Assembly: GCA_903901045.1 (NCBI GenBank)
Contig: CAIUPP010000011.1
Location: 1-64,000, forward strand
From: an uncultured Planctomycetota bacterium
GTDB taxonomy: Bacteria > Planctomycetota > Brocadiia > CAIUPP01
Direction of reading: 5' to 3'
Length of the DNA: 64,000 nt
Within the stretch, counting starts at the first letter, position 1, and each line of letters opens with the position of its first letter. Under the pieces are notes generated by a model. That model ran no database searches, was not told the DNA's origin, and was given only the letters and a program-made list of their open reading frames with translations. Positions 1 to 64,000 of the stretch are shown piece after piece. The position numbers were made by a program, and so were the translations under genes.

Positions 1-541
1 CCATGCCGCGAACCAGATTGGCATGTTCTTTGAGAACGGCATCGGCGCGTTGCTTTTCGACGCTGGCTTGGGCCAATGCCTCGTTCTTCTCCCGAACAAG
101 TTGCTCGCGTTCCAGGGCGTCCCGTCTGACGAGCAAAGCGTCCTTGGCGGCATCGCCAAGAGCGCCGATTTCCTTTTTGGCGTTTTCGACGATCTCCAAG
201 CACTTTGCAATGGCCGCTTGGGGGTTCAAATGTAAAGCCAGTGTGTTTGTTTGCTGTAGACCGGCGATCTGCGCGTCCATGTTAGCTTGGATTTCGGTAA
301 CGCGCCTTTGAACTTGGTTGTGCCACTCATAGAGGGTTCTTTGAGGAATGTGTTTGCGCTTACTTCCCTTGATTCCGCGCTGCAAGCCATGCGAATTCAT
401 GGCATCCGCATAGGAGTCCTGCAATTTGCGGAGTTTGCCCTTGTCGCCGAGATAGTGGCGGCAGTTGAGTTTCCCTTTTTTGTCGATCGGAATTATGAAA
501 CCATGGAAATGGGGCGTCTTCTCATCCAGATTAAGGGAACC
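1..541 (-). pseudogene. MobV (Mob/Pre) relaxase fragment, N-terminus lost
   Basis: Reading the minus strand gives an open frame that leaves the window at base 1. It encodes LDEKTPHFHGFIIPID, the metal-binding DExTPHxH motif of MobV/Pre plasmid relaxases. The family's KLNCRHYLGDKGKLRKLQD-like block and RGIKGSK segment follow, then a long coiled coil rich in Glu, Lys and Ala. In intact MobV proteins about 100 residues precede this motif. Here that part is absent: upstream of about base 541 the frame runs through a 9-C tract into a dispersed repeat and then a stop, with no start codon. I infer a mobilization gene remnant; the family call rests on motif recognition alone. The C-terminal part lies outside the window, so it may be intact there. 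Confidence 0.72.
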
Positions 542-589
542 GCCGAGGGGGGGGGCTGGAAGATTGCCGCAGTCGGCGCGGTGGTCGGA

Positions 590-705
590 CTGACCGCGCG
601 ACGCCCCGCGGCGCGCCTCCCCCTTCGGCAAGCTCAGGGCCGCTTGTCGAGAGCCTCCAAGTCGAGCGATGAGCTACGTCGAACGGTTCGCAATGACGGC
701 TCGGC
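590..705. repeat. Dispersed repeat truncating the MobV gene
   Basis: The reverse complement reads GTTCGACGTAGCTCATCGCT, then a CTCGACAAG-GGCCCTGAGCTTG segment. Closely related strings occur at 9540-9615, 40925-40975 and 45658-45700, so this is one copy of a family. It abuts the point where MobV homology begins and lies just downstream of valS. Confidence 0.7.
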
Positions 706-727
706 ACATCCGGCCTTCGCCGTTCGT

Positions 728-3400
728 TCAGGCATCCAACTCCGCGAGGCTCTGGCGCAGCTTGCGGACTTCCTCTTCGAGTTCGGCGCAGCGCGCTTTT
801 TCGCGGGCGACCACGTCGGCGGGGGCGCGGTCGAGGAAATTGCGATTGCTCAGCTTCTTGAGCAGCCCCTCGATGTACGCCTGGGTCTTCTCGATGCGCG
901 TCTGAAGCCGGTCGCGCTCGACGTCCAGGTCGAGCACTCCCTTGAGCGGGACGAAGACCTGCACCTGCCCGATGACGTCGGTGGCGGAGGCGGGGGGCTT
1001 GGGGAGCGCGACGCCGATGGTGATCTGCTCGATGAACCCCATCTCGCGCAGGATGCGTTCCTGGCTGCGAAGCCGCGCGGCGGCGGCTTCATCGGCAACG
1101 GAGGCGCTGACGTTCAGCAGCTGACGCTCCGCCACTCCCAGCTTGCTGCGGATGTTGCGCACGGCGCGGATGATGTCCTGCAGCGGCGCGAAGGTCTCCT
1201 CCGCCTCGCGGTCGCGGAGTTTCGGCTCCGGCGCGGGCCAGGGGGAGATCATGATGCTCTCGGCGTACGCGACCCCCTTCCACTCCAGGTCCCCCTGCGC
1301 GACGCGCGCCTTGAGCATCTGCCATATCTCTTCGGTGATGAAGGGCATGAAGGGGTGCAGCATGCGCAGGATGCCGTCCAGCACGTGCGCCAGGATGCGC
1401 CGCGCCACGCTGGGATTTCCATCGGCCAGCCGCGGCTTGATCGCTTCCAGGTACCAGTCGCAGAACTCGCGCCAGGTGAAATCGTAGAGCGTGCGGATGG
1501 CCTCGTTGAGCTGGAACTCCTCCAGGGCGTGGCCGACGGTCCCCTTCACCTCTTCGAGGCGGCTGAGGATCCAGCGGTCCTCGATGGTCAATTCCCCCTC
1601 TTCCCCCTTGCCGGAGGCGAGGTTGAGCATGGCGAAGCGCGAGGCGTTCCAGAGCTTGTTGGCGAAATTGCGCCCCATCTCGAACTTGTCGGTGCTGAGC
1701 TTGACGTCCTGCCCTTCGACGGTGAGCATCACGAGGCTGAAGCGCATGGCGTCGGCGCCGTACTGGTCGATCACCTCGATCGGGTCGATCCCGTTCCCCA
1801 GCGACTTGCTCATCTTGCGACCCTGGCCGTCCAGGATGGTGCCGTGGATGAGCACGTCGTCGAACGGAACCTCCTTCATCATCTGGAGCCCCATCATCAC
1901 CATGCGGGCGACCCAGAAGTAGATAATGCCGCGGTCGGTGACCAGGACCGAGGTGGGGTAGAACTTGTCGAGCAGCTCGCTCTTCTCCGGCCAGCCCAGG
2001 GTGCTGAACGGCCAGAGGGCGGAGCTGAACCAGGTGTCCAGGACATCCTCATCCTGCCGGAGGGAGGCGGAGCCGCAATGGGCGCAGGCGGTGGGGTCGG
2101 TGCGCGCGACGGTGATCTTGCCGCACTGCGCGCAATGCCAGGCGGGGATGCGGTGCCCCCACCAGATCTGGCGGCTGATGCACCAGTCGCGGACATTCTC
2201 CAGCCAGGACTCGTAAACCCGGCGCCAGCGCTCGGGGTGGAACTGCACCTTGCCGGCGGCGGAGGCGGCCAGCGCGGCATCCGCCAGCGGGCGCATCTTC
2301 ACGAACCACTGGTCGGACAGGTACGGCTCGATGACGGTGTGGCAGCGGTAGCAGTGGCCGACGGCGTGCTGATGGCGGCGCGTCTCTTCGAGCAGCTTCA
2401 GCTTGCGCAACTCCTCGACCAGCGCCTCGCGGCACTCGTAGCGGTCCATTCCCTCGAACTCGCCGGCGGCGGCGTTCATGGTGGCGTCTTCGTTCATCAC
2501 GCTGATCTGCGGCAGCTTGTGGCGCAGGCCGGTCTGGAAGTCGTTCGGGTCGTGCGCGGGGGTGATCTTCACCGCGCCGGTGCCGAACTCCGGGTCGACG
2601 CTCTCATCGGCGATGATGGGAATCTCGCGGTTGACCACCGGCAGCAGGAGCGTCTGGCCGATGAACTCCTTGTACCGCTCATCGTTCGGGTTGACCGCGA
2701 CGGCGGTATCCCCCAGCATCGTCTCGGGGCGGGTGGTGGCCACGGTGATGAAGAGGCGCGGCTCCGCCTTGAACGGGTAGCGGATGTACCAGAGCGAGCC
2801 CTCGTGGTCCTCATGCTCCACCTCGTCGTCGGCCAGGGCGGTGGTGCAGCGCGGGCACCAGTTGATGAGGTACTTGCCGCGATAGATCAGGCCGCGTTCA
2901 TGCAGGGAGACGAACACCTCGCGCACCGCGCGGGAGAGCCCTTCATCCATGGTGAAGCGCTGGCGCTCCCAGTCGCAGGAACTGCCGACGCGCTTGAGCT
3001 GGTTGATGATGCGGTTGCCGTACTCCTCTTTCCACGCCCAGACCCGCTCGATGAACTTGTCGCGCCCGAGGTCGCCGCGGCGCTTCCCCTCCTTGGCCAG
3101 GTCGCGCTCGACGACGTTCTGCGTGGCGATTCCGGCGTGGTCGGTGCCGGGCATCCAGAGCGTGTTGCGCCCCTGCATGCGACGCCAGCGCACGAGGATG
3201 TCCTGCAGCGTCTCGTTCAGCGCGTGCCCCATGTGCAGCGCGCCGGTGACGTTGGGGGGCGGAATGACGATGCAGAACGGCGCTCCCCCGCCGCGCGCCT
3301 CGGCGTGGAAATAGCCGCGTTCTTCCCAGTGGCGGTACCACTTTTCCTCCACCGGGAGGGCGTCGTAACGGGTGGCGAGGGGAGACGATTCTTCCGTCAT
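728..3400 (-). CDS. valS: Valine--tRNA ligase
   Basis: Class I aminoacyl-tRNA synthetase that charges tRNA-Val with valine in the cytoplasm. The 890 residues match the usual ValRS length. PPNVTGALHMGH (residues about 48-59) holds the HIGH signature and KMSKSLGN (about 529) is the KMSKS loop. Zn-type cysteines appear in NWCPRC and in the CAQCG/CAHCG pair. The C-terminus is the long Glu/Arg-rich coiled-coil arm typical of ValS. An ATG at 3400 is chosen because GGAG lies 8 nt upstream and the residues after it (TRYDALPVEEKWYRHWEE) start the family homology; 49 more in-frame codons upstream have no such support. The first 35 codons and the leader are duplicated near 5.1 kb. Confidence 0.97.
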   Translation of the reverse strand: MTEESSPLATRYDALPVEEKWYRHWEERGYFHAEARGGGAPFCIVIPPPNVTGALHMGHALNETLQDILVRWRRMQGRNTLWMPGTDHAGIATQNVVERDLAKEGKRRGDLGRDKFIERVWAWKEEYGNRIINQLKRVGSSCDWERQRFTMDEGLSRAVREVFVSLHERGLIYRGKYLINWCPRCTTALADDEVEHEDHEGSLWYIRYPFKAEPRLFITVATTRPETMLGDTAVAVNPNDERYKEFIGQTLLLPVVNREIPIIADESVDPEFGTGAVKITPAHDPNDFQTGLRHKLPQISVMNEDATMNAAAGEFEGMDRYECREALVEELRKLKLLEETRRHQHAVGHCYRCHTVIEPYLSDQWFVKMRPLADAALAASAAGKVQFHPERWRRVYESWLENVRDWCISRQIWWGHRIPAWHCAQCGKITVARTDPTACAHCGSASLRQDEDVLDTWFSSALWPFSTLGWPEKSELLDKFYPTSVLVTDRGIIYFWVARMVMMGLQMMKEVPFDDVLIHGTILDGQGRKMSKSLGNGIDPIEVIDQYGADAMRFSLVMLTVEGQDVKLSTDKFEMGRNFANKLWNASRFAMLNLASGKGEEGELTIEDRWILSRLEEVKGTVGHALEEFQLNEAIRTLYDFTWREFCDWYLEAIKPRLADGNPSVARRILAHVLDGILRMLHPFMPFITEEIWQMLKARVAQGDLEWKGVAYAESIMISPWPAPEPKLRDREAEETFAPLQDIIRAVRNIRSKLGVAERQLLNVSASVADEAAAARLRSQERILREMGFIEQITIGVALPKPPASATDVIGQVQVFVPLKGVLDLDVERDRLQTRIEKTQAYIEGLLKKLSNRNFLDRAPADVVAREKARCAELEEEVRKLRQSLAELDA

Positions 3401-3491
3401 TCGGTGACTCCGGAGTTCCTGAAAATCAGTCCATGAGGGCGGCTGGGATATTGTAATGAAAACGCCGCGCCTGCGCCAGACGGAACGGCAG
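3297..3491. repeat. valS 5' end and leader, copy A of a direct duplication
   Basis: About 190 bases covering the first codons of valS and its upstream region recur, with scattered substitutions, at 5031-5224 in the same orientation. This copy is the functional one, as it is continuous with the whole valS gene. Confidence 0.85.
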
Positions 3492-3900
3492 CGCAAAGAG
3501 AAACGGCTTGGGGACAAGATAACGGGGATAACAGGGATATGATTCACGGCAAGACGGATGATTTGCGGCGGACGCTTGGCGAATGAGCGAGTACGGCACC
3601 GCGATTATCGTCATTCGCTGTGCGCCCACATCTTCCGTTGGAAATTTATAGGCGGTGAATCAGGTCGTGCGTTCCCAGATATCCCGGATGTGCAAGGTGG
3701 CGGCAGAGAAGAAGAGGGCCGTTCGCGGTTGACGTGCGGGCCTAATGCGTTGCGGTGGCAATGCACTGGCCGCTAACGTTTCAAGTAAGGCTCACTGGTC
3801 CAATCAACCACAACTCCGTCTTTGACATAAAGTGTAAAAAGGGTCCCAGCTTGGTATGCGCCACAAACAATGCCATTCCGTTGAACACCCCCTGGGATAT
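3492..3900. other. Gene-poor stretch upstream of valS
   Basis: About 400 bases between the valS leader and the first REP-bounded unit. Short frames exist on both strands, but none shows a recognisable domain, a good ribosome site or a coding bias that stands out. I see nothing functional beyond the valS leader itself. Confidence 0.5.
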
Positions 3901-3901
3901 T

Positions 3902-4095
3902 CCGGGGACACAAACCTATTTACGCTTCCTGCGCTTGGGCGGGCGGCCGGGTTTGAGCGGATGCAACAGCCGTCCGGTAATCTTCTCGGCCAGTTTCATG
4001 AATCCCTCGGCACCGCATGGCCGCCCGGTGCATGTGGCGCGGCGCACCGCTGCGGCCACGCCGTTGTCAAGCATAAATAGGTTTGTGTCCCCGGA
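3902..4095. repeat. REP-bounded unit, copy 1 (inverted arms CCGGGGACACAAACCTATTTA)
   Basis: A unit of about 194 bases with perfect inverted arms. The left arm at 3902-3921 begins CCGGGGACACAAACCTATTT, and the right arm at 4075-4095 is its reverse complement. The inside encodes the C-terminus of a RAYT-like transposase on the minus strand. A second copy lies at 4832-5022. Arms of this type are what RAYT (REP-associated tyrosine transposase) enzymes act on, so I read it as a BIME/MITE-like derivative. Confidence 0.8.
3916..4074 (-). pseudogene. RAYT/IS200-like transposase C-terminal mini-ORF, copy 1
   Basis: A 52-codon frame starts at an ATG in the right arm and stops at a TAG formed by the left arm of the repeat unit. 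The product begins MLDNGVAAAVRRATCTGRPC, continues with FMKLAEKITGRLLHPLKPG and ends in a Lys/Arg-rich tail (PPKRRKRK). The GRPxG-segment and the ITGR-L-P-KPG-PK ending are typical of the extreme C-terminus of REP-associated Y1 transposases. The catalytic HUH and Tyr parts are absent, so this cannot be an active transposase. All four differences from copy 2 are synonymous. It may be a decayed remnant or a maintained mini-ORF. Confidence 0.65.
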
Positions 4096-4138
4096 ATACC
4101 GGAATACCCCGGAATACCCGGAATACCCCGGAATACCG
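4093..4138. repeat. Short GGAATACC tandem array
   Basis: Five or six near-identical GGAATACC(CC) units follow the right arm of the REP-bounded unit. Single units of the same word sit beside the other REP arms (4246, 5020). The units are too short and have no spacers, so this is not a CRISPR array. Confidence 0.75.
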
Positions 4139-4249
4139 CGAATTCAATCGCATGGCGCGTCAAAACCGACGACGCCGAATAGATGTTTGGGATTTCCCGC
4201 TATCGTCCCGTTTCCGACTTGACTGGCTTGCTCATAGATGTCCCCGGAA

Positions 4250-4827
4250 TACCTGAACCTCTTTCAGGAACACTTCTCTGGCCCCTTCCTCGCGGCTGCG
4301 AATGCCGGCGATGATGGTCTTCATCAATTCCACCGTTTCCTCCCATGGAAAAGGTCGCTTGCCGGTGCGGAGGAATTGCACGTACGCCTGGAGTTGCGAC
4401 TTGAAGGCAAAGAAGGTGTCTTTGAAGGGGACATCCATCGCCCCCTTCGTCCCCATGACCGACAGCCGACAGAAGCCGCCGTACATGTCCTTGTTGGCGA
4501 TGAACACCACATCCGCGCCGCATTGGTGCTTGCAGTGGACGATGTTCCGGTGCATGCTGCCGCTGTTGCGCACGGAGAGAAAGCCGGGCCCCAGGATGGG
4601 GTAGAGACCCTCGGCGGCGTGGATGCCGTAACGCTCCCACGTCTTGGCGGTGGACATCGAGAGGTAGCGCGGCTCGCCCACGGAGGCCAGCTTCTTCCGC
4701 ACAGCGATGAATTCTTTTGCGTACCGCATGCAACTGCTGGTGAGGATTGGCTTTCCCTCTCGCACCCAGCGGTGAAATGTCCTCAAGTCCCGCTCGTTGT
4801 CCGCCAGCGGCTTGTCAATGATGGTAT
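4250..4827 (-). pseudogene. Gfo/Idh/MocA oxidoreductase, C-terminal fragment
   Basis: The minus-strand frame reads IIDKPLADNERDLRTFHRW, which matches the EKPLA region after the Rossmann fold in Gfo/Idh/MocA sugar dehydrogenases. It continues through a C-terminal alpha/beta domain (AEGLYPILGPGFLSVRNS; GGFCRLSVMGTKGAMDVPF) to the terminal helix. The whole N-terminal NAD-binding half is missing: at about 4827 the frame enters the arm of REP-bounded copy 2. At the other end it runs into a half REP arm (4236-4252) that supplies an accidental stop. Both ends are therefore truncated by the same repeat family. About 190 codons remain of a family usually 330-400 long. It is non-functional as an oxidoreductase. 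Confidence 0.72.
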
Positions 4828-4831
4828 TCCG

Positions 4832-5022
4832 GGGACATAAACCTATTTGCGCTTCCTGCGCTTGGGCGGGCGACCGGGTTTGAGCGGATGCAACAGCCGT
4901 CCGGTAATCTTCTCGGCCAGTTTCATGAATCCCTCGGCGCCGCATGGCCGCCCTGTGCATGTGGCGCGGCGCACCGCTGCGGCCACGCCGTTGTCAAGCA
5001 TAAATAGGTTTGTGTCCCCGGA
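4832..5022. repeat. REP-bounded unit, copy 2
   Basis: Second copy of the unit at 3902-4095, same orientation. The left arm reads CCGGGGACATAAACCTATTT (one change) and the right arm is TAAATAGGTTTGTGTCCCCGG. It separates the Gfo/Idh fragment from the duplicated valS 5' end. Confidence 0.8.
4843..5001 (-). pseudogene. RAYT/IS200-like transposase C-terminal mini-ORF, copy 2
   Basis: Encodes the same 52 residues as the copy at 3916-4074, again with the ATG in one repeat arm and the TAG in the other. The four nucleotide differences change an Arg, a Gly, a Gly and a Thr codon only at their third positions, so the peptide is identical. Catalytic residues of the transposase are absent. Confidence 0.65.
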
Positions 5023-5030
5023 ATACCCGC

Positions 5031-5224
5031 GCGTCGGCGTGGAAATAGCCGCGCTCCTCCCAGTGGCGGTACCACTTCTCCTCCACCGGGAGCGCGTCGT
5101 AACGGGTGGCGAGGGGAGACGATTCTTCCGTCATTCGGCGACTCCGGAGTTCCTGGCATCAGTCAACGAGGCAGCGTGGATATTGTAATGAAAACGCCGC
5201 CCCTGCGCCAGATGGAACGGCAAC
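5031..5224 (-). pseudogene. Duplicated valS 5' fragment (copy B)
   Basis: In the valS frame this gives an ATG at 5134 and about 35 ValRS-like codons (TRYDALPVEEKWYRHWEE), then runs into the REP arm. The leader upstream of the ATG is duplicated too. It lacks every catalytic motif, so it is a relic of a segmental duplication of the valS start. Confidence 0.8.
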
Positions 5225-5454
5225 TACAGCGGTGGCAACCGCCAAGACCGCCAAGTACGCCAAGAACGGAAGAAGAGGGCAAGGACGGCAAGGCCCATCG
5301 CCGCGGACACGGTGGACGCTCTTCCCGAAGACGCCTTGACTCCGCGCGAAACCAACTCGGGTTCACGTCGGGAGGAAGGAAGGTGAAGCATGGCCGCAGA
5401 GGCAGGGGGCTGGCACGATGAGATCCTTAGTTAGGTCGTGTCCCGAACTCGCAA

Positions 5455-6144
5455 TCAACGATTCTCACCACCAACGTGCGACGAAAGAATTGAGACAATC
5501 CCCGTCTTGTTTGTCGCTTTGGCGTCATCAAGTGGGGTTCGCTCTGAACTGTCTCGCGCTGAAACATCTGCCCCGTGATCCAGCAGTAACCTGACCACGT
5601 CAAGGTTAGGGTCTTTGCGTCTTACCGCAAAGTGCAGGGGTGTCACACACAATTCGGTCTTGCTATTGACGTTAGCTCCGTGGGACAAGAGGAGAGCGAC
5701 CATTTCTGCGCTGCTGTGCGCTAACGCATAGTCTAAAGGTGTCAGGCCGTCATTGTCCTTGGCATCAACAAACGACTTTCGTTCCAGCAATATTCCTGCA
5801 ATTTCAAGCTTGCTGTATCTTGCTGCGGTATGTAGAGGAGAGACGCCATTCACGGCCTGTGTGCGAGCCTTGGCTCCTCCGTCTAGAAGCAGCTTAGCAA
5901 TTTCAACGTGTCCCTCTCGGACAGCCCAATGCAGAGCCGTTGCTGTCTGCCAGTCAGCCGGTTGGTTGACATTGGCACCGCTATCAAGGAGTGCCTTAAC
6001 AACAGTGAAATGTCCATGGAGGGCAGCTAAGGTGAGAGGCGTCCAGCCGTCCTTATCGAGGCAATCAACATCATTCGGGTTAGATTGAAGCCAAGTTCGA
6101 ACACTCTCAGCGTCCCCAACTTTTGCGTAGTCGTGTAGTTCCAT
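5455..6144 (-). CDS. Ankyrin-repeat protein
   Basis: A 229-residue protein made almost wholly of ankyrin repeats. About six units are visible, each with the DGWTPLTLAALHGHFTVVKA-like TPLxxAxxxG...VVxxLLxxGA pattern, from about residue 30 to the end. No signal peptide or membrane segment is apparent, so a cytoplasmic protein-binding role is the simplest reading. The partner is unknown. It starts at an ATG (MELHDYAKVGDAESV) where the first capping helix begins. It lies 56 bases downstream of the lipoprotein gene on the same strand, but nothing ties the two functionally. Base composition looks lower in GC than the housekeeping genes, so recent acquisition is possible. Confidence 0.85.
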   Translation of the reverse strand: MELHDYAKVGDAESVRTWLQSNPNDVDCLDKDGWTPLTLAALHGHFTVVKALLDSGANVNQPADWQTATALHWAVREGHVEIAKLLLDGGAKARTQAVNGVSPLHTAARYSKLEIAGILLERKSFVDAKDNDGLTPLDYALAHSSAEMVALLLSHGANVNSKTELCVTPLHFAVRRKDPNLDVVRLLLDHGADVSARDSSERTPLDDAKATNKTGIVSILSSHVGGENR

Positions 6145-6200
6145 TCTTTGCGCCTAATCTTCATAGAACAACCAGGTCCATCGCACGGGCACATTGGCGA

Positions 6201-7244
6201 TCATTTCGCCGACCAGTCAATGCCCACGCCTTCTACAGGCCCAAACTTCTTTAAGAATTCTTCATCGGAGCATGAGGAATGCATTGGACGACCAACTTGA
6301 AAAGAGTTGCCTAAATCCGTAACCGGCACTTGAATCAACTGCTCCGCTGGACCAGTCATTAGGAAAGTGAATATGTAATCACCCGTTGGCGTTTTCATCA
6401 TAAGCCTTTTTTTAGGGATCGTCGGACCTAAACTTAAGCGCATCCCTGGAGCTGGCGAGATTCTGTTCGCCAACTTGTTGAATTCCTCAATTGCTGCTTG
6501 AAAAGCGAGTTTCCAAGCAATCAATTCTTTCCCTCTCAACTCTACCTCGCTCGTTTCTGCGTCTTTGTCTTTGACCGTCGCATCCGGGCTCTCGGCCTCT
6601 CCAGATTGGACGGCTTTGCCCGCTTTCGTGGAAGCGGCTGAATTGATTGCACTGCTTTGGCCATCGGTCGCCTGTCGAAGCTGCCGGACGTTTACTTCGT
6701 GACCCGGCTTCAAATTAAGGCAGGGCGTGAAAATATCTGTTACATTGTGAACAGGTCTACCGGTCTTCAAGTCACTGCCGTCAAGCGTGACGGCAACTCC
6801 GTCATCTGTTTGCTTTATAGAAACGCGGTGCCACCGCTCATCCGCTTTCAGGTTGAGCGGGGCAATCTTCGCGGCGTCAACGCCGCTTGCTGAAAGGACC
6901 CCGGCGTGACAATCGCTACCCTTGATTTCAAATTCCACCGCCCCCTGCCGAATGTCCAAGCCGTCTATTAAAGCGATCGAGCCAGGCCACCCCTCATAAC
7001 CGTTCGACAATTTCCAACTGCCGTCTTTCTCTTTCCTCACGGTAAAATCCGTCGCAACGTCAAGATTCCATCGCTTGACCGGGGCATTCCAACTCACGGG
7101 CTTGAAAGGCAAAGGCGTCGCCGCAGGTTCATGAGAGACATTGGCGGGAACGGAGCCCCTGTCATTCGCTTCCGTTCCCGACTTGTCACAGGCCACAAGA
7201 GACATCACCAGAACGCACACGCCTGCCGCTGTCAGGAATCGCAT
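6201..7244 (-). CDS. Putative lipoprotein of unknown function
   Basis: 347 residues starting MRFLTAAGVCVLVMSLVAC, a lipoprotein signal with the lipobox LVAC near residue 19. It should therefore be lipidated on the inner or outer membrane. The middle (residues about 70-190) resembles a concanavalin-like sugar-binding or 3-keto-disaccharide hydrolase fold: it has a YEGWPGSIALIDGLDIRQGA stretch and ERWHRVSIKQTDDGVAVTLDG, a typical 'jelly-roll' phrase. That reading is an inference. A linker rich in Ala/Ser/Glu and a unique C-terminal domain follow. The ATG at 7244 is chosen over longer in-frame starts because GGGGGAAGAGG lies just upstream and the signal peptide begins there; the upstream codons are made of repeat sequence. 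Confidence 0.75.
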   Translation of the reverse strand: MRFLTAAGVCVLVMSLVACDKSGTEANDRGSVPANVSHEPAATPLPFKPVSWNAPVKRWNLDVATDFTVRKEKDGSWKLSNGYEGWPGSIALIDGLDIRQGAVEFEIKGSDCHAGVLSASGVDAAKIAPLNLKADERWHRVSIKQTDDGVAVTLDGSDLKTGRPVHNVTDIFTPCLNLKPGHEVNVRQLRQATDGQSSAINSAASTKAGKAVQSGEAESPDATVKDKDAETSEVELRGKELIAWKLAFQAAIEEFNKLANRISPAPGMRLSLGPTIPKKRLMMKTPTGDYIFTFLMTGPAEQLIQVPVTDLGNSFQVGRPMHSSCSDEEFLKKFGPVEGVGIDWSAK

Positions 7245-7254
7245 TGCCTCTTCC

Positions 7255-7335
7255 CCCAAGATATCTGGTGACACGCGACCCATTTTCCCTTCTTCCCGAG
7301 AATTCCGGGGACACAAACCCATTTTCCCCCTTGCG
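7255..7335. repeat. REP half-sites upstream of the lipoprotein gene
   Basis: Two imperfect direct copies of GGTGACACGCGACCCATTTT and GGGGACACAAACCCATTTTC. The second shares ATTCCGGGGACACAAACC with the arms of the REP-bounded units at 3902 and 4832, so this is a solitary relative of that family. Confidence 0.6.
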
Positions 7336-7480
7336 GTCATCCCCCGGTCACTTGCGATCTCGTCGAGACTCCGTCCTCGTTTCTGTTGCCCTGAAATGCA
7401 GTTCTCCGCATCTCCGCGGCCCACTCGGCCCTGAGCTCGTGGCCGAAGGGTCCGCGTGACGCCCCTTTTTTCTCAATCAT

Positions 7481-9058
7481 TCACGCCGTGCCCGCCTTCT
7501 CCTCATCCTTCATCAGCTTGTACATGACGCTGTCCACCAGCGCCTGCCAGCTGGCCTCGATGAGGTTCTCGGAGACGCCCACGGTGCCCCAGATGTCGTT
7601 CTTGTCGCGGCTCTCGATGACGACGCGCACGCGCGCGGCGGTGGCGGCGGTGGGGTTGATGACGCGCACCTTGTAGTCCACCAATTGCATCTCGCGCAGG
7701 TGCGGATAGAAGCGGTGCAGCGCCTTGCGCAGCGCGCCGTCCAGCGCGTTGACGGGGCCATCCCCTTCGCTGGCGGTGATTTCCTCTTCCCCTCCAACGG
7801 TGATCTTGATGGTGGCCTCGGTGATCGGCGGCGCTTCGGGGCCGTGCTTCTCGACGATGACGCGGAAACCCATGAGGTCGAAGTACCGCTTTTCCTTGCC
7901 GAGCATCTTGCGCACGAGCAGGACGAAGGAGGCCTCGGCGGCCTCGAACTGGTAGCCGAGGTTCTCCAGTTTCTGGATCTCCTGGAGCGCGCGCTTGTTG
8001 AGGGCAGGGTCGCCGGCGAGCTGGTACTTTTCCATCTTGTCCAGCATCGTCGCGGAGCCGGAAAGCTCGCTGAGCAGGACGCGCCGCTCGTTGCCGACCG
8101 ATTCGGGCGGGATGTGTTCGTAGGTGATCGGGTTCTTGCGCACCGCGTCCACGTGCAGCCCCCCTTTGTGGGCGAAGGCGCCGCGCCCCACGTACGGCTG
8201 CGAATCGGACAGGGCGAGGTTGGCGACCTCGTAGAGGTAGCGCGAGGTCTCGGTGAGGCGCTGGAGCTTCTCATCGGGGAGGCAGCGTCGCTTGAGCTTG
8301 AGTTGGAGGTTGGGGATGATCTGGCACAGGTCGGCGTTGCCGGTGCGCTCGCCGAGGCCGTTGAAGGTCCCCTGCACGTGCGTGGCGCCGGCCTCGACGG
8401 CGGCCAGGGAGTTGGCGACGGCGCAGCCGGAGTCGTTGTGGCCGTGGAAGCCCACGACGCCCCCCACTTCCTTCATGACGGTGGCGACAATCTCGCGCAC
8501 CTGGCCGGGCAGGGAGCCGCCGTTGGTGTCGCACAGGACGATGGCGTCGGCGCCGGCCTCGCGCGCGGCGCGGAGCGTCTTGAGGGCATACACGGGATTG
8601 CCGCGATAGCCGTCGAAGAAGTGCTCGGCGTCGTAGATGACCTCCTTGCCGCGTCCCTTCATGTAGCGGACGGTGTCGGCGATCATGGCGAGGTTCTGCT
8701 CCAGGCTGGCGCGAAGGACGTCGCGCACGTGCAGGTCCCAGCTTTTGCCGACGAGGGCGACGGCGGGCGTCTGGGCTTCCAGCAGCGCGGCCACGCCGGG
8801 GTCGGTCTCGACGGTGAGTTTGGCGCGGCGGGTCGAGCCGAAGGCGCTGATGCGCGCGTGGCGCAGCTTCTTGCGCCGGATGCGCTCGAAGAAGGCCATG
8901 TCCTTCTCGTTGCTCAGCGGGTAGCCCCCTTCGACGTAGTCGATCCCCAGCGCGTCGAGGCTCACGGCGATGGCCACCTTGTCCTCGACGGAGAAGTTGA
9001 TCCCTTCGGACTGCGCGCCGTCCCGCAACGTGGCATCGTAAAGTGTGATTTCAAACAT
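7481..9058 (-). CDS. cimA: Citramalate synthase (2-isopropylmalate synthase family)
   Basis: Condenses acetyl-CoA with pyruvate to citramalate, the first step of the threonine-independent route to isoleucine. Residues 1-15 contain [15 protein letters not shown], the DRE-TIM metallolyase signature, and [15 protein letters not shown] is the metal-binding His-x-His motif. The C-terminal part ([20 protein letters not shown] onward) is a LeuA-type allosteric dimer domain. At 525 residues it fits CimA better than LeuA or homocitrate synthase, though substrate cannot be proved by eye. The ATG at 9058 opens directly into the catalytic domain; longer in-frame starts lack homology. No clear Shine-Dalgarno is seen. 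It stands alone, with no leu or ilv genes beside it. Confidence 0.88.
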
Positions 9059-9161
9059 GGCATCTCGGAGGCTTAACGGTTGGAACCCGCGCCAGTGGCG
9101 GGCGCAAGTGGCAAAAATAGCAGTCCGGCGGTTGAGTGTCAAGCCCCTGAGGGCGCAGGAT

Positions 9162-9421
9162 CAGGGTAAACGCATCTAAACTCCCCTGTCCGCCCGTTTG
9201 ACGCTGCGCACGGCATGATGGCGCGGAACGAGGCCGCTTATGGACTGCGGCGGCAACGACGCCGCTTTGTCTTGGTGGAGACTTGATCATGCGGTGGGCC
9301 TGTCGGTTCGGACCCTCGCCCCCGGCGCAGCCAAAGCGCCGCCTATGGCGGCGCACTCCATAGACGCTGTCGCTGCCAGGGCATGCCAATGACGCGTCAT
9401 TATTTAGACGCGTTTGCCCTG
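9162..9421. mobile_element. MITE-like element, family 1, copy A
   Basis: A 260-base non-coding element with terminal inverted repeats: CAGGGTAAACGCATCTAAA at 9162-9180 and the complement of CAGGGCAAACGCGTCTAAA at 9403-9421. Inside are a GCGCCGCCTATGGCGGCGC hairpin and a CAAAGCGGCGTCG-type block. The same arrangement, inverted, is found at 48786-49015, and a partial copy at 26741-26900. There is no coding frame. Confidence 0.8.
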
Positions 9422-9526
9422 AAGGCAGGAGGGCATATCACCTTGGGTGGAGAAACGATGGGACGCGGAGGATTCCCTCGACAGGCCCGGGACCGCAGGC
9501 GGAGGAAAGAGAGCGGAAGGAACGCA

Positions 9527-9640
9527 CGGTGATCGCGCGTTGTCGTTCGACGTTGCTCATCGCTCGACTTGGAGGCGCTCGACAAGCGGCCCTGCGCTTG
9601 TCGACGGGGATAACCCGCGCCGCTTTCAAAATGGAGGTGC
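9527..9640. repeat. Dispersed hairpin repeat with nested insertion
   Basis: GTGATCGCGCGTT ... GGATAACCCGCGCC are the two arms of the hairpin repeat seen intact at 60838-60868. Here about 70 bases of the GTTCGACGTTGCTCA / CTCGACAAGCGGCCC family are lodged in the loop. Confidence 0.65.
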
Positions 9641-9660
9641 GGCCGGGCGCGCCGGAGTCG

Positions 9661-10074
9661 CTATGGGAGGGTTTCCGCCGACCGGCGCAGGAACGCCGCG
9701 GGGGAGAGAATGCGGATGTTTTTCCATTCCCCAAGGTCGAGGAGATGCTTGTCCCCCGAGATGATCACTCCCGCCGCAGCCGCCTGCGCCGCTTCGAGTA
9801 CCCTGTTGTCGGCGGGGTCGGACGGCACGGCGTGGACGCGCTCGGAAGGGGTGACGATTTCAAACGTTTCACGGAAGAGGGCGATGATGCGAAGGGCCTG
9901 CTCCGGACGCAGGCCGAATTTCGGCCGCAGGAGCACATCCTCCGCCTCGCGCAGCAGGGCGGGCGAGGTGTAGTTCGTGACCAGGCCCTGCGAGGCCATG
10001 ACAAGAACCCGGCGCGGCGGGCCGTTGAAAAGCACCCCGGAAACGAGGACGTTGGTGTCGCAGACCACCCTCAT
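9661..10074 (-). CDS. PIN-domain toxin (COG1569-type)
   Basis: A 137-residue PIN-domain protein, the likely RNase toxin of a toxin-antitoxin pair. MRVVCDTNVLVSGVLF carries the first catalytic Asp. The acidic set continues with the Glu in LLREAEDVLL, the Asp in DPADNRVLEAA and the Asp in VIISGDKHLLDLG. These four carboxylates bind Mg or Mn in PIN nucleases. The ATG at 10074 overlaps the antitoxin stop (ATGA), which implies translational coupling; longer in-frame reading upstream runs inside the antitoxin and is not used. All catalytic residues are present, so the enzyme should be active. The RNA target is unknown. Confidence 0.88.
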   Translation of the reverse strand: MRVVCDTNVLVSGVLFNGPPRRVLVMASQGLVTNYTSPALLREAEDVLLRPKFGLRPEQALRIIALFRETFEIVTPSERVHAVPSDPADNRVLEAAQAAAAGVIISGDKHLLDLGEWKNIRILSPAAFLRRSAETLP

Positions 10075-10322
10075 GCGCTGTTCCGATTGCGCGCGCGCGC
10101 CGCCCGAATTTCCTTCGCCACATCGCGCTCGGTCAACCCCAGTCGCGCCGACTGCCGGTCGCCGAGGGCAAAGACATGCTCCCATTGCCGCTGGCGGCGG
10201 ACGTAAAGCCGCGCCGCCTCGCGCAGCAGTTCGGAGCGCGATCGCGATTCGCGCCGCGCCTCCGCGTCGATGGCGGCCAGCAGCGCGCCCTGGAAGGAAA
10301 TATTGACGGTTACGTTGCTCAT
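10071..10322 (-). CDS. Ribbon-helix-helix antitoxin
   Basis: An 83-residue CopG/RHH-type antitoxin. The N-terminal SNVTVNISFQGALLAAIDAE gives the beta-strand and first helix, and ESRSRSELLREAARLYV the second helix of the DNA-binding fold. The C-terminal basic segment (DVAKEIRAARARNRNSA) would bind and block the PIN partner. The ATG at 10322 has GGGAGGG upstream. It is the first gene of the pair, overlaps the toxin by four bases, and sits just downstream of a 25-base perfect palindrome that is the likely autoregulatory operator. Confidence 0.88.
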   Translation of the reverse strand: MSNVTVNISFQGALLAAIDAEARRESRSRSELLREAARLYVRRQRQWEHVFALGDRQSARLGLTERDVAKEIRAARARNRNSA

Positions 10323-10344
10323 GGGGTCACCCTCCCTTTCACAG

Positions 10345-10369
10345 GCAATATACAATGTTTGTATATTGC
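10345..10369. promoter_or_regulatory. Palindromic operator of the RHH/PIN module
   Basis: GCAATATACAA-TGT-TTGTATATTGC is a perfect 11+3+11 palindrome located 23 bases upstream of the antitoxin start. RHH antitoxins repress their own operons at such sites. It is AT-rich and could also overlap the promoter. Confidence 0.7.
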
Positions 10370-10508
10370 AGGTCAAGGGGGGGGCGGCCCTCAACGGCTC
10401 ACATAGGGCTACTCCCCCTGAGTCCGCTTGGCCTCCATTGGCCATACTTGAATCGCATCATGAGATGGGCCAACGCCGACCGATGCGAGCCGTTGCGAGG
10501 TTGGCGCA

Positions 10509-11903
10509 TCAGGCCTCGAACGGTTTCAGTAAAGTCTTTGCATTCTGAACGCATTCAAATAGTCTTGAACGATGAGAGTTTGAAAGCATCGCTTCATCCA
10601 GAAGTATAAGGAACTTCTTCTTGTCCATTTGGAGGCATAAGAACGAGATGATAGAGGTTCTCACTTCCTCGAGCAAAGCACGCATGAATACATCCCCGCC
10701 TCCGAACTGCGATTTGAGTTTCTTGATAACACTGGCCGACTGCGTGCTACCGTGGACAAAATGGCTACGTATCGGATATGCGGTCTTCACTACTTTATAG
10801 GAGCGTACCGGGTCAAGGGACAACGCATTCATCAGTGCGCCAAGACGCATTCCGAGTCTATAGGTCATTTCCTGCGTCTCACCGTCTCCAAGAAAGAGGG
10901 CCTCCAACGCCATTACCGCACTGGCGACACGAGACCCAAATCCGCTATTGAGCAACAATGCATCAGAATATCGCTGAAAGGAAATCGTCGTGGGTCCGGT
11001 CTCCTTCTCGATTGGGTCAAAGAACGACCTTGGGATTCTCGGCGCGAGAGTTCGCCAGAATGTTGGCATTTGGGCGAGATCTTTCTCCGACAATGAAGCT
11101 TTCTCAAGTGCCGAGAACCGTGGTGCCTCGTAAAACGTTCCGCTGCGGAAACCTATGATACTATCGGACGTCCATTGGAAACTTGAGCACCGCGCGCTGC
11201 TCACGCGAAAGAGCCGCAAGATGCAAACGGCTCTTGCGACCTCCCGTTGCAGTTCACCCGTATCATGAACCTGCCTCTGAATTCTCAATATTGCTGTGGG
11301 TACGTCCAAAAATGGAGACGAAGGATGGAATGGAACAAGAGGTCGCTCCTTCTCGATGTCAGCGAGACAGATTTGCCGCAGCAAAACACGCGCCCTCTCG
11401 GCTTCAAATGCAGCTTCAGGCAGGCCAACGACAACTCCCTCCAATTTCGCGTCAGCGATGGCTTCCTGTGCCTCACCTCGCACGTCCTTCAAGAAGCGTG
11501 GAACGATATTCTCAAGAACGCTGTTCGTGATCGGATCAGTTTGCACGCCATGACGTATGACGCCATTGGTAAATTGCTCAAGATAAGAGGTAGCTTTGGC
11601 GCCATCTCCCATAGTCGCTGTTAGCAGATTGATGGTGATTCCGTATTGGGGCAAATGTTGAACGGCAGCAGATACGGAAGGAGGCGCATAGTACCAAGTC
11701 GGCCTATGTGTGTCGCTGCCCTGAGCTGACTCATACTTGGGACCATCACTCGTGTACTGAAACCCCTTGAACTTCACTTGGTAGTACGATTCCTCCGTTG
11801 GTTTAATCTCGCCATTGGTCTTGGCTTCAACAACAAGCCGGATAATGCACGTGGCCAGTTGCTGCAGGGACATGCTCAGGTCAGTAGTTGTCACGGATGA
11901 CAT
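10509..11903 (-). CDS. Hypothetical protein with ApeA-like HEPN domain
   Basis: 464 residues, no signal peptide or membrane segment. The N-terminal two thirds is not recognisable to me. The last third (about 290-420) contains ALLLNSGFGSRVASAVMALE followed by TYRLGMRLGALMNA and then YPIRSHFVHGS. The latter holds the Rx4H motif of HEPN RNases, in the context used by the Apea-like HEPN group. HEPN proteins of this kind are often anti-phage or stress RNases, but the role here is inference. It has typical lower-GC codon use compared with flanking genes and lies next to the RHH/PIN pair (same strand, about 190 bases apart), so the two may form a small accessory island. Confidence 0.7.
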   Translation of the reverse strand: MSSVTTTDLSMSLQQLATCIIRLVVEAKTNGEIKPTEESYYQVKFKGFQYTSDGPKYESAQGSDTHRPTWYYAPPSVSAAVQHLPQYGITINLLTATMGDGAKATSYLEQFTNGVIRHGVQTDPITNSVLENIVPRFLKDVRGEAQEAIADAKLEGVVVGLPEAAFEAERARVLLRQICLADIEKERPLVPFHPSSPFLDVPTAILRIQRQVHDTGELQREVARAVCILRLFRVSSARCSSFQWTSDSIIGFRSGTFYEAPRFSALEKASLSEKDLAQMPTFWRTLAPRIPRSFFDPIEKETGPTTISFQRYSDALLLNSGFGSRVASAVMALEALFLGDGETQEMTYRLGMRLGALMNALSLDPVRSYKVVKTAYPIRSHFVHGSTQSASVIKKLKSQFGGGDVFMRALLEEVRTSIISFLCLQMDKKKFLILLDEAMLSNSHRSRLFECVQNAKTLLKPFEA

Positions 11904-11951
11904 ATTGCCTCACAGCAGATGCTTTCTTGCCACTAAGTGTCACGCCCTTGC

Positions 11952-12719
11952 TCAATCCGCACTCTGCATTCTGCACTCTGCATTCTGCACTCGCTCCTCT
12001 CTCTTCGCCGCCGCGTCCCAGCGCCAGAAGGAGAGTTCGCCGTTATCCCATCGCAGGAAGGTGCGCTGGGAGACCCAGTCCCCGAGGTTGACGTAGACGC
12101 GCCCCTCCCGGCGGGTCAGCGAGGGGAGGTGCAGGTGGCCGAGGATGACGGTGTCGAAGCCGGCGGAGAGTTTGGCGCGGGCGAACTCGTCGAAGATGTC
12201 CTTGAGCGGCATCGTCCGGGCGATCTCCTCGCCGGTGAAGTCGTGCGACATGCGCCGGGCGATGCGCCAGACCCAGGAGGGGGGCAGGCTGCGCCCCAGC
12301 CAGCGGGTGAAGCGGCATCGCAGGATGCGCCTCAGGCGGCGGTACTTGTGGTCGTACGGATTGACCATGTCGCCGTGGGCGACGTAGGCGCGGCGGCCGT
12401 CGGTTTCGAGGGTGAACTCGCTTTCATGTATCTCGGCCTGGAGGATGCGGGTGAAGAATTGGCCCATCTCGAAATCGTGGTTGCCGGTGACGTAGATGAT
12501 GCGGACGCCGGAGCGGTGCAGCCGCTCCAGCGCCCCCAGCAGCGGCACATACTCGTCAAAGACCGCGCGGGGGAAGGCAAACCAGGTGTCGAACAGGTCG
12601 CCGACGATGTAAAGCCGCTCAACCTCGCCGGGCAGCGTATCGAGGAAGGCCAACAGCGGCGGGAGGTTCGGGTCCTCGTGGTCGCGGATATGGGCGTCCG
12701 ACAGAAAGATCGCCTTCAC
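11952..12719 (-). CDS. lpxH: UDP-2,3-diacylglucosamine diphosphatase-like phosphoesterase
   Basis: 255-residue calcineurin-like metallophosphoesterase. LpxH cleaves UDP-2,3-diacylglucosamine to lipid X during lipid A synthesis at the inner-membrane face. The metal ligands are all visible: SDAH (residue about 7), VGDLFDTW (about 40), VTGNHDFEMG (about 90), the His in VAHGDMVNP and the GHLH pair (about 195). The GDLFDTW and GNHDF wording is the LpxH rather than the generic phosphodiesterase version. The ATG at 12719 gives the family start (MKAIFLSDAH). The final residues (ERVQNAECRMQSAD) are encoded by a short CATTCTGCACTCTG repeat, so the native C-terminus has been replaced or extended. Confidence 0.85.
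   Translation of the reverse strand: MKAIFLSDAHIRDHEDPNLPPLLAFLDTLPGEVERLYIVGDLFDTWFAFPRAVFDEYVPLLGALERLHRSGVRIIYVTGNHDFEMGQFFTRILQAEIHESEFTLETDGRRAYVAHGDMVNPYDHKYRRLRRILRCRFTRWLGRSLPPSWVWRIARRMSHDFTGEEIARTMPLKDIFDEFARAKLSAGFDTVILGHLHLPSLTRREGRVYVNLGDWVSQRTFLRWDNGELSFWRWDAAAKREERVQNAECRMQSAD
11958..11995. repeat. CATTCTGCACTCTG microrepeat at the lpxH 3' end
   Basis: About two and a half copies of a 14-base word (CACTCTGCATTCTG) form the last codons of lpxH. Similar 'word' repeats appear between other genes in the window. Confidence 0.75.
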
Positions 12720-12807
12720 GAAGGGGCTCCTCTTAAGGTGTCCGTGCGGCCATTATGCGCGAGGAAGGGGCGGATAGCAAGAGGGGCGGGCTCCGCTTCG
12801 CGGAGGA

Positions 12808-12909
12808 ATGACGAATGACGAAACCCGAATGACGAAGGAAGGCCCCAAACGCGCAATGCGCTCCATGATGGGACGTTTCTTCGTCATTCGTCATTCGGAT
12901 TTCGTCATT
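12808..12909. repeat. Inverted pair of ATGACGAA word repeats
   Basis: ATGACGAATGACGAAACCCG at 12808 and its imperfect reverse complement (TTCGTCATTCGTCATTCGGA) at about 12880 form an inverted pair around 40 unrelated bases, between lpxH and the tRNA gene. The same word recurs at 54550-54590. Confidence 0.75.
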
Positions 12910-12976
12910 GCCGTTCCGCCGTTTGACTCCCCGGCGGCCTATCTGTTACTATTCTGAGCGCTGCATGGCAGCCTGG

Positions 12977-13053
12977 GGGCGATTAGCTCAGTTGGCTAGA
13001 GCGCCAGCTCGACAAGCTGGAGGTCACTGGTTCGAGCCCAGTATCGCCCACCA
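12977..13053 (+). tRNA. tRNA-Val (anticodon GAC)
   Basis: A 77-base cloverleaf: acceptor GGGCGAT/ATCGCCC, D stem GCTC/GAGC, anticodon stem CCAGC/GCTGG around the loop TCGACAA, variable loop AGGTC, T arm ACTGG-TTCGAGC-CCAGT, discriminator A and an encoded CCA. The anticodon GAC reads Val codons. Position 33, nearly always U, is C in this loop. Confidence 0.93.
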
Positions 13054-13168
13054 TTCGACTCGCTTCGCTCGCTCATGGTGAGCCGTTGAAGCGGGCGGAT
13101 GCCGCCGACCGGGGAATCCCTGTCCCGTAGGCGGCCAACACCTTGAATACAAGGAAACTAGGGAAGCA

Positions 13169-15154
13169 ATGCCTACTCTGATTCTATCGGATGGCAGCCG
13201 CCACACCATCCCCGAAGGCCGGCCCATCGCCGAATCCCTGCGCATCATCGCCGCCAAGTCCGGCGCCGTTGCTGTCAAGACAGGCGACGCCATGCTGGAC
13301 CTCTATACCCCCGCCCCCGTCGAAGGGGAATTCACGCTCGTGACCAAGGAGTCCCCCGAGTCGCTGGAACTGCTGCGCCACAGCGTGTCGCACATCATGG
13401 CGGACGCCGTGATGCGCCTCTTCCCCAAGGTGAAGCTGGCGATCGGCCCGGCCATCGAGAACGGGTTCTATTACGACTTCGATATGGAGCAGAAGCTCAT
13501 CCCGGAGGACCTGGCGCGGATCGAGGAGGAGATGCGCCGGATCGTGAAAGAAAACGCCATCTTCCGGCGCTTCGAGATGCCGCGCGCCGAGGCGCTCGCG
13601 CGCGTCCGCGCCGAAGGGCAGACGTACAAGGCGGAACTCATCGAAGGGCTGGAAGGGGACACGGTCAGCTTCTACGAGAGCGGAAAATTCACCGACGTCT
13701 GCCGCGGGCCGCACCTGGCGCGCGCGGGCTTCGCCGGCGCGTTCAAGCTGCTGAACATCGCCGGGGCCTACTGGCGCGGGGATGAAAAGAACGCCATGCT
13801 CCAGCGCATCTACGGCACCGCCTTCTGGAACGAGACCGCGCTGAAGGCGCATCTGGCGCAGGTGGAGGAGGCGAAGAAGCGCGACCACCGCATCCTGGGC
13901 AAGCAGTTGGAGTTGTTCCACCTGACCGACGTGGTCGGCCCGGGGCTGGTGCTCTGGATGCCCAAGGGGTCGATCGTGCGGATGGAGCTGGAGAACTGGA
14001 TCCGCCGCGAGCTGCTGAGCCGCGGCTACGATGTCGTGTACACCCCGCACATCGGCCGGCTGGGAATGTACCGCACCAGCGGGCATTTCCCGTACTACCA
14101 GGATTCGCAGTATCCGCCGCTGATCGACCGCGAGACGATGAAGCAACTGGCGGATGAAAAATGCTCCTGCGGCGAGTTGTGCAACCGGATGGAGAAGGGG
14201 GAGGTGGACGGCTACCTGCTCAAGCCGATGAACTGCCCGCACCACATCCAGATTTACAAGGCCTCGCAGCACAGCTACCGCGACCTGCCGGTGCGCCTGG
14301 CGGAGTTCGGCACGGTGTACCGCTTCGAGCAATCCGGCGAGCTGGGCGGCATGGTGCGCGTGCGCGGATTCACGCAGGATGACGCGCACCTCTTCTGCAC
14401 GCCGGAGCAGCTGGAGGGGGAAATCGCCTCCTGCGTGGAGCTGACCAAGCTGGTGCTGGAGACGCTGGGACTGACCGACGTGGTGGTGCGCGTCAGCCTG
14501 CGCGGGCCGGAGTCGGGCAAGTACGTCGGCTCGGCGGAGAACTGGGCGCGCGCCGAGGAGAACCTGCGCCACGTGGTCAAGAACATCGGAATGCCCTATA
14601 CCGAGGTGGTGGGCGAGGCCGCCTTCTACGGGCCGAAGATCGACTTCATCGTGCGCGACTGCATCGGCCGGCAATGGCAGCTTGGTACGGTGCAGGTGGA
14701 CTACAATCTGCCGGAGCGGTTCGGGCTGGAGTACATCGGCGCGGACAATGCGCCGCATCAGCCGGTGATGGTGCACCGCGCGCCGTTCGGGAGCCTGGAG
14801 CGGTTCGTGGGGATTCTGATCGAGCATTACGCCGGGGCGTTCCCGCTCTGGCTGGCCCCGGAGCAGGTGCGCGTGCTGCCGATCAGCGAGGGGCAGGCGG
14901 AGTATGCGCAGGGCGTGCTGAAGGGACTGCGCGCGGCGGGATTGCGCGCGGAGATCGCTCCGGCCAACGAGAAGATCGGCGCCAAAATCCGGCAGGCGAC
15001 GATGGATAAGGTGCCGTACATGGTCGTGGTGGGCGCCCGCGAGGCGGAGCAGGGGCAGGTCGCCCTGAGGCACCGCACGCAAGGCGACCTCGGCGCGATG
15101 AAGCCGGAAGAGCTGGTTGAACGGCTGAAGCGCGAAATCGCGGAAAAGAAGTAA
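13169..15154 (+). CDS. thrS: Threonine--tRNA ligase
   Basis: 661-residue class II synthetase that charges and edits tRNA-Thr. An N-terminal TGS domain (1-62) is followed by the editing domain with HSVSH (71-75), then the catalytic core. LLKPMNCPHH holds the Zn ligand Cys, VRGFTQDDAHLFC is motif 2 and GSLERFVGILIEHY is motif 3. The C-terminal anticodon-binding domain ends the protein. A Cys-rich insert (CSCGELC, about residues 332-338) within a 20-residue expansion just before the Zn Cys is absent from E. coli-type ThrRS. The ATG at 13169 is preceded by AGGGAAGC. It opens the conserved thrS-infC-rpmI-rplT-pheS-pheT gene order. Confidence 0.97.
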   Translation: MPTLILSDGSRHTIPEGRPIAESLRIIAAKSGAVAVKTGDAMLDLYTPAPVEGEFTLVTKESPESLELLRHSVSHIMADAVMRLFPKVKLAIGPAIENGFYYDFDMEQKLIPEDLARIEEEMRRIVKENAIFRRFEMPRAEALARVRAEGQTYKAELIEGLEGDTVSFYESGKFTDVCRGPHLARAGFAGAFKLLNIAGAYWRGDEKNAMLQRIYGTAFWNETALKAHLAQVEEAKKRDHRILGKQLELFHLTDVVGPGLVLWMPKGSIVRMELENWIRRELLSRGYDVVYTPHIGRLGMYRTSGHFPYYQDSQYPPLIDRETMKQLADEKCSCGELCNRMEKGEVDGYLLKPMNCPHHIQIYKASQHSYRDLPVRLAEFGTVYRFEQSGELGGMVRVRGFTQDDAHLFCTPEQLEGEIASCVELTKLVLETLGLTDVVVRVSLRGPESGKYVGSAENWARAEENLRHVVKNIGMPYTEVVGEAAFYGPKIDFIVRDCIGRQWQLGTVQVDYNLPERFGLEYIGADNAPHQPVMVHRAPFGSLERFVGILIEHYAGAFPLWLAPEQVRVLPISEGQAEYAQGVLKGLRAAGLRAEIAPANEKIGAKIRQATMDKVPYMVVVGAREAEQGQVALRHRTQGDLGAMKPEELVERLKREIAEKK

Positions 15155-15203
15155 TCGGTATTCAGTAATCATCCGTTTCCTTTTTTTGAGTTGAGGGAGG
15201 TTC

Positions 15204-15707
15204 GTGAGCATAAAGGAAGTCAAAATCAATGAGCGTATCACCTGCAAGACGGTGCGCCTCATCGGCGAGCAGGGCGAGCAACTCGGGATCAAGACGACCG
15301 AGGAGGCCCGCCAGCTGGCCGCAGACTCCGGGGTGGATTTGCTGATGGTCTCGCCCGAGGCCGATCCACCCGTCTGCAAGATCATCGACTACGGCAAGTT
15401 CAAGTATGAACAGAAGAAGCGGCAGCACGAGCACCACAAGCACCAGCCTCAGATCAAGGAGCTGCGTCTGCGGCCCAAGACCGAGGATCACGACCTGATG
15501 GTGCGGGTGAAGCAGGCGCGGGAATTCATCGAGCGCGGCGACCGGGTGATCGTGAGCGTTTTCTTCAAGGGGCGCGAAATGGCCCATTCGGAACTGGGCC
15601 GCGAAGTGCTCGTCAAGTTCATGGCGCAGATGGAGGACATTGCCAAAGCGGAGGCGCCACCCCGAATGGAGGGGCGGCGCATGGGGATCGTCCTGGTGAA
15701 AAAATAG
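15204..15707 (+). CDS. infC: Translation initiation factor IF-3
   Basis: 167 residues. IF-3 binds the 30S subunit, discriminates start codons and prevents premature subunit joining. The N-terminal domain (KINERITCKTVRLIGEQGEQ onward) and the C-terminal domain (IKELRLRPKTEDHDLMVRVK; VIVSVFFKGREMAHSELG) are joined by the basic linker KYEQKKRQHEHHKH. The start is a GTG with GAGGGAGG upstream. infC commonly uses a non-ATG codon so that IF-3 can limit its own synthesis, and a GTG could serve weakly in that way. It lies 49 bases after thrS and 96 before rpmI. Confidence 0.96.
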   Translation: MSIKEVKINERITCKTVRLIGEQGEQLGIKTTEEARQLAADSGVDLLMVSPEADPPVCKIIDYGKFKYEQKKRQHEHHKHQPQIKELRLRPKTEDHDLMVRVKQAREFIERGDRVIVSVFFKGREMAHSELGREVLVKFMAQMEDIAKAEAPPRMEGRRMGIVLVKK

Positions 15708-15803
15708 CAGCGCTTGCCCGCCGCTCCCGGGCGCACTGGAGCGAACTGTGGATGGGGGATGTCGTTTTTTTCGGCGGACCGTCAGCAGTAAAGGATCAGC
15801 AAC

Positions 15804-16004
15804 GTGCATAAGCTCAAGCCGCACAAGGGATTGCTCAAACGGGTGAAGATCAGCGCCCACGGCAAGATCATTCGCCACAAGGCGAATCGAGGCCACTTGA
15901 TGACCAGCAAAACCGGACGCCGGCGCCGCCACCTTGGCAAGCCGGCCGTGATTGACAACGCCCAGATCGAAAAGAAACTGCGTCGTCTGCTGCGCATGCA
16001 GTAG
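15804..16004 (+). CDS. rpmI: 50S ribosomal protein L35
   Basis: 66 residues, beginning [20 protein letters not shown], the standard L35 opening, with [12 protein letters not shown] towards the end. It is highly basic. GTG start, AAGGA upstream. Its place between infC and rplT is the universal arrangement. The 96-base gap upstream may hold the L20-binding leader known from other bacteria, but I cannot recognise that structure here. Confidence 0.95.
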
Positions 16005-16030
16005 TCGGCCCTGAATCAAAGGAGACTCAT

Positions 16031-16387
16031 ATGCCACGAGCAAGGAAGGGCGCTGCATCGCGCCGGCAGAGGAAGCGCATTTTTAAGGCGGCGGAGGGGT
16101 ACGTCGGCGGGCGGAGGAAATTACTGCGCACGGCCAAAGAGACGGTCATGCGCGCCATGCGTTACGCCACGCGCGACCGCAAGGCCCGCAAGCGCGATTT
16201 CCGCAGCCTCTGGATTGTCCGCGTCAACGCCGCCGCCCGCGAACGCGGCCTGACGTACAGCCGCTTTATCGAGGGACTGAAGAAGGCCAACATCACCCTC
16301 GACCGCAAGCTCATGGCCGAGATCGCCGTCAGCGACCCGGCCGGCTTCGACGCGATTATCGCCAAGGTGAAAGCGGCGTTGGGCTAA
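16031..16387 (+). CDS. rplT: 50S ribosomal protein L20
   Basis: 118 residues, full length for L20. It binds 23S rRNA early in 50S assembly and often represses its own operon. [20 protein letters not shown] and the [20 protein letters not shown] block are hallmark L20 segments. ATG with AGGAGA just upstream (GGAGACTCAT). It follows rpmI by 26 bases. Confidence 0.97.
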
Positions 16388-16394
16388 GCATCGT

Positions 16395-16455
16395 CCGATC
16401 CGTCGGATCGGTCTGATTCGTCCGATGACCCTCCCCGTCCCTCGGGACGGGGAGG
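16395..16455 (+). terminator. Two hairpins between rplT and pheS (possible attenuator)
   Basis: CCGATCC-GTC-GGATCGG (16395-16411) is followed by CCTCCCCGTCCC-TC-GGGACGGGGAGG (16430-16455), a perfect 12-base GC-rich palindrome. No T tract follows, so a plain intrinsic terminator is unlikely. A partial terminator, an attenuator or an mRNA-processing structure in front of pheS is possible; E. coli pheST is attenuated, though by a leader peptide not seen here. Confidence 0.5.
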
Positions 16456-16474
16456 AAACCCTAGAGGTTCCACG

Positions 16475-17506
16475 ATGGGCGAAACAACTCAAGGATCACT
16501 CACCCCCGAAAGCATCCGCGAACTCCAGGACCGCGCGGTGGCGGAGGCCGCGTCGGCCACGGCCACGCCGGCCGATCTGGAAGCGGTGCGCGTGCGCTAT
16601 CTCGGGCGCAAGGGATTGCTGCGCGAGATGTACTCGCAGTTGGGCGTCGTTGCGCCGGAGCAGCGCCCGATCATCGGGCAGTTGCTCAACGCCGCGCGCC
16701 AGACGATCGAGCAGGCGCTGCAAGGCCGTCCCGCCGCCCCCGCCGCGCCCAGCCGTCCCGCGTTCGATTTCACGCTCCCGGGGCGCAAGCTCCCGCGCGG
16801 AAGGCTCCACCCGATCAACGACACCATCGAGGCGATCAAGGACATCTTCAAGCGACTCGGCTTCGAAGTGGCCTTCGGCCCCGAGGTGGAGCTGGACTAC
16901 TACAACTTCGAGGCGCTGAACATCCCGGCGGACCATCCGTCGCGCGACAGCTTCGACACCTTCTTCCTGCATGACGATGTGCTGCTGCGCAGCCAGACCA
17001 GCACGGTGCAGATCCGCACGATGGAGAACCGCCGGCCGCCCATCCGCGTCATTGCGCCGGGCAAAGTGTACCGCCCGGACACGGTGGACGCGACGCACGG
17101 CTTCCTCTTCCACCAGCTCGAAGGGCTCGTGGTGGACGAAGGGGTGACGATGGCGGACCTGAAGTACGTGCTGCACGAGTTTGCGCGCGGGCTGTACGGG
17201 CCGGATGTGAAGATGCGCTTCCGCCCCAGCTTCTTCCCCTTCACCGAGCCGAGCGTGGAGGTGGACGTGAGCTGCTTCGTCTGCGGCGGCAAGGGCTGCT
17301 CCGTCTGCAAGCGCGCGGGATGGATCGAGATCCTCGGCGCGGGGATGGTGGACCCGAACGTCTTCCGGTACGTCGGCTACGATTCCGAGCGCTACACCGG
17401 CTTCGCCTTCGGCATGGGCGTCGAGCGCGTCCTCATGCGCCGCCACGGCATCAACGACATGCGCCTGCTGCTGGAGAACGACCTGCGGTTTCTGCGCCAG
17501 TTCTGA
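16475..17506 (+). CDS. pheS: Phenylalanine--tRNA ligase alpha subunit
   Basis: 343 residues, full-length catalytic subunit of the (alpha-beta)2 PheRS. An N-terminal coiled coil (1-85) binds tRNA. The catalytic core shows NIPADHPSRDSFDTFFL, the VDATHGFLFHQLEGLVVDEG motif, CFVCGGKGCSVCKRAGWIEI and motif 3 in GFAFGMGVERVLMRRHGIND. All active-site phrases are intact. The ATG at 16475 has a weak GAGGTTCC upstream. In most genomes pheT follows at once; here a GxxExxY cassette of about 580 bases separates them. Confidence 0.97.
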   Translation: MGETTQGSLTPESIRELQDRAVAEAASATATPADLEAVRVRYLGRKGLLREMYSQLGVVAPEQRPIIGQLLNAARQTIEQALQGRPAAPAAPSRPAFDFTLPGRKLPRGRLHPINDTIEAIKDIFKRLGFEVAFGPEVELDYYNFEALNIPADHPSRDSFDTFFLHDDVLLRSQTSTVQIRTMENRRPPIRVIAPGKVYRPDTVDATHGFLFHQLEGLVVDEGVTMADLKYVLHEFARGLYGPDVKMRFRPSFFPFTEPSVEVDVSCFVCGGKGCSVCKRAGWIEILGAGMVDPNVFRYVGYDSERYTGFAFGMGVERVLMRRHGINDMRLLLENDLRFLRQF

Positions 17507-17544
17507 GCGACGGCTCACGCGAAGGTGCGGCGCGGCTTAACGGC

Positions 17545-17602
17545 AACGGCATGGCAACAACAACGGCGGGTCACGCAAAGACGCAAAGGCGCAAAGAACG
17601 GA
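17545..17602. repeat. Left flank of the GxxExxY cassette
   Basis: ACGGCAACGGCATGGCAACA and CACGCAAAGACGCAAAGGCG, an inverted relative of the sequence at 17999-18063. The pair brackets the GxxExxY gene. Confidence 0.8.
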
Positions 17603-17603
17603 A

Positions 17604-17990
17604 GTGTCAAGAGAAAACGACATAGCCAAGGTGATTGTGGATGCAGCGTTCCACGTGCATTCTGCGCTTGGGCCGGGGTTGCTGGAGACTGTGTACGAAG
17701 TTGCGCTTGAGCATGAGTTGAAGAAGCGCGGCCTTGCCGTGAAGCGCCAGGAGCCGGTGGGCATTGTGTATGACGGGATCCGTTTCGAGGAAGGATTTCG
17801 CGCCGACTTGGTTGTTGGCGATTGCGTGATAATCGAATTGAAATCTGTTGAAGCCGTAGCGCCGGTTCATAAGAAGCAGTTGCTTACATATCTTCGGCTG
17901 ACGAATAAAAAGCTGGGCCTGTTAGTTAGCTTCGGAGCGCCCGTCATCAAAGACGGCCTGTTCCGAGTGGTCAACGGCTTGGAAGAGTAA
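17604..17990 (+). CDS. GxxExxY family protein
   Basis: 128-residue member of the GxxExxY (PF13366) family. It contains GPGLLETVYEVAL, the name-giving Gly-Leu-Leu-Glu-x-x-Tyr motif, and a PD-(D/E)xK-like core: GFRADLVVGDCVIIELKSVE supplies Asp and the ELK. The family is thought to be a nuclease-like fold, but no activity is established. The start is a GTG inside the flanking repeat. The gene and its inverted flanks (17545-17602, 17999-18063) form a discrete cassette inserted between pheS and pheT, an operon that is otherwise rarely interrupted. Members of this family are often scattered as many copies per genome. Confidence 0.9.
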   Translation: MSRENDIAKVIVDAAFHVHSALGPGLLETVYEVALEHELKKRGLAVKRQEPVGIVYDGIRFEEGFRADLVVGDCVIIELKSVEAVAPVHKKQLLTYLRLTNKKLGLLVSFGAPVIKDGLFRVVNGLEE

Positions 17991-17998
17991 CTAAAGTA

Positions 17999-18063
17999 TT
18001 CGCCGTCGTTGTTGCCGTTCTTTGCGTCTTTGCGTGAGCCCCGTTGTTGTTCGTTGCCGTAAC
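17999..18063. repeat. Right flank of the GxxExxY cassette
   Basis: GCCGTTCTTTGCGTCTTTGC then GTGAG...GTTGTTGTTCGTTGCCG. Its reverse complement matches the left flank (CACGCAAAGACGCAAAG ... AACGG, GGCAACAACAACGG), giving terminal inverted repeats of about 45 bases with small differences. Confidence 0.8.
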
Positions 18064-18091
18064 CCCTGACAACTTTGCGTGAGCAAGACCG

Positions 18092-20241
18092 ATGAAGATA
18101 ACCTACAACTGGCTGAACGATTACTGCGCGACGAACCTCCCTGCTCCCGAGTTGGCCGCCCGGCTGAGTTTGTCGGGTTGCCTGGTCGAGGAGCAGTATC
18201 CGCAGCCCGACGGCGACATGCTGTACGTGGCGGAGATCACCAGCAACCGTCCGGACCTGCTGGGCGCGCTGGGGATTGCGCGCGAGGCGGCGGCGCTGAC
18301 CGGCGCCCCTCTGCGCCTGCCGGAGAGCGGCTTCGCGACTATCCCGGAACGGATCGAATCCGCCTGCGCGCTGGAGGTCCAGGCCCTCGACCTCTGCCCG
18401 CGCTACACGGCGCGGCTGATCCGCGGGGTGAAGATCGGCCCCTCCCCGGACTGGCTGCGCAAGCGGCTCGAAGTGATCGGCCTGCGCTCGGTGAACAACG
18501 TGGTGGACGTGACCAACTACGTCATGTTCGAATGCGGCCAGCCGCTGCACGCGTTCGACTTCGACAAGCTGCGCGGGGCGAAAATCATCGTGCGCCGCGC
18601 GGCCGAGGGGGAGACGCTCATCTCCATCGACGGCACGGAGTGCAAGCTGAAGCCCTCCATGCTCGTCATCGCCGACGCGGAGCATCCCGTCGCCGTGGCG
18701 GGGATCATGGGGGGGGGCTGGAGACGGAGATTTCCGGCGCGACGGTGAACGTGCTGCTCGAAAGCGCGCAGTTCGATGCGGTCAACAACCGGCGCACCTC
18801 GCGCGCGCTGGCGCTGGCCAGCGATAGCTCCTACCGTTTCGAGCGCGGGATCGACCCGGTGCAGACGGAATGGGCGGGCCGCCGCGCGGCGCACCTGATT
18901 CAGCAGGTGGCTGGCGGGCAGGTGTGCGAGGGCGTTCTGGACCTGTGGGCCAAGCCGTATCAGCCGCAGGAAGTGCCGCTGCGCTTCGGACGGCTGAACA
19001 AGGTGCTGGGCACCCCCATCGGGCCGGACGTGGCCCGGGCGATTCTGGAGCGGCTCGGCTTCGTTGCGCTGTCGCAGAGCGACCCGCGCCGGATGGTGGT
19101 GCAGGTGCCTCCCTGGCGCGCGGTGGACGTGATGCGCGAGATCGACCTGATCGAAGAGGTGATCCGCATCTACGGGTACGACAAGATTCCGGAGAGCGGC
19201 ACGCTGCCGGTGACGGTGGGGCGCGTGAGCAAGTTCGAGCGCGTTGTCGATATCACGCGCCGCACGCTGATCGGCCTGGGCTTCTACGACGTGCTGACGA
19301 GCAGCTTCAGCGAGGAAGCGCCCGCGAAACTGATCTCCCCCTGGACCGATGCGGAGCCGCTGACGTTCAACAACACGATCCGGCGCGACGAGAACCGCCT
19401 GCGCGTGTCGCTGCTGCCGGGGTTCCTGGCGGTGAAGCGCGCGAACCTGGCGCACGGCGTGGCGCAGTCGCCGCTGTTCGAGGTGAACCGGGTGTACCTG
19501 CCCAAGCCGCCGCAAAACGATGGTGGCGCGGACTATCCAGTCCGCGTCGCGGCGCAAAGCGCCGCGCCAGTAAGCGGGGTGAACGAGAATGATCGCGGGT
19601 TAGATAACCCGCGCCACATCGCCGCGCCGTCGCGCGACGACCGGTTGCCCATCGAGCGCACCTGCCTGACGATCCTGGACGAGCAGGAAATTCTCCACCT
19701 CAAGGGGGCGCTGGAGGGCCTGGCGGAAGCGCTGGGGCTGGCGGGGCGGATTCGCCTGGAGCCGGCGTCGGGCGCTTTCTGGGCCGAGGGCCTGGCGGCG
19801 CGCGTGCTGCTGGATGACAAGTCGCTGGGCGTCGCGGGCGAAGTGGCGGCTGTGGTCTGCGAGCGGTACGACATCACGCACCCGGTGCGGATGGCGGAAC
19901 TGAACTTCGACCTGCTCGTGGAGGCGGCGCAGCTTGAGCGCGGCTACGCGAAGCTCCCCGCCTTCCCTCCCGCCGTGCGCGACCTGGCGGTGGTGGTGGA
20001 CGAGGCGGTGGCCTGGGCGCAGATCGAAGCGGCGGTGCGCGGGCTGAATATCCCGATTCTGGCCTCCATCGAGTTCTTCGACATCTTCCGCGGCAAGCAG
20101 GTTCCGCCGGGGAAGAAGAGCATCGCCTTCTCCCTCACCTTCCGCGCCCCCGACCGCACGCTGACCAGCGAGGAAGTGGAGGCGGCGCGGCAGGCCTGCA
20201 TCCAGTCGCTCGCCGCCATCGGCGCGCAATTGCGGGGATAA
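18092..20241 (+). CDS. pheT: Phenylalanine--tRNA ligase beta subunit (frameshift in a G run)
   Basis: Beta subunit of PheRS, with the B3/B4 editing site and C-terminal tRNA-binding domain. It begins MKITYNWLNDYCATNLPAPE. The EMAP/OB domain that E. coli PheT has at about 40-150 is absent: LSLSGCLVEEQ passes straight to YVAEITSNRPDLLGALGIAR, a short form known from some phyla. At 18709-18717 a run of nine G puts the sequence out of frame; with two fewer (or one more) G it reads on as GIMGG then LETEISGATVNVLLESAQF, giving about 715 residues. Near 19523-19619 a dispersed repeat is read in frame as an insert. The C-terminal domain (FPPAVRDLAVVVDEA, FRAPDRTLTSEEV) is intact. An essential gene, so the frameshift is probably a sequencing or assembly error. 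Confidence 0.88.
19523..19619. repeat. Dispersed two-hairpin repeat inside pheT
   Basis: GTGGCGCGGACTATCCAGTC ... GATCGCGGGTTAGATAACCC. Both halves recur together between genes at 21525-21609 (inverted) and 45574-45722. In pheT they encode about 33 extra residues (GGADYPVRVAAQS ... NDRGLDNPRHIAA) without breaking the frame. Confidence 0.85.
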
Positions 20242-20249
20242 CGGGAAAA

Positions 20250-20307
20250 GGGAAATGGGGTCAGGCTGCTTTTCGCCGTTGCGAAAAGATGCCTGACCCC
20301 ATTTCCC
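20250..20307. repeat. REP-type long hairpin (GGGAAATGGGGTCAGGC arms)
   Basis: Arms GGGAAATGGGGTCAGGC and GCCTGACCCCATTTCCC pair over 17 bases. After a 2x2 internal loop, CTTTTCGC pairs with GCGAAAAG around a four-base loop. There is no T tract. The GGGGTCAGGC head matches hairpins associated with IS200/RAYT transposases. Confidence 0.85.
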
Positions 20308-20335
20308 GCGCCCCCCTTTCTTCTTGAGATAACCC

Positions 20336-21257
20336 ATGTCCCACGCCTGGTTGCTTGTCGGCGCTGTCGGATCGGGCGTCGCCGTCGCGGGAATCGGCAT
20401 CGCGTATCGGCTCGGTCAGATGCGCGGCGTGTCGGCCAGCCACGTTGCGCTGTGTCTGGGCCTGGGCGGAATGGCCTACTTCGGAGTCGGCGCGCTGGCT
20501 TCGCCGCTGGGGCAGGCGCCGGCGCCGGTCTGGATTTTCGGCGCGGCCGCGGGGATCACGCAGTACTTCACGGCGCGCTTCATCCAGGCGGCGCTGAAGC
20601 GGGGGCCGCTGATGCCGGTCTGGTGCGCCATCGGGGTCACCTTCCTGATGCCGGTGATGTACGCCGCCTGCCTCCTGAAGGAACCGCTCAACGCATGGCA
20701 GATGCTGGGGCTGGCGCTGGGGGTGGCGACGGTTTTCGCTGCCTCGCTCAACGTGGCCCCCGCGTCGAGTGCGGCTTCGGGCAAGCGAGTGGGCCGCGCG
20801 CGATGCGTTGCTGTACGGGCTGCTCCTGTTCGGCGTGCTCGGCGCCAACGGCGTCAACCAGGTCGCCATAAAGCATCTCGGCCAGACCGGATCGACCGGC
20901 CACAACCTGATGGCGGAGTACAAGTGCGTCTATTTCGGGCTCATGTACTCCGGCTTGGCGGGTTTCCTGCTGGTGGATCTGGTGGTCACGCGCAGGCTGA
21001 AAGCGACCAGCCGCTTCGTGTTTATCGCCGGCCCTCTGGCGGCGATCGGGTCGGTCATCGGGATGTCGTTGATGGGGACGCTGGTGCAGTATCTGCCGGC
21101 GGCGGTGCTGTTCACCACCAACGCCATCACATCCATCCTGGTCGCGGCGCTGGTGTCGGCCCTCTTCCTCGGTGAGCGGACCCGCGCGGCGTGGTACCTG
21201 ACCGTCGCGCTCTCCATCCTGACGATCCTGCTGGTCAACCTGGGCACGCTGCGGTAG
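20336..21257 (+). pseudogene. EamA/DMT-family transporter, frameshifted
   Basis: Two overlapping frames together give one 10-TM drug/metabolite-type transporter of about 306 residues. The first part runs from MSHAWLLVGAVGSGVAVAG through several hydrophobic helices to NVAPASSAASG. The second part resumes with ASEWAARDALLYGLLLFGVL and ends LSILTILLVNLGTLR. A +1 shift near 20750-20785 joins them. The second half contains an EamA-like terminal helix set (VLFTTNAITSILVAALVSAL; FLGERTRAAWYLTVA). Substrate is unknown. It could be a genuine pseudogene or a sequencing error, as suspected in pheT just upstream. Confidence 0.65.
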
Positions 21258-21286
21258 GAAGGGCGAGGCCGCGCCCCGCGCCGCCG

Positions 21287-21433
21287 CTAATTCTTCAGTT
21301 CCGTCATGACGAAGTACAGCAGGATTGCCAGAATAATCGGCACGATGCAGATGAGCAGGTACCAAATCGTGTGACGCCCTAAGAGCCGTATGCGACGACC
21401 CTTCGGCTTCGTTTCTTTCCGCCGGTCTGGCAT
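21287..21433 (-). CDS. Small single-span membrane protein
   Basis: 48 residues. A basic N-terminus (DRRKETKPKGRRIRLLGRH) is followed by one hydrophobic segment (TIWYLLICIVPIILAILLYF) and a short tail (VMTELKN). The ATG at 21433 has GGAG 8 bases upstream, which decides the start. The positive-inside rule suggests the N-terminus is cytoplasmic. No function can be assigned. Confidence 0.6.
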   Translation of the reverse strand: MPDRRKETKPKGRRIRLLGRHTIWYLLICIVPIILAILLYFVMTELKN

Positions 21434-21479
21434 CGCTGTTTCTCCATGTCGATCATGTAAACAACCGGCCCATTCTTCC

Positions 21480-21612
21480 GCTGAGACGGCGGCAACGACT
21501 CCGCGGGCGTTCCGCCCGCGACGCGGACTGGATAGTCCGCGCCACATACGGCGGCAGCACGCTCCGGCTGAACAAACCGTGTAGCGCGGGTTATCAAACC
21601 CGCGATCACCGT
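21480..21612. repeat. Dispersed two-hairpin repeat (inverted copy)
   Basis: Contains GCGACGCGGACTGGATAGTC (the complement of the GGACTATCCAGTCC hairpin) and GCGGGTTATCAAACCCGCGA. Same family as the insert in pheT and the copy at 45574, here between two minus-strand genes. Confidence 0.8.
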
Positions 21613-21650
21613 TCGTTCCTTCCGATTTCCGGACGCCCCCGCCAACCGGC

Positions 21651-22172
21651 CTATTCCGCGTCGTACCTTATCAGCGAGCAGACGTCGTACTGCTTCAGCT
21701 TCTCCGCCCCCTTGAGGAAAGCCAGGTCGATCAGGAAGCCGCAGCCGACGATCCTGCCGCCTGCCTGCTCGACGAGTTTCGCGGCGGCGACGGTGGTGCC
21801 GCCGGTGGCGATGAGGTCGTCGATCAGCAGCGCGCGCTGACCCGGCTTGATCGCGTCCACGTGAAGTTCGACGGTATCCGTGCCGTACTCCAGCGCGTAT
21901 TCGACGCGCAGGGTGCGATAGGGGAGCTTCCCTTTCTTGCGGACCAGCGCCACGCCGGTGCCCAGTTTCAGCGCCACCGCCGTGCCGACGATGAAGCCGC
22001 GCGATTCGATCCCCACGACGATCTCCGGCTTTGCCGCGCGGAAATGGTCGGCCAGGCGCGCCGCCGATTCCTCCAGCGCCGCGCCGTTCTGAATCAGCGT
22101 GGTGATATCGCGAAAGACGATCCCCGGTTTCGGAAAGCCGGGTACGCTGCGGACCAGCGACTTCAGATCCAT
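21651..22172 (-). CDS. apt: Adenine phosphoribosyltransferase
   Basis: 173 residues. Converts adenine and PRPP to AMP in purine salvage. DLKSLVRSVPGFPKPGIVFR and DITTLIQNG are the Apt N-terminal blocks, VVGIESRGFIVGTAVAL holds the base-binding loop, and ALLIDDLIATGGTTVAA is the PRPP-binding motif. The ATG at 22172 has AAGGAG 7 bases upstream, and the homology starts exactly there. Confidence 0.96.
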   Translation of the reverse strand: MDLKSLVRSVPGFPKPGIVFRDITTLIQNGAALEESAARLADHFRAAKPEIVVGIESRGFIVGTAVALKLGTGVALVRKKGKLPYRTLRVEYALEYGTDTVELHVDAIKPGQRALLIDDLIATGGTTVAAAKLVEQAGGRIVGCGFLIDLAFLKGAEKLKQYDVCSLIRYDAE

Positions 22173-22362
22173 CGGGGACTCCTTAGACTTGTGCGGGCCG
22201 AAGTCCTTATCCGCGCGCCGCTTCGGACCGGCGCAATCATAGCGCACTGCCCGGTGGATTTCCACACCCTCCGATTCCAGGCAGGCGCGGGAAGGCTCCG
22301 AACTCCCCCCTTGATTGGGGGCCCATCCGGGCATAGCATGAAAAGGCGAGCGTATGCGCGGC

Positions 22363-22387
22363 GCCACCCCCGTGGGACGGGGGTGGC
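22363..22387. promoter_or_regulatory. GCCACCCCC hairpin upstream of the DUF6600-type gene
   Basis: GCCACCCCC-GTGGGAC-GGGGGTGGC, a perfect 9-base stem with a 7-base loop, about 90 bases before the DUF6600-type gene. It could be a leader structure or a small dispersed palindrome; no T tract follows on either strand. Confidence 0.45.
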
Positions 22388-22477
22388 ATCCGCAACGGCC
22401 CTTCCCGATGGAGCGCTTTCGGAGGGGACCGGTCAGACAACCGGCCGCCGGGTCCGGGCGGCAGTGAAGGAGAAGCC

Positions 22478-23722
22478 ATGAAGATCATCGCGCGGGTCCT
22501 GCCTTTGTCGCTCCTTTGCCTGTTGCTCGTCTGCACCGGCTCCAGCCAGCCGCAACAATGGGCCAATTCGGGCGGAGGCAATCAGACGTGCTGGCGGACG
22601 TTCTACGAGCCGCTGCTGCCGTACGGGGAATGGGTCTGGCAGGATAACCAGGGCTGGAGCTGGAGCCCTTACAACATGCCGGTGGGGTGGCGGCCTTACT
22701 CGGAGGGGCGATGGGCGTACACCGACGCCGGCTGGTGCTGGGATGACGACCGGCCCTGGGGCTGGGCCACGTACCACTACGGGCGCTGGTCCTTCGACAG
22801 CGGACTCGGCTGGACATGGTGCCCGGGGTGCGACTGGGCGCCGGCCTGGGTGACGTGGCGCACCGGGGATGACTACGTCGGCTGGTGCGCGCTGCCGCCG
22901 GCCTGCCAGTGGACGGCCGGGTTCGGTTTTGCGCGCAGGGACTACGACTGGGACGATCTCTGCCCCGCCTCCAACTGGTGCTTTGTGCCGAGGGATTGCT
23001 TCCTGCACCACGACCTGGATCGCGACCTGTGCGATGAGGCGCGCAACGTGACCTGCTTCGGCCATACGCGCGCCGATTTCGACTACCGCCTGCACGACGG
23101 GCATATCGAGAACCGCCTCCCCGGCGGCCATGAGTGGGTGGAGAAGGATCTCGGGCACCGGCTCGAAGCGCGCAAGCTGGTTCCCGTGGGCGACCTGGGG
23201 GAGTGGCGCGGTGTCGCGAACGCCAACAGCAACGAACTGCGCGTGTTCAGGCCGGAGCATAACGGCACGCGCGGGCTGCGTTTCAACGACTTCCCGGTCG
23301 GGGCAACGCCGGACTCCGTGGCCAACCGGCATGAGCAGGAGAACCAGATGCTGAACCAGCGCCACCAGGAGTTGCAGTCACAGTTGCTGGAGCGCCATCG
23401 GACCGAGATGTCGCACACGCTGAACGAGCAGGCCGCGACGCGGCTGAGCCAGGAGCATACCGCCGAGAACCGCGCATTGGTCCAGCAGCAGCAGCGCGAA
23501 CATCAGCAGATGGAGTACTGGCACGGCATGGAGCGGTTCCGCTCCGCCGCGCCGAGCGCGCAGCCACAGCAGCATTTCAACTTCGCGCCGCGCAGCGGTG
23601 GCGGTGGAGGCGGGATGGCAGCGCCGAGTCATGGCGGCGGGGGCGGGACGGCAGCGCCGAGTCGCGGCGGCGGCGGGGGCGGCGGTGGCAGCCACGGCGG
23701 CGGAGGAGGCGGGCGGCGCTAG
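22478..23722 (+). CDS. Exported DUF6600-type Trp-rich protein with Gly/His tail
   Basis: 414 residues. A Sec signal peptide (MKIIARVLPLSLLCLLLVC) precedes a Trp/Gly/Tyr-rich region (30-150) with YEPLLPYGEWVWQDNQGW and RPWGWATYHYGRWSFDS, the repeated 'GxWxxxxxxGWxW' pattern of DUF6600 proteins. A Gln/Glu-rich coiled coil (about 275-350) follows, and the last 50 residues are almost pure Gly with Ser/His (SHGGGGG). The family is exported and of unknown function. The N-terminal Cys may be lipidated, but the -1 Val makes the lipobox poor. Eight or more Cys residues in the Trp domain suggest disulfides outside the cytoplasm. Confidence 0.78.
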   Translation: MKIIARVLPLSLLCLLLVCTGSSQPQQWANSGGGNQTCWRTFYEPLLPYGEWVWQDNQGWSWSPYNMPVGWRPYSEGRWAYTDAGWCWDDDRPWGWATYHYGRWSFDSGLGWTWCPGCDWAPAWVTWRTGDDYVGWCALPPACQWTAGFGFARRDYDWDDLCPASNWCFVPRDCFLHHDLDRDLCDEARNVTCFGHTRADFDYRLHDGHIENRLPGGHEWVEKDLGHRLEARKLVPVGDLGEWRGVANANSNELRVFRPEHNGTRGLRFNDFPVGATPDSVANRHEQENQMLNQRHQELQSQLLERHRTEMSHTLNEQAATRLSQEHTAENRALVQQQQREHQQMEYWHGMERFRSAAPSAQPQQHFNFAPRSGGGGGGMAAPSHGGGGGTAAPSRGGGGGGGGSHGGGGGGRR

Positions 23723-23797
23723 AGCACTTTAGGCTTTCATGGCTACGGTGTGTGATAGTGGCGAGGAGCGCTAGCCTCGGCAGGCCGGTCGCCCGAT

Positions 23798-23946
23798 GGG
23801 CGCAGCATGCTGCGCCCCTACACAGCGATGTAGGCATGGAACGTTAAAACGCTCTAGACTGTGCGCGGGCGTTGTAGGGGCAAGGCATGCCTTGCCCTGA
23901 ACTGGGCATCCCCTTCGCACGAGGGCAAGGCATGCCTTGCCCCTAC
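23798..23946. repeat. Palindromic repeats GGGCGCAGCATGCTGCGCCC and GGGCAAGGCATGCCTTGCCC
   Basis: One GGGCGCAGCATGCTGCGCCC palindrome (about 23798) and two GGGCAAGGCATGCCTTGCCC palindromes (about 23878 and 23925), each next to CTAC or GTAG. The first type recurs at about 58710. The 240-base gap holds no gene. Confidence 0.85.
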
Positions 23947-23962
23947 GACGGCAAAATGCGGC

Positions 23963-25495
23963 TCAATGCACGGCGAGCGGCGCGTGCGCTTCGTGGCTGC
24001 GGCGCATGATGAGGATCATCGGCAGCACGAGAAGCAGCATCGCGAAGAGGCAATAGAAGGTGTCGTTGAAGGCGAGCATCGCAGCCTGCCGCTGGAGTTG
24101 CTGATAGATCAGCCCCAACGCGCCGTGCGACGCGGCGGCGGGCGGGACCCCGGCATTTTGCAGCGCGGCGGAGGCATGCGGCAGCGCCGCCTGGAGTTGC
24201 GGATTGAACGCCGTCAGATGCTCTCCCAGGCGCGCCTGGTGGAACTGCGTCCGCCGCGCCAGCAGCGTGGTGGAGAAGGCGACGCCGAAACTCCCCCCCA
24301 GGTTCCTCAGCAGGTTGAAGACCGCCGTGCCATTCCCCATCTCCTCGCGCGACACGCTCGACATCGTCAGGGTCATCAGCGGAATGAACGCAAACCCCAT
24401 CCCGATCCCCAGAACCACCCGCGGCCAGACCAGGTTGTAGAAGTCCGCCTGCAGGTTGAACTTCGACATCAGGTACACCGAGAACGCCGACACCGCGATG
24501 CCGAACGCCAGGACTCCCTTCGGATTCGTGGCCGTCACCAGCCGGCCGGCGATGGGCATGGCGATCAGCGTCACCATCCCTCCGGGACCCAGCACGAACC
24601 CCGCCAGAAACGCCGTATATCCCATCAGCGTCTGGAGATAGATCGGCAGCAGAACGATGGTGCCGAAGAGGCAGAAGAAGGTGGTGAACATCACGACGTT
24701 GCCGGTGCTGAAGGTGGCGTTGCGGAAGATGTGCAGGTTGATGATGGGGTTTTCCGCGCGCGTCTCCGCCAGAATGAACAGCGCCAGGCTGACGACGGCG
24801 GTGAAGCTCAGCCAGAGGATAAAGGTGGAGGAGAACCAGTCCTCGCGCTGCCCCTTGTCCAGCACGATCTGCAGGCAGCCCAGCCCCAGCACCAGGAAGG
24901 TGAGCCCCCAGACGTCGATCTTCATCCGCACCTTCTTCATATAGTGCGGGTCTTCGATGAACGCCATCGCCATCAGGATGCTGGCCAGGCCGATGGGAAT
25001 GTTGATGAAGAAGATCCAGTGCCAGGACCAGTTGTCGGTGATCCAGCCCCCCAGCAGCGGTCCGATGATGGGGCCGAACATGACGCCGATGCCGAAGACG
25101 GCCATCGCCATGCCGTGCTGCCGCCGCGGGAAGGTCTCCAGCAGGATCGCCTGGCTGATCGGCTGCAGCGCGCCACCCCCGATCCCCTGCAGGATGCGGA
25201 ACACCACCAGGCTCATGAGGCTCCAACTGATTCCGCAGAGAAACGAACTGACCGTGAACAGCGCTATGGAGAAAATCAGGTAGCGCTTGCGCCCGAATAG
25301 ACGGCTCAACCACCCGGTCATGGGGATGATGATGGCGTTGCTGACCAGGTAGCTGGTAATGGACCAGGTGGCTTCGTCAATGCCGGCGGAGAGGCTGCCG
25401 CGGATGTGGTTGAGCGAGACGTTGACGACGGAGGTGTCCACGATCTCGATCAGCGTGGGGAGCATGACCGTCAGGGCGATCAGCCACTTGCCCAT
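23963..25495 (-). CDS. DHA2-family MFS efflux transporter (EmrB-like)
   Basis: 510 residues with about 14 membrane segments, as in the EmrB/QacA (DHA2) branch. MLPTLIEIVDTSVVNVSL at the N-terminus carries the motif D1-type Asp, GRKRYLIFSIALF is the motif A region, and GPIIGPLLGGWITDNWSWHW is the motif C 'antiporter' signature. It would export drugs or lipophilic compounds by proton antiport. It lies 10 bases downstream of an EmrA/HlyD-type adaptor on the same strand, so the two form an EmrAB-like pair. No outer-membrane TolC partner is in the window. A local regulator is not seen. Confidence 0.92.
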   Translation of the reverse strand: MGKWLIALTVMLPTLIEIVDTSVVNVSLNHIRGSLSAGIDEATWSITSYLVSNAIIIPMTGWLSRLFGRKRYLIFSIALFTVSSFLCGISWSLMSLVVFRILQGIGGGALQPISQAILLETFPRRQHGMAMAVFGIGVMFGPIIGPLLGGWITDNWSWHWIFFINIPIGLASILMAMAFIEDPHYMKKVRMKIDVWGLTFLVLGLGCLQIVLDKGQREDWFSSTFILWLSFTAVVSLALFILAETRAENPIINLHIFRNATFSTGNVVMFTTFFCLFGTIVLLPIYLQTLMGYTAFLAGFVLGPGGMVTLIAMPIAGRLVTATNPKGVLAFGIAVSAFSVYLMSKFNLQADFYNLVWPRVVLGIGMGFAFIPLMTLTMSSVSREEMGNGTAVFNLLRNLGGSFGVAFSTTLLARRTQFHQARLGEHLTAFNPQLQAALPHASAALQNAGVPPAAASHGALGLIYQQLQRQAAMLAFNDTFYCLFAMLLLVLPMILIMRRSHEAHAPLAVH

Positions 25496-25505
25496 GCGCG
25501 TCCCC

Positions 25506-26636
25506 TCAGGGCTGAGTCAGGACGGTGGGAATCACCGACATCCCGAGCCGCAGCGGGCGGTCCGGGTCGGCGCCGCTCACGATCACGATCTTCACCGGCA
25601 CGCGCTGCACCACCTTCACAAAGTTCCCGGTGGCGTTCTCGGCGGGGAACAGGCTGAACACCGAGCCGGTGCCGGCCATGAGCGTCTCGACGCGCCCCTC
25701 CAGGCGCAGCCCCGGGTAGGCATCCACGCGGATTCGCACCTTCTGCCCCGGTCGCATCTTGTTGAGCTGCGTCTCTTTATAGTTGGCGGTGATCCAGAGT
25801 TCGCTCAGATCCAGAGGCACCACGGACATCAGCGCCTGCCCCGGCTGCACCTGGTTGCCCACCTCGACGGAGCGGCGGGTGATGAGGCCGTCGGCGGGGG
25901 CGGTGATTTTCGTGTAGCTCAGCGCCAACGCAGCCGTCGCAACGGCGGCCTCCCTCTGGCGCACGAGCGCTTCCTGCGTCGGGACGGCTTTCTCGGTCAG
26001 CTTCTCCTGCGCGCCGCGCGTCAGGAGGGCGGCTTCGAGTTGGCGGACGGTCGCCTGGGATGCCGTCAGTTGCGCCTCGGCGGTGTCGCGCGCGGTGAGC
26101 GCCTGCTCGTGCTGCACGTCGGTGGCGGAGCCGCCCTTCCAGAGCGCCTCGGCGCGGACGGCATCGCGCTTGGCCTGCGCCAGGGTGGCCTCGTTCAGGA
26201 CGACCACGGCGCGGGCCGTTTCCAGATTGGCGGTGGCTTCCACCTGCTGGCTGCGCGCCGTCTCGATCTCCACCCGGGTCGATTCCAGCTTGGAACGTTC
26301 CTGCTCCAGGAGCGCCTGGGCCTGCTGCAAACTGACCTGGTAATCGCGCGGGTCGATCTCGACCAGCACGTCGCCCGTCTTCACGACCTGGTTGTCCTCG
26401 ACGCACAGCTTCACCACCGGGCCGGAGACGCGCGGCGCGATGATATGGACGCGCCCGTCCACGAAGGCGTCATCGGTGGAAAGGTGCGTCGATTCGTAGT
26501 GGAGATAGAAGAGCAGGCAGATGGCCGCCAGGATGATCAAGGCGAACAGCATGACCACGTTGCGCCTGTGGCCTCGCTTCCATGACGCATCCGCCGGCGG
26601 GGGAGTGGCGACGGACGGCTCCAGACTCTCGGACAT
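25506..26636 (-). CDS. HlyD/EmrA-family membrane fusion protein
   Basis: 376 residues. One N-terminal membrane helix (NVVMLFALIILAAICLLFYL) anchors a periplasmic adaptor. STDDAFVDGRVHIIAPRVSG is the EmrA/HlyD biotin-lipoyl half, a long coiled coil runs from about 100 to 215, and the second lipoyl half (YTKITAPADGLITRRSVEVG) is followed by the beta-barrel domain. It would link the neighbouring DHA2 transporter to an outer-membrane channel. First gene of the operon, ATG start at MSESLEPS. Confidence 0.92.
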   Translation of the reverse strand: MSESLEPSVATPPPADASWKRGHRRNVVMLFALIILAAICLLFYLHYESTHLSTDDAFVDGRVHIIAPRVSGPVVKLCVEDNQVVKTGDVLVEIDPRDYQVSLQQAQALLEQERSKLESTRVEIETARSQQVEATANLETARAVVVLNEATLAQAKRDAVRAEALWKGGSATDVQHEQALTARDTAEAQLTASQATVRQLEAALLTRGAQEKLTEKAVPTQEALVRQREAAVATAALALSYTKITAPADGLITRRSVEVGNQVQPGQALMSVVPLDLSELWITANYKETQLNKMRPGQKVRIRVDAYPGLRLEGRVETLMAGTGSVFSLFPAENATGNFVKVVQRVPVKIVIVSGADPDRPLRLGMSVIPTVLTQP

Positions 26637-26740
26637 CTTCGGGCCCTGGCTGCAGATACTGTGGTTGTGAGAGCGCGCGTTTCCAGAGCGTCAGTTTAGA
26701 GAAGTCCGGCGAGGGATGCAAGCATGGGGGAGGGAGTTGG

Positions 26741-26900
26741 CAGGGCAAACGCATCTAGAAAGCGCCGCAGAATGTGGAGTGCGCCGCCGCCGGCGGCGCT
26801 TTGGTTATGATGGAGCGCACGACTCATGGGGATGCACCCAGAGGGCGCCAGACTCCACGCCATCCAAAGCGGCGTCGTTGCCGCCGCACTCCACAAACCA
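26741..26900. mobile_element. MITE-like element, family 1, partial copy C
   Basis: Starts CAGGGCAAACGCATCTAGAA like the ends of copies A (9162) and B (48786), and contains the GTGCGCCGCCGCCGGCGGCG hairpin and AAAGCGGCGTCGTTGCCGCC. No right-hand terminal repeat is visible, so the copy is truncated. Confidence 0.7.
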
Positions 26901-26977
26901 TCGCGCTCGTCGCGATTACATCATGCATCGCGATCCGGGCCCCCGACGCCACAGCTCCGTGCCGGCACCTCTTCTCG

Positions 26978-27478
26978 TTACTGCGCGGCGGCGTGCTGCG
27001 CCACGGGGCGCGGGGTTTGCAGTTCGGCCAGAGCGGCATCCACCAGCTTGGGCAGCGCATCGGCGACTGGGGTGGACAGTTCCAGGTCCAGCCGCACCGT
27101 CTGGGGCTGAACGCCGAAGATGACCGTCTCATCCGGTTCGCAACCGAGCAACTGCGCCATGTGGAGCGACTCCATCAGGCCCACGTCGTGGAGCGACAGT
27201 CCGCCCCCTTCGCGCGCCAGGAGGTCCTCCGGGAGCAGGCGGAAAAGGTCGCCGGGGTTTCCTCCGGCGTCCACCGCGTCCAGAACAATCAGCAGCCGCC
27301 GGCCGGCGATGTAGTCCACCAGGTCGGCTCCGCCGGTGCCGCCGTCGATCAGTTCCACCCCGTCGGGCAGGTGGAGCCGGGCCAGCGCCTCCACGGCGCG
27401 GACGCCGACTCCATCGTCCCCTCGCAGGATGTTTCCGATCCCCAGCACCAACTGTGGCAGTCGTGTGGAATCGTTCAC
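26978..27478 (-). CDS. Hydrogenase maturation protease (HyaD/HybD-like)
   Basis: 166 residues. It cleaves the C-terminal tail of the [NiFe] large subunit after Ni insertion. LVLGIGNILRGDDGVGVRAV is the family N-terminus with the Ni-sensing Glu/Asp region, ELIDGGTGGADLVDYI holds the second Asp, and LSLHDVGLME the His ligand. The GTG start overlaps the large-subunit stop by four bases, showing translational coupling; the frame upstream of it lies inside the large subunit and was discounted. Last gene of the operon. Confidence 0.93.
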   Translation of the reverse strand: MNDSTRLPQLVLGIGNILRGDDGVGVRAVEALARLHLPDGVELIDGGTGGADLVDYIAGRRLLIVLDAVDAGGNPGDLFRLLPEDLLAREGGGLSLHDVGLMESLHMAQLLGCEPDETVIFGVQPQTVRLDLELSTPVADALPKLVDAALAELQTPRPVAQHAAAQ

Positions 27479-28983
27479 AGTGTCACCGCCTCCAAACGCG
27501 CGCGACGACCGTCGGCGCGGGCCACATGCACGGAACAAGCCAGACACGGGTCGAACGAGTGCACAATACGGAGCAACTCGACCGGGTTGTTCGGGTCGGC
27601 CACGGTCACGCCGGTCAGCGCCTGCTCGAGGGCGCCGGCCTGCCCGGAGTCGTCGCGCGGAGAGGCGTTCCAACTCGTGGGGGAGATGACCTGATAGCGT
27701 TCGATCACGGAATTGGAGATCTGCACCCAGTGTCCCACGGCGCCGCGCGGCGCTTCGGACAGGCCGATGCCGGTCCCGGTGACCGGGGTGCCCTTGCCGG
27801 TGTACGAGGGCTGGCCGGGGACGAGTTCGTTGAGCCATTCGTCCATGGCGTCGCCGATCTTCTGCGCTTCCAATGCGCGCGCCAGGATGCGGTCCATCAC
27901 CGAGATGCCGTTGCGGTAGTCGCCGTTGATCCACATGCGGGCCAGCGGACCCACTTCGTGCACCTTCCCCTGGTAGCGCGGCGCTTTGATCCAGGAGTAG
28001 GCCCCCGCCTTGTCGGCGTTCGGGTTCGTCTCGCCGGCGGTGGGATTGCGGTTGCCGTTGGAGTTGTTGTACCAGGAGTACTTGACGTACTCGCGGATGG
28101 CCGCCGGGTCCACGGTGGAGAGTTGGCCGTCGGTCAGCCGGCCGCGTCCGAGCAGCTTGCTGTTGCCGTCGGCGGTCAGATTGAAGACGCCGTACGCCAG
28201 GAGGTTGCCGCTGCCGCGTCCGATGGAGAAATAGTCATGGAACGCGCCGCCGAGGGCGTACGCGTCGGGGACGTTGACATCGCGGACGAAATTGCGCACC
28301 TCGGTCAGCAGGGCGCGGAACTGGACGATCTTGTCGGCCGTGGCCGCTTCGGTCACGCCGCCGGGGAGGAAGACGGGGCTGCACGGCATCTTGCCGCCGA
28401 AAATCGCGCCCATCTGATGCGCCTTGCGCCGGATCGCCAGCGCGTCGACGTAGTGGCCCACCAGCGTCGCCGCCGTCGCGCCCTTGACCATGTCGGCCGA
28501 CATCGGCCGGGGCGCCCAGGGGGACATGTCCAGCAGTCCGGTGGTGTCGATATAGTCCGGCGCCGCCAGGTGGTAGAAATGCAGGACGTGCGACATGAGG
28601 AAATCCGCGCCGAGGATCAGGTTGCGCAGGATGCGGCCGTTGGGCGGGGCATCCACGCCGAAAGCCTGCTCCAGCGCCAGGGCGCTGGTCATGCCGTGCG
28701 AGACGGGGCAGACGCCGCAGATGCGCTGCGTGTAGTGCGTCGCGTCGCGCGGGTCGCGTCCTTTCAGAATTTGCTCGAAGCCGCGGAACATCGTTCCGGA
28801 GCTCTTGGCTTGCACCACGGTCTGCGCGCCGCCGGAGGGCGCCAGCGAGACCTCGAGTTCCAAGTGCCCCTCGATGCGAGGGACCGGGCCGACGCGCAGG
28901 ACGGTGGCAGCTTTCCGAGTCCCGCCCGTCGTGGTCTCCTTATCCTTCTCTTGTGTCCGAGTTTCCACAGTGCTTGATTCCAT
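27475..28983 (-). CDS. [NiFe] hydrogenase large subunit
   Basis: 502 residues, catalytic subunit carrying the Ni-Fe(CN)2CO site. The N-terminal Cys pair is in TQRICGVCPVSH with the preceding SGTMFRGFEQILKGRDPRDA block. The C-terminal pair is in DPCLACSVH, which is followed by a 16-residue tail (VARADGRRARLEAVTL) that the protease would remove after the His. This pattern fits group 1 (uptake, exported with a Tat-bearing small subunit). It starts at an ATG with GGGAGGG upstream, 6 bases after the small-subunit gene. No Hyp maturation genes, cytochrome b or FeS electron-transfer partner occur nearby, so physiological partners must be elsewhere. Confidence 0.96.
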   Translation of the reverse strand: MESSTVETRTQEKDKETTTGGTRKAATVLRVGPVPRIEGHLELEVSLAPSGGAQTVVQAKSSGTMFRGFEQILKGRDPRDATHYTQRICGVCPVSHGMTSALALEQAFGVDAPPNGRILRNLILGADFLMSHVLHFYHLAAPDYIDTTGLLDMSPWAPRPMSADMVKGATAATLVGHYVDALAIRRKAHQMGAIFGGKMPCSPVFLPGGVTEAATADKIVQFRALLTEVRNFVRDVNVPDAYALGGAFHDYFSIGRGSGNLLAYGVFNLTADGNSKLLGRGRLTDGQLSTVDPAAIREYVKYSWYNNSNGNRNPTAGETNPNADKAGAYSWIKAPRYQGKVHEVGPLARMWINGDYRNGISVMDRILARALEAQKIGDAMDEWLNELVPGQPSYTGKGTPVTGTGIGLSEAPRGAVGHWVQISNSVIERYQVISPTSWNASPRDDSGQAGALEQALTGVTVADPNNPVELLRIVHSFDPCLACSVHVARADGRRARLEAVTL

Positions 28984-28989
28984 GATTAT

Positions 28990-29160
28990 TTACCCTCCCG
29001 CCGTTGTAGTAGTAGCGCCGGTCGTGCCATTGGTGGCGCCGCCGGTCGTCCCGCCCGTCGTGGTCGTGGCGCCGGTGGTGCCATTGGTGCCGCCGCCGGT
29101 GGTCGTGCCGCCGTTGGTGGTGGTCGCGCCGGTGGTGCCGCTGGTGGTCGTGGCGCCGGA
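28990..29160. repeat. GCC/GGT-rich minisatellite in the small-subunit 3' end
   Basis: Imperfect tandem units of the type GCGCCGGTGGTGCCATTGGT encode the Thr/Gly tail on the minus strand. Such a tract can change in length by slippage or recombination. Confidence 0.75.
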
Positions 29161-30075
29161 GACGCCATCCGCGCCGAGCTTATAGAACGGCGACCTGCCG
29201 TCGGGGAAGTCCGGCTGCGTGCAGCCCTGGCAGGGGGTGCGCGCGCCGATGCACCAGTTCACGCCCGCTGCGCCGGCCGCCGGGCTGTTCCACATGCGGT
29301 TCGGGCAGTCCGAGTAGGTCTCGGGACCGTTGCAGCCGTACGAGTACATGCAGCCGCTGGATCCCAGACCGGCCGCGCCGACTCCCTTGTCGTAATCGGG
29401 GCGGAACGGGCACTGGTCGTGAATGCGTTTCCCGTAGTAATCCGTGGGCCGGCCGACGGCGTCGCGCGCGGGCGCTTTGCCGTACTTGATGTAGTAGGCG
29501 ATGGTGCCGATGATCCAGTCGGGGCTGGCCGGGCAACCCGGGATGCTGATGACCGTTTTTCCGCTGAGGATGCTGCGCACCCCCTTGGCGTTGGTCGGGT
29601 TCGGCTTGCCAGCGGACATGCCGCCGTAGCAGGCGCAGGTGCCCACCGCCAGGACGGCGGCGGCGTTCTTCGCGTAGAGGCGCACGGCGTCGTGCATCGT
29701 CATCCCCGGCCAGAGGGTGCAGTACTTGCCGCTGGCGCCGGTGGGAATGGCTCCCTCCACCACGAGCACATAGCCGGGCCTGGCCCGGTTCGTTTCCGCG
29801 GCGGCAACGGCTGCCGCGCCGGCGGCGGCCATCACGGTCGTGTCGTACTTCAGGTCAATGGTGTTCAGCAGCAGCGTATCCACGGTCATGTAGTTAATCG
29901 TGTTGAGCAGGGAGACGGAGCAGCCGGTGCAGCCCTGGCCTTGCAGCCAAATCACGCGAGGCGCGCCCGTTGCCGCCAGCGCCGAGCGCGTCCCGAGCAC
30001 GCCCATTCCGCTCACTCCGAACGCGGCGCCCACTGCGGCGGCGCCTTTCATGAAGTCTCGACGTGTCAATTCCAC
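28990..30075 (-). CDS. [NiFe] hydrogenase small subunit with Thr/Gly-rich tail
   Basis: 361 residues. A Tat signal (TRRDFMKGAAAVGAAFGVSG) exports the folded heterodimer. GQGCTGCSVSLL, GTCACYGG and GCPASPDW provide the proximal 4Fe-4S Cys. IHDQCPFRP, the GCMYSYGC pair and the distal WCIGARTPCQGCTQP region supply the other clusters. After FPDGRSPFYKLGAD, where most group 1 small subunits continue to a membrane anchor, this protein has about 65 residues of Thr, Gly, Ala and Asn only (repeats such as TTGATTTTGG). No transmembrane helix is present, so the enzyme is likely soluble in the periplasm or attached in another way. Confidence 0.95.
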   Translation of the reverse strand: MELTRRDFMKGAAAVGAAFGVSGMGVLGTRSALAATGAPRVIWLQGQGCTGCSVSLLNTINYMTVDTLLLNTIDLKYDTTVMAAAGAAAVAAAETNRARPGYVLVVEGAIPTGASGKYCTLWPGMTMHDAVRLYAKNAAAVLAVGTCACYGGMSAGKPNPTNAKGVRSILSGKTVISIPGCPASPDWIIGTIAYYIKYGKAPARDAVGRPTDYYGKRIHDQCPFRPDYDKGVGAAGLGSSGCMYSYGCNGPETYSDCPNRMWNSPAAGAAGVNWCIGARTPCQGCTQPDFPDGRSPFYKLGADGVSGATTTSGTTGATTTNGGTTTGGGTNGTTGATTTTGGTTGGATNGTTGATTTTAGG

Positions 30076-30090
30076 AGCACACCCTCCGAC

Positions 30091-30324
30091 TCAGGCTTTA
30101 CCAGACGGAATATTCCCCGCGACCACTTTGCTCCCGGACGATTGCGCAACGGGACGAACTACTCTGACCGGATGCCGCGCCAACTCCCGCGCGGCCTCCT
30201 CGGGGGAAACCTTCGGCTCGAGCCCCAATGAGCCGAATATCCCCAAACCCATTAACCCTCCCAAGAACTTGGCGGTCTCACCTATCCCCACTTGGCTGAT
30301 GAACGCTCTTCTCGACAGGTCCAT
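30091..30324 (-). CDS. Small Tat-signal protein of the hydrogenase operon
   Basis: 77 residues. MDLSRRAFISQVGIGETAKF contains the twin-Arg SRRAFIS motif, followed by a hydrophobic core (LGGLMGLGIFGSLG). The remaining 40 residues (VSPEEAARELARHPVRVVRP and on) have no Cys, so no Fe-S or heme ligand set is visible. It is the first gene of the operon, 15 bases before the small subunit. The ATG at 30324 is preferred over a GTG three codons upstream because GAGGTG is well spaced. It might be a membrane-tethered accessory subunit or a Tat escort for the hydrogenase; I know no named family for it. Confidence 0.7.
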   Translation of the reverse strand: MDLSRRAFISQVGIGETAKFLGGLMGLGIFGSLGLEPKVSPEEAARELARHPVRVVRPVAQSSGSKVVAGNIPSGKA

Positions 30325-30387
30325 GATATACACCTCACTGCATCCTATGACCTAGTCAGTCTCATGTACGCTCACATCTACAACTCC

Positions 30388-30416
30388 CTTGTACCTATGG
30401 CGAGGCTTTGTGTCAA
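30388..30416 (-). promoter_or_regulatory. Putative promoter of the hydrogenase operon
   Basis: On the minus strand TTGACA (30416-30411), a 17-base spacer, then TACAAG (30393-30388). This would give a leader of about 55 bases before the small Tat gene. The -35 matches consensus perfectly and the -10 in four of six positions. Confidence 0.5.
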
Positions 30417-30429
30417 GAACTATTTGGAA

Positions 30430-30784
30430 CTACTATCCTTTCGCTGTCCTTGGCGATCTATAGCATGTTGTAGGCTAACGAGTTAGGACCTATAATAAGT
30501 TATAAGAAAGATTAATAGAAATGGCGTTTCGAGCGCATTTCTTCAAACGTAGAGCAATTCCAGTGAAATGGAGCGCAGGCAGCGTCGCTCGGGAGGGCGT
30601 GTGGCGGAGTGAAGCGAATTGAACCCGACAAGGGTTGTCAACTACTGCGGCGCATTCATTAATGGTATCGACGTCGCGCGCTTTCCTTGATTGCCTGTGC
30701 GGCGCAAGAGTACAATTGCGCGCGACTTCACCCGGTTCCGCGTTTGCACGCGCCCAAGCCGGCTCCCTGAGCCAAGGAAAACGA
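30430..30784. other. Divergent intergenic region between hydrogenase operon and yihY-type gene
   Basis: About 350 bases, AT-richer in its left half. Apart from the promoter-like site at 30388-30416 and the ribosome site AAGGA at about 30775, I see no hairpin, repeat or gene. It should carry the promoters of both transcription units. Confidence 0.45.
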
Positions 30785-32155
30785 ATGGACCTGCGCGAAG
30801 CGTTCGTTCGAACCAAGCAGTTCATCCTGGATGACCAGTGGGTCAGCGAGTTGACGGGAGTCCCGCGCGCCCGGCGGTTCTTCATCACCTGGAGCCGCAT
30901 CCTCACCCTCTCGGCGCGCGAGTTCGTCAAGGACCATTGCACGCTGCGCGCGGCGACGCTGACGCTGGTGGTGATTTTCTCCCTGGCTCCCACGCTGGCG
31001 GTCGCGTTCGCCGTCGCCAAGGGGTTCGGTCAGGAGCAGCGGCTGCAGCCTCTGCTGTACAAGATGGTCGGCGTCGCCCCCGACGAAATCGCCGGCAACC
31101 CCGCGCTCGAAAAGATGCAGGGGCTGATGGACAACATGCTCAAGTACATCGGGGAAACGAACGTCCAGGCGCTGGGGTTCGTCGGCTTCCTGGTGATGCT
31201 GTACACCGCTTACACGGTGCTGCACTCCATCGAGAAGACGTTCAACGTCATCTGGGCGGTGCGCACCAAACGGACGCCATTAAGACAGGCCATCGACTAC
31301 CTCGCCGTGCTGTTCGTGCTGCCGCTGATGCTGATCCTCTCGGTGCTGCTGACGGCGGGGGTGGAGAGCACGATGGCGGTGGACATCCTTCAGCAATGGC
31401 TGCCTGCCTTCGTGATCCGCTGGGCGGGGCATCTGGCGACGTTCGGGTTCACGGCGTTCGGCCTGTGGTTCCTGTATTTCTTCTTCCCGAACACGCGCAT
31501 CCAGTTCCGCGCGGCGCTGGTGGGCGCGATCGTGGCGGCGCTGCTCTGGGCGGTGCTGCAGATCCTCTTCGTCAAACTGCAGGTCGGCGTGGCGCGCTAC
31601 AACAAGATTTACAGCACGTTTGCCGCGGTGCCGATCTTCCTGCTCTGGCTGCAACTGAGTTGGACGGTGATATTGTTCGGCGCGGAGGTGAGCTACTCCT
31701 ACGCGCACCAGAGCGACTACCAGTTCGGGGGGTTCGCGTTCCGGGCGGGGCCGGCGCAGCGCGAGCAGATCGCGCTGGGGATCTCGGCGCTGACGGCGCA
31801 GGCGTTCATGCGCGAGGATCCCCCTCCCTGCTGCGATGACCTGAGCCGCCACGCGCACGCGCCGGTGGCGGTGGTGCGCGAGGTGCTGGCCGACCTGCTG
31901 GCCGGGCGCGTGCTGATGGAGTTGCAAGGGAGCCAGCCCTGTTACGTGCCGGCCGCGCCGCCGCACCAGATCACGCTGGCGCGGGTGGTGGACGCGGTAT
32001 CGCACCGGAACGTCGAACAGCCGCACATGTCGAAGGCGATGGAACGCCTCGGCGTGCGCCAGGTGCTCGCGCAGCGCGACGAGCAGATGGCCGCGTTCCG
32101 GAACATGACGCTTGCGGAGTTGGTCAAGCGACACAGCGAACAAGCGCGAGGCTGA
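30785..32155 (+). CDS. YihY/virulence factor BrkB family membrane protein
   Basis: 456 residues. Six membrane segments lie between about 50 and 300, in the arrangement of the YihY/BrkB family once mislabelled RNase BN. CTLRAATLTLVVIFSLAPTL, YTAYTVLHSIEKTFNVIW and YNKIYSTFAAVPIFLLWLQL are characteristic phrases. A C-terminal 150-residue cytoplasmic part resembles a winged-helix region (PVAVVREVLADLLAGRVLME). Function in the family is unsettled; transport or envelope roles are proposed. The ATG at 30785 has AAGGA 6 bases before; 50 upstream in-frame codons lack homology and were not used. Confidence 0.88.
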   Translation: MDLREAFVRTKQFILDDQWVSELTGVPRARRFFITWSRILTLSAREFVKDHCTLRAATLTLVVIFSLAPTLAVAFAVAKGFGQEQRLQPLLYKMVGVAPDEIAGNPALEKMQGLMDNMLKYIGETNVQALGFVGFLVMLYTAYTVLHSIEKTFNVIWAVRTKRTPLRQAIDYLAVLFVLPLMLILSVLLTAGVESTMAVDILQQWLPAFVIRWAGHLATFGFTAFGLWFLYFFFPNTRIQFRAALVGAIVAALLWAVLQILFVKLQVGVARYNKIYSTFAAVPIFLLWLQLSWTVILFGAEVSYSYAHQSDYQFGGFAFRAGPAQREQIALGISALTAQAFMREDPPPCCDDLSRHAHAPVAVVREVLADLLAGRVLMELQGSQPCYVPAAPPHQITLARVVDAVSHRNVEQPHMSKAMERLGVRQVLAQRDEQMAAFRNMTLAELVKRHSEQARG

Positions 32156-32478
32156 GCGCACGCGGAGAGCGCGCCCACGGGGCGAGCGGGTACTTAAACA
32201 GGAAGATCGCCACGGTCGCGCCGGGAATCGTTTGCGCGCGAACAGGGTTCGCGGCGGCGCTCCCTCGCGATGACCTTTCATTCACGTCTACCGGCTCCCC
32301 CGCAGAATGCCGTTGCCGTCAAATCGCAATTCAGTAATCAGAAATCAGTAATCGCAAATCATCCGTCCCCTCCTCCGTAACCAACGCAAGCCAACGTCCT
32401 TATTGACACCACGCTCCCACCGAAGTATCATCCCTCCATCGGCAGTTCCATCGCAGTCCCTGGCGCGGGAGAGGCATC
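32156..32478. other. Intergenic region with AATCAGTAATC word repeats
   Basis: About 320 bases without a gene. Bases 32325-32372 hold CAATTCAGTAATCAGAAATC and a third AGTAATC copy, words that also occur at 15158-15175 and, inverted, at 46858-46885. The rest appears unstructured; it includes a CGCGAACAGGGTTCGCGG partial palindrome. Confidence 0.6.
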
Positions 32479-33552
32479 TTGGCTGAGCTGGACCGCTTTC
32501 TCACCTTTCTGCAGAAGCAGGGCGGCTCGGACCTGCACCTGGCCTCGAACTCCCGCCCGATGATCCGTCTGCACGGCTCGATGGTGCCGCTCAACGCGGA
32601 GCCTTTCGCTGCGGCGCAGGTGGAGAAGCTGCTGCTGGAAATCATGCCGGAGCGCAATCGCGAGGAGTTCAAGGCGCACAACGATACGGACTTCGCCTAT
32701 GAACTGGCGGGCGTCGCGCGCTTCCGCTGCAACGGCTTCCGCGACCGCCACGGCGCCGGCGGCGTCTTCCGCCTCATCCCCACCAAAATCATGACCTTCG
32801 AGGAACTCGCCCTGCCGGAGGTCGTCCGCACCTTCTGCCAGCTCCCCAAGGGGCTGGTGCTGGTGACCGGCCCGACCGGCTCCGGCAAGTCCACCACGCT
32901 GTGCGCCATGATGGACCTGATCAACCGCACGCGCAAGGACCATGTCATCACCATCGAGGACCCCATCGAGTTTGTCCATGAGAACAAGCAGTGCCTCATC
33001 AACCAGCGCGAGGTGTACGCGCATACGGACTCCTTCGCCCGCGCGTTGCGCGCGGCGCTGCGCGAGGACCCGGACATCGTCCTGGTGGGTGAGATGCGCG
33101 ACCTGGAGACCACCCACATTGCCATCGAGACGGCGGAGACCGGCCACCTGGTCTTCGGCACGCTGCACACCACCACCGCGCCGAGCACGATCGACCGACT
33201 GATCGATCAGTTCCCCGCCGACCGGCAGGAGCAGATCCGCACCATGCTCTCCACGAGCCTGAAGGGGGTGGTCGCGCAGACGTTGCTGAAGCGCAAAGAC
33301 GGCAAGGGACGCGTGGCCGCCCTCGAAGTGCTCATCGTCAACAGCGCCGTGCAGAACAATATCCGCGAAGCCAAGACCTTCCAGCTTCCTTCCATCATGC
33401 AGGTGAGCACGAAGCTGGGGATGGTCTGCCTGAACGACGCCCTGCTCCGCCTGGTGCTGGAGGATAAGGTGGAAGCGCGCGAGGCGATCAGTAAAGCGGT
33501 GGACAAAGAGGACCTCAAGGCCAAGCTCAAAGTGGCCGGCGCGGACGTTTAG
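32479..33552 (+). CDS. pilT: Type IV pilus retraction ATPase PilT
   Basis: 357-residue hexameric ATPase that powers pilus retraction at the inner membrane. LVTGPTGSGKSTTL is Walker A (about 135), VITIEDPIEFVH the Asp box, EDPDIVLVGEMRDLET Walker B and TGHLVFGTLHTTTA the His box. The N-terminal PAS-like domain begins LDRFLTFLQKQGGSDLHLAS. The length and the AREAISKAVDKEDLKAKL ending fit PilT rather than PilB. The start is a TTG with GAGAGG upstream, chosen because homology begins there and no ATG is nearby. No other pilus genes are in the window. Confidence 0.94.
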   Translation: MAELDRFLTFLQKQGGSDLHLASNSRPMIRLHGSMVPLNAEPFAAAQVEKLLLEIMPERNREEFKAHNDTDFAYELAGVARFRCNGFRDRHGAGGVFRLIPTKIMTFEELALPEVVRTFCQLPKGLVLVTGPTGSGKSTTLCAMMDLINRTRKDHVITIEDPIEFVHENKQCLINQREVYAHTDSFARALRAALREDPDIVLVGEMRDLETTHIAIETAETGHLVFGTLHTTTAPSTIDRLIDQFPADRQEQIRTMLSTSLKGVVAQTLLKRKDGKGRVAALEVLIVNSAVQNNIREAKTFQLPSIMQVSTKLGMVCLNDALLRLVLEDKVEAREAISKAVDKEDLKAKLKVAGADV

Positions 33553-33728
33553 ACGCAATATTCTCACGCGGAGACGCGGAGGCCGCGGAGGACGGCAACG
33601 GATTCAACTTTCAACGTTCAACTTTCAACGTCCAACGCTTTGCCGTTCTGTGTGTTTCTGTGTGATTCTGTGGTTGCCTCCGTCTCGTTCGTTCTCTGCG
33701 TCCTCCGCGTCTCTGCGGTGAAACAGTT
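33553..33728. repeat. Inverted GCGGAGACGCGGAGG repeats with CAACTTTCAACG words
   Basis: TCACGCGGAGACGCGGAGGC near 33567 and, at about 33698, GCGTCCTCCGCGTCTCTGCG (its imperfect complement) flank a core with several CAACTTTCAACG words and CTGTGTG units. The layout resembles the flanks of the GxxExxY cassette at 17545-18063, but no GxxExxY gene is present, so it may be an emptied cassette. Confidence 0.65.
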
Positions 33729-33760
33729 CGGTTAGTTCCTCATCTTTTCGGGAGAGCGAC

Positions 33761-34597
33761 ATGCAATTCACCGACGCGCCCAAGAAGGCTTTCGGCGCCA
33801 CGCTGCTGGAGATGACCATCCCCTCTCAGCTTTCCCTGAAGATGCCGCTGGTCTTCCGGATGATCAAGGAGCTGCAGGCGCGTCAATGCCTGCCCTGGAC
33901 CGGCACGCACCGGGCGGAACTCTGCTTCGACGAGGCGATCACCAACGCGATGGTGCACGGCAACCGGCTCGACCCCTCGCGCAAGGTGCGCGTGATGGTC
34001 TTCGCCGACGAGCAGCGCTGGGGGGCGTTCGTGCAGGACCAGGGAGAGGGCTTCGGCCAGGAGCACATCCCGAACCCCAACGATGAAGGGGCGCTCTTCC
34101 GCGAGTCCGGCCGCGGCCTGATGCTGATGGAAAGCTGGCTGGACGAACTGAGCTATTGCCGGAAGGACACCTCGCTCTTCATGTCGCGCCGCCGCCAGTC
34201 CGAGCCGGACGCCACCGAAGCAGCCGCGGCGGTGGAAGCGGAATCGGCCGAGACGCCCGAAGCGACCGGGCCGGTGGCCGTCTCGAAGGAGGGGGATGCG
34301 AACGTCGTGCAACTGCTGATGCCGCGCCTGACCGAGGAGAACGCCGACCTGGTCCGCGACGCGGTGCTGGATGTGCCGTGCAAGCGGCTGATCCTGGACC
34401 TTTCGGCGGTGGAGTACATCTCCAGCGTCGGGCTGAGCACGCTGGTGGGATTGCACAAGAGCGTCACGGCCAAGAAGGGGCGGATGGTGCTGGTGGCGCC
34501 GCAGGCGGCGGTGACGGATATTCTCCGCGCCGCGCACCTGCTGAACCTCTTCACCGTCGCCCTCGACCGCAAGGCGGCGCTGGCGGCGCTGAAATAG
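33761..34597 (+). CDS. RsbW-type serine kinase fused to a STAS anti-anti-sigma domain
   Basis: 278 residues. Residues about 15-145 form a GHKL ATPase of the RsbW/SpoIIAB class: the N box is ELCFDEAITNAMVHGN, the G1 box DQGEGFG and the G2 box SGRGLMLMES. After a 30-residue Ala/Glu linker, residues 180-278 form a STAS domain: RLILDLSAVEYISSVGLSTL contains the Ser region that RsbW kinases phosphorylate. Kinase and usual substrate are thus in one chain, suggesting self-phosphorylation as a switch. The sigma factor it controls is not in the window. ATG start, GGGAG upstream. Confidence 0.88.
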   Translation: MQFTDAPKKAFGATLLEMTIPSQLSLKMPLVFRMIKELQARQCLPWTGTHRAELCFDEAITNAMVHGNRLDPSRKVRVMVFADEQRWGAFVQDQGEGFGQEHIPNPNDEGALFRESGRGLMLMESWLDELSYCRKDTSLFMSRRRQSEPDATEAAAAVEAESAETPEATGPVAVSKEGDANVVQLLMPRLTEENADLVRDAVLDVPCKRLILDLSAVEYISSVGLSTLVGLHKSVTAKKGRMVLVAPQAAVTDILRAAHLLNLFTVALDRKAALAALK

Positions 34598-34671
34598 GGA
34601 TGAGGGCGTGGCCGGGAAGATGCCCATGCGGTAGAATGGAATTGCCGCAGAGTTGAAGGGGTCCGGAACCT

Positions 34672-34953
34672 ATGGCTGCGCGATTTTATATCGACCCGGA
34701 ATCGGGCGGACCGCACATCGCTCTGCATGGCGTCAGGGAAGATGAAGTGGACGACATTCTGGCGCGGCCAATGGAGGATCGTCCGGGGCGCGATGGCTCA
34801 CGTTTGGCCCTGGGCCGGACCAGGGCTGGTCGCTACCTCAGGGTCATCTACGTGCCGGACCCTGATCCGGGTTCCGTGTTCGTCATAACAGCATACGACT
34901 TAGGCCCGAAGGGCAGACGCGCCCTCCAGCGGCGGCGCAGGAGAAGACCATGA
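34672..34953 (+). CDS. DUF4258/BrnT-like putative toxin
   Basis: 93 residues, beginning AARFYIDPESGGPHIALHGV. The HIALHGVREDEVDDILARP segment followed by a basic Arg-rich region and YLRVIYVPDPDPGSVFVITA resembles small RelE-fold DUF4258/BrnT-like proteins, in which a first helix is followed by beta strands. The last ten residues are mostly Arg. It overlaps the next gene by four bases (ATGA), the usual arrangement of a toxin-antitoxin pair. I regard the family call as probable only. Confidence 0.55.
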   Translation: MAARFYIDPESGGPHIALHGVREDEVDDILARPMEDRPGRDGSRLALGRTRAGRYLRVIYVPDPDPGSVFVITAYDLGPKGRRALQRRRRRRP

Positions 34954-35219
34954 AGAAGAACCATTTTCCATCTGGCTGGGATGAGCCGCGCGTGAAGCGC
35001 GTCCTGAAGCACTACGAGACACAAAGCGACGAAGCGGCCGTTGCCGAGGATGAAGCGGCCTTCGAGGCGACCAAGTTCACGGCGATGGAGGTGCCGGTGG
35101 ACCTCGTGCCAAAGGTTCGACAACTCATCGCCAGACGCCCGCGGCGCTTGGGCCGGCGCAACCTGTTCGTCGTCGCCCCCGGCCGCAAGGCCGCTCTGGC
35201 GGCGCTGAAGAAGAGTTAA
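34950..35219 (+). CDS. Putative antitoxin with STAS-like C-terminal tail
   Basis: 89 residues. The first 60 (HFPSGWDEPRVKRVLKHYET, then FTAMEVPVDLVPKVRQLIAR) look like the antitoxins that accompany small RelE-fold toxins. The last 22 residues (RRNLFVVAPGRKAALAALKKS) closely match the end of the STAS protein encoded 600 bases upstream (LLNLFTVALDRKAALAALK), at both protein and DNA level. The module therefore appears to be fused to the leftover 3' end of a STAS paralog. The stop overlaps the ATG of the glycosyltransferase gene (TAATG). Confidence 0.6.
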   Translation: MKKNHFPSGWDEPRVKRVLKHYETQSDEAAVAEDEAAFEATKFTAMEVPVDLVPKVRQLIARRPRRLGRRNLFVVAPGRKAALAALKKS

Positions 35220-36139
35220 TGGCCAACAGCGTCACACTCTTCGCCATCGTGGCGGCCTATAACGGCCGCCCCTGGATCGACAAGTGCCTGCAAAGCCTCG
35301 AGCAATCCTCGACGCCGGTGAGCGTCCTCGTCATAGACAACGGCTCCGCGGACGGCACGCAGGAAATCATCCGCAAGCACCCGGGGGTTGAATTAATCCA
35401 GGCCGAGAAGAACCTCGGATTCGGGCAGGCGAACAACCGCGGAATCGAAATCGCGCTGGACAGGAAGGCCGACTATGTGTTCCTGCTGAACCAGGACGCA
35501 TGGATTGAGCCGAATACGATCACGGCGCTGCTGGAAGTCGCCGGCAAGAATCCGGACTACGGGGTGATCAGTCCGGTTCAACTGAACGGGGCGCGCACGG
35601 GGCTCGACCTGAATTTCTCCCGACAGGTGGCGCCGGATACCTGCCCCTCTTTCTATTCGGACCTGTTCGTCGGAAATCTTCGGCCGCTTTATGAAGTGAC
35701 GTTCGTGGGCGCGGCGGCGTGGCTCCTCTCCGCCCCATGCCTCGCGAAGGTGGGCCGGTTCGAGCCCATGTTCTTTCTCTATGGTGAAGACAACAACTTC
35801 CTGCAGCGGGCGAAGTATCATGGCTTCAAGGCCGGCGTGACGCCCCTGTGCGCCATCTGCCATGACCGTGAGTCCCGAGGGGGGGAGTTGAATGAGCAGG
35901 GAGCGAAGATCTGGGAGAGAACTTCCTCCCTGATGATTCTCCTGAACATCCTCGACAGCTATGGCAGGAGCATCCTTCTCTTCCTGAGAGAAAGGGCGCT
36001 GCTGGCGATGAAGTATATTTACCAGGGACGCTTTCGGGCATTGAAGAGTCCCCTCGGCGAGATGCTGTTCTTTCTGACGCATTTCAACAAGATCAGGCGC
36101 GTGCGGAATTTTCACAAGGCCGCGTATGACAAGGATTGA
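35219..36139 (+). CDS. Glycosyltransferase family 2
   Basis: 306-residue GT2, most like rhamnosyltransferase-type enzymes. IVAAYNGRPWIDKCLQSLEQ starts the nucleotide-sugar fold, VLVIDNGSADGTQEII is the first Asp motif, NLGFGQANNRGIEIAL is typical of the WbbL/RfbN-type group, LLNQDAWIEP holds the metal-binding DXD equivalent (QDA), and MFFLYGEDNNFLQRAKYHG carries the catalytic ED motif. It would add a sugar to a cell-surface polysaccharide. The ATG overlaps the preceding antitoxin stop by one base. Confidence 0.9.
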   Translation: MANSVTLFAIVAAYNGRPWIDKCLQSLEQSSTPVSVLVIDNGSADGTQEIIRKHPGVELIQAEKNLGFGQANNRGIEIALDRKADYVFLLNQDAWIEPNTITALLEVAGKNPDYGVISPVQLNGARTGLDLNFSRQVAPDTCPSFYSDLFVGNLRPLYEVTFVGAAAWLLSAPCLAKVGRFEPMFFLYGEDNNFLQRAKYHGFKAGVTPLCAICHDRESRGGELNEQGAKIWERTSSLMILLNILDSYGRSILLFLRERALLAMKYIYQGRFRALKSPLGEMLFFLTHFNKIRRVRNFHKAAYDKD

Positions 36140-36172
36140 ACGCGGTGATGGCCTTAAGGGAGGAGTAGTCTC

Positions 36173-37981
36173 ATGAAACGTCTCACTGTATTGCTGTCCG
36201 GGCTGTTGTTTGCCACCGCTCTCTTCGCCGCCGAGCCGGCCGCGACGCCGGGGACGCTGCCGGAGGGGGTGCTTGGGGTGGTCGAGTTCCAGAACTTGAC
36301 TCAGCTTGCGGCGCACGCGCAGGCGTATGGGGAGTCCGTCGGGCCGGGGATGGGGAAATTCCCCTTGACCGGTCGGCTCTTTCTCAAAATCAGTTATTCC
36401 ACCAACATAGCGGTTCTCGACGCCGCGCGTCCGGTGCGCCTCTTCATGGTCAAGGGGGAGCCGGGCCAGGTGGCCGTGGTGCGCGCCTTCACTTTGCTGG
36501 ATCTAGAGGCCTACCATAAGTCGCTGCTGCCCACCCTCAAGAAGCAGGTTGCCGCGGATGCGAATGCGGCGCAGGTTCCCGGACTCGAGCGCTACCTCAA
36601 CGAGCAGCGCGTCTTCGACCGCGAGGCCTTCCGGAACGCCACCCCGGAGCAGCGGCAGAACATCGATAATTTCTCGACCGTCGTCCGCGAGCCGCTCTTT
36701 TTCTGCGTCCGCGGCAATGTCCTCTGCATCGGTTCGCAGGAGAATGCGACGCGGCAGGTGATGGAGCTTATGGCGAAGGGGGACCTCGCCTCCGCGCCGC
36801 TGCTGCCCGGGCATGACGTTGCCGCGCGTCTGGACGTCCAGGGGCTGATGGCGCAATTGCGGACGCCCAAGGGCTCGGTTTTCCAGGAGCTGCGCGAGAA
36901 GGTCACCGCCGGCCTCGGCGCGGCCCATCAGCCGCCCGCCGCCATGGCGATCTTCGACGCCGAATTGGACGCGTTGGAGGGCCTCAGCGCGCAGATTCAG
37001 CGGCTCGACCTCGTTGCGGACGCCACGGCGTCCGACCTGAAGACGGCCATGACGCTGACGGCGCTGCCGGAGACGCCGCTGGCGCGTTACCTGGCCTCGG
37101 TCCCGGCGGGGTTGCCGGAGGGGCTCAAGTACATTCCGCAGGATTGCTGGCTGGTGGGGGCGTTGCGCCTGGGGGATGCGAAGCCGCTGTTCGAGTGGAG
37201 CGCGCAGCTTCAGAAGCGCATGGCGCTGGCCGGAGGCAAGACGCCGGAGCAGGCGGAAGCATTGGCCGCCAATACGCGCGCGATGCAGATCGGCTACGGC
37301 GACCAGTTCACGCTGGGACTGCGCAGCGGCCCCGGACTGCGCATCATCGAGGTCGCGCGGCTGAAGGATGTGCATCTGCCCGCGCAGGTGCAGGCGCAGG
37401 TGACGCAGATGGGGGGACAGATGTTCGGAGGCATGCAGGACATGAAGGTGACGGTGACGCCCTCCTTCCAGGATAACGGTCATACGATCAACGAGTGGCA
37501 GTTCGCGTTCACGCCGCCGGCGGCGAACGCCGCGCCCGACCCGATGAAGGAGATGCAGCGCGCGATGGTCTCCGCGCTCTTCGGCGATCCGCTGACGGTG
37601 GATTACACGCTGATGGGGAACGACTGGCTGATCAGCGCCGGGCCGGATGCGCTCAAGTCGCTCAAGAACATCCTGAACGAGGAGGCCGCCCCCGTCACGA
37701 CTCTTCAGAGTTTCAAGGATCTCACGCAGACGCTCCCGGCGCAGACGCAGGGGTTCATGCTGCTGCATCTGACCGAGGTGGTGAACTGGGCGCAGCCGTT
37801 CATCAAGGGGTTGGGCGGCATGCTGAGCATGCTGCAGCCCCCCGCGCCCATCGCCCGCGGGCCGGGGCTCGTGGTGGTGATTTCAGGAACGCCGACCAGC
37901 GCTACCGCAACGCTCACGGTGCCGGCCGGGGAAATCCGCGCGCTGGTGGAGGGGTTCCATCCGAAGCCTCCGCCGAAGTAG
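36173..37981 (+). CDS. Exported protein of unknown function (DUF3352-like)
   Basis: 602 residues with a Sec signal (MKRLTVLLSGLLFATALFAA, cut near AA-EP). The mature protein opens with LPEGVLGVVEFQNLTQLAAH, reminiscent of DUF3352-type proteins, and has no membrane anchor or catalytic motif that I recognise. It contains repeated segments with Met/Gln (GGQMFGGMQDMKVTV). Probably periplasmic. It is followed by a strong terminator shared with bioY from the other side. No functional link to neighbours is evident. Confidence 0.7.
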   Translation: MKRLTVLLSGLLFATALFAAEPAATPGTLPEGVLGVVEFQNLTQLAAHAQAYGESVGPGMGKFPLTGRLFLKISYSTNIAVLDAARPVRLFMVKGEPGQVAVVRAFTLLDLEAYHKSLLPTLKKQVAADANAAQVPGLERYLNEQRVFDREAFRNATPEQRQNIDNFSTVVREPLFFCVRGNVLCIGSQENATRQVMELMAKGDLASAPLLPGHDVAARLDVQGLMAQLRTPKGSVFQELREKVTAGLGAAHQPPAAMAIFDAELDALEGLSAQIQRLDLVADATASDLKTAMTLTALPETPLARYLASVPAGLPEGLKYIPQDCWLVGALRLGDAKPLFEWSAQLQKRMALAGGKTPEQAEALAANTRAMQIGYGDQFTLGLRSGPGLRIIEVARLKDVHLPAQVQAQVTQMGGQMFGGMQDMKVTVTPSFQDNGHTINEWQFAFTPPAANAAPDPMKEMQRAMVSALFGDPLTVDYTLMGNDWLISAGPDALKSLKNILNEEAAPVTTLQSFKDLTQTLPAQTQGFMLLHLTEVVNWAQPFIKGLGGMLSMLQPPAPIARGPGLVVVISGTPTSATATLTVPAGEIRALVEGFHPKPPPK

Positions 37982-37999
37982 CATCCCGCGAAACGCAAA

Positions 38000-38038
38000 G
38001 GGCCCTCCGGCGCGAACCGGAGGGCCCTGTTTGTTTTC
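38000..38038. terminator. Bidirectional-type intrinsic terminator
   Basis: GGGCCCTCCGG-CGCGAA-CCGGAGGGCCC (38000-38027), an 11-base perfect stem, followed by TGTTTGTTTT. It ends the 36173 gene; on the other strand it lies just past the bioY stop. Confidence 0.9.
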
Positions 38039-38047
38039 AGAAAGCGT

Positions 38048-38647
38048 TCAGCGCTTGTATTTCGGCAGCACGGCGCTGGTGAGCATGGCGGCCATGACGG
38101 CCTTGACCACGTCCATCGCCAGGAAGGGGAGCACGCCCATCACGAACGCGTGCCAGGGGCTGAGGCCCATCGTGAGCATCAGGTAGGTCGCGCCGCAGAA
38201 GAGGACGATCCCCGCGCCGCCGAGCATGACGACGATCTGCCCCTGCAGCGAGCGCCCCCACGCGCCGGCCTGCGTGCCGTGCCCGACGAAGTACGCGGCA
38301 GCCAGGAAGCCGACCAGATAGCCCGCCGTCGGCGCGAGCAGCGCGGCAACGCCGACGTGGCCCCCCGCCAGCCAGGGCACTCCGGCCAGCCCGGCCGCGA
38401 TGAACAGCAACTGGCTGAGCATGCCGTAACCGCTGCCCAGCAGCGAGCCGCACAGCAGCACGGCCAGCACCTGCCCGGTGACCGGGATCGGGGTGAAGGG
38501 CAACGGCAGCCGAATCTGCGACAGCGCCCCCGTCAGCAGGGCTCCGCCGACAGCGAAGAGCGTCATCATCGGCGCGCTGAAGACGCGCCGTTCCACCGAG
38601 GCGTCATAACGGACCAGCTTCGAGCGTTTCAGGACGACAGACTCCAT
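38048..38647 (-). CDS. bioY: Biotin transporter BioY
   Basis: 199-residue S component of an ECF-type biotin importer, with about six membrane helices. LPLPFTPIPVTGQVLAVLLC is the BioY signature, and GLAGVPWLAGGHVGVAALLA and PTAGYLVGFLAAAYFVG are further family blocks. No BioM/BioN ATPase or T component is adjacent; BioY can act alone or borrow modules. The ATG at 38647 is preceded by AAGGAGG. Two inverted repeats upstream (38664-38701, 38708-38734) may regulate it. Confidence 0.95.
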   Translation of the reverse strand: MESVVLKRSKLVRYDASVERRVFSAPMMTLFAVGGALLTGALSQIRLPLPFTPIPVTGQVLAVLLCGSLLGSGYGMLSQLLFIAAGLAGVPWLAGGHVGVAALLAPTAGYLVGFLAAAYFVGHGTQAGAWGRSLQGQIVVMLGGAGIVLFCGATYLMLTMGLSPWHAFVMGVLPFLAMDVVKAVMAAMLTSAVLPKYKR

Positions 38648-38663
38648 GCGGGGCCTCCTTCGG

Positions 38664-38701
38664 TGCATATTAGGCGCGCGAACGGCAGCGCGCCTGATGC
38701 A
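38664..38701. promoter_or_regulatory. Inverted repeat 1 upstream of bioY
   Basis: AGGCGCGC-N8-GCGCGCCT with outer TGCAT/ATGCA arms, 17 bases before the bioY start. A leader hairpin that could hide the ribosome site, or an operator. Confidence 0.5.
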
Positions 38702-38707
38702 TTGACA

Positions 38708-38734
38708 TGAACTGCCGAACGACCCGGCAGTTCA
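38708..38734. promoter_or_regulatory. Inverted repeat 2 upstream of bioY
   Basis: TGAACTGCC-N9-GGCAGTTCA, perfect 9-base arms, about 60 bases before bioY. It does not match the BirA box (TTGTAAACC...GGTTTACAA). A repressor site is possible. Confidence 0.5.
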
Positions 38735-38823
38735 TACGGGGTTGAATCGGGCGACAAGCGGGTGGTTATTCTAGCCGGGGATCGGCGGGTCTGTCAATAA
38801 TTTTCCCCGGGGTCGCGGGGGGC

Positions 38824-40737
38824 TCACTTCCCGAATGTCTTCAAGTCTCCCAGAATGCCCAGGATGCGCTCCTGCCGGGAGCGCAGGAATTCCGCGGGGT
38901 TCGGGACTTTCTTGTCGTCCCGCGTCATCACCTGCTGCACGAAACCGACGCCGGAGGCCTGGAGGGTGAAAACCACCTTGCAGTCGCCGTCCACGTAGCC
39001 GAGGTTTCCGCCCCCGCAGATGACGCAGTAGCCGGGGCCCTGGTCGGCGAGCATGTCGGTTCCCTGTGAATAGTCGCTGGCGGGGTTGGTCACTCCCAGC
39101 AGCGGCAGGAGGGTGGCGGGGATATCCAGGTGGGAGGTGAGCCGCTGAACTTCGCGCGCGGGCTGGCCGGGCACCCAGAGGATCATCGGCGTGTGGGTCT
39201 GCTCGTCGGAGTACGCGGAGCCATGGCCCCAATGCCCTTTCTCCATGAACTCCTCGCCGTGGTCCCCGACGATGATGACGATGGTGGAGTCGAGCAGCTT
39301 CTGCTCCTCCAGGCAGTTGAGCACACGCGCGATCTGCGAGTCCAGGTGATTGCAACTGTTAATGTAGCGGTTCCTGAGCAGCGTGGCGTCCTGCTTGAGG
39401 TTCATGGTGAGGTAGTTCACATTCTCAAGATACGGCTTGCGGATGGCGTTCTCCGGGGGGAAGTCGTATCGCGCGTGGGGGGAGTCGAAGAACATGAAAG
39501 CGAAGAAGGGGCGCGCCGGGTCGCGCTGCCGGAGGAAGTCGACGATTTCGTCGGTGTGCTTGCGGTCGCGCTGCCAGGAGGGGCCGTCGCCGAAATCGAA
39601 CATGACGTCCCGCGGCGCCTTGCTGAAGACCGTCTGGTCCAGTTCGGGATAGGAGAACTTCGCGCCGTCGTGCAGGCTCATCTGGTAGCCGTCCTGGAGG
39701 AGCAGGTCCATAATCGCCGGCCCGCGCTGCTCGCGCAGGAAGGGGCTCCAGTAATTGCTGAAGATGCCGTAGAACATGCTGAACAGCGCCCGCGCGGTCC
39801 GCGTGCCGCCGGTGTAATGCTGCTTGAACCAGATGGCCTTGTGCGCGAAGGCCCAGGTCGCCGGCATGATCTCCGGAGCGAGCATGTCCCAGCGCCAGGA
39901 TTCGCTGACCATCCAGACGATGTTGCAGGGCTTTCGCTCCGGCGCGAGCGTGAGCGGCGCCTGGGGGTATTTAATGTGGCTGGAGTCCGCCTTCAGCTTG
40001 ATGGGCCGCGCATTGATGCCCTTGACCCCGAGCGCCGCCGCCATCTTGTTGCATGAGAGGGGTTGATAGAAGGGGAAGGCGTCGGCCGTCATAACGATCG
40101 GGCCGTACCCGCAGTGGCGGGAGAACCCGAAGAGGAGTGACTGGGAAATCGCCGCCAGCAGCGCCAGCGCAACCAGGGAGAGGCCGACGCGGCGCGTGAT
40201 CACCTTCTCCAGGAACGAGCGGCCCCTGCCCCACTTCAGCAGCGCGACCAGCAGCGCCGCCTGCACAGCGAAGAAGAGGGCGATGAGCAGCACCGAGCTT
40301 GCCAACGCCCCCGCCGTCAGCCCGAGCGATGAGATGCCCCCCGGGGTGGTGACGAGGTTCCACACGAAGCCGTTCAGGTGGAATCCCCAGATTCCCACGA
40401 TGAATCGGTCCAGGAAGATGAGCAGTTGCACCAGGCCGACGGAGAGCACCGCCACGGCCCAGACGAGGCCGCTCCGGAGGGAGGGGCGATTACGGAAAAG
40501 CCGGTCGAAGAGGGGCAGCGCGAGCGCGGCATCCGCCAGGAGCGTCAGCGCAAAGGCGGGCGCAAGGTAGGCCAGGCAGTACGTGAGGTACACCATCCCC
40601 ATGAAGAGGGGAACGAGCGCGCCGACGTACTCCACATCCCGAAGGTAGGGGGAGGCGTTTATCAGAAGCAGCGCATAGCTGAGCAGGAAATAGCTCACCA
40701 GCGTTCGAAAGTGAGGCAATAGTTTTTTCACGGCCAC
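38824..40737 (-). CDS. Membrane-anchored sulfatase/phosphotransferase (YejM/LtaS-like)
   Basis: 637 residues. Five membrane helices occupy the first 210 (including SYFLLSYALLLINASPYLRD and GFHLNGFVWNLVTTPGGISS, a YejM-like phrase). The C-terminal alkaline-phosphatase-fold domain shows NIVWMVSESWRWDML with the first metal ligand, GGTRTARALFSMFYG with the catalytic Thr, and IVGDHGEEFMEKGHWGHGSA with Asp/His ligands. The order and wording are those of YejM/PbgA and LtaS-type enzymes in the inner membrane with a periplasmic domain. It may transfer phospho-groups or regulate LPS rather than cleave sulfate. GTG start at 40737. Confidence 0.85.
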   Translation of the reverse strand: MAVKKLLPHFRTLVSYFLLSYALLLINASPYLRDVEYVGALVPLFMGMVYLTYCLAYLAPAFALTLLADAALALPLFDRLFRNRPSLRSGLVWAVAVLSVGLVQLLIFLDRFIVGIWGFHLNGFVWNLVTTPGGISSLGLTAGALASSVLLIALFFAVQAALLVALLKWGRGRSFLEKVITRRVGLSLVALALLAAISQSLLFGFSRHCGYGPIVMTADAFPFYQPLSCNKMAAALGVKGINARPIKLKADSSHIKYPQAPLTLAPERKPCNIVWMVSESWRWDMLAPEIMPATWAFAHKAIWFKQHYTGGTRTARALFSMFYGIFSNYWSPFLREQRGPAIMDLLLQDGYQMSLHDGAKFSYPELDQTVFSKAPRDVMFDFGDGPSWQRDRKHTDEIVDFLRQRDPARPFFAFMFFDSPHARYDFPPENAIRKPYLENVNYLTMNLKQDATLLRNRYINSCNHLDSQIARVLNCLEEQKLLDSTIVIIVGDHGEEFMEKGHWGHGSAYSDEQTHTPMILWVPGQPAREVQRLTSHLDIPATLLPLLGVTNPASDYSQGTDMLADQGPGYCVICGGGNLGYVDGDCKVVFTLQASGVGFVQQVMTRDDKKVPNPAEFLRSRQERILGILGDLKTFGK

Positions 40738-40791
40738 ATTCTATATTCCCCGCGCGGTTGCGTAAAGCGAGGCGGGGGGGGGCATGCAATC

Positions 40792-40980
40792 CCATGGTCA
40801 TTGCGAGGGCCGCCGGCGGCGGCCCGTGGCAATCTTCCAGTCTTCCGTCCCTGATCACCGGAAGCATGGACGAACGGCCAACGGAAACAAGGAAGATTGC
40901 CACGTCGTCGGCTTCGCCTCCTCCCCTTCGACAACTGCTCAGGGCCGTGAGCCACGTCGAACGGCTCGCAATGACCATGG
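40792..40980. mobile_element. MITE-like element, family 2 (CCATGGTCATTGCGAG ends)
   Basis: 189 bases with perfect 16-base terminal inverted repeats (CCATGGTCATTGCGAG at 40792, complement at 40965-40980) and perfect inner repeats (GTGGCAATCTTCC at 40826, complement at 40891-40903). No frame is coding. The right half contains the CTTCGACAACTGCTCAGGGC word also found at 590-705 and 45658. Confidence 0.85.
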
Positions 40981-41061
40981 ATGGAATAGCCCCCGCGCGA
41001 TTGACTCTATGGTGCGGCGGTGCTATTCTGCGTTGAAGTTTCAACTCCAGGAGGAAATCAG

Positions 41062-42537
41062 ATGAGTCAGCCCCATTGTTCCGGCGAGAAGGGGCCCATC
41101 ACCGAGGCGATCTGCCGCGAACGCCAGGGCCGCAAGTTCAACAAGTGCGCCGACTGCTCTTTCCACGACCCCAAGCTGACGGAGGGGGCATGGAACGCGC
41201 AGAAGGACCCGCACCACAAGATTTTCAAGGCGTACGACATTCGCGGGGTCTACCCGAACGAGCTCAACGAGAAGCTGGCGGAGATGATCGGCTCGGCCGT
41301 CGCGCGCTTCCTCAGCCCCGGCGCGCTGGTCGTCAGCCGCGACATGCGGCTCTCCTCCGAATCGCTCTCCCGCGCGCTCTCCCAGGGAATCCTCACCGCC
41401 GGCTGCGACGTGCTGGACTGCGGGCAGCTTTCGACCGACGCCAACTACTTCGCCATCGCCTATTACCGCAAGGGCGGAGGCGTGCAGGTCACCGCGTCGC
41501 ACAACCCGCCGCAATACAACGGCTTCAAGATCAGCCGCGAGCAGGCGATCCCGCTGAGTTACGAGAGCGGCCTGGCCAACGTCGAGCGGCTGGCGCTTTC
41601 CATCCCCGCGCGCCCGGCGGAGCATCGCGGCAAGGCGGAGCACCTGGACGTTATGGCGGACTGGAAGAGCCACGTCCTGAATTTCGGCCGGAAGCTGGAG
41701 CCGCTGAATGTCGTCATCGACGCCGGCAACGGCATGGCCGGCAAAATGCTCCCGCCGATCCTGGCCGAACTGCCGATCAAGGTGACCGACCTGTTCTTCA
41801 AGCTGGACGGAACCTTCCCCAACCACGAGGCCAACCCGCTGAAGCCCGAGAATCTGCGCGATCTGCAGAAAGCGGTGCGCGAGAAGGGGGCCGACCTGGG
41901 CGTGGCGTTCGACGGCGACGCCGACCGCTGCGTATTCGTGGATGAGACCGGCGCGGCCGTCTCCAGCGACATGGTCACGGCGCTGCTGTCGCGCTCGCTC
42001 TTGCTGGCCCATCCGAAATCGGCCATCGTCTACGATCTGCGCTCCAGCCGCGTCGTGGCGGAGGAAATCCGGCGCGGGGGCGGCTTCCCCGTGCGCGAGC
42101 GCGTGGGCCACTCCTACATCAAGGCCACCATGCGGCAGCGCAACGCCATCTTCGGCGGCGAACTCTCGGGCCATTTCTACTGGCGCGAAAACTACTTCGC
42201 CGACAGCGGCGCGATCACCATGATGATGATGCTCAACCTGCTCAGCGCCGAACGTCGCAGCCTCAGCGACCTGCTCCGCCCGCTGCATCGCTACTTCTCC
42301 ACCGGCGAGGTGAACTTCGAGGTCGCCAGCAAGGAGGCCAAGCTGGCCGCGCTGGCTGCCGCCTTCAAGGACGGGCGCGCGGATACCCTCGACGGGCTGA
42401 CCGTTGAGTACGACGACTGGTGGTTCAACGTCCGCCCCAGCAACACCGAGCCGGCCCTGCGGCTGAACCTGGAGGCCAATACGCAGGAGCTGATGGAAGC
42501 GAAGAAGAAGCAGATCGTGGAGATCCTCGGCAGCTAG
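41062..42537 (+). CDS. manB: Phosphomannomutase/phosphoglucomutase
   Basis: 491 residues. Interconverts hexose 6- and 1-phosphates for sugar-nucleotide synthesis. The catalytic Ser is in VQVTASHNPPQYNGFK, the Mg loop is VAFDGDADRC, the sugar loop is GGELSGHFYWRENYFADSG and the phosphate loop NVRPSNTEPALRL. An unusual N-terminal leader of about 50 residues (CADCSFHDP, with CxxC-like cysteines) precedes the first domain at KIFKAYDIRGVYP. The ATG at 41062 has AGGAGG 7 bases upstream. The precise substrate (Man, Glc or GlcN) cannot be told by eye. Confidence 0.92.
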   Translation: MSQPHCSGEKGPITEAICRERQGRKFNKCADCSFHDPKLTEGAWNAQKDPHHKIFKAYDIRGVYPNELNEKLAEMIGSAVARFLSPGALVVSRDMRLSSESLSRALSQGILTAGCDVLDCGQLSTDANYFAIAYYRKGGGVQVTASHNPPQYNGFKISREQAIPLSYESGLANVERLALSIPARPAEHRGKAEHLDVMADWKSHVLNFGRKLEPLNVVIDAGNGMAGKMLPPILAELPIKVTDLFFKLDGTFPNHEANPLKPENLRDLQKAVREKGADLGVAFDGDADRCVFVDETGAAVSSDMVTALLSRSLLLAHPKSAIVYDLRSSRVVAEEIRRGGGFPVRERVGHSYIKATMRQRNAIFGGELSGHFYWRENYFADSGAITMMMMLNLLSAERRSLSDLLRPLHRYFSTGEVNFEVASKEAKLAALAAAFKDGRADTLDGLTVEYDDWWFNVRPSNTEPALRLNLEANTQELMEAKKKQIVEILGS

Positions 42538-42580
42538 AGGGGGACGGCGCGTTCGCTGCGCGGATTAATAGGGATTGAAG

Positions 42581-42655
42581 AATAGCCAATTGCGAATTGC
42601 CAATGCAAAGGCTCCCCGTGGCTCGCCGTTGCCGTTCATTCGCAATTCGCTATTG
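42581..42655. repeat. Inverted AATTGCGAATTG word pair
   Basis: AATAGCCAATTGCGAATTGC at 42581 and its imperfect complement CATTCGCAATTCGCTATT at 42637 flank about 30 bases between manB and the ABC transporter gene. Confidence 0.7.
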
Positions 42656-42755
42656 ATCCGTTCCCGCCGCCTTTCCTTGACATTCCTCTCTCAATGCCCT
42701 AGCATTTCTATCATCAGGCCTCATTAATCGCGTCATCCCCATCCACAAGGTTCGC

Positions 42756-44591
42756 ATGGCAGAAGAAGCGAAAAAAGATTATACCACGTGGCGCGGCGTG
42801 AAGAAGATCATCCAGTTCGCCTGGCATGAATGGCCGCTGATCGCCTTCGCGGTGATTGCCATGAGTGCGTGCGCGGGACTGGAGGGAGCGTACGGCGCGC
42901 TGATCAAGCCCTTGACCGATATCATCAAGGGGATCAATAAGGGGCATCCCATCTCCCCTGAGGACGCGGTGTACATGTCCCACCTGGGCTGGCTGGCGCT
43001 GGGGCTGGCGCCGCTGCTGGGAATTGCCGCCTTCGGGCAGAGCTACCTTCAGGGGCGGGTGACTTGGAAGCTGACCGTGACGTTGCGCAACAAGGTCTGC
43101 CGCGCCGTCCTGCCGCAGTCGTTGAGCTTCTTCGAGGGGCACCGCAGCGGCGACTTGATGAGCCGCATCACCAACGATGTCAACACGGCCCGCCGCACGT
43201 TCATGCTGGTGTTCGGCGACCTCCCCGAACAGATTCTGAAACTGCTCACGGGACTGGGCATCGCCATCTACTTCGACTGGGAACTGCTGGTGCTGGGCGC
43301 CATTGCGGGGCCGATCCTCGTTATTCCGCTGACGTACCTGGCCAAGCGCATCCGGCGCTACGGCAAGGCGGGGCTGGAGCGGCTCTCCGATCTGACCGAC
43401 CAGATGGCGCAGATGTTCAGCGGCATCCGCGTGATCAAGGCGTTCAAGATGGAGGATGCCGAGGTCCAGGAATTCGAGCGCGTCAACGACCAGTTGCAGC
43501 GCAAGATGTTCAAGCTCTCCGCGGCGCGGGGGATGAGCGCCGGCACCGTGCAGTTCATCGGGCGCATGGTGGTGGCCGTGGCGATTCTGGCGGCGGCCTG
43601 GTTCTTCGCCTCGGGCTACGGCGGCAAAGCGGCCGACATCGGCCGCATGGGATCCTGCGCATTCGGAATGTACATGGCGTTCGACGCGCTCAAGGCGCTG
43701 GCCAAGCAGTTCACCGACTTGCAGGAAGCCATCCCCGCCATGGAGCGCATTTTCGAGCTGGTGGACCACGTCCCCTCGCTCCAGGATGCTCCCGGCGCGG
43801 TCACTTTGACCCGCATCGAGAAAGGGGTCACCTTCCGCAACGTCACCTTCGGGTACAACAGCGAAGTGGTGCTGCGCGACGTTTCCTTCGAGGTGAAGAA
43901 GGGGCAGACGGTCGCTATCGTCGGGCGCAGCGGCGCGGGCAAGTCCACGCTCATCGCCCTGCTCTGCCGCTTCTATGACGTCACCGAGGGAACGGCCGAG
44001 ATCGACGGTTTGGACGTCCGCCAGATCACGCGCGACAGCCTGCTGGACCAGATCAGCATCGTCACGCAGCAGACCTTCCTGTTCAACCGCAGCATCGCGG
44101 AGAACATCCGCTATGGCCGGCGCAGCGCCACGCTGGAAGAAGTCCAGGAGGCCGCGCGCACCGCGAACATCCACGACTTTATTATGACGCTGCCCAACGG
44201 CTACGACACCCCCTGCGGCGAGTACGGCGCGAAGCTCTCCGGCGGCCAGCGGCAGCGCATCGCCATCGCCCGCGCGATTCTCAAGAACGGCGAACTCCTC
44301 ATCCTCGACGAGGCGATGGTCGGCCTCGACGCCGAATCCGAATCCCTCGTGCGCGAGGCGCTGACGCGCCTGATGGCCGGACGCACCACCTTCGTGGTCA
44401 CCCATGACCTGCCCACCATCCAGAACGCCGACCGCATTCTGGTGCTGCGCGAGGGCCAGTTGGTGGGCAACGGCCCCCACAAGGAACTGGTCGCGCAGGA
44501 GGGGGAGTACCGCAGCCTGTGTATGCTGCAGTTCGCGGCTCTCGGCTCCGCCCCGCCGGCGAACCCGCCGCGGCCGTTGAGCCAATACTGA
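42756..44591 (+). CDS. msbA: MsbA-type lipid A/ABC exporter
   Basis: 611-residue half-size ABC exporter. Six membrane helices (30-310) are followed by the ATPase: Walker A IVGRSGAGKSTL, Q-loop VTQQTFLFNRSI, signature KLSGGQRQRIAIA, Walker B LLILDEAM and the switch His in VVTHDLPT. The coupling region SFFEGHRSGDLMSRITNDVN is typical of MsbA/LmrA. With lpxH and the heptosyltransferase in the same window, lipid A-core flipping across the inner membrane is the likely role. Walker B has Glu-Ala-Met where MsbA often has EAT-S, a small variation. It is followed 8 bases later by a phosphoesterase gene. Confidence 0.88.
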   Translation: MAEEAKKDYTTWRGVKKIIQFAWHEWPLIAFAVIAMSACAGLEGAYGALIKPLTDIIKGINKGHPISPEDAVYMSHLGWLALGLAPLLGIAAFGQSYLQGRVTWKLTVTLRNKVCRAVLPQSLSFFEGHRSGDLMSRITNDVNTARRTFMLVFGDLPEQILKLLTGLGIAIYFDWELLVLGAIAGPILVIPLTYLAKRIRRYGKAGLERLSDLTDQMAQMFSGIRVIKAFKMEDAEVQEFERVNDQLQRKMFKLSAARGMSAGTVQFIGRMVVAVAILAAAWFFASGYGGKAADIGRMGSCAFGMYMAFDALKALAKQFTDLQEAIPAMERIFELVDHVPSLQDAPGAVTLTRIEKGVTFRNVTFGYNSEVVLRDVSFEVKKGQTVAIVGRSGAGKSTLIALLCRFYDVTEGTAEIDGLDVRQITRDSLLDQISIVTQQTFLFNRSIAENIRYGRRSATLEEVQEAARTANIHDFIMTLPNGYDTPCGEYGAKLSGGQRQRIAIARAILKNGELLILDEAMVGLDAESESLVREALTRLMAGRTTFVVTHDLPTIQNADRILVLREGQLVGNGPHKELVAQEGEYRSLCMLQFAALGSAPPANPPRPLSQY

Positions 44592-44599
44592 GGCGGTGA

Positions 44600-45550
44600 A
44601 TGGGGAGAAGTCTCCAGGCGATCTTGGCGACGGACGAACGGGCGCTCCTCCTCTGCCTGGGCGCGGTGGCCGCGCTTCTCCTGCTCGCCGCGCTGCTGCT
44701 CCTGCATATGGCCGCGCGTCGGCGCGGGCCGAAACCCTCCCGGCTTTTTCGAAGCGCGCGCGAAGTCCTCTTTGTCCTGGCCGGGCTGGGGCTCTTGTGC
44801 GTCATGGACGGGCTGCTCGAGCCCTACTGGCCGCGCGTCACGCACATCACGATCCCCTGCTCCAAGCTGCCCCACGGCGCGCGGTTCCGCCTCGTCCAGA
44901 TCAGCGACCTTCATTCCGAGGCGAAGCCGCGACTGGAAAAGCGCCTGCCGGAGATCATTGCCGCGCAGAAGCCCGACGCCATCGCCTTCACCGGCGACGC
45001 GCTCAACTCGCGCGACGGCCTTCCGGTGTTTCGTGACTGCATGACCCGGCTCGCCAGGATCGCCCCGACTCTCGCCGTGAAGGGGAATTGGGACCTTTAC
45101 GCGGACTACGCGAATCTGGATATGTACGGCGGCACGGGGGTGAAGCTGCTGGATGCGGGGGCGGTTCCGGTCGCGACCGGCGGCGCGACGGTCTGGATCG
45201 CGGGCGCGGCGCTCTGGGGGGACTGGCGCATCGAGGCGGCGCTGGAACGCGTTCCGCCCGGCGTCCCCACGGTGCTGCTCTACCACATGCCCAGCGGCGT
45301 CGACCTTGCCGCGAAACGGGGGGTGGATCTGGTCTGCGTCGGGCACACGCACGGCGGGCAGGTGGCGCTGCCGTTCTACGGCGCGCTGGTGGACCTCAGC
45401 CGCTCCGGCAAGCGCTACGAGGCCGGCCTGTACCGCAACGGGGAGACGTGGCTCTACGTCAACCGCGGGATCGGCATGGAGGCGGGGCTGCCGGTGCGCT
45501 TCTTCTGCCGGCCGGAAATCGCGGTGATTGATCTGGTGGGGGAGAAGTGA
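44600..45550 (+). CDS. Membrane-anchored metallophosphoesterase (YkuE/YaeI-like)
   Basis: 316 residues. Two N-terminal hydrophobic segments (LLLCLGAVAALLLLAALLLL; VLFVLAGLGLLCVMDGLL) anchor a calcineurin-like domain. Metal ligands are visible in LVQISDLHSE, FTGDALNSRD, VKGNWDLYA (with Trp replacing the usual His of GNHD), LYHMPSG and VCVGHTHGGQ. The GNWD variant is seen in the YkuE/YaeI subgroup. The substrate may be an undecaprenyl or UDP-linked envelope precursor. It follows the MsbA gene by 8 bases and could be co-transcribed. Confidence 0.86.
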   Translation: MGRSLQAILATDERALLLCLGAVAALLLLAALLLLHMAARRRGPKPSRLFRSAREVLFVLAGLGLLCVMDGLLEPYWPRVTHITIPCSKLPHGARFRLVQISDLHSEAKPRLEKRLPEIIAAQKPDAIAFTGDALNSRDGLPVFRDCMTRLARIAPTLAVKGNWDLYADYANLDMYGGTGVKLLDAGAVPVATGGATVWIAGAALWGDWRIEAALERVPPGVPTVLLYHMPSGVDLAAKRGVDLVCVGHTHGGQVALPFYGALVDLSRSGKRYEAGLYRNGETWLYVNRGIGMEAGLPVRFFCRPEIAVIDLVGEK

Positions 45551-45573
45551 GCGCCGGTAGGCAAGGCTGGCCG

Positions 45574-45722
45574 TGTGTGGCGCGGACTATCCAGTCCGCG
45601 TCGCGGGCCAAAGGCCCGCGAAGTACGGAAGCGGATGGAACGCACGATAATCGCGGGTTGCCGTTCGACATTGCTCACGGCCCTGAGCTTGCCGATGGGG
45701 ATAACCCGCGCCACATTCCGCG
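45574..45722. repeat. Dispersed two-hairpin repeat with nested insertion
   Basis: Starts GTGTGGCGCGGACTATCCAG with the GGACTATCCAGTCC hairpin and ends GGATAACCCGCGCCACATTC. The second hairpin ATCGCGGGTT/AACCCGCG has in its loop a 40-base GTTCGACATTGCTCACGGCC... insertion of the family seen at 590-705. Confidence 0.82.
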
Positions 45723-45809
45723 CATGTCACGCCCATGCGCATTTCCTTGCACAGCCGGGTAGGGTTGTGATACCGTTTGGCGAACCGCAGTTTTCCTGGA
45801 AAGAGCATC

Positions 45810-46871
45810 ATGGCCCTGAGATACCAAGCCGATAGGATTCTGATCCGCTGCCCGAACTGGATCGGCGACATGGTCGCCGCGACGGCGGCGCTGCGGTGCG
45901 TGCGGAACAACTACGCGCGGGCGCACATCACGCTGCTGCTGAGGCCGTACGTCCGCCCCGTGGTGGAGAACGCCCTCTGGTTCAACGAGGTCATCGAATA
46001 CGACTCCAAGAAGGGATGGCTGGGGATGCGCGGCGCGGTGCGCGCGCTCCGGAGCGAGCCGCGATACGATCTGGCGCTGCTGCTGACCCATTCCACCAGC
46101 TCGGCGCTGGTCGCCTGGCTGGCCGGCGCGCGCAAACGCGTGGGGCATGGCCGGCATGGGCGCTCGATGCTGCTGACCGACGCCGTCCCCTGGCCTGCCG
46201 CCGGGCCGGAGCGCGACCTGGTCTCGAAGATGGCGCTTTACTCCAGCCTGCTCGACTACCTCGGGCTGGAGGGGGTGCGCAACATGCGCCCGCAATTGTT
46301 CACCTCCACCGAGGATGAGGCCGCCGTCACGCGCCTGCTGGCGGCGCGCGGAGTGGACCCCGCGCGCAAGCTGCTGGCCATCGTCCCCGGCGCGGCCTAC
46401 GGAGCCTCCAAGCTCTGGCCGCCGGAACGCTTCGCCGCCGCCGCCGACGAACTCGCCCGCCGCCAGGGCTTGCAGCCGGTGATCCTGACCGGGCCGGGTG
46501 AGTCCCAGATTGCCCGGGAAATCCTCCGCAGCGCCCTCTCCGGGCCGATCACGTTCGATGAGCGGGAGATGAGTTTCGGCCGGCTCAAGTCGCTCATCCG
46601 CCGCAGCCGCCTGCTGCTCTGCAACGACACCGGCCCGCGGCACGTGGGGATCGCGTACAACGTCCCGACCGTAGTGCTCATGGGCCCCACCAGCCCGCGC
46701 GTGACCGACAGCGCCTACGACCGCACGATCGTCCTGCGCCAGGAGGTCCCCTGCGGCCCCTGCTACCTGCGCACCTGCCCCACCGATCACCGCTGCATGG
46801 ACCTTATCACCGTGCCGATGGTCGTGGACGCGGCGGAAGAACTTCTAAAACGGACGATTGCAGATTACTGA
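45810..46871 (+). CDS. waaF: ADP-heptose--LPS heptosyltransferase (GT9)
   Basis: 353 residues. GT9 transferase that adds heptose to the LPS inner core. ILIRCPNWIGDMVAATAALR is the WaaF N-terminal signature. The C-terminal donor-binding domain holds PGAAYGASKLWPPERFAAAA, LLCNDTGPRHVGIAYNVPTV and GPTSPRVTDS. The Cys-rich C-terminus (CGPCYLRTCPTDHRC) is characteristic of WaaF. ATG at 45810 with GGAAAG upstream; an earlier in-frame ATG 11 codons before has less support. The gene's 3' end overlaps ATTACTGATTACTGAATACC word repeats just after the stop. Confidence 0.92.
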   Translation: MALRYQADRILIRCPNWIGDMVAATAALRCVRNNYARAHITLLLRPYVRPVVENALWFNEVIEYDSKKGWLGMRGAVRALRSEPRYDLALLLTHSTSSALVAWLAGARKRVGHGRHGRSMLLTDAVPWPAAGPERDLVSKMALYSSLLDYLGLEGVRNMRPQLFTSTEDEAAVTRLLAARGVDPARKLLAIVPGAAYGASKLWPPERFAAAADELARRQGLQPVILTGPGESQIAREILRSALSGPITFDEREMSFGRLKSLIRRSRLLLCNDTGPRHVGIAYNVPTVVLMGPTSPRVTDSAYDRTIVLRQEVPCGPCYLRTCPTDHRCMDLITVPMVVDAAEELLKRTIADY

Positions 46872-46929
46872 TTACTGAATACCGACTTGCGATTTGAACG
46901 CTCCGCCGGATGAGTGTTGAGGAACCAAG

Positions 46930-47565
46930 ATGGTCCGCGTGAAGATTTGCGGTATCACGAACGTGCGCGATGCGCGGCTGGCGGCGCGGCTGGGGGCCGA
47001 CGCGCTGGGGTTCAATTTCTACGAACGCAGCGCGCGCTATGTCCAGCCCGAGCGCGCCAAGGCGATCATCGCCGCCCTCCCCCCCTTCCTGACCACGGTG
47101 GGGGTGTTCGTGGACGAGGAGCCGGAGCGCGTGATGGAGATCGCCGCGCTGTGCGGGCTGGATGCGGTGCAACTGCACGGCGACGAGCCGCCCCGCGCGG
47201 TGCACGCCATCCGCGGGGTGCGGCGCATCAAGGCGCTGCGCGTGCGCGAAGAGCATGATATCGAACTGTGCCGCCGCTACCGCGTCGAGGCGTTCCTGCT
47301 GGACGCGCTGGTGCCGGGGGAGTTCGGCGGCACGGGGGAGACGTTCAACTGGGAGCTCGCGCGCGAGGCCACGCAGTTCGGGCCGGTCATTCTGGCCGGC
47401 GGCCTGACCCCCGAGAACGTGGCCGAGGCGATCCGCACCGCCCAACCCTACGCCGTGGACGTCGCCAGCGGCGTCGAGGCCGAGCCGGGCAAGAAGGACC
47501 GCGCCCTGCTGGAGCAGTTCATCCTCGCGGCGAAAGGGGCGGAGGGGAAGGAAAGTGATGATTGA
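46930..47565 (+). CDS. trpF: Phosphoribosylanthranilate isomerase
   Basis: 211 residues, (beta-alpha)8 barrel of tryptophan synthesis, converting PRA to CdRP. VKICGITNVRDARLAARLGA supplies the catalytic Cys, VQLHGDEPP, LDALVPGEFGGTGETFNWEL and VILAGGLTPENVAEAI the phosphate loops, and VDVASGVEAEPGKKD the C-terminal signature with the catalytic Asp. Full length. No other trp genes are nearby, so it is a stand-alone trpF. ATG at 46930. Confidence 0.95.
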   Translation: MVRVKICGITNVRDARLAARLGADALGFNFYERSARYVQPERAKAIIAALPPFLTTVGVFVDEEPERVMEIAALCGLDAVQLHGDEPPRAVHAIRGVRRIKALRVREEHDIELCRRYRVEAFLLDALVPGEFGGTGETFNWELAREATQFGPVILAGGLTPENVAEAIRTAQPYAVDVASGVEAEPGKKDRALLEQFILAAKGAEGKESDD

Positions 47566-47687
47566 TAATTGTTCGGACGTTCCCGCACCACCTCTGAATT
47601 CGTCCCCTCTACGGTGGCTGTCAGTCCCGTTTCCGTTGCCCCGCCCCCGCCGTTCTCTGCGCTCTCCGCGGTGAAGCGCCCCCCCCC

Positions 47688-48713
47688 TTATTGCACGATC
47701 GGTAGTTTGACGCCGCACTTCTGGCATGCCCCGCCGGCGAGCCCGAGGACGCGCGCGATGAACCCTTCGCGTTCGATCAGCGTCGCGCTGCAATTCGGGC
47801 AGTGCGTATCCTCGCAACTTGCGCCCGGGACGTTCCCCGCGTAGACGTAGCGCAGCCCCGCCTTGCGCCCAGTCTCAATGGCGCGCGCGATGGAGGAGAC
47901 CGGCGTGGGAGGGGCCTGGTCGAACTGATAGTCCGGGTGATAGCGCGAGACGTGCCAGGGGATGTCGCGGCTCACCCCGGCCAGAAACTCGGCCAGCTCG
48001 CGCAACTGCGTCTCGTCGTCGTTGAAACCGGGGATGAGCAGCGTCGTCACCTCCACGTGGATGCGCGCCTCCTGCATGCGCCGGATCGATTCGCACACCG
48101 GGGCCAGCTTCCCCTTGCAGCGCTCATGGTAGAAGGTCTCGGTGAACGCCTTCAGGTCCACGTTGGCCGCGTCGATCAGCCCGGTCATCTGCTCCACCGT
48201 CTCCGCGGTCATGTAGCCGTTGGTCACGAAGATATTGCGCAGCCCCTTCTCTTTGGCGAGGCGCGCACAGTCGCGGGCGTACTCGAAATAGATCGTCGGC
48301 TCGGTGTAGGTGTAGGAGATGCTGGGGCATTCGGCGCGCTGCGCGGCGGCGACGATCTCCTCGGGCGTGGCGTACTGGCCGGGGATTTCCCGCGCGCGCG
48401 CCGCCTGGCTGATCTGCCAGTTCTGGCAGAAATCGCACTGGAAGTTGCAGCCCGCCGTGGCGATGGAGAAGCTCTCCGTGCCGGGAAGGAAATGGTAGAG
48501 CGGCTTCTTCTCGATGGGATCCACGTGCGCGGCGATGAGCATGCCGTAGACCAGCGAGCAGAGCGTGCCGCCGCGGTTCTCGCGCACGCGGCAGAGGCCG
48601 CGCTTGCCCGGGGGGATGTGGCAGCGGTGGGCGCAGAGGAAGCAATCCACCGCCCCCTCCTCCGCCTTGCGGTACAGCATGGCCTCGTGCGGCGCGCGTG
48701 CGAGTTCGCCCAT
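47688..48713 (-). CDS. amrS: AmmeMemoRadiSam radical SAM enzyme (AmrS-like)
   Basis: 341 residues. The radical SAM Cys triad is in CNFQCDFCQNW, preceded by a Cys-rich N-terminus (CFLCAHRC, PPGKRGLCRVRENRGG) and followed at the C-terminus by two zinc-ribbon-like pairs (CPNCSAT; CQKCGV). The first half reads LYHFLPGTESFSIATAGCN, the wording of AmmeMemoRadiSam system enzymes. The reaction is not established; Memo and AMMECR1 partners are not in the window. The ATG at 48713 has GGAGG close by, and the longer frame upstream lies in MITE sequence, so it was discarded. Convergent with trpF. Confidence 0.88.
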   Translation of the reverse strand: MGELARAPHEAMLYRKAEEGAVDCFLCAHRCHIPPGKRGLCRVRENRGGTLCSLVYGMLIAAHVDPIEKKPLYHFLPGTESFSIATAGCNFQCDFCQNWQISQAARAREIPGQYATPEEIVAAAQRAECPSISYTYTEPTIYFEYARDCARLAKEKGLRNIFVTNGYMTAETVEQMTGLIDAANVDLKAFTETFYHERCKGKLAPVCESIRRMQEARIHVEVTTLLIPGFNDDETQLRELAEFLAGVSRDIPWHVSRYHPDYQFDQAPPTPVSSIARAIETGRKAGLRYVYAGNVPGASCEDTHCPNCSATLIEREGFIARVLGLAGGACQKCGVKLPIVQ

Positions 48714-48785
48714 CCTTCCTCCCCAGCCGGTTTCCGTTCCAGGTTCCAGAGTAGTGCAGCGGAGCGGATGGGTCAAGGGCGGGGT

Positions 48786-49015
48786 CAGGGCAAACGCGTC
48801 TAAATGATGGCGCGTCATTGGCATGACTTGACCGCCGCAGCGTTTATGGAGTGCGCCGCCACAGGCGGCGCTTTGGCTGCGCCGGGGCGAGAGCCCCCAC
48901 CGGCAGACCCGCCGTATTATCAAGTCCCCACCGGGACAAAGCGGCGTCGTTCCGCGTGATCATACCGTGCGGAGCGGCAAACGGACTTACAGGGGAGTTC
49001 AGATGCATTTGCCCC
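48786..49015. mobile_element. MITE-like element, family 1, copy B
   Basis: 230 bases, opposite orientation to copy A (9162-9421). Left end CAGGGCAAACGCGTCTAAAT, right end complementary to CCGGGGCAAATGCATCTGAA. Inside: GCGCCGCCACAGGCGGCGC hairpin and GACAAAGCGGCGTCGTTCCG. It sits between the AmrS and diguanylate cyclase promoters. Confidence 0.8.
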
Positions 49016-49113
49016 GGGGGCGGGGGCTCATCACAATTGACGTACCGGCCAAACTCGGGTAATGTCTGTGCTGACCGAAGACACGCTGGGGGCGGACAAG
49101 CGAAGGAGCCGGC

Positions 49114-50511
49114 GTGGCGGAACAGGACGAAACGAACGAGAAGCTGCTGACGGAAATCCGCATTTTGCGCGAGAAGCTGGCCCGGCTGGAGGATGCGGAG
49201 AACTCGCGCGGCCGCGCGGAGGAGGCGCTGCGCGAGAGCGAGAACCGCCTGCGCAATCTCACCACCGCCGTGGAACAGAGCCCCGCCTGCATCGTCGTCA
49301 CCGACCTCAAAGCCAATATCCAGTATATCAATCCGCAGTTCGTCCGGCTCACCGGATACACGGCCGAAGAGGCGATCGGCAAGAATCCGCGCGTCCTCAA
49401 GACCGAACACACACCGCCGGAAACCTATCGGCAACTCTGGCAGACTATTACCTCGGGCCAGACGTGGCATGGGGAGTTCTGCAACCGGAAGAAGAACGGG
49501 GATCTCTACTGGGAATCGGCGGCCATCGCGCCGATCACCAGCCGGCATGGAACGCCCACGGGGTACGTCGCCGTCAAGGAGGACATCACCGAGCGCAAAC
49601 GCATGGAGGAGGATCTGCAGTTCAGGAGCATCATCCTCGCCACGCAGCAGGAGGCCAGCATCGACGGCATCCTCGTGGTGGACGGTAAAGGGAAGATCCT
49701 TTCCCACAACCGCCGGCTTGTCGAGATGTGGGGGCTGCCGGCCGAGGTGATCGAATCGCGCTCCGATGAGCGCGCGCTCCAGGCGATGGAGGAGAAAGTC
49801 GTCGACCCCGATGAATTTCTGCGGCGGGTGAAATACCTGTATGAGCATGTGCGCGAGACCAGCCACTACACGATCGCGCTGAAGGATGGCCGGACGTTCG
49901 ACCGGTATTCAGCCCCGATGTTCGGCCCGGACCAGAAGTACTACGGCCGGGTCTGGTATTACCGGGACAACACCGAGGCGAATTGCTACCGCAGCCTTCT
50001 GGAGAAGCTCTCCAGCACGGATGGGCTGACCGGCATCGCCAACCGGCGCCGGTTCGACGAGTCGCTGGAGCGCGAATGGCGGCGCGCGGCGCGCACCCGC
50101 TCCCCCATCTCGCTGATCCTCGGCGACATTGATTTCTTCAAGCTGTACAACGACCACTACGGGCACCTGGCCGGGGACGACTGCCTGCGCCAGTTGGCGC
50201 TGATCCTGGCCGGCAGCACCCGCCGCCCGACCGATTTAGTCGCGCGCTACGGCGGCGAGGAGTTCGTCTGCCTTCTGCCCGAGACGAGCGCAAAGGGGGC
50301 GCTGCGCGTCGCCGAGCATCTGCGCCAGGGGGTGGCCGAGTTGGGCCTCCCGCACGCCCATTCGACCGTCGCGCCGCACGTGACCGTCAGCATCGGGGTC
50401 GCCACCCTCGTCCCCAAGCCGGGGCAGCCATCCTCGGACCTCATCCGCCGCGCGGATGAACTCATGTATGAGGCCAAGAGAAACGGGCGCAACCAGATTC
50501 AGAGCGCGTAG
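49114..50511 (+). CDS. PAS-PAS-GGDEF diguanylate cyclase
   Basis: 465 residues. A short coiled coil (1-45) leads to PAS domain 1 (about 46-170; IQYINPQFVRLTGYTAEEAI, ending in the PAC phrase YVAVKEDITERKRMEEDL) and PAS domain 2 (about 175-290; DGILVVDGKGKILSHNRRLV). The GGDEF domain begins LSSTDGLTGIANRRRFDESL, has the active signature YGGEEF and an RPTD inhibitory I-site just before it, so it should make c-di-GMP and be product-inhibited. No membrane segment: a cytoplasmic sensor. GTG start with AAGGAG upstream. No effector gene adjoins it. Confidence 0.93.
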   Translation: MAEQDETNEKLLTEIRILREKLARLEDAENSRGRAEEALRESENRLRNLTTAVEQSPACIVVTDLKANIQYINPQFVRLTGYTAEEAIGKNPRVLKTEHTPPETYRQLWQTITSGQTWHGEFCNRKKNGDLYWESAAIAPITSRHGTPTGYVAVKEDITERKRMEEDLQFRSIILATQQEASIDGILVVDGKGKILSHNRRLVEMWGLPAEVIESRSDERALQAMEEKVVDPDEFLRRVKYLYEHVRETSHYTIALKDGRTFDRYSAPMFGPDQKYYGRVWYYRDNTEANCYRSLLEKLSSTDGLTGIANRRRFDESLEREWRRAARTRSPISLILGDIDFFKLYNDHYGHLAGDDCLRQLALILAGSTRRPTDLVARYGGEEFVCLLPETSAKGALRVAEHLRQGVAELGLPHAHSTVAPHVTVSIGVATLVPKPGQPSSDLIRRADELMYEAKRNGRNQIQSA

Positions 50512-50591
50512 GGGTGGGTTCGGCGGGACGGTGACGGGGGCGCGGCGTTGAATCGGCAGTTATCCGCAAGGACGGCCCATGCGTCGCCGCC

Positions 50592-52097
50592 TTATGGCTC
50601 CTTGCCGCTGGGCTTCTCCGTCCGCTGGAGTCGGTACAACCGGTAGAGCGGCGAGGTGAACTTCTTTCTGGGCCCCCAGCCCGCGCGCAGCCGGGCCAGC
50701 GTATGCTCCTCTTTCTGGAACGGACGGTACTTCCCCGTGACGCCCCGCCCGCGCAGCCACAACTCCATCTCCTGCCACGGGTCGCCATCGTGCAGCAACA
50801 GCCAGACCGTCCGGTGGGTGCGCAGCGCTTCATATAATTGCCAGCGCCACTCCTCGAAACGCACGGGCGCCGGCTGCAAGGGGCCGTGGTAGTAGCGGCG
50901 GAAAACGTCATAGACGCCGCGGTCCGGCTGATAGCCGATCAGCAGGGCGTCGTCGGGTGTTTCGCCGCGCTCGACGACCCCCGCGATCTGCGGCCAGGGG
51001 GTGACCATGTCGGCATCGGCGAACTGCCGGTTGGTGAAGTAGTTGAAGAGGGAGGCGGCGCTGACGATGAGCATGACGGCCGCGAGGGCCGCCGCGGCGC
51101 GACGCCGGCGCATGCGGCTGAGCGAGATGGCGACGAAGGTCAGCCAGGCCGGAACGATCACCAGCAGATGTTTCGGCGCGGCCGCGGAGAAGCAGAGGCC
51201 GAACCCGTACACCGCCGCAATCTGGATGAGCAGGAAGAGCATCATCGGGTGCCGGAAGCGCGCGATGAGGACCACGCCATAAGCCGCCGCAATGCCGAAT
51301 GCGAAGAAGGCCGGGATCACTACCCACAGATTCAGCGGATTCACCGTCTCGCCGAGGCAGAAAGTCAGAGGCAGGTAACAGGCCTTCGCCGCCAGCCCGA
51401 ACTGGCCCGCGGTGTACACGGTGTCACTTCCCCAGGAGATCGAGCTGCGCAGGTTCGGCAGCATCCAGGGGGTCAGCAGCAGCCCGACCGCCAGGCAGGC
51501 GATCAGCCAGGGGGCCAGCCGGCGCATGCGCCGCCGGTAGAACCAGAGCAGGAAGAGCCCCTGCCCCAGCGCGAGGGAGGCGGCGACGAGGTTCGATAAG
51601 ACCATCGCTGCCGTGGCCAGCACATAGAGCAGGCAGGGGAGGAAACGCCGCCGTTTCATCGCCCATATCAGCGCCAGCATGCTCGCCAGCGCCAGCGTGC
51701 AGGAGAGGGAATAGGAGCGCCCGATGCGGCTGTACATCAGGTGCAGCGGGCTCAGCGCCATCAGCCACGCCGCCGTCAGGCCGGCGAAGGCCCCCGCGCG
51801 GCGCGCGAGCAGCCAGGTCATCCAGACCGCCAGCACCCCCAGCGCCGCCGAGGGGATGCGCATGCGGGCATCCGACCCATCGGGGGGCATCCAGAATCGC
51901 AGCAGGATTTCATACAGGGGGTGGTTCCCGCTCATGGCGCGCAGGTGCTCGGCCAGCGGCAGGCTCAGCCGCTGTAGCGTCGCCAGTTCGTCGCACCAGA
52001 GCGGCTTCTGCCCCAGGTCGGCGAAGCGCAGCCCCGCGGCCACGGCCAGCGCCGCGAAGAGGCAAGCCAGAGTGCGCTGTCGGTTTTCCCTGAGCAT
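50592..52097 (-). CDS. Polytopic glycosyltransferase (GT39/ArnT-like)
   Basis: 501 residues with ten or more membrane helices. The N-terminal loop LRFADLGQKPLWCDELATLQ has the Asp-Glu pair (DE) found in GT39/GT-C enzymes; SGNHPLYEILLRFW follows it. Internal helices (TLALASMLALIWAMKRRRFL) give way to a soluble C-terminal domain (GYQPDRGVYDVFRRYYHGPL). Such enzymes move sugars from polyprenyl-phosphate donors across the membrane onto lipids or proteins. It heads a minus-strand group with the radical SAM and GT4 genes (38 and 105 bases apart), so a polysaccharide role is likely. Confidence 0.85.
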   Translation of the reverse strand: MLRENRQRTLACLFAALAVAAGLRFADLGQKPLWCDELATLQRLSLPLAEHLRAMSGNHPLYEILLRFWMPPDGSDARMRIPSAALGVLAVWMTWLLARRAGAFAGLTAAWLMALSPLHLMYSRIGRSYSLSCTLALASMLALIWAMKRRRFLPCLLYVLATAAMVLSNLVAASLALGQGLFLLWFYRRRMRRLAPWLIACLAVGLLLTPWMLPNLRSSISWGSDTVYTAGQFGLAAKACYLPLTFCLGETVNPLNLWVVIPAFFAFGIAAAYGVVLIARFRHPMMLFLLIQIAAVYGFGLCFSAAAPKHLLVIVPAWLTFVAISLSRMRRRRAAAALAAVMLIVSAASLFNYFTNRQFADADMVTPWPQIAGVVERGETPDDALLIGYQPDRGVYDVFRRYYHGPLQPAPVRFEEWRWQLYEALRTHRTVWLLLHDGDPWQEMELWLRGRGVTGKYRPFQKEEHTLARLRAGWGPRKKFTSPLYRLYRLQRTEKPSGKEP

Positions 52098-52134
52098 AAG
52101 GAAGGCAACCCGATAGAAACGACGGTTACGGCAT

Positions 52135-53223
52135 CTACTCCGCGCCGCGCTTGAAGAATCCCGGAAGCACGGCGGAAAGGCTGAGGAAATCGCGCAGGCG
52201 GTTTGGGATGCAGTTGCGGCAGACGGTATAGCCCAGCCGGCACGCGACGGCGTGGCGGCGCAATTCCCGGTATGCCGGGCCGTTCCATATTTCCTGGAAG
52301 CTCTGCGTGAAGAGGTTCCCGAGCACGAAGGTTTCCCCTTCGGCGAAGGAGCAGCAGGGCCGGACGTTTCCCTCGACGGTGATGTACAGGCTGAACCAGG
52401 GGAGCAGGCAGACGCGGCTGGGCGGCTTCGCCGGAATGCCCGGCTCGTACTTGCGGAAGTAGCTGGGCAGGCTGCGCACCAGGACGCCGGCGTTGGTGGT
52501 GATCTTGAATTCAGCCGCGCGGTCGCGCGCCGCCGCCAGCCGCCTGCCGAGGTCCTCCATTTGCACCCCGCGCGTCAACTCCTCCTTGCGGTCCTGGATC
52601 AGCAGCGTCTCCAGCGGCTGGAAGTAGACGGAGTCGGCGCGCAGCCGATGCGCCAGTTCCACCATCTTCTCGATCTCCCCCAGGTTGTCCGCTTGCAGCA
52701 CGAATTGAAGCCGGACGTACGGGGTCGGCGACCCCAGCCGCTTCTTGATCGCCTGAAGCTCCTCCAGGTCGCGGAGGATGAGAGCGAAGCGGTCGACCCC
52801 GCGGATCTTCTCGTACGTCTCCGCCGTCGTCGCATCCAGGCTGATCTTGATGAGGTCGAGCCCGGAGCGGACGATCTCCTCCAGCTTCTTCGTGCAGAGG
52901 GTGAAGTTCGTGGTGGTCAGCACGGAGGCGCGGCCCGCTTTGGCGTAGCGAACGATGTCGAGGAGTTCCGGGTTCAGGAAGGGCTCGCCCGATCCGCTCA
53001 GAGCCACATTGGTCGGCCGAATCTGGTCGAAGATGCGCTTGAACTGGTCCAGCGACATATTCTTCCATTGGTCCGGCTTGTAGTCGGGGACCTGGCACAT
53101 GCGGCAGCGCAGGTTGCAGCCGCGCGCCGGCTCCAACTGGAAGTGGAGCGGGAGGGCTCGCACCACCTGCGGCTTGCGCAGAATGGTCAGCCCCGTTCTC
53201 ACCTTGCGCCAGAAGTGCGCCAT
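52135..53223 (-). CDS. Radical SAM/SPASM domain protein
   Basis: 362 residues. LEPARGCNLRCRMCQVP contains the radical SAM CxxxCxxC triad (with CNLRCRMC), LSGSGEPFLNPELLDIVRYA is the GGE-like motif, and the C-terminal CLLPWFSLYITVEGNVRPCC plus CRLGYTVCRNC form a SPASM-type auxiliary cluster region. Such enzymes mature peptides or modify sugars and lipids; some MoaA-like members handle polysaccharide precursors. Location between two glycosyltransferases suggests a surface-polymer role, but this is inference. ATG at 53223, AAGGAATT upstream. Confidence 0.9.
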   Translation of the reverse strand: MAHFWRKVRTGLTILRKPQVVRALPLHFQLEPARGCNLRCRMCQVPDYKPDQWKNMSLDQFKRIFDQIRPTNVALSGSGEPFLNPELLDIVRYAKAGRASVLTTTNFTLCTKKLEEIVRSGLDLIKISLDATTAETYEKIRGVDRFALILRDLEELQAIKKRLGSPTPYVRLQFVLQADNLGEIEKMVELAHRLRADSVYFQPLETLLIQDRKEELTRGVQMEDLGRRLAAARDRAAEFKITTNAGVLVRSLPSYFRKYEPGIPAKPPSRVCLLPWFSLYITVEGNVRPCCSFAEGETFVLGNLFTQSFQEIWNGPAYRELRRHAVACRLGYTVCRNCIPNRLRDFLSLSAVLPGFFKRGAE

Positions 53224-53328
53224 GGGAATTCCTTTCGAGCCGTTTGGCGTGCGCGTTCGGCACGCCGGATAGTTCGATTATATAGAGTCACCGCCGCGCA
53301 CTGCAACGAGAGGACCGCGGGCGCGGCG

Positions 53329-54474
53329 TCACTGCGTATGGGCCGCCGTCCCGACCGGCTCCTTCAGGAGCTCTTCGTAGAATGCCAGGTACGCCTGCGT
53401 CATGCGCTCCAGGCCGAACTCCTCTTCCACGCGGAGGCGGCCGGTAAGCCCCATCCGCTGCGCGAGCTCCGGGTCGCGCGCCAGCCGGAGGATCGCCTCC
53501 GCCATCGCGCCCGCGTCGGCGGGGGGCGTGAGCAGCCCGGTCTTGCCGTCGACCACCTGCTCCACATTCCCATCCACGGCGGTGGCGATCACCGGCTTGC
53601 CCGCCGCCATCGCCTCCAGAATCGCGTTGCTCATCCCCTCCCACAGGCTCGGCAGCACGAACAAATCGGAAGCGGACAGAAGCAACTCCACGTCCCGGCG
53701 GTATCCCAGGAACTGCACGCGCCCGTCGATCTTCAGTTTTCGTGCGCGCGCCTCCAGTTTCTCCTGAAGCGGGCCGTACCCGGCGATGAGAAAGCGCGCG
53801 TTCGGAAGTTCGCGCAGCGTCTTGGCCGCCGCCTTCAAGAGAACCGTATGCCCTTTCTGCTTGTGCAGCCGGCCGAAGGTCAGGACTATGAACTCCTCCG
53901 GGGAGAGGCCCAGCGCGCGGCGCGCTTCGTCGCGCGGCGGCATCCGCCACGAGGAAAGGTCGATGCCGTTGGGGATTACGCGCGCGCGAGGCAGCGCCAC
54001 CCCTTCGTGCTCCGCGGCGAACTGCAGTGATCGCCAGGAAACCGAGGTGAATGCGTCGGACCAGCGCGCGGTGGAGCGCGCCAGGAAGAACTGCCACCAG
54101 TGATTGCGCAAGTTGCTCGCGCGCACGGAACCGACCACGACCGGCCGGTTGTGCCGCGAGAACCCCTTGGCGATGCGCCCGGCGATGCGGCCCGTCACGT
54201 CGGAATGGAACAGGAATGTCTGGAGCAGGTCGACCTTCTCCCGCTTGAGATACCGCACCAGTGCCAGCGGCTGGGAGAAGATACGCCAGGCGCTCTTGTG
54301 CCTCCCCAATACCGGCACCCCCGCCGCGGCGAACTCCCCCTCGATGGAGGAGCTCCCCCCGAGGCACCAGACCGCCGGCTCCGAACCGGCCGCCTTCAGC
54401 GCGGTCGCGATCCCCAGCAACGCCTTTTGCGCGCCGCCGGGCCGCAGGTTGTCGATCAGGAAAAGAATTCGCAC
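53329..54474 (-). CDS. Glycosyltransferase family 4
   Basis: 381 residues. GT-B fold: the N-terminal domain starts RILFLIDNLRPGGAQKALLG with the GGAQ loop. The donor domain has IVLTFGRLHKQKGHTVLLKA and the nucleotide-sugar signature LPSLWEGMSNAILEAMAAGK with catalytic Glu residues. A GTG at 54474 with GGAGT 7 bases upstream is preferred. The frame extends 71 codons further, through REP and ATGACGAA word repeats, which shows those codons are not part of the gene. Likely role in capsule or O-antigen synthesis with the neighbouring GT39. Confidence 0.92.
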   Translation of the reverse strand: MRILFLIDNLRPGGAQKALLGIATALKAAGSEPAVWCLGGSSSIEGEFAAAGVPVLGRHKSAWRIFSQPLALVRYLKREKVDLLQTFLFHSDVTGRIAGRIAKGFSRHNRPVVVGSVRASNLRNHWWQFFLARSTARWSDAFTSVSWRSLQFAAEHEGVALPRARVIPNGIDLSSWRMPPRDEARRALGLSPEEFIVLTFGRLHKQKGHTVLLKAAAKTLRELPNARFLIAGYGPLQEKLEARARKLKIDGRVQFLGYRRDVELLLSASDLFVLPSLWEGMSNAILEAMAAGKPVIATAVDGNVEQVVDGKTGLLTPPADAGAMAEAILRLARDPELAQRMGLTGRLRVEEEFGLERMTQAYLAFYEELLKEPVGTAAHTQ

Positions 54475-54643
54475 CCGGTCACTCCGTTTCCCGTCAGGAA
54501 AATGCGGCTTGATTCCGGATAGCCAGTTACGTGCGCGGGTCAGGATTGAAATGACGAATGACGAAGCCCGAATGCCGAAAGAATGCCTAAAACGGCAAGC
54601 CCGAAAGCCAGCGTCCCCATGCGGCGCAGGGCATGGCTGGGCC

Positions 54644-54688
54644 GGTGGGGACACAATACTTTCCAAAGGAAAGTTTTGTGTCCCCACC
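54644..54688. repeat. REP-type long hairpin (GGTGGGGACACAA arms)
   Basis: GGTGGGGACACAA pairs with TTGTGTCCCCACC, then ACTTTCC pairs with GGAAAGT around AAA after a one-base mismatch. It matches the GGGGACACAAA head of the RAYT-associated arms at 3902 and 4832. It is not a terminator. Confidence 0.85.
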
Positions 54689-54702
54689 TCGACCCAACCG
54701 CG

Positions 54703-55359
54703 CTACGCGCCGTGACTATGTCCATGCTCATGTCCATGGTCATGCCCATGGCAGGCGCAGCCGGCGGCGCAGTGAGTCTCTCCCAGGGCCGCGTTGAGCC
54801 GGTCGCGGAGCCAGTCCTTCTTCTCGTGCGACAAGTGCGGGAAGAGCGGCACCGGTTGCCCGGCGTAGTCGAACAGCAGCGCGTAGTCCACCGTCGAGAT
54901 ATGGCAGCAGCAGCCGTCGTGCTGGGTGCTGCAATCCTTGTCGTGGGTCATGAAGGAGTGGACCTTCTCCATGTCGTAGCGGCGCGTGAGCAATCCCAGC
55001 AGCCAGGGGCTGCCCAGGCGGAGCGTCCCGCGGCGGATCACGAGCCGCTCGTGTCCGAGCATCGCCCAGAGGCACAGGGCGGTGCAGTAGACTCCGATAA
55101 ACGAGAAGAGGGCGTGGACGGCGATTTCCGGAATCGGATTGGCGAGAGTGTGCGCCCCGAGCGCCTGGAGCACGCGGGCCAGCTCGGTCAGCCAGAACAA
55201 ACCCCAGATGGCCGCGATGAGCGCCGCCGCCATGGTGCGCAGGTCCAGCGTGCCGGCGCGGACTCGCACGACGAGCCCCCCGGCGGTCGTGCGCACAGTC
55301 ACGCCGGCTGGCGCGGGCGCGTTGCTTGACGTATTTTCGGACATTCGTTTCCCGTTCAT
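54703..55359 (-). CDS. Membrane protein with Cys/His-rich tail
   Basis: 218 residues. Two membrane helices (LRTMAAALIAAIWGLFWLTE; VHALFSFIGVYCTALCLWAM) flank a short loop. A cytoplasmic or periplasmic domain follows with HDKDCSTQHDGCCCHISTVD, and the last 25 residues (HCAAGCACHGHDHGHEHGHS) are a dense Cys/His cluster, the look of a metal-binding tail. No family is recognised. A Ni, Zn or Cu buffering or sensing role is conceivable. Two in-frame ATGs (55359 and five codons later) are equally plausible starts. Confidence 0.72.
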   Translation of the reverse strand: MNGKRMSENTSSNAPAPAGVTVRTTAGGLVVRVRAGTLDLRTMAAALIAAIWGLFWLTELARVLQALGAHTLANPIPEIAVHALFSFIGVYCTALCLWAMLGHERLVIRRGTLRLGSPWLLGLLTRRYDMEKVHSFMTHDKDCSTQHDGCCCHISTVDYALLFDYAGQPVPLFPHLSHEKKDWLRDRLNAALGETHCAAGCACHGHDHGHEHGHSHGA

Positions 55360-55439
55360 CGAAGGAGGGCGCGGAAGCGCGCAACGGCCCTTCGCCTCAT
55401 TATAGGGTACCGGCGGGAAATCGGCAACGCGAGCGCGGG

Positions 55440-55676
55440 AAACCTTGCGAAGGTCAAATGCTCTGTTGAAACTACTCTGTGAGCCCCCGCAGGGGGCGAC
55501 GGAACCTTGGCGGGAGGCTCCGTCGCCCCCCTTCGGGGGCTCGGGGGTTGGGTACGACTTGACCCCACGACTCGCTTCGCTCGCCGTGGGCTAAAGTCCG
55601 ACGGCCGCTTCGCGGCCTGACGAACGGAACAGGATGATTTCAACAGAGCGAAGGTCAAACGAACCTTCGCAAGGTC
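55440..55676. mobile_element. MITE-like element, family 3
   Basis: About 237 bases with ends AACCTTGCGAAGGTCAAATG and, at the right, the complement of ACCTTGCGAAGGTTCG. The sequence CTCTGTTGAAA and its complement lie inside. The core contains GGGGGCGACGGA (55492) and TCCGTCGCCCCC (55519) plus a GCCCCCCTTCGGGGGC hairpin. No gene. Confidence 0.65.
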
Positions 55677-55776
55677 CGGGCGTGAAGCTTCTCACTATTC
55701 GGTATTGTATTCGATGCGGCGCGGGGGCATACTGACGGTGACCCGCGCACGTTTCAACAAGGAAGAGGAGGAACCC

Positions 55777-56169
55777 ATGGGCGCCGCGATTGTGAAGTAC
55801 AAGGGGGACTCACTGTTCGAGGCTACGTCCGGGAAGCAGAAGATCCAGATCGACCTGCCCGCGCCGATGGGGGGCAAGGACCGGGGGATGACGCCGACGG
55901 AGTTGTTCGCCGTCTCCCTGGCCGCCTGCATCAACGCGCTGGTGGTGAACTACTGCCGGGATATGAAGATCAAGCACGACGGGATCGTGGTGACGCTGGA
56001 GTACGACAAACTGGACCAGCCGGCCCGGCTGGGGAATTTCAAGGCGCACATCAAGATGCCCGCCAAGGACTGGGAGACGCGCAAAGATGGCATCCTCCGC
56101 GCCGCCGAGCGCTGCCCGGTCCATGAGACGATCCACTACCACAAGGGACTGACGATCGAGGTGGAGTGA
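55777..56169 (+). CDS. OsmC family protein
   Basis: 130 residues. OsmC/Ohr proteins reduce organic hydroperoxides with two Cys. They are visible in FAVSLAACINALVVNY and ERCPVHETIHY. The beta-rich half opens AAIVKYKGDSLFEATSGKQK and the dimer helix is KDWETRKDGILRAAERCPVH. The ATG at 55777 has GAGGAGG directly before it; 24 in-frame codons upstream are unsupported. The type with the second Cys in RCPVH is the OsmC-like/YhfA branch, so peroxidase activity is likely but not certain. Confidence 0.9.
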   Translation: MGAAIVKYKGDSLFEATSGKQKIQIDLPAPMGGKDRGMTPTELFAVSLAACINALVVNYCRDMKIKHDGIVVTLEYDKLDQPARLGNFKAHIKMPAKDWETRKDGILRAAERCPVHETIHYHKGLTIEVE

Positions 56170-56209
56170 GGGGGAAAGGGTTGGCAGGCACAAGGCCCAA
56201 GGACGAATG

Positions 56210-57415
56210 CTAAGGTTCCTCCCACTTCCCCATGTCGGCGGTCGTGATTGCAATCCGCGCAATGCAGATATTCCCGTCTTCTTCATAGACGGCCCAGTCT
56301 CCATCTGCGCGAATGGCTTGGAGTCCCTTTCCAAAAGTCACTTCCTTCTCGGTCAGTGCGTTGTGCAGGATAAAGCTGCCGCCGGCGTTGTAGGGGTGCG
56401 CTGTGGACTCTCCCGACATCTTCGTCAGGAACACGCAGTTGTCAACGGACGACGGTCCCAGTGGCAAGAGGTCGGGGAGCACTCTCACAATCTCGTGATA
56501 TTCTGAGCTCCAAATTCTTGTCCAGGTCCGGTCGCGGCCGTTCGTGCCGCTGTACACGAAGAATGAGTTATGCTTGCTCCAGAAGAAAGACGGCGTTTCG
56601 TCATCTTTGTTCAGGGGAAGCTCTTGCAGGCGATGGAAGCCGTCCCTGACGCAACACATCGTAAAGCCGTCGGTGTAGTCCTCAAAGGGGACATTGAATC
56701 CCGAAGGGCGAGGTTGCGCTACCACGCCCTTGACTCCGACCTTCTGAACGGTCCCATCCGCCAGCGTCCACAAGCAGAGTTCCGTATCCTTCCAGTTCCC
56801 GCCTTTCGGAGTGAGGCTGAAATACACCTCCTTTCCTCCGGCGGCGAAGGCCGGCGCGAAAGCGTTCCCCTCAACCTGGGGAGACGTGAGCTTGCGTTTC
56901 TCCAGGTCAAATATCCCCACAGTCATCTTCTCGCCCGTGGGATCCTCCCCTACAGTCAGCAGCATGCTCTTGGAATCGGCGGAAAAAAGGGAAGCGTACC
57001 CAAGGCAGAATCCATACCGCGCAAACCACGGATCTGGTACCGGAGGGGTCGGAAGCGGAATGTCTTCTCCCGTGTCAACGTTTCGAACAAAGAGCCGGTA
57101 TGCTTTGGGCAACTCCAGGAGAGGAAGGTCCACCCTGCGCATGTAAGCGACCCACTTGCCGTTCGGGCTGATCCACATCCCCGCCGCGTGGTTGGCTATA
57201 TCCTTGCTTGCCCGGAAGACGACGCGTTCTTCCTGCAATGACAATGAAACCACTACTGCGGGCCCGTCCCATCCCAGAAGCAAATGAACCTTATCTTCCT
57301 CGGAAATATTCTGCGTTGAGGGCGGGACGATCTTGGAAGTTGTTCTACAGCTCAGAATCGTGGCAATAAGGAGCGCAGCAAGGCCACACCGCATTCCCCA
57401 TCCACACGCTGTCAC
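56210..57415 (-). CDS. Putative lipoprotein, beta-propeller-like
   Basis: 401 residues. The signal GLAALLIATILSC has a lipobox (ILSC), so it is probably lipidated. The rest is made of repeated strand phrases such as WISPNGKWVAYMRR, SLFSADSKSMLLTV and FAPAFAAGGKEVYFSLTP, the pattern of TolB/WD40-like propellers, about six to seven blades. No catalytic residues are recognised. The GTG start at 57415 or a nearby in-frame ATG (MRCGLAALL) are alternatives. Lower GC than the neighbours suggests it may have been acquired. Confidence 0.72.
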   Translation of the reverse strand: MTACGWGMRCGLAALLIATILSCRTTSKIVPPSTQNISEEDKVHLLLGWDGPAVVVSLSLQEERVVFRASKDIANHAAGMWISPNGKWVAYMRRVDLPLLELPKAYRLFVRNVDTGEDIPLPTPPVPDPWFARYGFCLGYASLFSADSKSMLLTVGEDPTGEKMTVGIFDLEKRKLTSPQVEGNAFAPAFAAGGKEVYFSLTPKGGNWKDTELCLWTLADGTVQKVGVKGVVAQPRPSGFNVPFEDYTDGFTMCCVRDGFHRLQELPLNKDDETPSFFWSKHNSFFVYSGTNGRDRTWTRIWSSEYHEIVRVLPDLLPLGPSSVDNCVFLTKMSGESTAHPYNAGGSFILHNALTEKEVTFGKGLQAIRADGDWAVYEEDGNICIARIAITTADMGKWEEP

Positions 57416-57447
57416 GGCAAGCCCTCCCGCTAAAGCCTAAACCCTAA

Positions 57448-58224
57448 CTATTGCTCTTCCGTTGCGGTTGCGCTCGGCAACTCCGGCAGGTCGTATCGCA
57501 CCTCCATCAGGCAGAGCCCCTGGGGCGGGGCGGTGCGGCCGGCATTGGCGCGGTTGGCGCCGGCGATGATCCCGGGCATCGCCTCGGGGGCGATCTTCCC
57601 GCGCCCGACGTCCGTCAACGTCCCCACGATCGCGCGCACCATGTTGTAGAGGAAGGCGTCCGCCTCGATGGCGAAGATGAGCTGCGAGCCGTTCCCCATC
57701 CACTCCGCGCGGGTGATCGTGCGCACGGTGGTCTCCGACTGCGCGTTGGCGGACTCGAACGCGGCGAAGTCGTGCCTCCCCAGGAGCGCGGGGGTGGCGG
57801 CGCGCATCCGCTCCAGGTCCAACTCCCAGCGGAAATGCCACATGAACTGCCGGAACATGGCCGGGCGCACGGAGCGGTTCCAGATGGTGTAGTGGTAGAG
57901 TTTCGAGAGCGCCGAGAAACGCGAATCGAATTCCGGCGGCACTTCGCGCGACTCGACGACCACGATGTCGCGCGGCAGGAGGGCGTTGAGCGCGCCGCGC
58001 AGGCGCTCGGGGGTGAGGTCGGACTCCACCTGGAAGTTCGCGGACTGACCGCGCGCGTGGACCCCCGCGTCGGTGCGGCTGGCCCCGGTGACGCGCGTGC
58101 GCACGCCCAGGATTTTCTCCAGCGCCTCCTCCATCGCCTGCTGGATGGTCATCCCCTGCGGCTGGCGCTGCCAGCCGAGGTAGTGCGTGCCGTCGTATTC
58201 GAGCGTGACCTTGATGTTGCGCAT
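57448..58224 (-). CDS. truA: tRNA pseudouridine synthase A
   Basis: 258 residues. Makes pseudouridine at positions 38-40 of tRNA anticodon stems. LEYDGTHYLGWQRQPQGMTI is the N-terminal hallmark, GASRTDAGVHARGQ contains the catalytic Asp, and FLYNMVRAIVGTLTDVGRGK the C-terminal fold. The ATG at 58224 is chosen over an upstream TTG because AAGGA is spaced 9-10 bases before it. Confidence 0.96.
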   Translation of the reverse strand: MRNIKVTLEYDGTHYLGWQRQPQGMTIQQAMEEALEKILGVRTRVTGASRTDAGVHARGQSANFQVESDLTPERLRGALNALLPRDIVVVESREVPPEFDSRFSALSKLYHYTIWNRSVRPAMFRQFMWHFRWELDLERMRAATPALLGRHDFAAFESANAQSETTVRTITRAEWMGNGSQLIFAIEADAFLYNMVRAIVGTLTDVGRGKIAPEAMPGIIAGANRANAGRTAPPQGLCLMEVRYDLPELPSATATEEQ

Positions 58225-58249
58225 GGCGGACAATCCTTAACTGCAATTG

Positions 58250-58802
58250 CGGATTGCAAAGCGGACGGGCGAATGCAACCCGCAAAGGTCGTTTGCGTCC
58301 CGTCGGGACGCAAGGATAATACAGCATGTTTCATTACTGCCCAATGGCAGGGCGCGCAATCGTTAACCTATTGCGTCAATGCAAGTTACAGTATACGCAT
58401 TTCGGTCAAAATTAGTTATGAAACAGCTTCTAGGCAGGGGCTTAAGCCCCTGCGACGCGAGGTCAGACCCGAGTCGTTCCGGCGTCCCGCAGGGACGCCG
58501 GGAAACCGGCCGGAAGACATTGTCCCTGCGTCCCTACGGGACGCATCCGGAGCAAGAGGGGGCATTCCCCAACAGGGGCTAAAGCCCCTGCCTATTTTCC
58601 CACCGTCCCTGCGGGACGGACAATGGCGATGTCCTTGGGCATCACATGCGCCCGATCCGACCGCGCGCAGTGCGGCTACGGGCTTTAGCCCGTCATGAAG
58701 TCTAACGGCAGGGCGCAGCATGCTGCGCCCCTACACCGGGGAATGGCGGCGTCCCCGGATCTGCACGGGCTGAAGCCCGCGCCTGCGCACGACGCGGCGA
58801 CC
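58250..58802. repeat. Palindrome-rich intergenic region
   Basis: Over 500 bases with at least seven short palindromes: GTCCCGTCGGGAC, GGGGCTTAAGCCCC, GGCGTCCCGCAGGGACGCC, CGTCCCTACGGGACG, GGGGCTAAAGCCCC, GTCCCTGCGGGAC and GGGCGCAGCATGCTGCGCCC, then CGGGCTTTAGCCCG and CGGGCTGAAGCCCG. No credible gene. The left end is the truA promoter side. Confidence 0.85.
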
Positions 58803-59878
58803 TCAGCGGCATCGCCGCAGCAGTTCGAGCGGGATGTTCTCCGCCTGCCGCGCCGGCTCGATCTCCTCCAGGAAGCGCTCGCCGTCCGGGAGATAGCCCG
58901 CCGTCGGGCGCAATCCCGGCACGCGCTGGAGCCAGAAGTCGTTGAGCATCTCCACCATCAGTTCGCGCGCATACTTGCTGAACATCGAGGCCAGCGCCAC
59001 CGGGAGATGGTGCGCGTCGGCCCTGGGCTCGAACGTCACCGTCATGCGCCGCGCGCCGTTGCGCAGCGTGTAGCGCGAGCGCTCGGCCCCCTGGCAATGG
59101 CGCGTGAGCGCGCAGCCGTAGAAATTCGCCAGCAGGAACTGGCCGTAATCGTTCCGGCCACCCTGCTTGTCCACCGTCAGCCAGAGTCCTTCGGTCCCGA
59201 AGCGCTCCCACAACTCCCGCATCAACGCCGCGACGCGCCCGCCCAGCGCATGCGCCTTGTTGTCGAAGGCGGTCACCTCGCGGCTGAACTCCGCCGCCTC
59301 CAGCAATTCGAGGCGGGCCATGCAGAACTCCGCACTCGCGGCGGAGAGCCCCTCGCGGAGACAATCCGCGCCGCGCTGGAGCCGCTCCACCGCCGCGGCG
59401 CGCGGCAGGGGCTGCTCTTTCCCGCGATACCAGGGATACGCCGTCAGCGCTTCCGCCTGCGGCGCGCCCATGGCGCGGAGGAATGCTTCAACATTTTCCG
59501 GAATGTGCCCCGGCACGGCGGATGGAGAGACCGAATGATTTCTGATTTCTGAATTCTGATTCCCGATGTTCCGCTCTCTGTGCCCTCCGCGTCCTCCGTG
59601 GTGAGCCTGCCGCCGTATGTCTCCAACGCCGCCAGGAAGGGCAGTACGTTGCGCTCCAGCAGCTCGATCCCCGCGCTGCCGTGATGGAGCTTCTTGCTAT
59701 CGGCCACGCGCAGACGGCGGTTGTCGCGCACCGCGCCGCGCGCCACGGCGGCACGGAACAGTTCCCACAGGTCCGCCTCGGCGGCTTCGTCGGGCACGCG
59801 GAAAGCCGTTGCGGTGACCGCCAGCGGCCCCAGGAGGGGACCGTATCCCGCCTCGTCGATTCCAGCCACGACCGCCAT
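58803..59878 (-). pseudogene. RNase HII-like protein gene split by a repeat
   Basis: Two frames combine to one protein of the large RNase H-fold family. The 5' part from an ATG at 59878 reads VVAGIDEAGYGPLLGPLAVT, with the RNase HII-like Asp-Glu-Gly signature, and continues through RLRVADSKKLHHG to LPFLAALETYGG. The 3' part encodes VEAFLRAMGAPQAEALTAYP, VDKQGGRNDYGQFLLANFYG and on to PLELLRRCR. Between them (59517-59610) lies a repeat (GACGCGGAGGGCACAGAGAG and AATTCAGAAATCAGAAATC words) that ends the first frame and leaves the second in another phase. The gene is therefore interrupted, unless translation can bridge the join. GGGAG lies upstream of the start. Confidence 0.65.
59520..59610. repeat. 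Repeat inserted in the RNase H-like gene
   Basis: Contains GATTTCTGATTTCTGAATTC words and CCCTCCGCGTCCTCCGTGGT. The second half resembles the flanks of the GxxExxY-type cassettes (33567 and 33698). It is about 90 bases and breaks the reading frame of the RNase H-like gene. Confidence 0.75.
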
Positions 59879-60013
59879 CGGCGCTCTCCCGTGAAACCTC
59901 CGGAGCATGGATTATAGTGGAATGACGCACGGGCCGCCAATGGGAGGCGGAGCGCTCCGCTGCCCCTCGGGGGCGCGGCATGGCTCTTCCCTGCGGTGCA
60001 GCAGTGAGCGCCC

Positions 60014-60061
60014 AAAACAATCCGGGCGCGGCGCGGGGTTTTCGGCCTCGCGCTGCGCCCG
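60014..60061 (-). terminator. Terminator of the first TIG-domain gene
   Basis: On the minus strand CGGGCGCAGCGCG-N-CGCGCCGCGCCCG (one mismatch) is followed by TTGTTTT. An almost identical hairpin follows the second TIG gene at 60876-60924. Confidence 0.85.
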
Positions 60062-60087
60062 ATTTCGAATTGCGTGTGTGCGGCTCG

Positions 60088-60732
60088 TTACGGAGTAACG
60101 ACAAAGTCGTTCGACCAGCCCCAATTCGAGGTGCCGTTGTCCACATCCAGCGTGTAGGAGCCCGGGGCCATCTTCGGCACCACGACGATGGCCTGGCTCA
60201 CGCCGGTCGTGGGGTCCATGGTCCAACTGGTCACTTTGCAGCTCTTCGCGAGGAAGGATGGCTTCTTGGGATTGGGCCACCGCAGAGCGACCTTGCCGGG
60301 CTTCAGCCCGAAGTAGTTGCCATCGATCGTCACCGTGGCGCCCGCCGCGCCCGTCTCGGGGGTGACCGCGGTGAGTTCCATTTGCGAGAAAGTGAACGGC
60401 TGAGTCATCCGGATGTAAGAGCCCCCTTTAGGGGTGAAGCTCACGCGGTAATCCATGAAGCCGCTCTTGGGCATTTTGGGGATGGTGGCGACTACCTGCG
60501 CATCGCTCCAGGTGACCACTTTCAACGTCGTGGTCGCGCCGGAGGAGGCGTCCACCAGCGTGGCCTTGCCGCCGGCGGCCCCGAAGCCGCTGCCGTTCAA
60601 GGTGATCTGCGTACCCACCGTGCCCGCGGTGGGGAAGACGTCCGGCGGGGCAAATGCGACTCCCGCCGAGAATGCAAGAATGGCCGGAACGGCCAGCGTC
60701 CACCCCCCAAGAAGCTTTCGTCGCGCGACCAT
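60088..60732 (-). CDS. Exported TIG/IPT-domain protein 1
   Basis: 214 residues. Signal peptide (LLGGWTLAVPAILAFSAGVA) then two IPT/TIG (Ig-like) domains: FPTAGTVGTQITLNGSGFGA begins the first, and VTPETGAAGATVTIDGNYFG the second. IPT/TIG folds are beta-sandwiches of extracellular binding proteins. No enzyme motif. Paralogous over its whole length to the product of 60950-61600: both end with a DVDNG/SNWGWSNDF-VVT type phrase. Likely secreted or surface-bound; ATG with GGAAGG upstream. Confidence 0.82.
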   Translation of the reverse strand: MVARRKLLGGWTLAVPAILAFSAGVAFAPPDVFPTAGTVGTQITLNGSGFGAAGGKATLVDASSGATTTLKVVTWSDAQVVATIPKMPKSGFMDYRVSFTPKGGSYIRMTQPFTFSQMELTAVTPETGAAGATVTIDGNYFGLKPGKVALRWPNPKKPSFLAKSCKVTSWTMDPTTGVSQAIVVVPKMAPGSYTLDVDNGTSNWGWSNDFVVTP

Positions 60733-60837
60733 ACTGTGCCTCCTTCCCTATTGAAAACCACTCCACGTCGCGGATGGTACGCCGCAGGCATGGGATTGTC
60801 AAGGAGGGGCAGGAGAGACGGAAGCGGAAGAACGCAC

Positions 60838-60868
60838 AATGATCGCGGGTTGGATAACCCGCGCCACC
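60838..60868. repeat. Dispersed hairpin repeat, intact copy
   Basis: ATGATCGCGGGTTGGATAAC CCGCGCCAC: stem GCGGGTT/AACCCGC, loop GGAT. This is the simplest copy of the family also in pheT and at 9527, 21586 and 45650. Confidence 0.8.
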
Positions 60869-60875
60869 CCGGTGG

Positions 60876-60924
60876 AAAAAAAACCGGGCGCGGCGCGGAG
60901 GTTTCGGCTTCGCGCTGCGCCCGG
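60876..60924 (-). terminator. Terminator of the second TIG-domain gene
   Basis: CCGGGCGCAGCGCG...CGCGCCGCGCCCGG with one internal mismatch, followed on the minus strand by eight T. It is nearly identical to the terminator of the first TIG gene. Confidence 0.92.
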
Positions 60925-60949
60925 TTTCAGAATTTTCCAGAGAGGTCCG

Positions 60950-61600
60950 TTACGGCCCGGTGACGGTGATATCGTTCGTCCAGGTCGCGTTGGAGAGACC
61001 GTTGTCCACGACCAACTGGTACGTGCCGGCGGGCACCTTGGGCAACGCGGCGGTCGCCGTGCTGGCCCCCGTGGCCGGATTCATCGTCCAGGTCGCCACC
61101 TTGCACGCCTTCGCGACGATCCCCTTCGGTCCTGATACGAGCAAGGACACTTTCCCTTTCTTTGAGCCGAAGTAGTTGCCATTGATCGCTATGGTCGAGC
61201 CGACGGCCCCCGTCTCGGGGCTCACGCCGCTGAGCGAAAGCGGGGCCAGTGTGAACGTGCCGGGAATCGCCGCAGCCGCACTTCCCTTCGGCGCGACTTC
61301 AACCCCATAATCCTTCAGGCCGCCCTTCGGGGCCTTGTTGACATCCGCAACGATCTGCGTGTCGGTCCAACTGGTGACGGTCAACGCGGTCGTCACCGGC
61401 TTGGTGGCGCCGGTGGTGCTATCCACCAGCATGGCCTTGCCGCCGGCGCCGAAGCCGCTGCCGGTGATGACGACCTCCGTGCCGACGCTTCCCGTGTCGG
61501 GCGTAAAGCTCGATTGAGCCATGGCAGCGCCCCCGAGCAGTGCGACGACGGCCAGGGCGGCGAGCGACCAGCCCGCAGAAATCCGGTTACTTACGATCAT
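60950..61600 (-). CDS. Exported TIG/IPT-domain protein 2
   Basis: 216 residues, tandem paralog of the gene at 60088. Signal peptide (GWSLAALAVVALLGGAAMAQ), then two TIG/IPT domains (FTPDTGSVGTEVVITGSGFG; VSPETGAVGSTIAINGNYFG). The second domain ends WTNDITVTGP. Order, domain boundaries and the terminator are shared with protein 1, so the pair arose by segmental duplication and then diverged. The ATG at 61600 has AGGGAAAGGG upstream; 21 longer codons were not used. Extracellular, binding role unknown. Confidence 0.82.
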   Translation of the reverse strand: MIVSNRISAGWSLAALAVVALLGGAAMAQSSFTPDTGSVGTEVVITGSGFGAGGKAMLVDSTTGATKPVTTALTVTSWTDTQIVADVNKAPKGGLKDYGVEVAPKGSAAAAIPGTFTLAPLSLSGVSPETGAVGSTIAINGNYFGSKKGKVSLLVSGPKGIVAKACKVATWTMNPATGASTATAALPKVPAGTYQLVVDNGLSNATWTNDITVTGP

Positions 61601-62216
61601 GACCCTTTCCCTCCTGTATTCACTTGCAGAGGTTCGGCAAGGGCCGGCACGATACCGGCCCAATCGCGAACCCCTCCCTCGCGCGCGTACGAACGATTCT
61701 TATATCCACAGCTATCCTAGCGCCGTCCGGTTGCCCCAGTCAAGGTGCAATTTTGCCAATAAATGAGATAATTTCATTCGCGATACGCTTGGCGGAGAGG
61801 TCGTATAAGGGAGCGGCATGCTGTATCCCTGCGTTTTGTGGTGAAACTGCGCCTTCGTCGCAATGACGCCGCGCCCGAATGAACCGCGCCCGCCCGCCAG
61901 ATAAGTGCGCGGGGCCGCTGACGCTCGGAGTCGCGTTCTTCCACCGACCCCAGGCACCGCCGGAAGAAACAGAGCATGGCGACGTAGTGACGTAACGGCG
62001 GGTCGTCGGATGCAAACGGAAAGTCTGTCGCAGATGGACGCAGAAACGTGCAGATGCGGCAACGAGTGAAAGGCTTCACAACCGAGCGAAAGGGTGTACG
62101 GAGGCGAACAGGGTGGAATTCCGGAACGACTGCGAATCTTGACGGTAGAGTATGGTAATATTCCAGCACGTGAAATATGCAACGCCGCGCACGAGACATT
62201 AGGAAAGGACGCAAGA
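61601..62216. other. Gap between TIG gene 2 and the repeat protein
   Basis: About 615 bases with frames on both strands but none with a domain, signal or good start. It would hold promoters for the TIG gene and for the repeat protein. A TCGTCGCAATGACG word at about 61855 is a distant relative of the MITE family 2 ends. Nothing else recognisable. Confidence 0.5.
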
Positions 62217-62894
62217 ATGGGCAAGCGGAACTGGCTGTTGATTGCGAGTTGGCTTGTGGCGGCGGTTATCGGCGGCGTCGTGTCGAATTGGGCCTCGTCC
62301 CCCTCCGTGACAGCTCAGGAAAGGCAAGGTACAGAGGTTGCACGAGAGCTTACGGTGACGGGACTGCGCGTTGTGGACAGTAGCGGAAAGCTTCGGGCGC
62401 AATTGGTTCTGGGCGCTGATGGAAGCCCTATCTTCGCACTCTCTGACCAGAACGGAAAGCTGCGTGTTGTACAGACCGTAGCCACTGATGGTACGCCGGG
62501 ACTCACGCTGCTCGACGGGAGCGGGACGATCCGGACCGGATTGTGTGTTCACCCCGACGGATGCCCGGCTCTTGTGCTCTTTGACCGGGACGGGAAGGAC
62601 CGTGCGAACTTGGGTGTGGCTACTGACGGAAGCCCATTGCTCACATTCCGCGACCAGAACACGAAGATTCGCGCCAAGGTCGGTGCAATCACTGACAAAG
62701 GCCCGGGCCTCATACTCTGCGACCAGAACGAGAAGAGCCGCGTCGCCCTGGCCCTGGCCGCCAACAAGACTCCAGCCCTGATGCTCTTCGACCAGGACGA
62801 GAAACACCGTGCCGGGCTGATCGTGAACGCTGACGGAACCCCTTTCCTCTCGCTCTGGGACCAGAACGAGAACCCCGTCTTCCGGGCACCGTAG
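62217..62894 (+). CDS. Exported 23-residue-repeat protein
   Basis: 225 residues. After an N-terminal signal or anchor (NWLLIASWLVAAVIGGVVSN) lie about seven tandem units of 23 residues. Each has the look of FxxDQNGKxRAxLxVxxDGxPxLxL: for example LLTFRDQNTKIRAKVGAITD and LMLFDQDEKHRAGLIVNADG. Such regular beta-forming units suggest a solenoid or propeller-like repeat domain facing the periplasm. No catalytic motif is seen. The ATG at 62217 has GGAAAGGA upstream. I do not recognise a named family with confidence. Confidence 0.68.
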   Translation: MGKRNWLLIASWLVAAVIGGVVSNWASSPSVTAQERQGTEVARELTVTGLRVVDSSGKLRAQLVLGADGSPIFALSDQNGKLRVVQTVATDGTPGLTLLDGSGTIRTGLCVHPDGCPALVLFDRDGKDRANLGVATDGSPLLTFRDQNTKIRAKVGAITDKGPGLILCDQNEKSRVALALAANKTPALMLFDQDEKHRAGLIVNADGTPFLSLWDQNENPVFRAP

Positions 62895-63113
62895 TGGGCC
62901 AGAATGCAGCCCAGTGATAGAGGCCACAGGAAGTGAGCGGGCCACGGCATTTGCTGTTATTGTCCTGCCCGCCGTATCCGCACGTTTCCGCGCCTGCCCC
63001 CGGCCCAGCCGATCAGGTTCGTTTGCTGCAATATCGGCGCCGTTTTGTTGTCATCGGCCGGCAACACCCCTCTCTGTGTCCCAGCGGTGAAACGTCCTTG
63101 CCTGCCGCATTGC

Positions 63114-63141
63114 TTGACTGCCCGCCCCCTGCTGTTATACT
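63114..63141 (+). promoter_or_regulatory. Putative promoter of nadE
   Basis: TTGACT at 63114-63119, 16 bases, TATACT at 63136-63141. The first possible start (ATG 63144) begins only 3 bases after the -10, so transcription probably starts within the first codons, which points to a leaderless mRNA from ATG 63150. Confidence 0.45.
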
Positions 63142-63149
63142 GCATGACC

Positions 63150-64000
63150 ATGAAAATTGCATTGGCTCAAATCAATCCGACGGTGGGCGACTTCCAGGGG
63201 AACTCGGAGAAGATTCTCTCCTTCGCCGAGCGGGCGCGCGCGCAGGGCGCTGAGCTGGCGCTCTTCCCGGAACTGTGCCTGATGGGTTATCCCCCGCGCG
63301 ATCTGCTGGACCACCCGGAGTTCGTCCGGCGCGGACTGGAGACGCTGGAGGCGCTGGCGCAGCGCCTGCCGCTGCCGGCGCTGGTGGGGTTCGTCGCGCG
63401 CAATGAAAAGGGGGAGGGGAAGCCGCTCCACAATTCCGCGGCGTTCATCAGCGACGGCAAGGTGCAGTCGGTCCACCACAAGTCGCTGCTGCCGACCTAC
63501 GACGTGTTCGACGAGGACCGCTACTTCGAGCCGGGCCCGAAGCCGCAGCCGGCGCTGTTCCTGGGGCGCAAGCTGGCGGTGACGATCTGCGAGGACGTCT
63601 GGCGTCCGGGATTGGGGCCGCATGCGCGGTACCATCTCGATCCGGTGGCGTCGCTGGCCGGGCAGGGGGCGCAGGCGCTGCTGAACCTCTCGGCCTCTCC
63701 CTTCACGCTGGAGAAAGCGGCGCAGCGGCATGAACTGCTCGCCGGGCTCGCGCGTAAGTACCGCACGCCGCTGGTCTACGTCAATCAGGTCGGCGGGAAT
63801 GACGAGCTGATCTTCGACGGCGCCAGCGTGGTCTTCAATGCGCGAGGGGAGCTGGTGGCCGCCGCGCGCGCGTTCGACGAAGACCTTCTGGTCGTCGACC
63901 TGGATGCGCTGCCGGGGTCGCTGGTCGCCATGCCGATGCTCCGAGCGGAGGCGGCGTTCCGCGCGCTGGTGCTGGGGACGCGCGACTACCTGCACAAGTG
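63150..64000 (+). CDS. nadE: Glutamine-dependent NAD(+) synthetase, N-terminal part (runs off the window)
   Basis: The first 283 residues of a NadE with a nitrilase-type glutaminase domain. KIALAQINPTVGDFQGNSEK starts the domain. Its Glu-Lys-Cys triad is visible in FPELCLMGYPPRDLL, HHKSLLPTYDVFDEDRYF and VTICEDVW. The domain makes NH3 from glutamine for the C-terminal NAD synthetase, which amidates deamido-NAD and lies beyond the window. Two in-frame ATGs (63144, 63150) are possible starts; no Shine-Dalgarno precedes either. The gene is truncated at the window edge, so the ending is unseen. Confidence 0.93.
   Translation, partial: MKIALAQINPTVGDFQGNSEKILSFAERARAQGAELALFPELCLMGYPPRDLLDHPEFVRRGLETLEALAQRLPLPALVGFVARNEKGEGKPLHNSAAFISDGKVQSVHHKSLLPTYDVFDEDRYFEPGPKPQPALFLGRKLAVTICEDVWRPGLGPHARYHLDPVASLAGQGAQALLNLSASPFTLEKAAQRHELLAGLARKYRTPLVYVNQVGGNDELIFDGASVVFNARGELVAAARAFDEDLLVVDLDALPGSLVAMPMLRAEAAFRALVLGTRDYLHK

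Follow-up and report, generated by a model that had tools for sequence, protein, structure and literature searches.

A hydrogenase operon with an extended small subunit

The window analysed here, that is, the whole 64,000-nucleotide stretch of DNA from an uncultured Planctomycetota bacterium, carries on its reverse strand the genes for a hydrogenase small subunit, a large subunit and a maturation protease, in that order. The features of the region are as follows.

30091..30324, reverse strand: short ORF immediately upstream of the small-subunit gene, 77 aa when counted from its ATG; its N-terminus is twin-arginine-like (ORF list)
28990..30075, reverse strand: [NiFe]-hydrogenase small subunit gene, 361 aa, with a Tat signal peptide and a GTG start (ORF and domain searches)
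28993..29178, reverse strand: Thr/Gly/Ala/Asn C-terminal tail of the small subunit, residues 300-361, predicted to be disordered and absent from relatives (composition, relatives, AlphaFold)
29001..29165, reverse strand: imperfect in-frame tandem repeat within the tail, period 54/57 nt, about 2.8 copies (Tandem Repeats Finder)
28993..28998, reverse strand: GGA GGG, the two Gly codons that close the tail and the likely large-subunit Shine-Dalgarno (read directly from the sequence)
28919..28936, reverse strand: 18 nt identical to a part of the tail repeat, within the large-subunit N-terminal extension (sequence match)
27475..28983, reverse strand: [NiFe]-hydrogenase large subunit gene, 502 aa, with the motif DPCLACSVH (Cys, not Sec; ORF and domain searches)
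26978..27475, reverse strand: HyaD/HybD-type hydrogenase maturation protease, start approximate (domain searches)

The small-subunit gene starts with the GTG at 30075, which GGAGGG precedes by six bases. Its product matches TAT_signal, Oxidored_q6 and NiFe_hyd_SSU_C in Pfam, all above cut-off, and reaches 260 bits against TIGR00391, for which the cut-off is 179.5. Given that both domains are present and the invariant Cys/His columns of the alignment are retained, the protein is a [NiFe]-hydrogenase small subunit. The open reading frame, strand, coordinates and identity proposed in an earlier, sequence-only reading of this DNA were thus borne out by the ORF list and the domain matches. Elsewhere in the genome HypD was detected, and neighbouring ORFs were read as HypB, HypE and HypF; judging from this gene content, an active enzyme is plausible.

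The surroundings of the operon were also searched for possible partners. No cytochrome, including cytochrome b, was found by Pfam matching among the neighbours scanned, and no ORF with at least two CXXCH motifs was found in the three pieces of contig 11 or the first 16 kb of contig C61. The 77-aa upstream ORF starts MDLSRRAFISQ and contains a hydrophobic stretch; it resembles the small Tat-target ORFs found beside formate dehydrogenases. As a conserved partner it was rejected: no homologue was found in 392 genomes of the phylum, the sole match being part of an unrelated sensor-kinase-like ORF, and no similar ORF precedes the small subunits of relatives, save an unconvincing RR-containing one at locus L003. 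No 16S gene was found in the assembly.

The best matches of both subunits are NiFeSe small and large subunits. The large subunit scores 592.5 against NF033181, just short of the cut-off of 600, and also falls under the cut-offs of NF045518 and NF045520. The reading frame is open through its DPCLACSVH motif, which has a standard Cys codon in place of the UGA for selenocysteine. In the small subunit, the Cys of an NWC motif lies at the medial cluster, where prototypical enzymes have Pro. NiFeSe-type closest relatives, four medial-cluster Cys and the lack of an anchor, all seen here, place the enzyme in group 1a by its features; HydDB describes group 1a as "Periplasmic ... [NiFeSe] variants" (PMC5037454). 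The enzyme therefore appears, from these features, to be an exported, soluble-type, group 1a-like hydrogenase in a Cys version of the NiFeSe-like form.

Composition, repeat structure and predicted disorder of the tail

The conserved core of the small subunit ends in ...SPFYK at residue 299 (window position 29179), and the remaining residues, 300-361, read LGADGVSGATTTSGTTGATTTNGGTTTGGGTNGTTGATTTTGGTTGGATNGTTGATTTTAGG. These 62 residues comprise 27 T, 20 G, 7 A, 3 N, 2 S and 3 others, so that 59 of the 62 are T, G, A, N or S and Thr accounts for 44%. The Thr/Gly/Ala/Asn character described in the sequence-only reading thus held, while its length of some 65 residues was slightly too high.

That reading had also proposed that a tandem repeat encodes the tail, and Tandem Repeats Finder confirmed this with the top-scoring array of the whole window (scores 174-180). 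Its 54-nt copies lie at 29001-29054, 29055-29108 (83%) and 29112-29165 (63%). The observed match at a lag of 54 was reached by none of 2000 shuffles of the tail's own codons but by 303 of 2000 synonymous shuffles. The repeat is therefore real at the protein level, with no extra DNA-level signal of recent duplication to support recent slippage. The final codons (GCT ACT ACT ACA ...) differ from the GC-rich codon usage of the repeat.

An assembly or frame error within the repeat, concealing a true C-terminus as short as those of relatives, would be another explanation of the tail. In its favor, the genome is a draft of 154 contigs and the tail region is repetitive with 75% GC. Nevertheless, the repeat does not break the reading frame, which closes with a well-placed stop and a Shine-Dalgarno for the next gene, and the repeat copies have diverged enough to be resolvable by short reads. 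We regard this explanation as very unlikely.

A hidden membrane anchor was likewise sought. The sequence-only reading had named a frameshift restoring a transmembrane anchor as an observation that would count against it; none of the three frames of the tail contains a hydrophobic segment, and a concealing frameshift was accordingly rejected. The best 19-residue Kyte-Doolittle mean after the last Cys motif is 0.11. Hydropathy, reading frames and AlphaFold agree that the C-terminal transmembrane helix of tail-anchored group 1 hydrogenases is lacking.

The AlphaFold model, built with 23 alignment rows, has an overall mean pLDDT of 65, which is modest confidence. The core is mostly confident (residues 91-260, block means 79-93), and the tail falls to about 28-36 over residues 301-361, with no helix or strand. 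The tail is thus hydrophilic and predicted to be disordered; given the modest overall confidence, nothing beyond disorder is claimed for its path. The earlier suggestion of a flexible tail fits this prediction, but a role as a substitute for an anchor helix is not supported, as the clade of this protein has no anchors. Nor did the idea of a spacer tethering the enzyme stand, since there is nothing at the far end to hold: the protein stops after ...TTAGG without a hydrophobic stretch.

Thr-rich sequence is a wider habit of this genome. A search for seven consecutive Thr codons gave 60 overlapping matches, spread over about ten places, and 7 in the reversed control. Most of the examples inspected are TTTT/S...LPP linkers within long ORFs that often look secreted, and one other ORF has a Thr-rich tract at its end. 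The Thr/Ser-LPP low-complexity linkers occur in large ORFs on contigs C60, C16, C30 and C23 (loci L044, L047, L048, L055 and L071). Within the window, a forward-strand ORF at 22478-23722 is also of low complexity, with a Gly-rich C-terminal tail, GGGGGSHGGGGGGRR, derived from a 33-nt repeat. A pattern search of the genome found the T/G repeat of the hydrogenase tail nowhere else, other matches being poly-Thr or random and at control level. The tail seems to belong only loosely to this habit, with a T/G make-up of its own.

The over-representation of Thr-rich stretches in long, secreted-looking proteins, together with the high Thr share of the tail, would suit a functional linker, O-glycosylated or wall-interacting, that holds the hydrogenase at the cell surface like the other Thr-rich linkers of the genome. 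However, those linkers mostly run between domains, whereas the tail is a terminal T/G/A/N sequence with nothing after it, its T/G composition is confined to this place, and neither a sorting motif nor a second domain was seen. We therefore consider a surface linker unlikely. That the disordered, Thr-rich and perhaps glycosylated tail docks a soluble hydrogenase to the wall, the matrix or an extracellular electron acceptor is a long shot; if true, it would add to helix and lipid anchors another way of positioning a hydrogenase.

Relatives, the gene junction and the gain of the tail

Matches to the small subunit were found in 32 of 392 genomes of the phylum sample, a count that includes the window's own genome and some weak or distant matches, and ten further loci were taken from named genomes. 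The family sample consists of two genomes, the second of which is without a small-subunit gene. From 37 loci, L020, L024 and two that end at a contig end were left out of the C-terminus comparison. The C-terminus could be read in about 33 relatives, none of which has a similar tail, and the possibility that it is common across the family was rejected.

In a tree of small-subunit cores, the window protein falls in a clade of eight with support of 96/99. Its seven clade relatives (L003, L013, L014, L015, L029, L016 and L018) are 43-55% identical to it, and all seven end 3-12 residues past PFY, PFF or PFI, with no anchor, tail or hydrophobic stretch. Anchored small subunits sit in other branches of the tree. 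The sequence-only reading had listed conserved short tails in relatives as evidence that would speak against it, and short, untailed ends are what its seven closest relatives have. Its remark that the tail occupies the site of the anchor helix in membrane-bound group 1 small subunits is correct by position but fails by descent.

This pattern bears on whether the tail replaces a lost membrane anchor and tethers the enzyme to a membrane partner. The position of the tail, that of the C-terminal helix in anchored small subunits, is in favor of such a replacement. However, the whole clade is without anchors, which left none to replace at this tip. In addition, a hydrophobic segment is missing from the tail, and no gene for cytochrome b turned up alongside. 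Largely refuted by the tree, replacement is extremely improbable. Since the seven relatives are short without an anchor and anchors occur elsewhere in the tree, the sequences are best read as showing that the tail was gained at the tip, by this lineage alone. With the nearest relatives at 50-55% identity, there could be a younger sub-clade that also has a tail.

The gene junction offers a clue to the origin of the tail. The large-subunit ATG lies 6 nt past the small-subunit stop, and the GGAGGG placed as the large-subunit Shine-Dalgarno could account for the GG at the end of the tail. The 18 nt shared with the repeat lie 129 nt from it, in the start of the large-subunit gene. The large subunit has 35 residues before its RIEGH motif, compared with 11-22 in the clade relatives, and its N-terminal extension is about 24 residues longer than those of the nearest relatives. 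Because both additions flank one junction and neither occurs in relatives, local expansion of the junction on both sides is suggested as the simplest reading. It is put forward as a suggestion because the DNA repeat is without excess over synonymous shuffles. Chance similarity of GC-rich Thr/Gly codons is a possible source of the shared 18 nt.

Taken together, we favor, as the probable explanation, a soluble-type group 1a or NiFeSe-like hydrogenase that gained a disordered tail in this lineage only, with no catalytic or anchoring part for the tail. The Tat-exported enzyme would oxidize H2 outside the cytoplasmic membrane, as its relatives do, and electrons would pass through the FeS chain of the small subunit to an acceptor that is either diffusible or encoded by a separate gene. 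GC-rich, low-complexity DNA where the two subunit genes meet is the probable source of the tail, and its growth would also have lengthened the start of the large subunit. Taking no part in catalysis or anchoring, the tail would at most form a soluble, flexible brush, perhaps O-glycosylated, on the exported enzyme. The data fit near-neutral drift just as well, and the most likely account of the tail is either drift or a brush that serves solubility or carries glycans. That a clean in-frame tail of 62 residues has persisted may reflect selection.

The finding matters mostly as annotation: as anchors are absent from the surrounding clade, a low-complexity tail found in the anchor position is not in itself a sign that an anchor was replaced. 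The tail is a real, lineage-specific and probably disordered addition to an ordinary soluble-type hydrogenase, a curiosity and not an anchor substitute. If functional, it would be a new way of placing a hydrogenase outside the cell. A literature search on such tails found nothing.

Comparison with known hydrogenases

The untailed relatives, among them L003 from a Phycisphaerae MAG (Planctomycetota), share the small-before-large subunit order and, like the window protein, lack an anchor; the tail occurs only in the window protein. An insert, WN....G..G.NWC, is common to L003, L013, L014, L015, L029 and the window protein, whereas L016 and L018 do not have it. The clade-marking six-residue insert (for example, WNSGAAGEPGYNWC) adjoins the medial-cluster Cys in this NiFeSe-related, Cys-containing hydrogenase clade.

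The best solved relatives of both subunits are the Desulfovibrio periplasmic [NiFeSe]/group 1a hydrogenases (PDB 2wpn and 3ze6). The Desulfovibrio small subunit has in common with the window protein a Tat signal, four medial-site Cys, a core ending in ...SPFY and no C-terminal anchor. Unlike the Desulfovibrio NiFeSe enzyme, that of the window has Cys for selenocysteine in DPCLACSVH, and its small subunit carries the clade-specific insert WNSPAAGAAGVNWC near the medial cluster together with the 62-residue tail. HyaA and HybO of E. coli are tail-anchored group 1 small subunits that share the fold family and Tat export with the window protein; both have a C-terminal transmembrane helix (PMC10924467), which the window protein is without.
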